This document shows positions 1 through 64,000 of a stretch of DNA of 64,000 bases, piece by piece (the stretch's first letter is position 1; every line of letters begins with the position of its first letter). The notes under the pieces are model-generated. The model saw only the letters and a list, made by a program, of their open reading frames with translations. It ran no database searches and was not told the origin of the DNA. The stretch lies in the NCBI GenBank assembly GCA_034687125.1, contig JAQGBZ010000122.1:100112-164111 (forward strand). Direction: 5' to 3'. This DNA is from Neelides folsomi (taxonomy: Eukaryota > Arthropoda > Collembola > Neelipleona > Neelidae). The position numbers and the translations under genes were made by a program.

Positions 1-923
1 AACCCCAACCGCTCAAAGAAACGTCAAGTGAGTCAGGGGAGTCGGACAGCACGGACGGAGACGACCTGGACAATAAAAACTGGGAAGTGAAGTTGCTAGC
101 AAAGGAAATGCATCGAATCGAAGAGGAAACTGACCGGGCCAACGATGAAGAAGTAAAGAAAATGGTCACGCTCTCAAACCAAATCTCCAATCTTACAAGT
201 GTTGTCAACGAGGGAGCTCTTTCTCCAAATGAGCTCGACATGCTCGAGTCCGTCCTCGCCAATAAGTCAAAGAAGGTCCGGTCGCTGTGCAAAGCATTCA
301 GTGTCGAGTCGGAAGCTTCGACCTCGGCGACGGCAGTCCGAAGAGGTCGACGAAGTTTTGATACCCGGATAGAGGTCAAGAGTCCGACCGAGCCGGGTAG
401 TTCCCTCGGGACCAAGAAATTGAGTCCTGGAGAGCGTCTGGAGTTACAAAGGCTTTCCTGCGAACGGAAATTCCCTTCCACGATGAGACGGCAAACGAGT
501 CTTCGCGAGTCCCATGGACAGGAAATGATGCGACTCGGTGAGTTGGGTCAAATCGAAGGCGGAGGTCGAAGGAAAAGCACCGCAGAACCAAAGTCATTTC
601 TCAACCGATTCAACTTCCTCAGACAACTGACGACCAAGTCCAAGGAGGAGGACTCGACCACGTCTGTGGCCACGACCTCGTCCATGGCCACGACTTCGTT
701 CTCGACCAATGCTAGTGTGAAGAGCGAGTCAGCCCCAAGACGGAATTCTGTCGGAGGTCTTTTGCCGTCCTTCATCTCCTCAGCTCTCTTCAGTCGGGAA
801 GAGGAAATTGATGGGGGCGGGACGGAAGCGGGAATTTACACGTTGCCTCTTCCAGGACCTTCGGGGTCGCCTTCTGAGCAGCCAAAGTCAAGTGGAGAGA
901 ATCAGCCACTTCTGAAAAAATAA
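1..923 (+). CDS. 3' exon of an unrecognised Ser/Thr-rich protein (partial, 5' end outside window)
   Basis: The reading frame is open from base 3, without any needed start, to a TAA at 921-923, so this is most likely the last coding exon of a gene entering from the left. It begins with an acidic Ser/Asp-rich stretch, followed by a charged, probably coiled-coil segment (MHRIEEETDRANDEEVKKMV and on) and then a long basic, Ser/Thr-rich tail. The tail holds several RRxS-type sites (RRKS, RRNS) that could be targets of basophilic kinases; that is inference. Exon base composition is clearly higher in G+C than the AT-rich sequence after the stop. I do not recognise the family. A scaffold or vesicle-trafficking protein would fit the low-complexity look, but nothing in the sequence proves it. 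Confidence 0.7.
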   Translation, partial: PQPLKETSSESGESDSTDGDDLDNKNWEVKLLAKEMHRIEEETDRANDEEVKKMVTLSNQISNLTSVVNEGALSPNELDMLESVLANKSKKVRSLCKAFSVESEASTSATAVRRGRRSFDTRIEVKSPTEPGSSLGTKKLSPGERLELQRLSCERKFPSTMRRQTSLRESHGQEMMRLGELGQIEGGGRRKSTAEPKSFLNRFNFLRQLTTKSKEEDSTTSVATTSSMATTSFSTNASVKSESAPRRNSVGGLLPSFISSALFSREEEIDGGGTEAGIYTLPLPGPSGSPSEQPKSSGENQPLLKK

Positions 924-2625
924 ATTCCAGTCCAGTCATCCAAGGATAAAAAAACCATCATTTTACATTCTCTCTCGACATTACCAATTTTTGTTGTTCA
1001 CTCTGAGGAACCCAGCCAATTGATAGCAATTCCAATATAGCAAGTATAACATTTATCAACAAAATTAATTTAAAACAACTTTCCAAATACTCAATTTTTA
1101 AAAGTGTCTTCAAATTACCCACAACTCATTTTACAGAGAAGTTAGTCAAAATTAAAGCTAAGCTAAACAATAATAATTAATGTTCATACCATTTTATGAA
1201 ATTAGATACTTTATTAGAGATTAGAAACATATTTTAACTGGCCTTTTAGAAATTATTAAAAATGGATGTTTATTACATAATAATTACTAAATTAGTTAAT
1301 ATTCTTAAAGTCTTAAGCATACTAATATATCCTTATATGTATGTATGTACTTTAATGTATAATACTTACATAGAATATAGTTGATATTATTTGAATACAT
1401 ATGGGTAAATATGTTAGTAAACAATTAAACATATACTCGTTTTATATTTAATTTTACTTATTTACAATCGAAATTTTCTTTGGTATTTTATAAATCCACA
1501 CGTGTTTATTTAATTATTTATATTCCACATACCATATGACTTTTAATTATGCCCATTTAAATAATTGAAACTACAGTTGTTTTAACTCCATATATGGTAT
1601 AAAGCTCATAATTGGCAGATAATAAAACTAATAGTTATAAAACTGTATTTAACTGATCAGACGAACGAATTTTTTGAAATATGTTAAATTCTCAATTATG
1701 TTAAAGCAATCTTGTAAAATCTAATACCTATATAAATATATTTAAGTAAGGTACCTTATGTAATATTATGTTAAATTTGTGTGCAATAAACGCACAACGA
1801 GTCAATTATCAAATTGTTAGGTTCTCATGTCAATAAATTAAAAACACCTTCACCAACTAATATACAGGTATAAATATGTATAAATATTAAGTACATGAAT
1901 AATATAAATGCATGAATGATAATAAATATTTATCAAATATATTGGTAATATAAAGAGATTTGCTTCTAACTATCATATACTTATTAAACCTATTAATATT
2001 AAAGAGGGGTAACAATATACATTATTGCCATAAAGTAATTACACAGATGCATAACGTATCTGCGTAATTGCTAAGTAAAAATAAATTTAAAATAAATATT
2101 GAGAAGATGTTTATGTAATATTTACTACTAATTAATACATAATTTAAAGTATATAACAAACAATGCTACAAATTTTGAAATTTTTCCTATTTGTTACATT
2201 TATATATTAAGTACCTCTTTATTAATTAAATTAATTGTGTACCTATATTGGATTGGCAAGGCAAGGTGGTGACTATTATTTATTCATTAAGGTTGAAAAT
2301 TATATCATGATTATTATTATTTGATAAACAATCCAATAGTTATTGAGGGCTATCGGCTCTCCATAGAATTCCTTAAAGTAAAGATTATTTGATTCATTAA
2401 TCATTTTATGACTTGTTTGTAAAATATATCGATTTTGATTATAATCCGAATGTTTAGATTTTAAAAATGTTTATCATCTTTTTATATTATGTATATTATA
2501 AAAATATAAATAAAATGGAACAACGAAAGGAGGAATTATTTGACCATTCTATGTATTTGATAAATTTAATTATTTAATTACAACCATTACATGATATCAA
2601 ATTAAAGAAAGTTATCAAAATATAG
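924..2625. other. AT-rich non-coding stretch
   Basis: No coding region seen. It should hold the 3' UTR of the preceding gene: the stop overlaps an AATAAA-like string and another AATAAA-type signal (caataaacg) lies near 1783. Otherwise it is A/T-rich sequence with many TACATA/TATGTA motifs. Confidence 0.6.
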
Positions 2626-2847
2626 GTAACAATAGGTTGCCCACAGTGTCGCACACCTCTCAACGCCGCGTTTATAGTTAAAAGTTGGAGGTTTTGTTAA
2701 TTACTTAACACTTAATAATTAAGGTAGCTAGGTAGTTAGGTAGCTCGCCTACCTCAGAAACAAATCTATTTTAAAAGGATTAACTTTAAACTCAAACTCG
2801 CAACTCTCACAGAGTTTTAGTTTTTACAATGCAATGCTGAAGTTTAT
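2626..2847 (+). repeat. left terminal inverted repeat of the pogo-like element
   Basis: It matches the reverse complement of 3638-3844 with few mismatches and small indels. Shared blocks include ctctgtgagagttgcgagtt (as complement) and taaaagttggaggttttgtt. Confidence 0.85.
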
Positions 2848-2936
2848 TACACATTCAATATTCAATAAAAATATGATCAGATTTAACGAAAATGAATTCT
2901 TTATTAAATTTTACCAACTATTGAGGATAATTTAAA

Positions 2937-3495
2937 TCAACAATGCTTCCTGGCCCTCTTCCTCTCCCTCTTACAAATCTTTTCGGCATTCACGTTCTTT
3001 TTATTAAATGCCTTTACACGATTTAAGCTTATTGCATATGGTTTATGTATTGCAAGCTCTAGATGACGTTTCATAAATCCTTGAAGCTACTAAAATTAAA
3101 TTAGAATTATTTAGTAAAGGGAAGAAAATTTTCTATAAAGTGAATTATTAAGATTTATAATATAAAATTACTTTATTTCCTGCTAATCCATTATTATAAA
3201 ACGGATGCTTAATTCCATTTATTTCGGCTAATTCAAATGTCAATGAGAATAAATCTCTTGTTATCCCATAGAATTTTTCGCATATAACTTTCTAGTGATC
3301 TACTAAACATTTCTCTTGTTCGATATTGAATATTGGACGACCTTTATATGCTTCAATTGGGACTTCATTTTTTAATCTTCTTTGTAAAGATCTTGCTGAA
3401 ATATTAAATGTTTGGGCCTGTCTTCGTGACATACCATTTTGGACAATGTCAATCGCATTATTATAAAATTGTATTCTTTTATAACGTTCTCCCAT
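2937..3495 (-). pseudogene. Tigger-type transposase remnant: HTH_psq plus CENP-B HTH region, DDE domain missing
   Basis: Exon 1 runs from ATG at 3495 down to about 3172 and exon 2 from about 3086 to a TGA at 2937-2939, joined by a GT-AG intron. The first part looks like a psq/pogo helix-turn-helix (AIDIVQNGMSRRQAQTFNIS, then SLQRRLK). The second is a CENP-B-type helix-turn-helix: FELAEINGIKHPFYNN, GLAGNK, LQGFMKRHLELAIHKP, then SLNRVKAFNKKNV. This matches the standard Tigger order. An in-frame TAG at 3292-3294 separates the two parts and the usual Trp after the AG(K/N)(K/D) motif is absent at the splice, so I call it a pseudogene. It ends in a basic tail (KRERKRARKH) exactly where a DDE domain should start. 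Confidence 0.85.
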
Positions 3496-3637
3496 ACTAT
3501 TAAACTTTAAAATGGTCTTAATAAAACTTAATTTCGCTATAATTGTTTAATTTGAATATTGTAAATATTCAATAAAGAAACATTATCACTTTAGTTCTGA
3601 TGAAAAAAGACGTGAGTGAGTAATGTAATAAACCTTT

Positions 3638-3844
3638 AGCATTGCATTGGATAAACTAAAACTCTGTGAGAGTTGCGAGTTTGAGTTTAAAGTTAATCCT
3701 TTTAAAATAGATTTTTCTGAGGTAGGCGAGCTAGCTAACTACCTACCTTAATTAGTAAGTGTTATGTAATTAACAAAACCTCCAACTTTTAAGTATAAGC
3801 GCGGCTTTGAGAGGTGTGCGACACTGTGGGCAATTTATTGTTAC
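3638..3844 (-). repeat. right terminal inverted repeat of the pogo-like element
   Basis: It is the inverted partner of 2626-2847. The transposase-derived gene on the minus strand starts about 140 bases inside it, as expected for the 5' end of the element. Confidence 0.85.
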
Positions 3845-4230
3845 TAATCGTAAATAAGTAAGTATATACCTAGGTTCTACGAAATATTAATAAATATCAT
3901 ATATAATACGAATTCATGACGATATTGATTTGAAAAAATAAATAATTTAATATTATTAAATATATGTTTTATTCAATCAAGGAAACATCATGAAATATTT
4001 ATAAAGTTTTAATTTTATATTAAATGATAAGATAAAGACTTTTGAATGAAGAGGATCGGAATAACATACCATACATAGCATACTATTATTTATGTAATTA
4101 TACATATTAACCTAAAAATGCATTTAAATAGGGTAAGTTATTATAGATATATATGTAACAAAATTGTAACATTTAAGAATTTCTTCATAGGCTCCTAGAC
4201 GTTCTGAAAAACAAAATAAAATATTAAAAA

Positions 4231-5105
4231 TTACTCAATAAAAATTGTACTTAACAATATCGTAATTGTATTCATATATAAATATTTCAAATTACATTCT
4301 TCTTGACTTCTCCTTACACATCGGGCCACTTTTCTCTTGAATTCGGTGTAATTTTCTCTCCACTCTTTCTGCAAACGAAATGAAGATATGAATATAAAAA
4401 ATTAATTAAATGTAGAAATTATCGATTAAAAAACTTATAATTGAAGAATAACTCACAGCAGCGTCTACATTAGCGGGACTTTCGTCGTTGGGATCTGCTA
4501 ACATGGATATGACTGAGATAAGTATTGTTTCGACAGTATGGACAGGAAGCCAGCGTTCAGACGCTTTCTCATATCCCCATTTGTCATCTCCTGGCTCATG
4601 AAGGATGGAAATGCAAACATCTCCGCTCTTATCAACTGGAAAAATCATCCACAGCATTAAATCCTCATCCATCTTTATAAAATGCCCATCGGTGATGTAA
4701 ATCCAAAATAATTATTATGCTTACTATTAGGATGCCAAATTTCCGTAATGAATTTCATTTTGGGGGGACGAAGAGGGTACTCTCTTGGGAAATTCAAATG
4801 AGCTTTGAAAAAACCTCCCTCGCTGGAAAAAAACCAAATTTAAATTAAAATCTCGTTGAGATAAATTTCATAAATTTGAATTATATTAAGCTTGAATCAT
4901 ACTAAAGGGTATCTGGAGGTCCAATAATCAACACTTCCCATCGGTAAATATCATTATCATCGATAAGGCCAGCAGAGAAACCTTCGACTGGGTTCTTGTT
5001 CAATTCTGAAAAATGGGAAAAAAGTTTAATTTTGTGTTTAGCCAATGGCGGTCCGTTACCAGTCAGTTGCTTTCGGAGGAGGAGAGACGACTGAGGTTCC
5101 GACAT
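4231..5105 (-). CDS. UBE2G1: ubiquitin-conjugating enzyme E2 G1
   Basis: This E2 enzyme carries ubiquitin as a thioester and passes it to substrates with an E3 ligase. Exons on the minus strand: 5105-5060, 5005-4903, 4822-4725, 4635-4457 and 4368-4231 or a little shorter. The start is the ATG in [14 protein letters not shown]. Family landmarks are [19 protein letters not shown], the HPN motif (split by an intron), the catalytic Cys in [12 protein letters not shown], the acidic-loop insertion of this subfamily ([16 protein letters not shown]) and [17 protein letters not shown]. The fold is complete up to RCVRRSQEE. The end is ambiguous: reading through adds about 20 residues to a TAA at 4231, while splicing at t/gtaatt (near 4310) to an acceptor near 4190 creates a TAA directly after the last EE codons. 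Family length (about 170 aa) favours the short form. Confidence 0.95.
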
Positions 5106-7001
5106 TTGATCAGGAAGTCGGGTTTGGGGGTTTTCCGGGCTTCGTCCAACTTGATGATTTTAAAGATTTGAGTCTGACCTGGGAAAATCGGTGGAGTCAG
5201 ACGGAGGAGAATGAAGGAGGAATGAGCGAGGTTGTAAATGCACTAACCGCCTCAATGTCCATCTCGACGATTCCCCTACAACACAACCAAGAGGCCAAAT
5301 GGAATTCAAAAGATGGCCTCCTCGACTCCTTCAAAACACATCGACACAAACAAACCAAAACGGACAAAAATCATTTTTCCTTCACAACTTTCCTCCTACT
5401 TTATAAAGCAAAAGATTTAGCAAAAAAGCAAAGGCACAAAGCAAACCACAACTACTCAAACGACAATCATACTTATGACTTATGAGATGAGACCAATTCA
5501 TTTAAATTATTATCATTTACGTGTTGGTCTGGATGGGAATGACGGGAGGTAAACACTTTCACGTAAATAAGGTGATTGACACAAGTGAAAATGGGGCATT
5601 TTATTGTTTAATGGAATAAGCTTACTTTTAGGTAAAGGTAAACGGTTAATAAACATATTACTTGGCTTTTCTATTGTTGATTTTCTATTCAATTAGTAAA
5701 AATTATAAAAAATATAGTAATGGTTATTTGATATTATAAATTTGGCTATGAATTTGTGTAAATACTTTTACCATTTTAACGACTTAGTTTAACCATCAAA
5801 ATTATATATTTATCAAATTTCCGCGGTTAAAAGGATAGATATAATTAAGTTGATTTTTACAAATAATTTTTATAATTCATAATGTTATTGGATCTTCAAT
5901 TCAATGACAGTGAGTGTAAAATTCTGTGTAAATATTCTATACAGGTAGACTTATAAGAATATTAATAATGTTAGAGTTTAATTAATTCATTTAGAATTGT
6001 TCTAATGACGACTCCTATATGCTATGTTAGTACACTTATTAATGTTAATGAATGAGAATAATGTCTGTTGTTATAATGGAAGATCTGATTCGATCATTAA
6101 ATTAAAGTAGAATTTCCACCATGAGCAATTCGCTCATTATATTGAGTGAGTGATATTGATGTTGAGGCCCACGTCCAAGCCCATTTTTTTCGATAGGATT
6201 GCTTTTGAAATTCTTCCTTATTATTCAATTCAATTCAATTAGCTCTATTCGCATTATAAGATGTCATAAATAAAAAATTAGCGATTTTACAAGTGTCATA
6301 ATATTCACTAAAGTGACCTTTCATATTAGACGCTTACTTAACATTAATTCTCTAAATTAGAATAACAATTCCAATTAAAAGTCCATGCAAAAAACAATAA
6401 GAGTTAAAACCATATAAAATCAGAAAGGCTATTTTGTAGCAACCAAGTCTTAAACAGATTATGTTGTATTGATTATATGAAAATGTATCAAGGAACCAAT
6501 TCTTGGGTAGAGCGGAACATAATATTCCTACTCGATATCTCAAAGATATAAAGATAAATATATATGTATAATGTAATTAGAACTTTTAGTATAATGCAAG
6601 TAGAAATTAATCCCTTCGCCCTCCACAAAATTTTAATGTATTATTCAATGCTTCGGAGTTCATCAAATTTTAATTTTCGTTTATAAGATTTGGAATATAA
6701 CATTAACTTATTATTAGTCCATTTTAAAAATAATTAAATAATATTCTCAACTATTATTAAAATTATATTGTTAATAATATATATATAGCAGTAGATATAT
6801 TTTTGTCATTTTTTAAGCTTAAATATTTCCATCTCATATGAGTGAATATTCTTGATCACATCTTTTATAATGGCTTTGCTCTTGGTGTGATTTAAATGAA
6901 TAGTATTGAATATAAAACTTCTTATTTGATAAATCCCTAATTTTGTGTGGTTTGGGTGAAATTGTATTTTAGCTTATGTAATCTAATAATAGTGGAGGGG
7001 G
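5106..7001. other. intergenic region between UBE2G1 and the T-box gene (divergent starts)
   Basis: The first 400 bases beyond the UBE2G1 start are richer in G+C and should hold its promoter and 5' UTR. The remainder is AT-rich with no convincing coding sequence. As the genes diverge, the promoters of both should lie here. Confidence 0.6.
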
Positions 7002-12972
<5,971 letters not shown>

Positions 12973-15900
12973 GAGATTTAAAATTCTAAATCATTTTTAG
13001 CCTTTGAACAATTCTTGGAACTTTCATTGGTCCAGGAGTGAGACTGGTCAACAAAATTAAAAAGAGCTTCGGAAACGACCATTAATTGCTAATATTTAAC
13101 TAATTGTAATACATCAACATTTAAATTAGGATTTTCAGAAACATTCTTAATAATCAATCAATAATCAATTGAAAAATCTAATGGAGATTAAGCTATTTGT
13201 GTTGGTATGTTACTTATAAATACATAGCAAATATAAGGATAAAAACCTTAGGAAATAAAAATTATTCGTAATTAATATTTTCCCATTTTCACCCAATCAC
13301 TACTTAAATACTTACCATTAGTATATACCAATACATACTTAATACATGTACCATAATATAGACTAAAGTTTCATCATCTTGAATATGTTTAAGTTGACAA
13401 CTTTTGATTAATTACTGTTACTGAGTATTTAAATGCCATATTATAGAGTATATTACATATATAATAAATACATCTCCGAGTACTTGTATATATGTATTTA
13501 ATTATTAATTTAATTACATATTCCTTACTAATAAGATTAATAAATAAATATTTAAATCTAATTAATATCTTTTTACACAACCATTGATCTTTTGAAATCA
13601 AGGCATGTGTAGATTATAGTTATGTACATGTGTACTTAACCAATTCGGATTAATTAATACCAAAATACCTACCCGATTTGAAAATTATTCTTTTTGATTT
13701 ATTTGTATATAAAATGTAATATTCGTATAATAAGTGTGTAAATGTATACATAAATATATACAATTACACATCTTTATATATACATTAGTATATTAGATTA
13801 TAAAACTTGTATTGGGTTAGTTGAGGAAAAAATTTATATGCATTTAGACCATGCATACCATATATTGTCGATTATACATAGTAAATATGTGCAATGAAAA
13901 GTATTGAAAATGGTAAATACAAGTTTTTTTAGTTTTATTATTAGTTTAATCAACATTGGGATCGGGTTTTTAAAGCTGGGAACAAATGAAGGTCTGAATT
14001 ACTTTAAATGGACAAAATTGTAATGTTATATTACAACGCAAGTTTAAGTGAACTTACTATACAAGTACTTTATATCTATAATAATATAAAGGATATTCAA
14101 TAAGGAAATTAAATAACTTATTTTGTATTTCAACATTTTCCGAATATAATACATGTACAGGTAGTACATAAATACCTATAAGTGCATTATAAAAATACTT
14201 ACTTTTGTGAAAGATTTATAATTCTTCGACATCTTTGTACGTATTTATAATCGAATTTATGATAAAATGTGAGTGTGAATTGTAAAGTTTATAAAAATTT
14301 GAACAAAAGTTAATATGAAATTACCTTTGTAATTTACTTGTATTTATTTGTGTTTAAAAGTAGATTTAAAAGGCATGCAATGAAATTCCTTAATTTTATT
14401 ACAATTAAAACTTGTACAATATAGAATATGAATATAAATGAAATGAAGATTGTTAATAAATGTAAATGTACAATAAAGAATACATAATTTGTCAAACTAC
14501 GATGACGCATTCAAATAAAGAGCTTTCTATGTCTTGTAATTTTCACCTTCAAATTTCCATTCTCATCCATAGTATCTATAGTATCCATCCATAGTATCTA
14601 AAACAATTTCATTTTTATATAATAATAATTATAATTTATTATAGTTTTGTTAAACCGTCGTCTAATGAGAGATTCATAAGTGATGTTGAGATTTGTGAAA
14701 TTTGACAATTCCTTGGTGTGAAGATAAGACAAAGGATTTGCAACGGTTGAGTTGGCTCGTTAGACGGATAGTAAAAGCTTAGTTGTTGGGTTTGCCAAGG
14801 ATTCTCCCCACATTATATACTTATTATGCTCTCTGAAGAGATAGTGAGGTGGAATAGTTAAAATTAGAAACCCTGCATTCCACCACCAGAGTAATCCTCA
14901 TTTAGAACATTACACTCTCATTCTATCTTCCCTACTAATGACTCTATTATGGGCTACATCTGTGACTCCCTTCGTCCGCATTAAGGACCACAATGAAGAG
15001 CGACAGCTCATCAATTACATTCAAATCACGATTATTCCAAATACATTTGATAGGACAAACGAAACCAAAAAGCGACCAATACAATTCTTCACACAAATTG
15101 AAACATTAATCATACACTCATCATGATACAGAAAACTGAATATGTTAATTCTGAAACTTTCCATGTTTAACAATTGAATGGAATTGCATTCAGGGCAATT
15201 AACATATCTTTTTTGTCAAAAATTAGAATTTATTTTGTATTTATGGAATATGTGTAATTTCTATATGCTTGGATGTATTTTATTTAGTTGAAGTGTAAAG
15301 GGGTTTGGTTTGGTTTTTATGAGTTTCTCTCACCCTCCGTCGATGGTTGAGGAGGTCTTAATAAAATAATGTTTTTCTAAGAGAAGTCTGGAGGTTGGTG
15401 AAGGAGGGGCAAAGACACGTGGATCATTTCCTTTCACCTAAGTACACAATTTAGACGGGATCCTGGCAATAAATTGGCCAAAAGTAAATATCCTGAGAAG
15501 GGCGAGGAAAACGATATAAAACTTTGTGTTTTTTTCAACGGAAAACCGCATAAATTTCGGCTTCAGAATGATGAATAAGAAGATCTCTACACCGCAATTG
15601 TATCTTTTATTTCCGGACTCATTTCCAAAAGAAACACCTTCAAACTCCCGACTCCCCTTTTCTTCTTACAATTGTGGATTCATGGAGTGAGGGCTTTAAA
15701 AGTTAAGAAATTATGTTAAACTTTATGGTCCATCTCCTTTCCACAAACCCAAAGCGAAACATCCTCCCTTGTCCCATTCATACATTCATAATACATCAGA
15801 CAGGCTTAAATTTGTATGTATACAATATATCTAACATGTCACTGGTTAAGCGTCATGATTTGAAAATATAAAAGTAGGCATAAGGTATAATTGTATATGT

Positions 15901-18870
15901 AATACATATTATTATGTATAAGTTAATGTATAGTTTTTAGTTCCATTTGGATAAAAATGAATCATAATTATGAAATTACCTTTAGAACATTAATCCAATT
16001 ATTTGAACTTTTAAGAAAATGAAAAGAAAATGAAAAAAGGGTGTTTTAACTTGTTGGGTATAAAAAATATATGCAAGCTGAGGGTTTATTTTCTCCAGCA
16101 AGGAAGTTTGACAGTGAGACACTGACGGAGAATGATTAGGAAAAATCCCCGACTCCCCATTTCTACTCACAAACTTAAAAGTAAGTCCGAAATCAGATAT
16201 GTTCTCAACTTCTTCTCACAACCACTCAGGACAAATCAATCAAGTAATATTTATATTCACTTCATGAAATGAACACCATAAGGAAAACGAGTTTATAAAA
16301 TAATATAAGAAAAATCTATATACAAACCATTAGTACATATTATCATACTATTCTTGTTTAAAGTGTAATTAATAAAGAATATTCCAATAAAGAACCGTCA
16401 CATTTACTTTCTCACCCTGAAGTCATTGAGAAGGATGTGAATGTAAAGAAATAAGGATGGAGTAATAGATATATTAACTAAGGGTGTTTGTGGGGCGGAT
16501 CGGTTGAAGGGCCATTGAAAGTGTAAGGAAGGGAGAGTTAACTAATAGCTTCCACATTTTCATCCCAAGATTGGAACCAAAGTGAAGGAGAATGGCAGGA
16601 GCCGGAGAACCGATGGACCGGAGCGAACATATATGTAAGATCATAAAATATATTAAGAGAAATTAATATGATCCACATTGACTCATTGTGAGATCTATTT
16701 ATGTAGATCTATCTATTTAAAATAATATAGCGTGTGTGTAATATTTAAATACTAATGGTAATAATTTGCTTAAGTAGATCTTTGAATAAATCAATTTTGG
16801 TATATTAGGTTAACTTGAGGAAGTAAAGGGTCTTTTAAGGAAGTGTTTTTAGGTTTAGCCGTGTGAGGAGAGTCATTAGAATAGGCACACGCAGGTTTTG
16901 GTGGGTCATTTGAGAACCCCCCACTGGGCTTCTACTCACACACTACCCATTTCATACAACTTTGGGGTAAAGTTACAAAGATACATTTCTCCTTCTTCTA
17001 TTACAATGGGCATGTCTTAATGAAAACATTAGTTTAACATGGATTAGTCAGGAAATTGTCCCTCATTCATCAAAGGGAACATTGGGGTGGAACAATCATT
17101 TTCTTTCTTACTTATTTACAGCCTTTAAATGTTCTGGTATTTATTTCTGAACCTCGTTTTATTACAGATTCAACATGTGTTCCGTATTGGGCTCTACATA
17201 TGAAGAGAACGAGGAGAATGAAAATTGATCTCAACATACAAAAGATATTTAATGATTTCTAAACAACGATAAAAATTCATAAAATATTGATTGGAATCCG
17301 AGGGAGAATATTTTAGAGCGACATTTGGATTTTTAAACAATTTGTCAATGAATATTTTATAAGGAGGATTTTGAAAGCTTGACATTTAAGAAAGACAAAT
17401 TAAATTTTTGAAAGAGGGAGGAAGCAAGGAATTGTGTCCATTTCGACATTTGGGTTTCAAGTTAAGTCAACAGAGTCAGACGTAAGTAAATTACTCTTTG
17501 GGAGTTTGGGATGATTATTGGAGTTACACAGGATGTCCAATGAAAATGGCTTCGCAACCATATTCAACATCTCACTCGACAAGTTCAGAGTTCATTCAAA
17601 GTTTCCTTTAGCTCCATTATTATTCAGCTCCTATTTACTTAAACAAAAGGCGTAAGAGGAGAACCAAATAACCAAGATATATGTAAAATGTAGGATGTGT
17701 GCGATGTAATGCAAGAACGTCTCACATGATTAATACAGATATTTAAATACACAAACATGCTTTTTAAATTTATATTGAATATAAAAATATTGTAGTGCAC
17801 ATATTCACTATAATACATAAAAATTTCTATGGATTTCCATATCATTGTTCAGTTATTAAGTGAATAGTTTGTATATGAAGTAATTTAAAACTCACTTGAG
17901 ATTAAATGTAAAATTCAAAGACTGCATTAAAAGGAGTTAAGAATTTAAATTTTAATCGGATGTTTGAAATTTAAATGATTAAATTGTCCATAAATCAATA
18001 AGTGAAAATTAATGGCCTATAAATTTTAAAGATAAATTAGTTGTAAATACCATTTTTCTCATTAGTTGATGAGAGTAGTAGCGAGTTGTTATTTCCAACT
18101 ACAGAATTTTGTTTATTGTCTCAGAGCATTTCAAAGCCAGATCGGATACTTCTGCTTTTTGTTGAACTTTTACCCTTACGAATAAATAAAAGAGACAAGG
18201 AGAAACTAATTAATCATGTCAGGGATTTTGAGGAAAAATCTTTTAGAAATAATTTCTGGAATATTCTCAGAAGCATTGTAAATAAGTATGTAGTTAAAGT
18301 TATAATCGACAACTCTAGAAATCAACATTAATAGAAAGAATAAAAGTATCAATGCCGTGTTTACATAATATTATAGGTATGGTCATCTTTCTGGTATATT
18401 TCACTTGAAAGAGATAGGAAGACGATTAAGACGCAGAACATTGCATTATCCCAAGGAAAACATTTCCATTTGTGAATCCATATGACCACTCAATGAAAAA
18501 CTATTTTATTTTTAATGGAATTGAGTTGTAAATTGAAGGTGTGACTTTGGTAGTAGAACTCGTTTATCTTTCATCGTTGGCGTAATTCATCAGTCAGGGA
18601 TAGTCAAGCCGGTCATAATTTATCATGAAAAAGCACAGGATAAGTACAACTGGTACAACCAGGCTCATATTTTCCATCCCCCCATACGAAACACTTGAAA
18701 CTCAACTAAATATATGAAATATATTTTATACATGTACACATATATACATACAATACATGTTAATATAATCTTAAATAATGTTAAATATATATTAAATGTG
18801 TAGTTATGTAAGTAGGTATGTTTATATGTTACGTATGTTGTATTTCTGGTTAAACACTAGTTATATAATA
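12973..18870. other. long non-coding region downstream of the T-box gene
   Basis: No convincing coding exon was found. AATAAA signals near 14454 and 14473 are candidate polyadenylation sites for the T-box transcript, which would imply a 3' UTR of about 1.5 kb. From about 14.6 to 17.5 kb the composition is mixed, with short G+C-richer patches (for example 15.3-15.8 and 16.4-17.0 kb) that look more like regulatory sequence than exons. That reading is a guess. Confidence 0.5.
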
Positions 18871-19134
18871 TTATGTAACCATCGTTGTTGATATTGGTGT
18901 ATGTAATAGGTATATGTAATATATATTTAAATGTTTCTTTTTCTGTGGAAATCTTATCTTCTTTCCCGGATCGTTTTCTTTTTTAAAAGAATATATCTGT
19001 TGGATGTTGTTGTCATCGCCTCGGAAGTCCGGCCACCAAATCCCAGTTGCTTTCCCACCCTCAAACATTAAGTTAAAATCCACAGTCAATGAAGGGGATT
19101 TCTTTCCCTTTGACCCGCCTTCCTCATCGCTCAT
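18871..19134 (-). CDS. possible small hypothetical protein
   Basis: An 87-codon frame from ATG at 19134 to TAA at 18871 starts MSDEEGGSKGKKSPSLTVDF and continues with a Gly/Trp-containing part (GGKATGIWWPDFRGDDNN) and a Lys-rich part. The first 60 codons use G+C-richer, coding-like codons, while the last 25 are AT-rich and look like non-coding sequence read by chance. It may therefore be one exon whose splice site I cannot place. It sits next to a mariner-derived element. I do not recognise it. Confidence 0.3.
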   Translation of the reverse strand: MSDEEGGSKGKKSPSLTVDFNLMFEGGKATGIWWPDFRGDDNNIQQIYSFKKENDPGKKIRFPQKKKHLNIYYIYLLHTPISTTMVT

Positions 19135-19326
19135 CCAAATCTCACAATTTTCATGTAAAATCACAAATCTTAACCAAACCACGAACTCACTCAAAACGGT
19201 TAAAAAACAACCATCTCACAATTTTTCACAATTTCACAATTTATTTTCATCTGACTCACTTTTATATTATTTTTTACTATAGATTATAGTTTCATTAATA
19301 CCTTATAGGTATATACGTAGAGTACA

Positions 19327-19907
19327 TACATGTAGGGCCATAAGTATCTTTCCTTTTTTAATCAGCTCGTATCTCTTTTAATCTTTAACCAATTTTTCTA
19401 ACATTTGTCAATGGTAATGCTTATATATTATATAATATATTCAATAATATTATTTTGGCACTCGAGCTCCATCAGCTTCGAGGCAGCGTTGCAAACGCAA
19501 ACAAATGGCAGCTTCACATCCACGTTTGCACATAGCAACCTGAATTTATGCAAACGCTTCGACTATTCCAGCCTGATTTCATCAAGTGTTGATGGAATCT
19601 TGGCGTAAACCTTGCTTTTGACAAAACCCCATAAAAAGAAGTCCAAGAGAGTGAGATCTGGAGAGCGTGGAGGACATGGAAAAGCGCCTCGTCGGACCCC
19701 GTCCTATCCATCGCGTTCCAAACTTCGCGCTTTCTCAAAGAAAAGTAGCTGTCGTTTATTTGGGCTTTGACCAAAACAGTCTTTAGTTTGCTTCATTGTT
19801 GATGAATATATTTAACACAAATCGCCGATGTTTAAAGATTTTTATCTTTAATCGCATTAAAATGGTTGCCCATTAAAAAAAGAAAGATACTTATGGCCCT
19901 CCCTGTA
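19327..19907 (-). mobile_element. mariner/Tc1-type element, ~0.58 kb deletion derivative
   Basis: The ends are inverted copies: TACATGTAGGGCCATAAGTA on the left and, on the complement of the right end, TACAGGGAGGGCCATAAGTA, both followed by TCTTTC. Each is bordered by a TA dinucleotide, the target of this superfamily. Inside, the minus strand carries a start-like MKQTKDCFGQSPNKRQ and then the C-terminal part of a mariner-like transposase. Most of the transposase is deleted, so the copy is non-autonomous. Confidence 0.9.
19448..19796 (-). pseudogene. mariner-like transposase, C-terminal fragment, frameshifted
   Basis: Reading the minus strand from about 19673 gives PPRSPDLTLLDFFLWGFVK followed by SKVYAKIPSTLDEIRLE and a stop. 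This is the conserved end of the mariner catalytic region around the third acidic residue (SPDLTxLDFFLWG). The typical Trp before PPRSPDL is Cys here. The C-terminal tail resumes in another frame (QVAMCKRGCEAAICLRLQRC), so at least one frameshift is present. The first catalytic Asp regions are missing. Confidence 0.85.
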
Positions 19908-22314
19908 CATAACATACATTTAACAACAATATGTATCCTATTAACATAAATTTAACATATACTATATATGTTACATATTAATTACAGTTTATAATTAAAT
20001 ATTAGTAATTTTAATAGATTATATGATAGAACATAAACGTATTGAGAAATGAAACGAATAGTATGATAATGATAATATATGAAATGTTCCTATTATATTA
20101 GGGGAATAAGAAACTAAAAAAATATTTTGAGAAAATGGTGTTATGTAATTGGATAATTTTAAGTATCCATATTTTCCGAACGATTAATTTTGAAGAGGAA
20201 GGGAGGGGATTGTGGTCATTTGTTTTGGGTTGAGGAAAAGGTTCTTGGCCACCCAAATGGATCTTGAAGTGAATTTGAACTAGGAGGATTTTCCTCGTTT
20301 TTCAAATAGAACAAATTCTCTTCCAGATCTTCTTTCCTTCCTTATTTTTGAACGGAAGTTTGTGAAAAATTTTCGAGTCCTTCAATTGATTCATTTCCGA
20401 GTCCAAGCCCACTTCTCCCATAAATAGTAACGAGGTTATGATAATAAAAAAGAATTTCCCTCTCCCATCTTGGAATCTCGGAACGTGATGGGAATGGGTG
20501 AGGAAATTGAGATGTCCTCAAATCATATAGAACTCCTTGTAGTATTTATTTCCTGGCATCCGAGGTAAAATCAGGGATTGGGTCTTGGAATTTACGACTC
20601 CCTGATGGAAATAATGAGAACTGTGTAAAATAATAGATTTGGGAAACTTTGGAGTTCTGTCCTACGTGTGTGTATAATGTAGGATTTACGATGGGTTAGT
20701 TATGGGTTCCTACTAATGGTTTACAACTCTTCGTCTCTCCCTCTCAGGTTTCACTCACATTTGAAGGGTTGGTTGGATGATGAAGAGGGTCTCTACCAAT
20801 AATCGGGAAATAGTAATAATGGCCACCCATTTAATACAAAAAAACTCCGTTCCCATCCGATTCCTCAAATATCCATTTCCAGATGAACAAGTGGCGATAA
20901 ATTAAAAGCCTTCTGTAAACATAAAATTCTGTTTAGATCTCCTTCCATTCTCCTCCACCCAACCCACCCAGATTGTACAAATTAGTTGTTTATCCTTTCC
21001 CCATCCCACCCATGTCCTAATTGCAAGAACACTATATTTGGATTCAATTGGAGTCCTCTTCAGGGTGTCTGTGGTGTGTCCCAAGCTGGGTGAGGAGTTT
21101 GAGGAAATTCTCTTCGACCTCCTTGAGAGGAGTTGAGAAAGAGTGTGTTCGGCCTATTAGAGATCCCCTTTGGGCTTGAGCAAAGAAAACCCTCATGAAT
21201 CTGTCGTCGAAAAAGATATTGAGTTGGGAACTCGGAGTAACGACAGATTATTTCATCGCGAGCAAGCAACTGAGAAAACTTGCGCTGGTCGCTCAAGTTT
21301 ACTCCACCAAGAGAAAAAGACAGCTGTTTACACTGCCCAGGTTTTTTTCACCTAAAGGCACTTTTACGGATCCTCCAAGGGCTTCAGGATCCTTACCAAA
21401 TTCACAATAAACCCAATCGGCACAACACACACTTCAACATTCACACTTAAAAATCGAAATACCATGATACTTATTTTATTATTCTCATTCTTAATCAGTA
21501 ATTAAATACATAATGCTGGGATTAAGTTGACGCTTATTGTTAGTAAACTTGTAAACCAATTGTAGAGTACCTATTCGATTTCTTGGGTATTTATTTGTAT
21601 TTTAGTATAAGATGAGAAAAATGCAATCAAGTTAGATAAACATTTGATGGATGATTAAAAGTAACCAGAAATTGATATAAGATATATATATACAATTCAT
21701 TCTCATAAACATGTAATAAAAATTGGCTTATTAAAAGTAATGACTACATGCATATGTGAGTACTTTGATTTGATGTAACGTTGAATAATTTGAAAATAAA
21801 AAACCATTTAGACATCGTGGCCTCTTATGGATTTGTCCAGCAATGCCTATGTTATGCTTCTTTGTTAATTATAATACAAATTGCTTCAATGTCAGTTCTT
21901 ATGTACTGCAATTACAGTTTGCAAAAAACCGCAATCCTATCTGTGTACTTTAATAATGTAACTATCTATGTATTATATTATAAGTGAGAATTGGGGTGAA
22001 TTTAAGCAATGCAATGAAGTAATAGGGAAATGCAAATGCATTGAAAGTTCTATGGAATGGAAAAAACCGCTGTGCTTGCCACCTATTGTCACAAAATACA
22101 AATAATTATAAAAGTTGAAATGAACAGCGCTGAATTCAACATCGGATGGAGAAAATATTCGAACGAAAGATTTTTGAAACTCAAAACTTAAACTTTCTGC
22201 AAACTTTCGCTGAAAAGGAGAACCCAATAAAGTTCTCGTGTTAATTGCAATTAAAACTTATCAAATAGTATATTTTAATACAATTAAATTAGTTAACTCG
22301 AATCTACTTTAATT
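19908..22314. other. intergenic region upstream of ESS2
   Basis: No convincing gene. A G+C-richer patch at about 20.9-21.4 kb contains short coding-like frames, for example a plus-strand frame from ATG 21195 with LSWELGVTTDYFIASKQLRK, and further upstream in another frame CPKLGEEFEEILFDLLERS. They cannot be joined into an exon model with good splice sites. It could be a decayed gene fragment. Confidence 0.45.
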
Positions 22315-24424
22315 ATGTCGGACATTGGTGAAGATAGATCGAAGAGTTTGGCTCTTGTTGAAGACGACAGAACAAAAGTTGCAATATTCAAAAGAAATCT
22401 CAAAGACGATGGTGAATTTAAAAAACCGAATCCTTCCAAGAGAAAGAAAGTTGTTTTAGATGAAGACAAATACGCATCGGTGAGCTTATTAACTTTAAAT
22501 AAGAATTAATTTTGTTGCAAATAATAAAATTTTTAAACGAAAGCTAAAATAATATAATAATATTTAGATTTATTAGTTTTTATATTTTATTATAGGATTT
22601 GGACAAGATCATCCAACGAGAATTTTTCCCAGATTTGGAAAAACTTAAAGCTCAAAATGCTTATTTGCAAGCTGTTGAAAATAATGATTTCCACATGCTC
22701 AGAGAACTCTATTCAAAATTTGGATTTGGTAAAAATACTCCACGAGGAGGTAAAAACTAAATTATTAATATTAAATATTTAACTTACATATCTTCCAATT
22801 ATACGATTTTATAACTATATTTTTATTATTTAATGTTAAAGTTGTGGAGACTCCATTAACATTCGAAACTCCGACTGACCCTGGCGAGCGTATGAGCAGT
22901 AGTCGAAATTTGGGTCTTGAAACTCCTGACTTCACTCCAACGCATCTTCCAATGGAATCTCCAAGAAAATTTGATCCGACTGAGATAAAAGAAAAGAATC
23001 CCAAAGAAAGAGAAATATCTCTCAATGAGTATCTTGATAAGTATACCAGCGAAGACAACCAGAGCTTTCAAGACATTTCAGACGAAGCTGAACGGAAGCA
23101 CCGAAACAAGGTTTAAACATTAAATTATATCTTAAATATATATTTTTTATTATAACAATTTACATTCAATAATTCATTAATAATTTATTAATTTTTTAGT
23201 TTTCGTGGCTTTATGAATCAGAAAAATCTCATAACGAGAGACAAAGAAAGTCATTGGGACTTCCCTCAATTGAAGAGCAAGCAGCTGAGTACAAAAGACC
23301 TTTGGATATCGATACCTGGAATTATAAAAACAAAAATTATATCATGTTTGTACCTGATGGTAAGTCAAAGTTCAAATCTTCCAAATATGAAATCATTATC
23401 AATTAAAATTTTTAAATTATTCATAAAAATTATATTTATTACAGGCGTTCCATTTACTGCTGAAGAAGAAGTGGAAATGGCCAAAAAGAAACAAGAAGTT
23501 GTTCTTGAAAATACGCGATTTGCCACAAATCCTTTTAAAGACCCAATTGCTCCCGAAAAACCAATTCCAAACACAAAGGTTCTTGAAAATAAATATAATG
23601 GCAAAAAAGATTCGGAAGGGAAGTTTGGATTTGATGGAAAAGAAGTTGAAAAGACTGAGACTCCAAAAGTAAATGGTTTTAGTTTCGTAAGAACTCCTGA
23701 CATCAATCCGGGTATTTTTTAAATATCAAATAACTTAAAATAATAAATTTTCACAATACTACATAGAGTAGTGGTATTACTAATGACAAATATTTTTTAA
23801 TTTCTTTAGGAGTTGAAGATTCGCCATTTATGACATGGGGAGAAATCGAAGGAACTCCATTTCGCTTAGACGCTGGGGACACACCAATTCCTTCCAATCC
23901 GATTAAACCATTTAGAATTCTCGAAGAGTCCAAAAGAGAAAAGTTGGCCATTGAGCTTGCAGATAAAGTGAGCCAACGATACAGAGATAAGAAACAAAAA
24001 GCAATGGACCAAGCAAGGACTAGTCTTGGAACGTAAGTCAACTCATTTAATAAATAATCTCCATATTACTTAAAATTATACCTTTAGCATTTAATTTTAA
24101 ATTTTTTAATACAGACCAAGTCCAAGACCTGGAACAATGGACAGATTGAGCTCAATTTCTCCAGCAGCTCGGAATTTTGCTCTTAAGCGACTTCAATCAG
24201 GAGATTTATCTTTGAGATCTTCATACACTCCAAAGAGATCGGCAACTCCTTTGGCTTCTCCTTTTGTTGCAACTCCCAAATCTACGTTTCGTGCTTACAG
24301 CACTCCTTCAACAACTCCAACTGCAACTGCAACATCAAGTTCTAATTTGACTGACAACCTTCTTCGATTACCTAAAAGGAAAGAAAGCAATTTGGTTAAG
24401 GGTCCAAAAATGCCCCCATTTTAA
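22315..24424 (+). CDS. ESS2: splicing factor ESS-2 / DGCR14 homologue
   Basis: ESS2 is a nuclear protein of the Es2 family found with the late spliceosome. Seven exons: 22315-22479, 22596-22749, 22842-23110, 23200-23359, 23445-23711, 23810-24032, 24115-24424, totalling 515 residues; all introns are only 80-120 bases. Landmarks in order: the N-terminal LDEDKYASDLDKIIQREFFP and PDLEKLKAQNAYLQAVENND, TPLTFETPTD, a central ISLNEYLDKYTSEDNQSF, WLYESEKSHNERQ, TWNYKNKNYIMFVPDG, FTAEEEVEMAKKKQEVVLEN, NGFSFVRTPDINPG, FMTWGEIEGTPFRLD, and the C-terminal SPAARNFALKRLQSG with many SP/TP sites. These match the known ESS2 order end to end. The length is close to the human protein (about 480). ATG 22315 is chosen because it opens the conserved N-terminus and stands just after AT-rich leader sequence. 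Confidence 0.96.
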
Positions 24425-25500
24425 TTAGTATTATTTTAATTGGTATCGCAAAAATTATATTGGATCTACCAAAAAATTTAAAAGTGATATCATATTGTAT
24501 TCATTATACACTAGTTGTAAATATTTTAGTCTTTAATATTAACAAACGTTTTGGTAATATTGTTATCTATTCAAAAATAGCATCGTTGTAAATTAATATA
24601 TTTCGAAAAGGCATTGGAAAATTAAGATGATAAACTTAAGTATTATTACTCTATTGTTTCGATATTAAGTCTTTAATACTCGTGTTATTTATAATTATAA
24701 TCATATAACCCAAATTATGTAATATCAGGTTCTATATTTTTTAACTCTGATAATATTAGGTAAGATGATAATTTGACTTTATTTGCATTTTAATTCTAAA
24801 TTATTTGTTTCAACTCATTTATTTAAGACAGGTAGCTTTATTTCATTAATGTTTAATTTATTTGTATTTTGACCTTAATGTTGTGCCTGGGATAAATGTA
24901 TTTGGACTGATTTTAACTATAAATGTTTAACTTCGGATTCGATCAATTACAAATGTATTTGACAGTTTTATGAAATCTACTTAAATTTAAATTTTGATCT
25001 TCCTCGAAACAAAAATTAAAAAGTATTCCTAACCGTTTTGTAATTGATTAAAATTGTAATAATATTTGTAATTTTTATTCATTGGTAAAAGATTTACATA
25101 TTTTGTATTAGCACAGGTAATTTTAATATCTACATATTAGATATATTTAACGTTTCCACACATGCAGAAATATCTCATTTAATTCCCAATGCTCTCAACT
25201 GTTCTTCACAGGAATTTGATTCAATCGAGAATTAATGCTTTAATAAATATATTATGTTATACGAACCTTCTGTACTTTGTATATGACAATAATAAATTGT
25301 CTATAATGTGAATTGAAGTAAATTTAACAGTTTTATAACAAAGACATCTCGTTACAAGAACTTTGCTTTATTTTTTTTTATTAAGAAGTAAACATTTTGG
25401 CTATTTAATCAACTAAAATAATATTGAGTTATTCTTGTGAGACAGCTACATACTTGACACGTGAACTAATATGTGAATATTTCTGTATGATCCCTGGCCT
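24425..25500. other. AT-rich region between ESS2 and secreted protein 1 (convergent genes)
   Basis: It should hold both 3' UTRs. Nothing else was seen. Confidence 0.6.
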
Positions 25501-26171
25501 TTAAACTCCTCCAATAAGTCCAAAAACATTGTCGAAGATTGAGACGAGGAATTCATTGACCCCGGTCAGCATGTTGGGAAGGAATCGTGTAATTGGCCCA
25601 AAGAGGTTTTCTTGAATTCCGCTTTCTTGTGATTGTCTCACGAGTGTCACAACATTGTCGATGGAGCTGTTGACATCGCTTGGAACTCTGACTTGTTGAT
25701 TTCTCATCAACCTCAAGACCTCAACGAATTGAGTTGGAAGATCGAGGAGGAGAAGTCGCGGCATATAGCCGACAACGGTAGCCAAGTCAAAGGTGTTTGT
25801 GATTACGGCTCTGGTCAAAGTGTCTGAAAAATTCATTTCGGAAACCAATTAACAAAATTAATTAATTAAATATTTTAATATTTTTATTAACTATTAATTA
25901 AAATTATTTTTCTGGTTGAGAGTTGTCTACTAAAACAATCTATGAACTCACGGATAGCTTTGGTTGCATTTTGTCCATGGACGGCGGCTGTTGTGGCGAG
26001 TCCTTGCAACGTGGTGATGAGATTAAGTTGGAGTTGACCGGCGGCTCCGTCCACAGCTTGGCGCAATTGCTTCCTTCGGACAGCGTCTTCAACGAAGTCA
26101 TCTCGTAAAGCTGAGAAGACGACGTGGAGAGAGCAAACGAGGAGGATGAGAGAAAGAGTTCGAGATGACAT
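25501..26171 (-). CDS. secreted protein 1 of the array (180 aa, unknown function)
   Basis: Two exons on the minus strand, 26171-25952 and 25823-25501, give 180 residues. A clear signal peptide opens the protein (MSSRTLSLILLVCSLHVVFS, with cleavage expected soon after). The mature part is helical, without Cys, starting with a charged/Gln-rich stretch (KQLRQAVDGAAGQLQLNLIT). The core is VITNTFDLATVVGYMPRLLL then PTQFVEVLRLM, and the C-terminal module is ITRFLPNMLTGVNEFLVSIF. It is a close paralogue of the gene at 35088-35672 (same exon number, intron early in the mature part or after the signal; TNTF-L-VVGYMPRL-PTQF-E-LRL conserved). It is the only array member on the minus strand. A TATA box lies just upstream. 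No known family recognised. Confidence 0.85.
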
Positions 26172-26213
26172 TGTTGGGTTCTAAGAGAATCTCCTCTCAA
26201 TTTCAAGTCATCC

Positions 26214-26222
26214 TTTTTTATA
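26214..26222 (-). promoter_or_regulatory. TATA box of secreted protein 1
   Basis: TATAAAAAA on the minus strand, about 45 bases before the ATG at 26171, a fitting place for a short leader. Confidence 0.6.
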
Positions 26223-27193
26223 TGATCCTCATTCTTAGGTTTTTACTTAAAACAATGATCAATTATCTCACAATGGAACTTACAAAGTTTTCATCCTCAA
26301 TTATACTTAATTATTAATGAGATTCACCACGCGCATACGATCAATTGGATATTAATTTATTCCAATGTTAATCAATACGGTTGGAATATTAAACAAAATC
26401 TTAATGTAAATTTTCTTTCTAACAATTGCTAAAAACAATTGAAAACATGGCGTAGTTAAAAACATTGCTTAAAGTTTTATATATTCTAACTTTTTAATAT
26501 ATGACATTACATAACTAGATTACATATACAGTTAAAATATTCTAGGTAGTATTTCCATCTCGTTAAGATAATAATTTTGTACTAAATTGATGTTAAACTA
26601 TGTATATGCTGCTACTAGTAAAAATGTCGATTCTAAACAAAATTACTTTAGGTAATATTATTCATAAATATCACTTATGTTATGAGTTATGAATGCTATT
26701 AAAATAATGATATTAATTCAATTCAATAATTGAAGATTCATGTTAAAAACAAAGTGGAAAAATGAATTAAATTGTAATATATTCATAAAATTCATACATT
26801 ATTACGAGTACAATGAGCTCTAAAAATTGAGATGAAAGTCACAGATGTGTTTCTTTCCGCTGAAAGAAAAAGCTCACTTTTTTTCTGTATTTAATATATT
26901 CATGAATGTAATAATTACATGAAGTTAGATAATGTACAAAGAGATCTTAACAGGAATTTTAGGATGGATGAAAGAGGAAAAGGACACGGAGAAACTCCAG
27001 AGATTTTTTTTCTCTCATCCAACCCGATCGTTCCTTTTTCCATAAATATTCAGAAGATAAATGAAACAGATAATCAGATAATGAATGTGTTGTTGAGTTT
27101 ATAAGCATGAACATTACCAAGTCTTTTTTTCTCACAAATTGAATCCTCACGAAAGTAATTAATTAAATAATAGTCACCTAAATAAGAAGAAAA
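26223..27193. other. divergent intergenic region between secreted proteins 1 and 2
   Basis: AT-rich and no gene seen. It should hold the promoters of both neighbours. Confidence 0.55.
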
Positions 27194-27945
27194 ATGAATA
27201 ACACTTTAATATTTCCAATAATATTCTCTCTGTGTTTAATGGTAATTTTAATTTTATTGCCAATTCATTTTATATGTTATTATATTACTTAATCTCATAA
27301 GTAATGTTATAACTTTTATAGCTTGTGAAGTAATTACTATGTCTGATTACAATTTTTAGGTATATGGATATCCTTACAACGCCATTAATTATGATTTGAA
27401 ACGGGCCGACGAGAGAATAAATGTAAGTTAATTTACTTAATTAAAATATTTTAATTCATACCATGTGGAAAATTATATTTTATTCAATTCTGAGTTCTTT
27501 TTGTATGTTTTTATAGATTAATTTTCTCAAAGTTTTAATGTCATTTCTGATTCTCGACGGTCCTCTTCCAACCGAAATTGATTATTCCATTCAAATCCTT
27601 ATCCATGGACTAATTGGAACTAAAAAATATCATCATGCAACAGGTCAAATTCTTTCTGTTGCATACGATCCATTGGAAAATCAAATTTCTACAATGCTCC
27701 GATTCATTGAAAAATGGGCCGAAGATGACTATGAAGAACGCAAGATGAAAATTGCTGCAAAGACGCTTAGAACTTACATTGACACTCCAGAAGCTAGAGA
27801 AAGCATGAGGAATATTGGGAATTATGTGAGGAATCTTTTTCAGACGGTTGTGGCCATTGACAATCCATTGTATTCTCCAAAACCAGTTGGATCTTTACCT
27901 TCTGGAGATATTTTAAACAGTATTTTCCCAAAGCTAGGAAAATAA
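27194..27945 (+). CDS. secreted protein 2 of the array (179 aa, unknown function)
   Basis: Three exons, 27194-27241, 27360-27422 and 27517-27945, give 179 residues. Exon 1 encodes little more than the hydrophobic signal (MNNTLIFPIIFSLCLM). The mature protein starts VYGYPYNAINYDLKRADERI, recalling the GYPYPLDSK start of the gene at 32760. A middle module contains IHGLIGTKKYHHATGQILSV and then ENQISTMLRFIEKW, whose NQ-x-x-x-hydrophobic motif matches the other members. The C-terminus (NIGNYVRNLFQTVVAIDNP) is less similar. No Cys is present in the mature part. It is the most diverged member, and placing it in the family rests on architecture, position and the NQ motif. Confidence 0.8.
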
Positions 27946-28436
27946 ATTTAAAACAACTTTAAAATTTCAATTCAATTCAATTCAAACAACTTTAATGATA
28001 AATAATTTAAATAAATACTAATCATGTATAATTTTCAATAACTTCAATTCCGTGTATTATTATATGTATAATTGTATAATTTAACTGAAGTAAGTAAACT
28101 GTAACTGTAACACATGGATAACCAAAACATCAAAAATAAAAAAATTCAATAAAATTTGAATTCCATTTAATTCATATTAAGATGTTCATTATTGACAAGA
28201 TTGTATGCATTAAAGCCGATTTAGTTATTATTATTATATATAATAAATATATCTCAAATACTACTAATTTATTCATACCATATTTCAAAACCAACGGAAT
28301 TAGAACGGTTGGGCAACCAACAAACTAAACCATGCGAAGGGAATTTCATTAAAAATTCATTTTCTTTTCTTTGCATATTATTCGCGAATAGTGAATTGGT
28401 AATTGGGATTTTGTGTTAATTAAATTTCGATTAGCA

Positions 28437-30022
28437 ATGAACTCTCAATCTTTGAGTCAGCCAGAGCAACTCACATTAATTCAAAAGATTGAACGCCTTG
28501 CTTTGGAAATCATCACCAGTTTGGCTGAAGGAAGATATTTTTCAATAACGCTACTTAAATTTGGAAGACCTCACCCACAAAGTTATGAAAATCCGTCTAA
28601 TCGCGAAAGATTGGCTCGATTGCTTTATTTAATGTCAAAGTCTCATTGGATGTTAACTAAAAATCAAGTTGCTACTAAAAGAGACATTTACTACGAAGAT
28701 GTTGGATTTTTCAAAAGTCAAAATGTTCTTGATCGCTCTATAAACGATTTGATCTCTCTTCTAAAAGTAGGGAATTGTTAAAGCTTTGATAACCTCGTTA
28801 TTTAATTAATTTACTTAAAGTTATTGTTAATTGAATTAAAGTCAATATTTTATTAAGTAGGCCTCAAGGAAGGAATTGATGATTGAAGTCTCGGCCAAAG
28901 GATTGATTGCAGGAAATATGAGATGGGTTGAAGCTGGTCAGATCGTCAATTTGTCCGAATTTGGAACTGGGAAATTAATCCCATCAAATACTGACGGTAA
29001 TGATAAGTAGAGAACTATACTTTGGATAATGAACCTAACTTCATTTTAACTTATAATATTAACTTATAATATAAAGTTGGGAAATATTAAATAATATCAT
29101 TTCATCAATTGAATTCTTTCCAACTTTTCCCATTATTTTAAATTAGGAATGGTGAGTTTTGAAACTCCGGCTCGATTTATTCTTGTTGTTGAGAAAGACG
29201 CAATATTTCAAAAGCTCTTGAGCGAAGATGTTTTTTCAAGTCTTGGAGAATTTATTCTCGTTACAGGTAAACATTTCAGTGAATGATGAAATAAAATATG
29301 TTTTCTATTTAACCATCATGCAACAAGTTTGTCTTTGATTTATTTATGTTGATTTTATTTAATAGGAAAAGGCTATCCTGATTTAGCAACAAGAAGTCTT
29401 ATCAAAAAGCTTTCGTCCCTCTTTGACATTCCTGCCTTTGTGTTGGTTGATTGTGATCCATATGGAATCGACATTGCTTCTTGCATTAAATGGGGATCAG
29501 AAGTCCAAAGGAAAATTTCTAAGAGAACTGAACAGAGTCAAAATGAGGATTTTATTGTTCCTGGGCTCATTTGGATTGGATTGAAACCTTCGGAGTTGAA
29601 CAGTTTGGCTCTTCCTCCTGAAGCTTTACTTCAACTAAACGAGAAAGACGAGAGAAAATTAACAGCTCTGGAAAAAAGGATTCCTCTCAAAACTGCATGT
29701 TTCATATCGCTATTGAAAATAGATATTATACAAATACAGAATCCTAGTTCTATTAGTATATCTAATGTATATATATATTTATTGTATGTATGTATTCATA
29801 TGTATATGAACGTATGCATGCATATATGGCATTTCTCTCATTTCATATAATTATATATTTTGGTTATTTTATTTGAAGGAAGGCAACACCTGGCTTCCCG
29901 AACTTGAAGAAATGAAAAGGTCAAAAGTCAAAGCAGAATTAGAAAGTATATCTTCACTAACGCCCACATTCCTCTCTGCCGTTTATTTGAAATTGAAGAT
30001 TAAGCCTTATCTTTCAGCTTGA
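28437..30022 (+). CDS. SPO11: meiotic recombination nuclease SPO11 (topoisomerase VI A-like)
   Basis: SPO11 makes the double-strand breaks that start meiotic recombination. Five exons: 28437-28766, 28861-28996, 29147-29266, 29366-29698, 29883-30022; 352 residues, a little under human SPO11. The catalytic Tyr lies in ATKRDIYYEDVGFFKSQNVL. ETPARFILVVEKDAIFQKLL carries the Toprim Glu; GKGYPDLATRSLIKKLSSLF and FVLVDCDPYGIDIASCIKWG give the metal-binding DxDP motif. SAKGLIAGNMRWVEAG is also typical. All catalytic residues are present, so it should be active. The last intron uses a weak gtttca donor; I chose it because the join restores PLKTACNTWLPELEEMKRSK in line with the family, ending in VKAELE and a short tail. 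The ATG at 28437 precedes the family N-terminus (SLSQPEQLTLIQKIERL). It sits inside the secreted-protein array, with no functional link evident. A polyadenylation signal follows near 30264. Confidence 0.95.
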
Positions 30023-30393
30023 TTAGCTTATAGCCCTTCTAGCTCATTAAACCTCCGTTTCTTTATTTGATCTATTGTGGAAAAATTAAGTTCTTTGGAC
30101 GTTGTTTCATTAAATTAAGATTAACAAAGTAATATAATTTACATGTTTAATTATCAAGCTAAATATGTAGTTATTATGTTATTAATATGTTTTGTATTAG
30201 TTATTGTAATTATGTATAAAATTATAATTATTCCATTGTTAATATATTGTTATAAGCGAAGTCAATAAACTCTCTTTAGAAGGTGAACGAGTCGTATTAG
30301 AATTCTGTATGAGATATTCTTATTTGATGGAAATTAGAACATATTTTTTAATTAATTATTCTTACCAACGAGAAATAATAGATAAATTGAGAA

Positions 30394-30400
30394 TATAAAT
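30394..30400 (+). promoter_or_regulatory. possible TATA box of secreted protein 3
   Basis: TATAAAT about 87 bases before the ATG at 30487. In AT-rich DNA this could be chance. Confidence 0.35.
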
Positions 30401-30486
30401 TGAAAGAGTTCCGCATTCCGTTTTTCATTGCCCTTTTATGAAGAATCTTTTTGCTTGAAATCTGATTACTTTTTTTTTTACTCAAA

Positions 30487-31940
30487 ATGAGATCTGTTTT
30501 ATTGTTTTGGTGTATATTAACAGTCATTTTTAAATGTGGACATTCACAATTCTTTGATCCAAACATGGACGATAATTCCTATTTGGAAAAGATTCAAGAT
30601 GATGTTTTACAAGAAGTTGAAGACTCCAAATTAGAATTAATGGACCAAGCAAAGATTGTTCAAGATATTACAAAAGTTTACATTGGAGCAAAACTGAAAG
30701 AAAATCTTTTCACCGTAAGAAAGTCTTTATATTCATTCCTTATAACATCCATAGCCGTTTGTTAATTGTTAATTATGTTTACATAAAATTACATCCTTAG
30801 ATGAATTTAATTTACTCATAACAAATATGCCAATATTATTTAATTAATCTAAGTAATTTCTGTATTTAGGCTCTTCGGGTCCTTGCAGAAAAAGAACTTG
30901 ATTCCATTTCCATGCAAGATCGCCCTCGACAGCCAAGACAAGAAGAAGAAGATGACGATGCTCCAGCCGCTTCAACAAGAAGAAATAACATCATTCCACA
31001 AGTAAAGAAATATTCAAGGATAATAGCAGAACAGAAGTTGTATTCATAAACAATACATCTTATACTTATAATATATTTATAATTCATTCTATATCTATTA
31101 AGGAATAATTATATTGATTTAATATTGTTCACATAGGTTGCTAGTTTGATCAAAGCCATTTTTGGTGGAAACATCAATTTAACTGCCTATGTTGAAGGAG
31201 CGAGTGTTTTGCTTCCCAAGCCAATTCATAATCAATTAGTCGGAGTAGTGAAATTGCTTGCAAATAACCCAAGTCCTTCAACAACAACCATCAAACCACC
31301 AACAACAATCCCAGTTGTCACAGCAGCATCCGTAAAGGCAGTTGAAGCTCTCGTGTCAACTATTCCAGTTCCAACACCTTCACCCCAACCAGTAAAATTG
31401 GAAACTGAAAAAGTGTCAACTCGGCGAACAACAACTGAAGATGATGAAGATGAGGACGAAGACGAGGACGAAACGGCCAGACGAGGACGACAAGATCCAT
31501 TAGGCCAAATTCTTAATTCTATTGGATCTCTCATTGGAGGAAGTAGTAACAGAAGACAAGCTGGTAAAATGATTTCTAATTAACGCATCATCATTACATG
31601 ATGCAACTAATGAGAATTTAATATATTTTACATTTATTTGTATTTTTTACTTAAATTCCTATTTATTTTTTAAGCTGCTGCACAAGCTGCTGCACAGGCG
31701 GCAATTTTAGCTGCTCAGACGACCGAAAGCGCAAGTGGGTTTGAAGAGGAAGCGAACAAGACAGCCACAGCGACAAATGCTAATGGAATTAACAACCTCA
31801 ATTTGGACACACTCAGCCAAGGTGTTAGGAATGGACTTGGAGATCTTCTTAAAATCATGCCAGACATTTTTAAAGGAGCAAGAGAGGCTTACAAACTTCT
31901 TGGAACTGTCACGGGTCTTTTTCAACGACTCGAAAACTAA
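30487..31940 (+). CDS. secreted protein 3 of the array (350 aa, unknown function)
   Basis: Four exons, 30487-30714, 30870-31001, 31137-31563 and 31675-31940, give 350 residues. The signal peptide is MRSVLLFWCILTVIFKCGHS. An acidic helical part follows (LEKIQDDVLQEVEDSKLELM), then a basic/acidic linker (DRPRQPRQEEEDDDAP). The first module is VASLIKAIFGGNINLTAYVE then PIHNQLVGVVKLL. A Thr/Pro/Val-rich linker with an Asp/Glu run and RRG/RR cleavage-like sites follows, then an Ala/Gln stretch (AAAQAAAQAAILAAQ). The C-terminal module is LGDLLKIMPDIFKGAREAYK. The closest relative is the gene at 37560-39185, which shares PQVA-L-AIF-G-NLT, Q-GV-KLL and FKGAREA. No Cys in the mature part. The Thr-rich linker could be O-glycosylated (inference). 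An AATAAA lies near 32019. Confidence 0.85.
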
Positions 31941-32701
31941 TTAATTCATTATTTTAATTATTACTACAAAAGTAATGTAAATCTAGTAAATTATAACTGT
32001 GATGGTTAAAAATGAAAAAAATAAAAAAATTATTATTTTGTAATCTTTTTTTAAACTTCATTTCACTCTGCTGTAAAGAAAATTAAATTCATTGTTAAAA
32101 TATTGATTTGGTGAAAATTGGATCATTAAGAGTCGTTTATATAAAACTACTTTTATATACAAAGTAGAGTAGACAATCGCATTTATCAACTGCATACCTA
32201 TATAACTTATACTTTATACAAATAACAGATATAATTTATTAAATAAATCTTCGAGGTCTGTTGAATTTCATAAAACCCATATATAATGTAAGTTTGTTCA
32301 TTAATGGAGTTATGTAGAATTGAAGAGAAATCATTTAACTTATTTTACTTTGAATGGCAAGTGGGAATTTGGGAATATTGAAAAGGCCTCACTGCCTTCA
32401 AAGTTTTCAAATAATAAAATAAACCCTGGTTTGTCTGCAGAGGAATGTATTAAAGTTACATAAAAGGGCATTCCCAATTTGGTTTGTTTAAAGGCAACTG
32501 AATGATAATTTGAAGTGAAGAGAAGTCGTTAGTCTTGAATTGTTATCGAACAATGTTCAATTGAGTAATGAATAATAATGATGAAGCTGGAATCGGAGTT
32601 AATTAGAATAATTTTCAGGATGAATTAACAGATCATTACACTTTCGGTCTCGTGGATCAATCCTGGTTTTTCCTTATAAGTACAGGAGTGAAAGTAGTTG
32701 A

Positions 32702-32709
32702 TATAAAAG
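32702..32709 (+). promoter_or_regulatory. TATA box of secreted protein 4
   Basis: TATAAAAG about 55 bases before the ATG at 32760; good consensus and spacing for a short leader. Confidence 0.65.
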
Positions 32710-32759
32710 GATTACGAGAAACCTCAGGTTCAGACTTCTCATCTTGAGCTGAGTCCAAA

Positions 32760-33782
32760 ATGAAGACTTTTTTCGCCATTGCCATCCTGGTCCAGGTGAG
32801 AATGAACCAAATGTATGTTCAATCATACCATGTTAAAAAGGGATTTCAAATGTATATTTATTGATGTAAAGGGAATATGCGGCTATCCTTATCCATTGGA
32901 TTCAAAATTCCACTCGGAGACTTCTTCGTCCCAACTCCAAATCAATGACATTGATAAGAGCATTAAAGACATCACAAAGACGATCATGTTCGTGGCCGAG
33001 TACGTGTATGACACCAATGAGGCTGTCCAATCAATCAAGAACGAGGTCAATCTGCTCCAATCAACCCTTTCAAAGAAACTGGTCAAAAGGTCACCGTCCA
33101 GTTCAATTGTCCAGAGAGAAGAACTCGCTTCAAAGGTTGAGAAAATGCTCGCTGTGGAAAATGTTCCTCAAGTGGAAGTTGCCAAAAAGGAACTGGAAGA
33201 CAAAATTCAAACAAATTTTATCAAAATGCTGTCGGCCATTATTGTAACAGGACCCGTTCATGTTCAACATAGAACACAAGACATTTTAAGAGTAAAATTC
33301 AAATATATATTTTAAATATATATACTATATATTAATTGAGTATTATAATTAATTAATTAATGGAATTAAATTAATTTATTAATTTATATTGATTCATCTT
33401 AGCTCATGAGAACAGTATTGAATGGAGAAATGGACTTTAAGCCCGTTATTCAAAAGCTCCCGTTCCTTCTCAGAGACAACGAAACAAATCAATTTGTCAT
33501 TCTTATGAAAACCATGCGAGAGGTAACGTTGAACCTATTTAGAAATTAAATCAATTCCTATAGTTCAACTTAAATTGGTTTCTAACAGTAAATGAATGTT
33601 TTAAAATTTAGAGCGAAAGAAATTCATTTTCGAGACAATTTGGTGGATTGAACAATCTCGACAAAATTGTGGACATTTTGGGAACCGTTGACTTGAAGGA
33701 AGTTTCTGGATTTCTTAAGGAACTCCCCGAACTATTTGAAGGAGTCGAAAGTGTCGTTGATGGTGTTGAAGAATACTTTTAA
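32760..33782 (+). CDS. secreted protein 4 of the array (248 aa, unknown function)
   Basis: Four exons, 32760-32795, 32872-33291, 33403-33522 and 33612-33782, all joined in phase 0, give 248 residues. Exon 1 encodes only the start of the signal peptide (MKTFFAIAILVQ) and the mature start is GICGYPYPLDSKFH. A long helical part follows (DIDKSIKDITKTIMFVAEYV), with a KKLVKRS dibasic site that could be cleaved. The first module is LMRTVLNGEMDFKPVIQKL then TNQFVILMKTM. The last exon encodes SERNSFSRQFGGLNNLDKIV and the C-terminal VSGFLKELPELFEGVESVVD. The P-x-L-F-x-G motif and the NQF motif tie it to the other members. Starting at 32760 gives a signal peptide and a good TATA distance. Confidence 0.85.
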
Positions 33783-35004
33783 TTAATTAAATATTTAAAA
33801 TAAAAAAATTTTGAATGTTGGAAATAAATACTTAAAAAACCCTTAATTTTCTCATGACATTATATTTTTTTAAATGTACAAAATTAAATCACATTACTTA
33901 TTAATATTATCATATACATATAAGTTTATAATAAGTGATTCAGAATTTCCAAAATATTTAAATCATCTAATTGTACATCTCGGAACAGTTAATTAATACG
34001 ATTATAACAAAATCACAAATGCAAAAACTTTCAATTACCTTGCACCGTTGCACCAGCAAACTAATTACATATAACATTACCATTTGTATATCGAACTTTA
34101 GTAAATAAAATCTGTAAATAAGTATTCATGTACTTACTAAAAGTTGTTTATATAATAAGTTATACAGTTACATATTATTATTATCTACATTAGAATCATT
34201 ATAAAAAATAATAGGTAATAAAATGTATTACATATGCGTACTAAAATATTGTGAATTGAATCACATGGCAGGAAGAAAGTGTGGCAATTTGGAATTTCTT
34301 TCTTAAAAAATGATTTTAATTTAAACCAAGTGGTTTGATCGAGTCAAATGTTCCTGCACCAACAAACCAATCCTTTTACATCTAAGAGATTCATATGAAT
34401 ATTTTATGCAATAAATTTTACCTACCGGCTACCATCAAAAGTTGTGTCTTATTGCTCCAATCCACGCATTTATCGCCCATATAAATAAATACGGGTAAAT
34501 ATGTAGATATATAATCTAACTATTTATATAATGTACATACCTAGTAAATATATTAAATATATATATATATATATTGAGGGGTGTTATCAGACTATTACAG
34601 CTACTGTGGATTTGAGTTTAAAAATGTTAAAAATGTTCATGAATTGTGATTAAATTTCAAATGATTTAGCAAAATGATTAAAGTAATATGGTTACACAAT
34701 CCACTTGGTTTACATTCATCTCCATAATTAGCTTGCATTCGAAATCCGTCATTTTGCCACGAGATCTGTAAAGTACTGAAGGCATTGAACGAACCTGTAC
34801 AAAATTAATTACCCCAAACGTTCCCTAATCAGCGATTTTTATTCGCATTGTTCTTCCGGCCAAACATGTGAGGATCGCAGGTGTTTGAAGACTTGAAGTA
34901 ATTGACCTGGGAACAATTGTCTCCATATTTCTATTGTGTGATGAAGTGAGATCTCCCAGAATGTTCTTTTGCCTAATTACAATTCTGACTCGATTGGAAA
35001 GACG
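33783..35004. other. AT-rich intergenic region
   Basis: An AATAAA at about 33823 probably ends the transcript of secreted protein 4. A short (AT)n run lies near 34557-34575. No gene seen. Confidence 0.6.
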
Positions 35005-35010
35005 TATAAA
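35005..35010 (+). promoter_or_regulatory. TATA box of secreted protein 5
   Basis: TATAAA, followed by AA, about 80 bases before the ATG at 35088, inside a locally G+C-richer promoter. Confidence 0.6.
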
Positions 35011-35087
35011 AACCGTAGGAGAAACCCTTGTGAGGACACAAACTCATTTGAGCAAGTTGAGAGGACTCACATCGACCAAAAGGAAAA

Positions 35088-35672
35088 ATGGAATCGAAAT
35101 ACTTGATCTTATTGGGACTTCTCCTGGGTTGTGCCGCCGAAGTAAGCGATTCCTTGTAAGCCATTAATGCTCAACAGATCTCATTTCAGGCCTATGGGCG
35201 ACCCAACAACAGAATCGACGATGAGACGAAGGTCCGCGATGCGAGACAAGCCCTTGAGAACGCTGCAGCTGCACTTCAAACCAATTTGATCGTGGCAATG
35301 AGGAACCTTGCCAACGCCTCTTCTGTGGCTGGAACCAACGTCAGTCGAGCGGCCTTGACCATGATGAGAGGTCTCGTCACCAACACGTTCTCACTTGCTG
35401 GAGTCGTCGGCTACATGCCACGTCTCATCTTCCTCGATGGGCCAACTCAATTCATCGAAACACTCCGACTCGTCCGAAGCAACCAAATCCGAGTTCCCAA
35501 TGATGTAGACTCTGCCATTGACACGCTCATCGCTTTTGCCAACCAGATGAGAGACTCGGGAATTGGCGACAACTTCACTCCGGCATTCACTTTCCTCCCG
35601 AACTTATTCACCGGAGTCGGAGATTTCCTCACCACATTCATTGACTCAGTTTTTACTTTTATTGGAAATTAA
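35088..35672 (+). CDS. secreted protein 5 of the array (178 aa, unknown function)
   Basis: Two exons, 35088-35141 and 35190-35672, joined in phase 0, give 178 residues. The signal peptide is MESKYLILLGLLLGCAAE. The mature part starts AYGRPNNRIDDETKVRDARQ and continues LENAAAALQTNLIVAMRNLA. The core is LVTNTFSLAGVVGYMPRLIF then PTQFIETLRLV, and the C-terminal module is FTFLPNLFTGVGDFLTTFID. It aligns with secreted protein 1 over almost its whole length, so the two are recent paralogues now 9 kb apart and in opposite orientation. Codon choice (CTC, ATC, GCC, AAC) is richer in C than in members 2, 3 and 6. An AATAAA lies at 35717. No known family recognised. Confidence 0.87.
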
Positions 35673-37503
35673 TCCACAGGAGTGTATAGAAACAAAACGA
35701 AATGACCAAAAAGTTCAATAAATACACTCAAGAATATTTTAACAACTTATTCATTTCCACAAACCCACTTTAAAAGTATTTTTACACATATTGTATTTTT
35801 ATAGTAACATGGCATAAATCCTGGAAACGTCCTAACTAGAGAATCCACCCGGTTATAATAATGTTTGTTAAATGTACAATTACCTTATATTCCATTTTTA
35901 TAAACTTAAATACAGATACTCTACTAGCTTATACTTTATTAATATTATTAATTTCCAACATATTTAAAATAAACCTTCTATTACTACTCCGAAAATAACT
36001 CTATATATTCACATACGAGAATAGGTAACATGAGTAAATATGGTAGTATAGGTATGTAGTAGATATATCTGATTGTAAGAAAAAGAAAAGGTTCTCATTT
36101 TCTTCTCTGATTCGCGTTCTTGAACCGTGCAGAAATCAGTGTGACACATGAGATGACTTCAGAGCACCTGACATTCAGAATATCCGTCTACTCACAATTT
36201 ACATTATAAGCCTTATACTGCCAACTGCCATCCTATTACCCCAAGACCCCAACCAATCCTCGATCTTTATAATCCCTGACAATTCCACCCAATAAACCCG
36301 AAAAAAACCCTCATACTTAAATACAAGCACTTTTATCCAATTCTAAACAAACAATAAGAGTAAATACAAATAATATACTAGGTATGTTATCCTACATATT
36401 ATACAAAAAATATCTAATATACATACATGTACGTATAAGTATGGATGATTATTGATATTATATGTTCATATAAGTAGTAATGTAGTAAACTAAATAGTAA
36501 GTATCCATGTATTACATAATATATGTTAAATATAGAGTAAATATATGAAAACTTCAAAAATACTACTAGTGCTCAATATAAAATATAAGGTACATTACAT
36601 GTATGTAAGTGTAGATACGGACCTTCATAGAGTAGACGATGCCATTACTATATAATGTAGTTATATAAGTATATGACCAAAATCGTGAAACAAATTGTTA
36701 ATGTATGTTCTTGATGGATGTTGGGACCATTTGTAAAATATGTGTTAGGACCTATTAATTAAAGATCAAATAAAATAAAACTTCTTGTTTTCCCTTTGTT
36801 CTCCTACAACAATTTTCCTTCATCTAACGTGCCACCAAATTCAACATTTCCCCTCTTTTAATTCCTCAAACAACATCTGTGACGTCAACGTCTTTTAAAT
36901 GCAGTTGTGCAAAGTTTAAATAATGTTTGAATATTTTTAAACAAGAAAAATAGACGAAAATTGATTTGGAAAGACAAAGATGGCGTGCAATATCTTTGTC
37001 CATTTTTTAAAATATATTTAAAGCCATGAATTTTGGAATCAATCATAAAATAGAAATTATTAAGAGTTATTGTTTTTATTATTATTTAAGTCATTTTGTC
37101 ATTTACTATTCTTATGATATGTCCAAACCTATAATAAACCATTTTAGTTGAATCGTGTTAAAATGGTTAATCCGATTTTATACATTGGTTATTGGTTCAT
37201 TAACATTGTTCATAAATTAATTATAAGGAACGGTATTTGTTAATAAATATCTGGACATATTACAAAACATTATTCTCCATTTTCTATTTTAATAGTGTTT
37301 TCTTAATGATCCAGTAATTAATTTTTTATTACCAATAAATGCAGATAAACAATAAATTCCTCAAAATCGTTCGTTGAACTTTCCACCTCAATCCTAACTA
37401 ATATTTTGGCATAATACTACAGATAATTAATAATGAATTTGTAATTGTGTCATTAATTGTTTTAGATGAGCTTCCTGGCTTATATTTTATTCTCATTCCA
37501 AAG
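35673..37503. other. AT-rich intergenic region
   Basis: No gene seen. A short hairpin (accatttta ... taaaatggt) lies at about 37138-37168 and might belong to a small degenerate inverted-repeat element between about 37115 and 37260. Confidence 0.5.
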
Positions 37504-37513
37504 TATATAAAAG
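37504..37513 (+). promoter_or_regulatory. TATA box of secreted protein 6
   Basis: TATATAAAAG about 50 bases before the ATG at 37560. Confidence 0.65.
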
Positions 37514-37559
37514 CCAGGATGAAGAGAAAAAACCATTTTTATATATTAGGAACGTTGCG

Positions 37560-39185
37560 ATGATTTGTATTAGATCTTCAATTTATTTTTCCCTCTTCTT
37601 CCTCATTTTTCAATATAATCATGTAAGTAATTTCATTTTCCTATTTTACAACTCATTTCATGCGAAATTGAAATGAAAAAAAGAAAAATTGGTTTCTATA
37701 GGTGTCAGCAAATTCTAAAATTTCCAAAGATGCGAATGAAAGAAGTAAGAGAGAATTTCACAAAAGAATTCTCACAGAAGCAGAAGAAGAACTTGCAAAT
37801 GAAGCTCGTTCACAAATTGTCCATGTCATGGAAAAAAATTTAATTCGAGTAAGTCTGAAGTCAAATATGAGTTAAATACAATTCAAGTTTTTACCTAATT
37901 TAAACTTACTTTAAGTTGTTTGCCATCATAAGTCATCAAAAAGACTCAAAGGGAAGGCAAGACATTGAGGATATTGATGAAGACATCGTCGACGTGACTC
38001 CAAATCCAAATGTTCTTCCTCAAGTAGCTCAACTCTTAGGAGCCATTTTCTCTGGGAGCTTGAATCTCACAAGTGTACTTGACAGAACTTTTACCTTTGT
38101 TCCAAATGGTAAGTTTACAATCTTCACTATTCTCAACTTTGTCAAATTATGATAAATCATACAAGATTCTATATTCTATACAGGTATACTATACAGATTC
38201 TATGCAGGACTATAATATAATATCTGTATATATATGATGATTTATATAACCCCAATCTACTTATTAAAATACTACATAATAAGAATTTAATGTATTATAT
38301 AAATATATGTACTATATTTATTCACTCTCACAATTAGGTATGTTGGTAATATTTTCCTAACGAGTGAGTAATTGTGTATGGTTTACAAGTAAATTTGACC
38401 AATTTGATTTCTAGTTTGTTTTTTTGACCTTTTAAAAACAACCATTTAATGAATCATTCTTGATCTGTCGTACACTAAAAGACTTTGTAGATAAGTATGA
38501 CATTCAATGACATTAAATGAAATGGATTGTTTTGATTTAAACTTTAAAACAATTCTTTATTATTCCGAACGTCAAAACAATACTAATCTACATATCTTAC
38601 TTGTAACAAACAATGTTTCCAAAAAGGAAATAAAGTTTTAAATTTCGTATAAACATTATTATTTTATTTACATTAGCAATCCGAACACAATTCGAAGGCG
38701 TGTTCAAACTCCTTACTGGAAATCGAGGCGCAACGACTACAATTGCCCCTGTTATTGTCGAAAGTACAAAGGTTACTGAAAAGGTCAAAGAGGAACCAAC
38801 AGTTCCTTCAACATTAATAGTTGAGGAAACGACTCCAGTTTTAGACGAAGTTGTTAATAACACTGGTAAACAGAAAAGTCGATATCGAGTTAAAAGCAAA
38901 TCCACAACTCTTTCGCCCACTCTTGAAATCGATGACGACGAATTGCTGCGAATGGAAAAAGAAGTGATTGAAGAAGCAAGAGCTTATGAACCTTTTGTGA
39001 GAAACAAAGAACCAAGATTCTTCATAGAAGCTTTACAACAACTATTCACAAGGGTTGATTTTAACATGACAGAAATTGTTAAAACTGTTCCGAGTCTTTT
39101 CAAAGGAGCAAGAGAAGCCGTGGCACTTTTAGAGAATCTCGGACAGATTGATTTAGAAAACATTTTTGAAGAAGCAGACGATTGA
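37560..39185 (+). CDS. secreted protein 6 of the array (303 aa, unknown function)
   Basis: Four exons, 37560-37622, 37702-37848, 37916-38108 and 38677-39185, give 303 residues. Exon 1 is the signal peptide (MICIRSSIYFSLFFLIFQ). A charged helical part follows (HKRILTEAEEELANEARSQI), then an acidic linker, then the first module VLPQVAQLLGAIFSGSLNLT and IRTQFEGVFKLLTGN. A Thr/Val/Glu-rich linker (TTTIAPVIVESTKVTEKVKE) matches the TTTIKP linker of member 3. The C-terminal module is FTRVDFNMTEIVKTVPSLFK then GAREAVALLENLG. It is the closest paralogue of the gene at 30487-31940. The last introns of the two are not in equivalent places: member 3 has one before VASLIK, and this gene has one right after the FVPN motif. 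No Cys in the mature part. Confidence 0.86.
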
Positions 39186-39962
39186 AAAAGAAATATTTAT
39201 TATAATTTTACTTATTGCTTATTATTGTTATTACAGACACATTTATTTATTGCTGAAATTTCATTTTTAATTATTATTTAATCTCATCAACGGAAAATAA
39301 TATTTTAATAATGTGTGTCTGTATATCAATTTCTTCTGTACCTTTATACAATTATATTAGCAATTACCAAAAGACTAAATTAAGATAAACAATTAAACAT
39401 CGTCCCAATGATTTTAACGGGAATTATTAAATTGATAAAAAGTATGCGGTTTGAGTTAATTATTAAAATAAGCTTTATGCCATCAACCAGACAAACATAT
39501 TGCACATACATGCATTAGATACACATTTACAACGTAGGTATGTATGTATAAATTCATAGTAATTTAAATTATCAACCATTTTACAATCAAACACTGTAAT
39601 TGAATGTGAGCATTTTCTTAGAATATAAACTGATAAGAAACAATTGATAAAAAATATGATGAATGGTAATTATTTAAAATGTTAGTAGCGAGTTCTAACA
39701 TTGTAAAACTTTATCTTTTTCAACATCGTTAAAATTGTCATCACGTCATCAATCATTATTATCATCGTATATCTTCAACATTGAAATTACAAAATGAATC
39801 ACTCCATTAATCTCATTGAATCATAGAAATGTATCATTTTACTCTCTTTTAGCATCTAAAGGCTAAAGGAAAACAAATACTCATGATAATTAACAAATTA
39901 TGCATTTGTTTATTTTAAACATGCGACAGGAAAAATATTTTGAATAATCTAAACATTTCACT
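39186..39962. other. AT-rich intergenic region up to the hAT-like element
   Basis: Nothing seen apart from the left target duplication (atttcact, 39955-39962). Confidence 0.55.
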
Positions 39963-40584
39963 GGTTAGGGTAAAGATTCTGGGTACTGGAACGGGCACAT
40001 AAAACCCAAAAAGAGGCACATAGAACCCAAAAAGGGGCACATTGAACCCTTAAACGGGAACATAAAAAGTGGGCACATGTGCCCGAAAAGGGGCACGTGT
40101 GCCCTTTGGACCCAAACCGGGCACAATGTTCCTGAAAACGGGTTAAAAGTGAGCACATAGGACCCTGAAACGGGCACATCCTGAAAGGGGCACATTGGAC
40201 CCAAAATGGGTCTAAGGACGAGAGGGGCACATTGAACCCTATACTTAATTTCTAATCGTAAGATGTAGTAAACATAAATGTGATGTCCCCTTAAGGATCT
40301 AATCTAACAATAAGTTCAATTATGGAAAAAAATTAGTATAAAATGCGTATAAAATTTTTTCTGCATAAACTATATTCAACATTTATTTGTGATATAAGTT
40401 AATGTTATTATAATGCAGATTTGTGCCCATTTTAGTAGGTATATGCCCACTTTGTGTTTATGTGCCCGTTTGTGGACATGTGCCCTAAGGGTTCAATGGG
40501 TTTATGTGCCACATTTAGGGTTCAATGTGCCTCTTTTTGGGTTTTATGTACCCGTTCCAGTACCCAGATTCTTTACCCTGACCC
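39963..40584. mobile_element. hAT-like non-autonomous element (MITE) built of GGGCACAT-type repeats
   Basis: The element is flanked by a perfect 8-bp direct repeat, atttcact, at 39955-39962 and 40585-40592, the target-duplication length of the hAT superfamily. Its ends are inverted copies: agggtaaaga, then t/a, then tctgggtactggaacggg on both sides, followed by cacataaaaccc or tacataaaaccc. The left half is an array of short degenerate repeats of the type gggcacat plus gaaccc/aaaccc, and the right half has the inverted versions (atgtgccc, gggttcaatg). No transposase is present. The hAT assignment rests on duplication length; the end bases themselves are not diagnostic. Confidence 0.85.
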
Positions 40585-40592
40585 ATTTCACT

Positions 40593-41158
40593 AAATGATA
40601 ATTTATTTAATATCTACACATATCATTTTAATTACAATGTTCAATTACAATGTTTTGAGCTCCCGTAAGATAAATCCATATATGTAATTACTAATTATAT
40701 TTATGTATTTGTATTAAGAGCAAGAACATCCTAACATTACTAACTTACATTTTATTTATCTAATATAGAACGAAACCCATACTAGTGCCTCAAATACATA
40801 TATTTATCATTATTAATATCTAAGTAAATAGACCTATGAAATTAAATGTATAAATTTTTAAATTAGTGTGTAGGGTATATGTAAATTTAATTTAATTGTT
40901 ACAAAGGAAGTGTTGTGTATTAAAATTAGTAACGAGGTTGTGGGAGTGAAGGGCTGGGAAGCGTGAGAAAACTGTTCTTGGGTTGTGGGCAGTTGGGGCT
41001 GAGGCAACAAGTGGCTGTCGTAAAAAATAGTTCATTTCGACTCCCAAAGGAACTTCTGTGAAGAAGGGCCAAGTTTTTCCTTATCCGCCCACGCCCTGTC
41101 ACCTCTCGTCTCGCTATGTCATAAACTGAGGATCCTCTGCAACAAAATTGACATTAAA
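40593..41158. other. upstream region of the PAK gene
   Basis: AT-rich until about 40920, then a G+C-richer 230-base stretch that probably holds the promoter and 5' UTR of the kinase. Confidence 0.5.
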
Positions 41159-45971
<4,813 letters not shown>

Positions 45972-48900
45972 TTAATTATTATTTTTATTATACAACTGTA
46001 AAAACACATACCTATGTAAGCACGTGGTTTTAGTTAGACCTAGCTACATGTTTATGTATTAGGTATGAATAAGATTAACTTTGTTAAAATTTCATAAAAG
46101 TCATGAAGGATCTTAGCGGGTTAATATACAGTAATTTTTATAATGCTATTCAATTTGGCTTATTCAGACTTAACTAATTAATTTTATAAAGGACATTATT
46201 AGAAGCAACTTTACATTAAGTAGTTAATTAAAATTATGTTTGGTTTAGCCGCAAGGTGGGGTAAAAATTTAACAAAATGAAAATAAGAAGGCCACCTGGC
46301 GGCTTTTTAAAATTATTACTAGCTAGGATCCTTTAATTAACTAATTGTAAGTGTACGTTTATAAAAAAGTACTTGTCAAAGGAACTTTTAATATAATTAG
46401 TCGAAGAAAAAGGAAGTGAGATATTCAAGTGAAAATATATTATTTATGTAGTGCATTAAATATTAAACTTTATTTGTCTTAATTTAATTTTTTTATCCTT
46501 ATTGCCATGTTTTTAAAAAAAAGATTCGTAACTTGCGCTCTTTTGCTATGTGACCATTCAAAAATTTTATTAAGAAATTACTTAATACTTAGATATATTA
46601 ATCTTTTTATTTGCATAGAAGCAAAGCGTTTGTACTTAAACCTACAATTAATAAATAATTCATTTAAAGCGCCAGTATAAAAGATATCTATTTTAAATAA
46701 AATATAGATGTGCCTATATTATAATCTAATTTATGTAATTTAGATATTTTACTTAATTTTTTTTACTTATAAAGTGCACACTCTTATGTATATAGTGATA
46801 GTATATAGTGATAGTATATTGTATCCTACATGTATCTTAGGTAATATTTTAATTTGGTATGTGAGTAGGTATTAATGTTCATGGCACATGCTTGTTTTGT
46901 GGGGCACGGGTGCAAGTTTTAGTATCCAAGCGCGGTCACTTTTATTTATTTAAAGTTTCTCATATGTTCCTATCAAAATAATTAGACATACCTACCAAGG
47001 TAAAGTACATACCTACCTATAAATTGATATAAAAAGAGGCTTTAGGAAAATTACGAGCTTATTTGATGATTCCTCATATTTTAGAGTATATGCGCCATTT
47101 TGAGTCAAATCGGAGCAATTCACTTAAAAGTGGGTTATAACAATAAATATTTATGCAAAACAAAGTCGAACCCCCAAGATTTGATAAACTATTCCCATGT
47201 TTGGTCCAAACTACTTATATTTTCAACTTTTAATAAAATATACCATTTTGGAGTTTTATACCTAAGTATAAATATACTTACATACACATTATATTCATAA
47301 TGTTAAGTAGGTATGAGCGGTCATGATTTTAATTATATTTATTTTAATGTATTATCTTTATTACTACTACTTATTTATGTGTCTATAATTCTTTATGTCT
47401 ACAGTATATTTTTAATATACTGCATATAAAATATGTTACCAACCATTCCGAAAACACTCTTGTTCTTGGTTCTTGGATGATCAAAATTAGTTTTTGCATT
47501 TAATCTATTATGACCAAACGAAAAATCAAAAAATGTATACTTAGTTAAAAGATTGTAGTTATACTATTTATCATCAAACGATATGTATTGTATGTTGAAT
47601 GACTTTAATACCACTGAATAATAGTTCTCAAAAGAAAATTATATTTACATGTTTATAACGTTAAAAATTGAAGCAATTAAAATTCCAATTAATAAGATCT
47701 TCAATTACTCATTTATTGATAGGCATTGAGAATTTGTTGAAGCGGAGATTTAATAATTGGAATTTAAGACGGAGAATTATTTCATAATTGAATTCATTAC
47801 TGATGTATAATTGAAGAATAAATGTCTTTTGTAAAAGGGGTAAAGTTGGGCTGAAGTTTCTTTTGCGATTGCTTTCATTAATTGTCGAATCTGGATTACC
47901 AAACTTTGTGTTCCAATAAACACTCCTCCTCGGTAACTTGTATAATTGATGAAGTGGATGTTAAGGTAAAGTTCTATCAATGGATTTGTTCAATTAACAT
48001 TCAATGAGTTTAAAAGTTCATTTAAGTCTTCCACTTTCAAGAGCTCTACAATTGAGTGAAGATGAGTCGTTAAATCCAGAAATTAATGTAACTCAATTGT
48101 CACATTTTCCTACTTTGAGAATTGAAAAGAGAAGTGGTAGAAAAGAAAAATTTTGGATAATTTCTCTGGGAATTGGGAAATCAAAGTTTGGGGGCACAAT
48201 CTTGTAAATTCTCCTCCTTCCACAATCCTCAGCATTAAAGTGGCGGGGAGAAAAAGTGAAATCACATAACTCTTGAGAAGACCCCGAGAGTAATATAAGA
48301 CTTTGTACAATTCCTCTCTCTCTTTCTTCCTCTTTTTCACGATGATTAGATTGGACTCTGTGTCCCAATTCTCTCAACTTTCCTCTTCGGAAGGTAAGGT
48401 AGGGAAAGAAGTGAGGTAGATATACCTGACCGCCCTTTGAACATGCTTTTTAACTTTTGTATGAGTGGAAAAGAAATCGATCACATCGTCCTCCTGTCTT
48501 TACTCCCTATACGTAAATACACTCTTCATATGTATTTATATAAGGAAAATGACAGTGGAGGGAATCTCAGTTAGAATACATAACTTCTTACATATACAAC
48601 TTTAGGTATATTGGTATTCCAACGTCTCTACTTATTTATGAAATCATTTTTCCGCTATTTATTCATAAAAGATACGAATGGATTCACAACGGCTTATTGA
48701 ATTCACAAAGTTACATCTTCTTTCATGCATATGGTTTAAGTATATCAATAGATCCTTTTACTTATTTTCCTTATTCTGCTGTTCATGACAAGAAAAATGT
48801 CAAACATTGTATTTATTGTTGAGGGAACGTCCAACATTACGAGAAACATTCTTCAAAATTTTCATTTTAGGTAATATGAAGATAGCTTAAAGAGCATTCC

Positions 48901-51900
48901 GCGGGAATGAATCATAAATATACCACACATATATTATATTACCTATGAATGTATGGTATGGTAGTAATTTATATAGGAGCGAAAAAATGATGATTCTCTG
49001 CTTGGTTAGAAATTTGAAAGTTGATGATTTTTACATGTATTAAATGTAAGAAGCCCAACTCGGGAGACGTCCTAACTCGGGACACCGCGTCTATTTAAAC
49101 TACTGTCCCGCAATTATGGCGTTGAAAGTAGCGTCCCGAATTGGGAAACTAACTCTTACCTAAGTTAAAGTATTATATTTAAAATATTGGATATTTATTT
49201 ATATATGTTCCAATATATGTAATGTATATAAAGTACATAATACGTATATAATAAAAAGGGAATTATTTGAGTTGTTATTGAATAAGATGCATTATAATTA
49301 ATTGAATTTTCAAAATATAATATTCTACTTCAAATTAATACTTGGAATATCTTTGTAAGCCTAAAATCATTTCAACTATTAATTGAATTTCCTTCTAATA
49401 GGAAATATTATATAAATATAGGGGTCTGTATGAATACCTATATACTATACTTGTATAATAAACTGTTTATATTAATACATAAATTTTGGGATATATATAT
49501 ATTATATATATTGCTCATTTTGCTTAGCTAACACTCACTTGCTTTTCATCTCTTAAAAGCAGAGTTGAAAGCATTTTGGCTAAATTAGTAAATCAAAGAT
49601 GATGGAACAATGGAAAGCTCTCACTTATTTTACCCTTTCCAAGCTAACTAATCTAATCAGGAAAGTAGTCAAGTGGAATTCCATTTTCACCTCATCGGTC
49701 TTCAATTATTCATAGGTACTTTTCTCATTAATTTGGCGGAGATGAAATGAGCAACCTTTTTATTCGATAAAAAGGATTATATCTTTCATATTATTCATAC
49801 TCATAGCGTCCATAGCCATAAAGTTTAATGGCTATGAAATTGCTAGACATTATATTAATAAACATTCTTATTTTGTAAAAAATATCAGAATAGAATAGAA
49901 ATAAAAATAATACACTTATGTACATTCATTCATGTATATACACATACATATAATATGTATTAAATAAACTCATACGTACAAGAAAATATTCACTAAACTT
50001 ATACATCTGTGTATATCTGTATACTCATATTTATCAATGTGTGAGGAATATTATTATTATTGATTAGAATCCCATCCCAACAATCAAGTAAATCATGTAT
50101 GGCATATTACGGCATTCGTAATAAACATGTATCTAGCAATGTGTTTATATAAAAATTCCAAAATTTGAAAACCAGTAACCTGCTTTGTAAGTTTTCAAAA
50201 ACAGAAAACCGATTAATTTATTTTAGGACGGTTTCTTGCTCCCCAGAGAGAAAGGAATGAAAATAAATTGCCTATTTATATAATATATTCCTATACATTA
50301 TATACAACTACATATTGGCCCATATAACTAAATATGTATATTTACAAAGAAGGTAAATTGTATGTACAATGTTGACCATTTTGGGTGTGAAGTATGAAAT
50401 GAAGACAATAAAGGTGTAAGATAAAAAGTTGAGTGAGTTTTTCATCGATTCTCTTTGGTTGTCTGATGAAAAAGTTGTGGTCGTAGTTTTAAGTCTCTCA
50501 ACAAGTTCTTTCTCAGTCTGCGTGTGAGTGAGAAGTAATGCCGATGAATCAATCTTTGTCAGAAGAGGGTAAGAGAAACGACGAGGTCCAGGTCGGTTGG
50601 AAGAAGAGATGTGCATTAATCTCCCCACGAGGCCCACGACTCACTCCATTGATTATTCCAACAATGGAGAAAACTTGAGGATTCATGCCAACCCAATTAG
50701 AACAACAACCACTTTCACTCCTTGTCACATAATAATACTCAAAATTACTTATTTCAACTTACAAATACCCTAATATAATAAATTCTAGACACTATACAAT
50801 TGTAAATAGTTAATGTATATATATTATATAGGGTTTAAGGGTATACCAAATAATAGCAAAACCTATCCCAGGTACATAAATATACATAATTACCTACATA
50901 AATACATCATATCTTAAATAAATTCTGTTCTAAACATATTTACTAGATATTTTGTCAATTCATATGAAATACTATGGTATACTCTACTGTAATAATCATA
51001 ATAAATATCCATTTACTATAACAGGTCATTCACTAAAAAAGTTGGCACTAATTATTGTGTTTCCAACCGTTAAGTTAGAAAGACAAAATTTCACAGGCGT
51101 CTTTATATTTATATACATCTGTAAATTTTTGGACAAAATATGGGCTTTTAAGTTAACCATTACGGCAGCCATTTTAGAAAAAACCAAGCAATGCAAATAC
51201 AAACGTACGTTTTACGTTTTAAAAATCTCAATTTTAAATCTTGTTTGAACTTATTTTTTTAAAAATTTGGGGTTTAACTTTTAATTGAGTTCAACCAGGA
51301 TCAATTAAGATCACAATTAAGTTTTTTGTTGTAAAAAGCTATTGGAATGAGTTAGATAAAATCATGGAGATTTGAAGACCTTGTTTTGCCCCTTCATTCC
51401 GTTCAAATATCTTCATTTGGAAGGAAAAATATTCACAACGAGCAAAGAACTCATTGCTGCATATAAGCATATTATGGAATATATCCTAGTTTAAATGTTT
51501 ATTTACTTGTGTTACACTACATTACCCATACCTTTAAATAAGTATATATGATATGCATGGGAGTATTCTTATCTATGCTATATTGTTTTAATGTACTAAC
51601 AGAAATACATGATTATAAGTATATGAATACTTTATGTGTACCTGTAAAGGTTGAGTTAAAATTCACTTTCACCTCCATAGCTCCAATCAATTTTAATAAT
51701 ATTCAGTGAACGAGGGTTTGAGTGTATTCTTGTTACATATCTTGATGCAAAGGATTCAACGTTATATACATTTGGGTTTATATTTGAAAAGAGGGGAAAG
51801 TTTATGTATGGAATGTGAAATACAAACCAAAGATTCTTTGAAAAATTTAATGATAGCTCGATTCCTGTAAAATTCCATTTAAGAGTCAAATTCCTAATAT

Positions 51901-54900
51901 GGTGAATACAAATAGTTAAAATATGGTAGAATTACTTTGTTAATTATTTCTATAAAGTAATTATAGTTATTAATCATAAATGAGTAATTATTGATTATAG
52001 TTTTTTGAAATAGGTAAAATAGAAAAAATAATAAATTTGTTGGATATTTTAAAATATTATGGTATATCATATAAGTATGAATGGATATTATGTAGTTGAG
52101 AAAAGGTGAAAATGTATTAATTAATTTGAAAATGTCGAAAGTTTGTAAGAAAGGTTTGATAATGTGCTATGAATGGCGCTTTTTATAAAAACAAAACTTT
52201 ACTGATTATCTTACTCAAAGTGAGTAGAAAATGTTATGCCAAACTCCTTCTTATATAACTTACATGCTTATATAGAAAGATCCTATTTATTTCCTTAGGA
52301 GGAACTTTATAAAATTTCTCAACTAAAAACGACTCACAGGTATTGCTGTTTTGTATCTTTAATTAAAAATTCTTTCTCATTGGTAAAAGTTTTCAAATGG
52401 GGAGTTGGTCCATTAATTTTCCACAATTCCTCTGACACTCTTTAGTGTCTTTAGAATTGTAATCTTGAGAAAACCTTGGCTAATCCATTCGTTTTCCCAA
52501 ATGCAGCTTCCATTGGTGTCTTTCATCCCGAAGAACATAATTTCCTTACCATATTTAATTAAAAAAGTTACAAATTGAGAAAGGAAATTTATTCTGTCAA
52601 TTATGAACAGAGTTCACGTTTAATACCATACGGTATACTCACATTTTAACTCCTCATTAATGAATATATTTTTACAATCTTAGTTAAGGAACGTGATTGC
52701 TACACTAACTGATAGATACTTTATAGTTAGTGATGAAAATAATAGTATAATAATACCTTAGGTATAATCAATCAGTTCTGGTATTTGCTCTGTTTTATAC
52801 ATTATAAATATCAAATATGTTCGTGTTGTCTTTATTGTACAGTTAGAACATAATATTTTAAATACACCAAGGAGAAAGGAAAGCGATCTATAGGGATTTG
52901 GGGATTACGAAGTTGGGTAGATGACTTTCTTGCTCTTGGATCTATGTTATTCAGCCATCAACGAACAGCCGGCACAAATTTAAAGTAAAATTTTGAAATG
53001 GGATTAGGCTCTCAAAGGTAAATGGAATTATAAAAGCACTCGATTTCAACAAATGTCATTTTAATTGATATTTGAACTTATAATGCAATTTAATATATTA
53101 GAATAAACTAAAACTAAATTTTAAATTTTAATAATTCATAAATTTAATTAATTGTGAATTGTATTAAATATACTCTTTAAGATTTTCATGAGAAATGTAT
53201 GAGAAATAAATGTAAATGCAAAGGGAAATGGAGATACATATACTATACATACATAGATAAATAAATGTATGAAATTGAGAAACCTGAGGTTTTGAAATTT
53301 TACATTGTGGGATTTTGAGTGAATTTTGTATGCGGAATTAAAATTAATAAATCGAACAACGGTTAGGATATAAAAGAAAGTCTCTGAATTGAAAGTTCAT
53401 CATCGATCCAATCTCAATTACGCAGGGTGAAAGGCGAAGTCGAATTCCTCGTTCCCATTAAAAGCATTTGGAAGAGGAAGTGAATGGGCAGATTAGAATT
53501 AGTGTAATGAACTTCCTTCGTCGAATATTCCAATATTCAGAGATGCTAAAAAGACTTTCATCTTTTCTTTACAAAGCTCAAAGCAAGTTTTTCTAAAGGA
53601 AAAATGAAGAGAAGCTATTACATTTTTTTACTTCTTTCAGTTCCGGATTACAAACTCTTTACTTTCCTAAGGTGTCAATCTCATTTCGCATTTCTTTTTT
53701 AGAAATTAAAGTTTAAAGTTCAACCAAGAGGATTTCTTGCAATCTCCCTTATGCATTTCCCAATGTCAGTCATATGTTATATGTATGTATTTATGAATAA
53801 AAATGTGTGTTTGAAAGCATAAGGAACTCCCAAATTTCTTATCTCCTTTTCAATTTTTTCCCTCATGTCAAGGCCTAACACGAGAAACGAGAAAAGATTT
53901 CGCGTATCCTTTGGGGATGAAAGTTGTAAGGATTCTAAAGAATTGATCTCAAAACATTTTTCTAGGACGAGAATCCTCGCTCCAGAAAAAACCAGAATAT
54001 TCCGATTTTAAAATATTTATATGCCTTGAGAATCTTCCTTTACTCATCAATTCAAATTGCCTAATAATACTAATAATTTAATAAGATTCAAGTAATTAAA
54101 TTTCCATAGTTTCAACTATTCCTGTACCAAAAGGAATTTTTTTTGAAAATCAAGCACCGGGAAATCATTTTGAGAAATTATTGAAAAGCACTAAAATTGA
54201 ATCCAATTTGAATCCTGAAAATAATTTTAATTGTTGCATTTACTCCATTTAATTTTAAATCCTCTTTAGTTCATTGAATTAATGGATTGCGCAGTGAAGG
54301 TTAAAATATTACAATAATGATAAGGTTGTTGAGTGAATTGAAAGTTAGTTCCTTGGACGTCACCAAGTTGGGGGAAAACAAGACGACTGAGCATCTTGCT
54401 CTTATTCCATTATCCTTGGTATTACGTATTACGTACTTATTTATCTACAGCTCTACAAGTCTTTTGTATTTAATATAAGTATATGGAATATATATATCCT
54501 CCCTTCTCATATTTATATTTATATATGTACTATGTGTGCTAATATTATATATATGTATGTGTGTTAACCTATGGTGGTTTATCCTCCAATATATGATTCC
54601 ATTTGAGGCTAAATATGAGATTACTAATGCTTTCCCTCAATGGAAGCTGAGCAGAATCAATATTCAATTTCTCCTCATCTCACATTTCAGACAAATCGAG
54701 AATTTAAGGCTGACTGAGCGACCTTAGATGGTTTCTGTATTACAAATTAAAGATCATCTCAAACTTGTAAGAACTCCATGCATCTTAAGAAGATTCAAAA
54801 AGGTTTATTTATATCACAGTAAGGTTTACAGACATACTAATACTTATATACATAATGCATATTGTTGTCTATTCAGTTTATAGAAAAATTCTAAAGTTAT

Positions 54901-55579
54901 TTTAACTATCATACAATATTATATTTTTGATCACACTTATTAGTAATAAAATATTGATCGGGAAAATGTTTTTGTTTTATAATTTTCATGATCATATTTA
55001 ACATAGAGTTTCCAAGAGTTTTTGTATTATCGTCATTGGCGTTGTTGTAATTTAATTTATGTTTACCATCTCTCAAAGCTTTACATTTTAATCATAATTT
55101 TAATTTAAGTATGATAGCATGAAGATAAAAGTAAGCCGGGAACCAAACTTATGGGCCAAATACAAGTTTGGAGAAAATAGAATTAAACCCGTGCCTGACT
55201 ATAAGCCTCATTTCCAACATTCATATTTGCATAAAAGTTAGAATACCTACACACATTTGTGCTGCTGACTGCTGGACCTAAGTATTATATTATCACACTA
55301 TATAAGTACATATTTACATAACATAAATAAACTTTTATTTACATACGTGCTTATATTGGAAAATATCAGGTAAAGTAAGTATGCCTACCTAGTTACTTTT
55401 ACTTAAATTGGTTCCATCATTGAATAAAAGGATTCATATTTATTTTAAAGCAATTTTATTGAGAATAAATATGGATTTCTTTATATTATTCGTATATGGA
55501 ATTCTTTATTTGTGAAATACATACAAAATATTTTATTTTTCGATGTTCTCATAAGCATATATTATTTAAGTGAATAAAA
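45972..55579. other. long region without a convincing gene
   Basis: Nearly 10 kb of AT-rich sequence. I found no exon that I would defend. A minus-strand frame at about 50.5-50.6 kb (SSSNRPGPRRFSYPLLTKID) has coding-like composition for some 60 codons but no clear splice context. The stretch could be intergenic or an intron of a gene reaching in from the right. A tiny 13-bp repeat (gtatatagtgata) occurs near 46795. Confidence 0.5.
49052..49149. repeat. small inverted-repeat element (~100 bp)
   Basis: The left end gcccaactcgggagac and the complement of the right end, tttcccaattcgggacgc, are imperfect inverted copies. An additional copy of the motif (ctaactcgggacaccgcg) lies between them. It is G+C-richer than its surroundings, so probably a transposon end or foldback fragment. 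Confidence 0.4.
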
Positions 55580-56184
55580 CTTTTTTATTAATTAACCAAT
55601 TGACTTAAATTTGAACTTAAAATGTAGAATCGTATGTAGTATAAGGCAAAAAAATGTTAGGTATCAAATTGTTCAATATTATAAGACGATTTATCATTAA
55701 AAATGACATAAATCTCATTTGGCTTTTCACTCTTCTCAATTTCTCCAAGAAGACGACCAACTTTGTGAATCCACATTAATTAAAATATTATAATTTAAAC
55801 ATTTCTCATCATTTAATTCATTGTGATCTTAAATGTAAATATTAACGTTATCTATTTAAATTAAAAATAAACGAGAAAGGGGCAAAAGTGATTATCGTCT
55901 GTTTTTCCCAGGGCATGAAACAACGGTTTGACCGAAATCCTGCCAATAAACTTTCAAAGGAAATTAAAACGTCTAAACTTCAGCTTTTTGAAGATTTTGG
56001 ATATCATCCCTAAAAAATATCCATAACGGAAAAAGGAAAAAGTGTAAAAAGTTGAGCTTACTTTAATAATGGACCAATGGTCACAGAGTGACTTTTGACA
56101 CCTAACATTTTTTGCCTATACTACATATGTCTATACATGTTAGGTTCAAATTTAAGTCGAGCAATTGGTTAATTAATAAAAAAG
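55580..56184. mobile_element. foldback/MITE-like element with ~90-bp inverted repeats
   Basis: The left arm (55580 to about 55668) starts cttttttattaattaaccaa and contains cttaaatttgaac, gtatgtagtata and ggcaaaaaaatgttaggt. The right arm (about 56099-56184) carries the same blocks in inverted order. About 430 bases lie between the arms without a transposase frame that I can read. The superfamily is not determinable from the ends. Confidence 0.7.
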
Positions 56185-56199
56185 GAATTTAAATGAGAG

Positions 56200-56255
56200 T
56201 ACAGATAACCGAGATCCCGTTATAACCGAGTTCGTTGTATCCGAGTTCCACTGTA
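56200..56255 (-). repeat. isolated Tigger-like terminal inverted repeat
   Basis: Read on the minus strand this begins tacagtggaactcggataca and continues acgaactcggttataacggg, the style of Tigger/pogo ends (CAGTGGAACxTCGGATAAC...). No matching second end was found nearby, so it is a truncated or solo end that directly abuts the preceding inverted-repeat element. Confidence 0.6.
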
Positions 56256-57117
56256 TATCAAATTGTTTCTAATATAGAAAAAAATTAATAATACATAACT
56301 TTTTGTTAATTCTTAATGTTAGACATAAAGCATTTATGGTAAATGATAATGTATGTATGTACATTGTATGTTAAATTCTTGATAATAAACGAGAATAAAA
56401 TATCCTTAGATCCAATTTGGTATATATTCACAATGTTTAAGTTTTCCTAGCATGTTTTATATATTTATATTGTAGAAATATTGACTACTTAATAATTAAA
56501 TTACAAAGTTAGACTTAAAGCTAAAATAAATAGATAGATTTCCCATCTCATTTTCTAATACAACTTCCCTCTTTTGAGATATTAATGAGTTTTGGCTGAA
56601 GTATGAATATATCTATCCCGAATCGGGGTTGATCTAAGAAAGCCATTAAGAAGATTCATTATGGAAATTGAACTCAGGGACATGTTGGGTAAGTTAGGTG
56701 TTGTGCCGGGTAATCGGTCCCAATTCCACATCCAGGAACTTTAGAAAAGGGATAGATTAGATTTAAACGTAGAAAGATAATAGGAAGTGAAAGAAACCCT
56801 TAAAACTCTTAAAACAATGTATAATATATATTCTATATAATTATATACAAAATATTAAGATAGGTATTCAAACATAGGTAGTTGTAGTTACTAATAATAT
56901 ACATATATTACATATGTATATGTAATAAAGAGGACTAGGAGTGTTATAAAATAGCCTTTGGACTCTCAAATATTGGCTCGTGGTCATTGGGTCGAGAAAT
57001 AGATGGAAAAGAATCTTTGAACTTCACAGTCAATTTTTGCTTAATTGCTCGCTTTTGATTGCTTTGTAATAATGAGGGTTGGAAACAGGCGCTGGTGGAA
57101 AAATCGATAAATACACA

Positions 57118-57161
<44 letters not shown>

Positions 57162-58783
57162 CACTACATAAACCTCCTACTGTCCGCACCTCAATTTCAA
57201 TCTTCGTCTACTACTGGCCCATTAGATTCATCCAATTTCAGAAGATTGTACACCAATTGAGAAAAGATTAATGAAAGGTAGATTTAATTGTAATTTAAAT
57301 TGTAAATATGAATATACTAATACTGTCCTATTATGGACCATGAATGGATAAACTAATGAATATATTAGGAAAAGTTTTAATAGCTTTCTAACTTTCTATT
57401 TAATGTGAAATGGAGTGAGAGAGATTTTCCAATCTCAATATTAATACATTTGGTTATACATTTGATTTTATATGAGAGATAAATACTTGGTTTAGGAAGA
57501 GTTAAGATGAATTGAAGCGAATTGATAGAACTTTGTCCAATATATTGGTGAACTTATTTCGACCCATTTGCATCACCGCGACTCAAACTTTCCTCTTTCA
57601 TTGTGTGGTGGGCCATCCATAGCGGCTCTACAATTAATATATATTAGTTGGTCGGAATCGCTTCGACCTCACATAAAGCAATGTGAGAGAGTCCCTCAAA
57701 ATAATTAAAATGATCAAAGGCCCTTTTGTACCACCACGACTCCCAATCTGAAACTCGAAAGTTATGCAACTTATAATATTCAATTTGGGAATCTCATTCA
57801 AATAAACTCATTATTCCTCAATTCCTTTAATAATCGATCATTCATCTAACAATGATTTTTCACTGTTGATTCAATATTTTTGAACGGTAAACAATTCAAC
57901 ATGTATAGTAAATAGTAATACAATATCGATAATATTCCTGCAACCTTATCCAGACAGACATTATGTGTAAGTATACCTATTATAGTACTTTTATAGACTT
58001 ATGGCTATATAACTATTACAATATTGTAAGAATCAAACATATATACTTACAATATATAGAATGTATACTTACACATACATATATGTAAATATGTAATGTA
58101 TGTACCTATGTATTTTATTCAATAGACGCATATGTATCCTATGAGCAGAGTTTAGCAGTTTCGTAACGAACGTAACCTTTTGTTTCACCAGAACTAGTTG
58201 TATGGACAGTTTGCATAAAAGCGATAAGATAACATTTTAAAATTATTCCAACCTAAAAGATAACATTGAATCCAAGATAGCCAATTCATGCATGTTGCAA
58301 AAATCATATTTAGATTTTATTATGTTACCTAATAACATTATGTATACATATAACAATATAATAATATAAGTATCAATAATATTCATAAATAATAAAAATC
58401 GTTTTTATGAAATGACATTTTTGATTTTTTTTCAATCATTTAAAAGCTGGTTAATGCATGGAAAAAGAATTTGAATGTCAGACCTTGAACGAAACGGTTT
58501 GTATGAGAAAAGAGATTGGAATTTAAAGTATGTGAAAATTGGAGTTTCCACATGAGTAAAAGTAAAGGGAATGAAAAAGTGTATTATTTGTGTGAGTATT
58601 GGGAGCCACATGGCGATGTTCATCAACAGTTTTAATGTAAGTGTAAGAGATCTTTTCTCAATTGATGTGATGAGAGATGAAGATTAAAATGCATTTGTGG
58701 TTCCTTTGAGTGGAATGATTTCAAGAGATTCTCCATAGGACAATGAAGGGTGAGGGAAAGGTAAAGGAAGGGCCTTAGGCTCC
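56256..58783. other. non-coding stretch
   Basis: Apart from the TA microsatellite, only AT-rich sequence with a G+C-richer patch at about 57.55-57.75 kb that contains no long frame. Confidence 0.5.
57119..57158. repeat. (TA)n microsatellite, about 20 units
   Basis: Uninterrupted alternating TA of about 40 bases. Confidence 0.95.
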
Positions 58784-59091
58784 ATGAGGTCTGCGGCCGA
58801 GCGTCCGCCACGCAGGATCTTAAGGGAGCCGGAGCTGCGGATGAAATATAGGGCGAGGATCGAGGAGCACTTTCCCCAGTATCTCATCTCACGTGTGGTT
58901 CTACAGTCAGGAATTGGGCATTTAACGTTAAGAGGAACCATCTCCATAACCGTCAGTTTTCTCGGCTTCAGCTACTTTACTTCAAAACTCACCTGCTTTG
59001 GCCCACTGGGACACATCAAACTTATTTATCTCCAAAGTTGGCAAGAGTCCGGCGAGTTCCGCTGTTGGAACCACTTCACGGGGACGGCTTG
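58784..59091. other. GC-rich island, possible exon, strand undecided
   Basis: A 150-base core is far richer in G+C than its surroundings and is open on both strands. The plus strand gives REPELRMKYRARIEEHFPQY then LISRVVLQSGIGHLTLRG, behind an AG at about 58778 that could be an acceptor. The minus strand gives KCSSILALYFIRSSGSLKIL then RGGRSAADLMEPKALPLPF, also with G+C-rich third positions. Being followed on + by two exons of an unrecognised gene argues mildly for +. Neither product is recognised. Confidence 0.35.
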
Positions 59092-60248
59092 AAGGTGAGA
59101 CTCTGCTTACTTTCCTTTATAAACCATGGACATGTGCTGCTGGTTAAATGAATAATGTATATTTGGTGGAGAGAAGATTATTGTTTATTTCCAAACTTGC
59201 GGGGTTGCCCAGTTCCCAATTACACATCTATCTCTTAAAGGTCTTTCAAGGGGACTTGAAGACACAATTGGAGCAAAGAAAGTTATTTAAACAATTTCAT
59301 GATCAGGAGGAATTTCATAAGAGAAAATAAAAGGAGGAGGGAAATTGCTTAAAATGATCAGAGCCGTCACTATATAAGCACTTACACCAATATTATTTTC
59401 TAAAGTATTGACAACGTGTTGGGGCGTCTTGCACCACCGCCCAAAGGGATTTAATATTACAAGTATATTAAATTAGCAATTAAATTGTAAAATGTATATT
59501 TAATATAGGTGATAATTAGGATTAAATTTGTAAAAATTGGTTTTAAATGTATTATTTATGGTTCGTTTTTGGCTAGAATATTGATCCAGTTTTATTAAAA
59601 AGATAAAAAAATTCTAAATTTAGTGGTTGACTCAAAACTACTCAAGTAAGGCTTAAGGTTTGACATTATTGGTTTTGTTAAAAAAAATTGTCCTGGTTAA
59701 AATTTAGGAAGTTTGGAATAAAAATATCCTTGGGCCTCAAGTACCTTAGTTACGGCACTGATGATGAAACTCTCGTTCCTTCGCCTCATTGATTTCAATT
59801 TTTCCTTTCCATCTTCCTCGTCTCTCTTTTTTTACAAACAACGTCTCTGCCCACCATGTACATATATAAATAAGATGCCAAAACAAGGCACATTTGAAAA
59901 CCATTGAGGAAAAAATAAAACAGGAATGAATTTCACCATTGCACAAGAAATGAAAGAACAAGTATTCGTAATGAAATTCAAGCTCTCCCGAAATTGAATC
60001 ATTAGTGCATATATTATTAAGTCCTAATATTTGTATTAAAACATCCATTTTGGCAATCATTCCCAATCACAACTTTTATGAATATGTACTTAACTATACA
60101 TACTATACACACACTAAATATACAGTACATATCAGTACATACAATAAATATACTATCTATATAGTAGTTAAAATATCCAATAGATTCCATATTCAAAAAA
60201 TTAGGGTTTTTCGACTAATTCTGTTTCTATTTAGAATTTGATGAAGAA

Positions 60249-62037
60249 ATGAGCCGCCAACCGCCGCAGCTTCCCTTTCTCAAATCAAGGCGTGAAAAGT
60301 TCGCAGCGTGTGGGAAAAGTCTCTCTGAGACTTGGGCTCCATTGGGAGATGAAGAAGAAGGCGCCTCCATTGTGGACCTCCCATCTCCCACGTTCGCCGA
60401 CAAGGAATTTTCTCCTCTTATCACTCAACGGCGGGTTTTTATGGAAATTCACCCTTCAGTAGAGCCAGTCGGGAAAGTGAAGGTGTTGAGGAAAGATGCG
60501 GAAGTGCAATGCAATCTCTTCACGACGGTCCCAATCTACCAGGTAAATTTCAGATTGATGGTTTAAAAATCATTAGTGCCTATTGATCAAGGAACAGCTG
60601 TATTATTTAAACATTGAATGAAACCATTGGCTTTCCTGGCCTTGGAAAAACACTTTTATTGGAGATCGGGGACGAGAGATTGAATTTTGACTCAGCGGTG
60701 GTTGTCCCTGCTTATGAATATGCAGAGAGAGGAGGCGAAGTGAGGCGTTAAAAATCATTTCATTTTTCTCTCCTGCCTTCCCCGCGGGGAAATCCAACTC
60801 AGCAATGAGAATTTTACATTATTTTCTCCCATCGTGTCAATTTACAAACTTGAAAGTCAGGAACAGTTTTTAAGAAACATCTCTAATTAACTAAAAATAT
60901 TTTTTTTAATAGAAGTGAGTAAAAGACTATTGTTAGAAAATAATATTTAAAATTCTTGAGAATTTCAAAACAAATGTCTTCTAATTTCTTAAAGGTACAT
61001 TATTAAAATTCTGAATATAAATACCTAGTTATACTTTTAAGCACATTTGTAAATATATAATATAAATACATTGTATAAGACTTGTGCTATAAAAGTAAAT
61101 CCATCTTGTAAATACATGTAAGTATGTTAGGTAAGTATACTTAGGTTGTTATATTATGTGTTCAAGTTAGGGATAGTATATATTACATATATTCAAATTG
61201 AACCGTCTATCAAAGATGAACAGTTTTGGTCTGAAATTGAAGAAATAGTCATTTCTCATATTGACGGATCCTTCCTTTGACACTTCCTAAAAATACATCA
61301 TAATGGAAGTGAGTAAAATGAATTCCAGGGAGAAAAAAATACCCAGCCTTGGAGGTGAAATTTGAGAAAATTGAATTTGAATATTAGATTCTTAAAACGA
61401 GTCTCATCTTTTATATGTTCCATCCTTTCAATATCCTGAAACTTGGTATATAGAGAAATACTCCGAAAGTCCTTTCCCACGTTAAAGAATCTTTCTTGTC
61501 CTTTTCAGTTGTCCCGACACATCTTCACCCAACACATGAATCAATCATCGACCTCATGTGTAGAACCATCGCTATGTCGGTCAAAGTCCTTAGAATTTGC
61601 CACAACAATTCCATGGATCTTTGACCCGCTCTCTGAGCCCCACGCAGTCTATCGACCCCCCACCGAAGTCCCAGTTCTTGTAACAAGAAAAGAAAAGCAC
61701 TGTTGCTCTCACACCCACAAACCCCACGTAGCAACGGCGGACTCGGGACGGTCAACGCTCGAGCGACAGGAAGCAGCCAAAGCCCAACGTCTCGGCTTTT
61801 CCTTGCCTATTCCACAGTTGATGTTGACCGCCGAGGGGTCGTCGGGGGTCGTCGAAGATCTTTTAGAGTGCCGTCGTGGGAAATCGTCAACTCTGCCTTC
61901 CATCGACTTTCGCCATGTGAGCAGAAATGCCGAGAAACGGAGGCGGTTCTTTGCAAGGAAACAAACCAATTCGGCTCCCGACTCTTTCGACGCAAACTAC
62001 CTCCATTCGACGACACATGGAGTCATTAACACAACAC
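60249..62037 (+). CDS. two exons of an unrecognised gene (partial, continues right)
   Basis: Exon A, 60249-60542, encodes 98 residues starting MSRQPPQLPFLKSRREKFAA and ending VQCNLFTTVPIYQ before a gtaaat donor. Exon B, 61509-62037, follows an excellent cttttcag acceptor in phase 0 and runs from LSRHIFTQHMNQSSTS to THGVINTT before a gtaagt donor. Both are clearly G+C-richer than the flanks. The content is polar, with Arg/Ser-rich parts (RRGKSSTLPSIDF, NAEKRRRFFARKQ), a Cys/His cluster (KHCCSHTHKPH) and no membrane segment. I do not recognise the family. ATG 60249 may be the true start, since an ATG-AAG-AAA-TGA mini-frame overlaps just before it, but an upstream exon is possible. The next exon should lie beyond the window or in the last 2 kb, where I cannot find it. 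Confidence 0.65.
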
Positions 62038-63790
62038 GTAAGTTGATTGTCAATTTGCTCTGGTGAGGAATTCCCATTTTCCCAAGGGAGGTTCAAACGG
62101 CAATTAATGAGCTTTTGGATATTTCGCACAATGGTCTTTCAATCTGCCCCATTCTTCTCCCTATGCCACATTTGATCCTCTTAAGGGCCAGGTGTGGCAC
62201 AATCCCTGTCGCACGTCTCACTAATGACCCATGCCCAATTCCCAGGCACTACAATGAATTTCAACAAGGTCTTTGAAGGGAGGAATGATGGGGGGATTTG
62301 AGGAAATTGATTCAAAGAATAGTCTTTAAACTTAACGAGAGCATAAAATGAGTTGCCAAGTCCCAACATTTGGACAAATCCGACTTCTCATGCGGAATCT
62401 CCAATTTTAAATCTCGAGAGAGGGAGAAAATAAATATAAAAAAGAATTTATCACTATATTCTGTTATAGAACTTATACATACCTTACTATACTTTGCCAT
62501 TTGAATCTCGTCAGTTCTCTCATTTTCTCACAATTTTCTTCTCACGACTCTTCTTCCTCAAGTTTGCGAATTAATTAACGCCCCCTTTCATCTTTTGCCC
62601 GACTGATTTTCTCAGGTCGATTCAGAACATGCAAACTCTGCTTTAATACAACTAAACTACAAATATACTTCCCAACAAAATAATCTCATCTTTGTTCTTT
62701 CATTCTCATATTACTTTCGTTAAGATTCCTCTAATTTTCATTATATAAGAAAGATATCTCATTCCTTGGGTCTATTAATATCGTTTTTCCTTCGGAAAAC
62801 CCGAAAACCTGTTGAATGCTTTTTTCATTTATAAAGACTCCTAATTTCCTTTTGACTTTCAGATTCTTCTCACATTTACTTTTAATTTCATTTCCACCTA
62901 TAAAGCTTTCTTTACTCAATTTATTAATCTTCCCTCTGCTCACATGAAACGACCCAATAATGAAGACTTATTTTCACCCACGTTTTCTCGCTTTGGGCAT
63001 CTTAATTATACTTACCCTTAAATACTTAATTATAAACTTTCGCCTATTAAGTTCTTAAATGATAAATAATCAATTACTGAATGAGAGATGAACAAGTTTT
63101 AATACCTAATTGGAAATCCAATTATAGATCCTAATAGAATTTATATCTATTTAGTTTAAAATATTCTGCAAATATAAACCAGAAGGTAGATGCATTAATT
63201 ATATTTATCTAAATGAACCATTACGTTAATATTAGCTTATAAATACAAACTTTCTACTTATACTAATATACATTAAACTTTATGCCATTAAGGCTTTAAC
63301 TATAAAACTTTTATACCTAGCGAAACTTTTGCGTACGTTCACATTACATAATGAAGCTAATTATTTTAGGCATTGTTTAATATTAATAATTAGCAATAAG
63401 TTATCTTATGAAATGGATAATAGTTGTAAAATAGTAATACTAGTATATTATACTATTATTAAACTTGCCTTTTCAGTTTAAAGAGTTATATTATGCAAGA
63501 AGTAAGAAACCAAGCTTATAGTTTAATAAATGGAATTGAAAAAAAGAAACACAAATTAAATTTATTGAGATATTCATAATTTTTTCAAAATTTGGTGCTA
63601 GGACTAAAATTGGGATATTTTTTATATAAATTTCTACTGTGTTGAAATCATCAACTCATTTTATCTCAGGTGTTAAAACTTTACGTCCATGACGTCTTAG
63701 GAAGCTTTCAGTATACAGATATAAGTAATTAAGGTACATCTAAATACTGCACAACTTTTATCAACTCTGGTAAACTTGAAATTAAATAGA
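62038..63790. other. probable intron of the right-hand gene
   Basis: It follows a strong gtaagt donor at 62038. No further exon could be recognised; the sequence becomes strongly AT-rich after about 62.6 kb. Confidence 0.4.
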
Positions 63791-63898
63791 TATACCAAAT
63801 ATAGCAATATTACACAAATACAGGTACATAACATTTATATACCATATATAGCAATATTACACAAATCCAGGTACATAACATTTATATACCATATTTAG
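63791..63898 (+). repeat. 47-bp tandem repeat, 2.3 copies
   Basis: Units starting tatacc(a/t)a(a/t)ata at 63791, 63838 and (partial) 63885 share agcaatattacacaaat and caggtacataacattta with only a few changes. Confidence 0.9.
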
Positions 63899-64000
63899 TT
63901 ATGTGTTTGGTGATATTAGCTAAGTATATACAGGGACGGTACTTTTTATTTACACCACCTTTGCTGTAACATTTTCTCTTCAATAACATCTCTCTCATTT

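What the first reader, a model, noticed from the sequence alone, without database searches (positions are those of the whole stretch)
25501..39185. Array of six diverged secreted-protein genes with a shared two-module plan
Six genes (25501-26171 -, 27194-27945 +, 30487-31940 +, 32760-33782 +, 35088-35672 +, 37560-39185 +) all encode a signal peptide and a Cys-poor helical protein of 178-350 residues. Pairs 1/5 and 3/6 are plain paralogues. Across the pairs the same marks recur: a hydrophobic module ending in (T/N)Q(F/L/I) plus aliphatic residues (PTQFIETLRL, TQFEGVFKLL, HNQLVGVVKLL, NQFVILMKTM, ENQISTMLRF), and, in all but member 2, a C-terminal hydrophobic-P-x-x-(F/L)-x-G motif (LPNLFTGV, LPNMLTGV, MPDIFKGA, VPSLFKGA, LPELFEGV). 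I know no described family with this layout. A tandem, fast-diverging secreted family could act in host interaction, cuticle, reproduction or extracellular transport.
Basis: partly seen in the sequence, partly recalled or inferred. Interest (0 to 1): 0.85.

Follow-up and report, generated by a model that had tools for sequence, protein, structure and literature searches.

The report
Cluster of diverged secreted-protein genes
An animal genome carries a small cluster of old, strongly diverged duplicate genes for cysteine-free, helical secreted proteins that match no named protein family; the cluster is real, but what the proteins do is unknown and such clusters are common in animals.

Summary
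The observation largely holds. All six genes are at the stated coordinates, with intact reading frames, GT-AG introns, N-terminal signal-type sequences and no cysteine after residue 20. Genes 1/5 and 3/6 are paralogues. Gene 2 is not shown to belong: it fails the core tests and has only weak similarity to genes 4 and 1. A SPO11 gene lies inside the array; no further member was found among the window's ORFs. No Pfam model reaches its cut-off and there is no credible PDB sequence or fold match. The one usable structure model (gene 5) is all-helical, of middling confidence. Most likely this is a tandemly duplicated, fast-diverging family of extracellular helical proteins; four of six genes have a TATAAAA box upstream. 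Function is inferred, not shown. Species and wider distribution could not be tested: no eukaryotic collection was available.

The parts
25501..26171 (-). gene 1 (180 aa), exons 26171-25952 and 25823-25501; signal sequence, core, C-terminal LPNMLTGV
27194..27945 (+). gene 2 (179 aa), 3 exons; signal-type N-terminus, Cys-free; family membership uncertain
30487..31940 (+). gene 3 (350 aa), 4 exons; core, Thr/Pro-rich and acidic middle, C-terminal MPDIFKGA
32760..33782 (+). gene 4 (248 aa), 4 exons; extra N-terminal region ending in a KLVKR site, core, C-terminal LPELFEGV; bridges pairs 1/5 and 3/6
35088..35672 (+). gene 5 (178 aa), 2 exons; paralogue of gene 1; structure modelled
37560..39185 (+). 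gene 6 (303 aa), 4 exons; paralogue of gene 3, sharing an intron position with it
28439..30021 (+). SPO11-type gene lying inside the array (not a member; limits approximate)
   Evidence: TOP6A-Spo11_Toprim E=1e-21 on 29353-29847; outer limits read by eye

Best explanation
Genes 1, 3, 4, 5 and 6 are an old, fast-diverging family of secreted, cysteine-free, mainly alpha-helical proteins that grew by local duplication; gene 2 is a possible sixth member. Shown: intact genes, signal-type N-termini, a shared core and C-terminal motif in five, synonymous above non-synonymous change in pair 1/5, a TATAAAA box upstream of four of six. Inferred: the proteins pass through the secretory pathway, are N-glycosylated, and fold as helix bundles held by hydrophobic packing rather than disulphides; genes 3 and 6 carry long acidic or Thr-rich, probably disordered linkers between core and C-terminal helix; gene 4 may be cut after KLVKR to give a domain of about the size of genes 1 and 5. 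They probably work as tissue-specific extracellular proteins of a gland, gut, cuticle or body fluid, perhaps binding small hydrophobic ligands.
For: Gene models and introns. Held-out 49-column block: gene 4 from 1/5/3/6 0 of 5000 shuffles, genes 1 and 5 from 3/6/4 0 each, genes 3 and 6 from 1/5/4 1 each; 13 of 13 such comparisons among the five put the block at the expected place. Profile HMMs against 1552 control ORFs: gene 1 from 4/3/6 E=1.4e-4, gene 4 from 1/5/3/6 E=0.003 and from 1/5 E=0.16, each above all controls. Two-block test for genes 1, 3, 4, 5, 6: 0-1 of 3000 shuffles. C-terminal motif in 5 of 6 genes, 0 of 1552 controls. Same intron position and phase in genes 3 and 6. pS 0.74, pN 0.41 for 1/5 over 178 codons. 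TATAAAA 31-100 nt upstream in 4 of 6, background 0.04. N-glycosylation sequons beyond residue 20 in five genes. All-helical model of gene 5. No Pfam family above cut-off, no PDB relative by sequence.
Against: HMMER does not find genes 3 and 6 from a profile of 1/5/4 (ranks 153 and 113, E 81 and 58) or of 1/5 (ranks 476 and 460), nor gene 5 from 4/3/6 (rank 66), and a 3/6 profile puts genes 1, 5 and 4 at ranks 12, 13 and 78, behind controls. So the link of 3/6 rests on block and motif tests whose limits were set after seeing all the sequences. Gene 5 from 3/6 alone: 19 of 5000 shuffles. The first helix of gene 6 alone is at chance (1282 of 3000). Smith-Waterman 5-3 and 5-6 are not significant (387 and 90 of 1000), 4-3 and 1-3 only weakly (36 and 12). 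hhalign of the two pairs gives probability 3.8%, E=0.011. Gene 4-5 BLASTP falls from 5e-4 (six proteins) to 0.059 (all ORFs, filtered). pS and pN of the 3/6 C-terminus are nearly equal (0.50, 0.47 over 34 codons). No expression, protein or ligand data.
Confidence: 0.6

Rival explanations
1. Two unrelated secreted families (1/5/4 and 3/6), plus singleton gene 2, happen to lie together; similar hydrophobic helices give apparent similarity.
For: HMM searches in both directions between 1/5/4 and 3/6 rank behind controls; hhalign probability 3.8%; Smith-Waterman 5-3 and 5-6 not significant.
Against: Gap-free block at the expected place in held-out tests; C-terminal motif in all five and in 0 of 1552 controls; same order of segments; introns close together in the core of genes 1, 3 and 4 (offsets +6, +5, +8; phases 1, 0, 0), which is suggestive only.
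Confidence: 0.2
2. A remote member of a named family (for example insect allergen repeat/G12-type helical lipid binders, or an exchangeable-apolipoprotein-like bundle) diverged beyond profile detection.
For: Helical model, Cys-free, signal-type N-terminus, clustered. The resemblance itself is recalled.
Against: Pfam, recalled to hold both families, gives no such match at E up to 5 for any of six proteins; no Foldseek match with E at or below 0.001 in PDB or the viral library.
Confidence: 0.15
3. Secreted effectors acting on a host or prey, diversifying under conflict.
For: Signal-type N-termini, clustered, strongly diverged.
Against: Cys-free, unlike disulphide-rich venom peptides; pS above pN in pair 1/5. 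Species and lifestyle unknown.
Confidence: 0.15

Closest known systems
Osiris family (DUF1676), secreted gene cluster of insects (PMC3284338, passages seen)
   Same: Clustered genes encoding proteins with a secretion signal peptide, function long unknown.
   Different: No two-Cys region, no AQXLAY motif, no DUF1676 match, no strongly hydrophobic 19-residue segment after the signal.
Insect allergen-related repeat / G12 microvillar proteins (Bla g 1 type; features recalled)
   Same: Secreted, helical (recalled).
   Different: No Pfam match at E up to 5; no significant fold match.
Apolipophorin III type exchangeable apolipoproteins (features recalled)
   Same: About 160-residue Cys-poor secreted helix bundle (recalled).
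   Different: No Pfam match or PDB sequence match; only 4 of 18 core helix segments are more amphipathic than 95% of their shuffles.

Membership tests
Osiris (DUF1676) | N-terminal signal peptide | tested here: met
   hydrophobic N-termini by Kyte-Doolittle in six of six; no dedicated signal predictor
Osiris (DUF1676) | two-Cys region | tested here: not met
   no Cys after residue 17 in any of six
Osiris (DUF1676) | DUF1676 domain | tested here: not met
   no match at E up to 5 in six proteins
Osiris (DUF1676) | AQXLAY motif | tested here: not met
   absent in six of six
Osiris (DUF1676) | putative transmembrane domain | tested here: not met
   peak 19-residue Kyte-Doolittle 0.97-1.53 after residue 20; the usual threshold of about 1.6 is recalled, and no topology predictor was run
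Insect allergen-related repeat | match to the family profile | tested here: not met
   no match at E up to 5 in six proteins
Insect allergen-related repeat | helical fold enclosing a large lipid cavity (recalled) | tested here: inconclusive
   gene 5 model all-helical, middling confidence, no significant PDB match; cavity not examined
Apolipophorin III | match to the family profile | tested here: not met
   no match at E up to 5 in six proteins
Apolipophorin III | reversible lipoprotein binding (recalled) | not testable with these tools
   needs biochemistry

The most novel reading that the evidence does not exclude
All six genes, gene 2 included, belong to one undescribed, lineage-restricted family with its own helical fold: a disulphide-free secreted domain with a C-terminal hP-x-h-F-x-G helix, some members made as proproteins or with long acidic linkers, serving a lineage-specific extracellular function.
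Probability: 0.25. Interest if true: 0.5.

Novelty: new member of a known kind. Interest (0 to 1): 0.36.

Why it matters
If the family and fold are truly new, it would add an unnamed extracellular domain and a clear case of how clustered secreted genes diverge almost beyond recognition while keeping a small core. The defined core and C-terminal motif give a concrete search profile for other animals. The kind of thing, a clustered, fast-diverging secreted family of unknown function, is common.

Tried and rejected
Rejected: a detectable Osiris, insect allergen repeat or apolipophorin III identity. Weak Pfam hits taken as chance: DUF4156 E=0.0051 for gene 5 (17.6 bits, cut-off 28.9), the others E 0.028 or worse. 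PDB sequence hits at E 0.12-2.9 (phage capsid, kinesin and others) taken as chance; a 1/5 profile gave none up to E 10. Best Foldseek E 0.65 in PDB and 0.17 in the viral library. Relatives of gene 5 in viral contigs and prokaryote genomes: none; only this one protein was searched there. A full-text search for six peptide strings found 0 papers; five broader searches (3 of 3, 20 of 183, 20 of 1290, 6 of 39 and 8 of 37 papers listed) showed no matching family in the listed titles and abstract starts; of papers I saw only passages of PMC3284338 beyond listings. High expression from codon use: GC3 is raised in genes 1, 4, 5 (0.45-0.56) but as much in three PAK-like exons (0.45-0.54), so it is not evidence. 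Amphipathic helices: 4 of 18 segments at 5%. tRNA and Rfam scans of the window were empty. Alignments A2 and A4 looked misaligned and were not used.

Full report
Observation. Lengths are 180, 179, 350, 248, 178 and 303 residues. All have a hydrophobic N-terminus and no cysteine after residue 20; their few cysteines lie at positions 3-17. No dedicated signal-peptide predictor was available. Genes 2, 4, 5 and 6 have a phase-0 intron in or just after the signal region, at residues 16, 12, 18 and 21.

Relationships. In a database of the six proteins, genes 1 and 5 match at BLASTP E about 1e-52, genes 3 and 6 at 4e-13 plus a C-terminal segment, gene 4 and gene 5 at 5e-4; against all window ORFs with the low-complexity filter, 3/6 gives 6e-7 and 4/5 only 0.059. 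A gap-free 49-residue block (helix, turn, helix ending in (T/N)Q(F/L)) aligns genes 1, 5, 4, 3 and 6. In 13 held-out comparisons among these five the best position was the expected one each time, with 0-6 of 5000 shuffles as good in 12 and 19 of 5000 in one (gene 5 from 3/6). Profile HMMs against 1552 ORFs from outside the array place gene 1 (from 4/3/6, E=1.4e-4) and gene 4 (from 1/5/3/6, E=0.003; from 1/5, E=0.16) above all controls, but not gene 5 from 4/3/6 (rank 66), nor genes 3 and 6 from 1/5/4 (ranks 153, 113) or from 1/5 (476, 460), nor genes 1, 5 and 4 from 3/6 (ranks 12, 13, 78). hhalign of pair 1/5 with pair 3/6 aligns just this region plus the preceding helix (E 0.011, probability 3.8%). 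That preceding helix has a shared Asn followed by Leu or Phe in all six (by eye, positions); helix and core scored together give 0-1 of 3000 shuffles for genes 1, 3, 4, 5 and 6, though the helix alone is at chance in gene 6 (1282 of 3000). Smith-Waterman: 4-1 0, 4-5 1, 1-3 12, 4-3 36, 5-6 90, 5-3 387 of 1000 shuffles; 4-6 and 1-6 were not run. The C-terminal motif is in 5 of 6 genes, 19-32 residues from the end, and in 0 of 1552 controls; its pattern was written from these sequences. Genes 3 and 6 share an intron at the same place and phase; genes 1, 3 and 4 have introns at core offsets +6, +5 and +8 (phases 1, 0, 0), near but not identical. I conclude that 1/5/4 and 3/6 are each solid and that their union is probable.

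Gene 2. The best core-block placement is not the expected one and scores within shuffles (551, 3335 and 2443 of 5000 for three training sets); HMMs rank it 159th or lower in all six trials. Weak support: Smith-Waterman with gene 4 (6 of 1000 shuffles) and gene 1 (14), first helix 146 of 3000 and two-block 31 of 3000; with genes 5, 3 and 6 there is none (348, 234 and 972 of 1000). It lacks the C-terminal motif. Membership is open.

Further members. A five-member core profile against 1988 window ORFs of 20 aa or more found only exons of genes 1, 3, 4, 5 and 6 above the inclusion threshold; the next, E=0.65, lies in reading frame of the gene 2 region's first intron and is taken as chance.

Selection and promoters. 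For 1/5, pS 0.74 and pN 0.41, near saturation and consistent with purifying selection; for the 3/6 core 0.64 and 0.39, C-terminus 0.50 and 0.47. TATAAAA lies 31-100 nt upstream of the ATG in genes 1, 4, 5 and 6 and not in 2 and 3; 4.0% of 20,000 random 70-nt stretches of 14-58 kb hold it (binomial tail 3.5e-5, a post hoc test). This fits regulated, tissue-specific transcription (inference).

Structure. AlphaFold2 of gene 5 exon 2, with an alignment of five exon fragments, gives an all-helical model (pLDDT 69.7, pTM 0.65). Foldseek found no match with E at or below 0.001 in PDB or the viral library. The gene 2 exon 3 model, single sequence, is unusable (pLDDT 49.7). Genes 1, 3, 4 and 6 were not modelled.

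Known families. No Pfam model reaches its cut-off for any of six proteins and PDB sequence searches with gene 5, a 1/5 profile and gene 4 give nothing below E 0.12. Gene 5 has no relative in the viral contigs or prokaryote genomes by the tool's test. Osiris features other than the signal peptide are absent (features). No eukaryotic proteome could be searched and no genome of this organism is held, so lineage restriction is untested.

Mechanism. The most likely reading is an extracellular, disulphide-free helical protein family made under tissue-specific promoters. N-glycosylation sequons occur beyond residue 20 in five genes. Gene 4 has an extra N-terminal region ending in KLVKR, after which the remainder is about the size of genes 1 and 5; gene 6 has an RSKR site near its N-terminus. 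Processing there is inference. Whether the bundle binds a hydrophobic ligand or forms a matrix is not settled by anything here.

Noticed in passing
28439-30021 +: A SPO11 gene lies inside the secreted-gene array, between genes 2 and 3 (limits by eye).
   Followed up: partly
39963-40583: 93-nt inverted arms (87% complementary) around 435 nt, built of repeated GGGCACAT-type units; may be a small non-autonomous mobile element.
   Followed up: no
2626-3844: Inverted repeat (119-nt arms, 90%, and 84-nt arms, 95%) enclosing a minus-strand ORF with a Psq-type helix-turn-helix (3295-3546, E=2.9e-5), probably a transposon remnant.
   Followed up: partly
9268-9525 and 4409-4711: T-box exon on the plus strand (PF00907, E=1.6e-17) and a ubiquitin-conjugating enzyme exon on the minus strand (UQ_con, E=6.5e-14).
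   Followed up: no
23767-24033 and 45531-45968: Es2 exon (E=3.9e-11) and protein kinase exon (E=1.1e-23) on either side of the array; the kinase looks PAK-like from its other exons (recalled).
   Followed up: no
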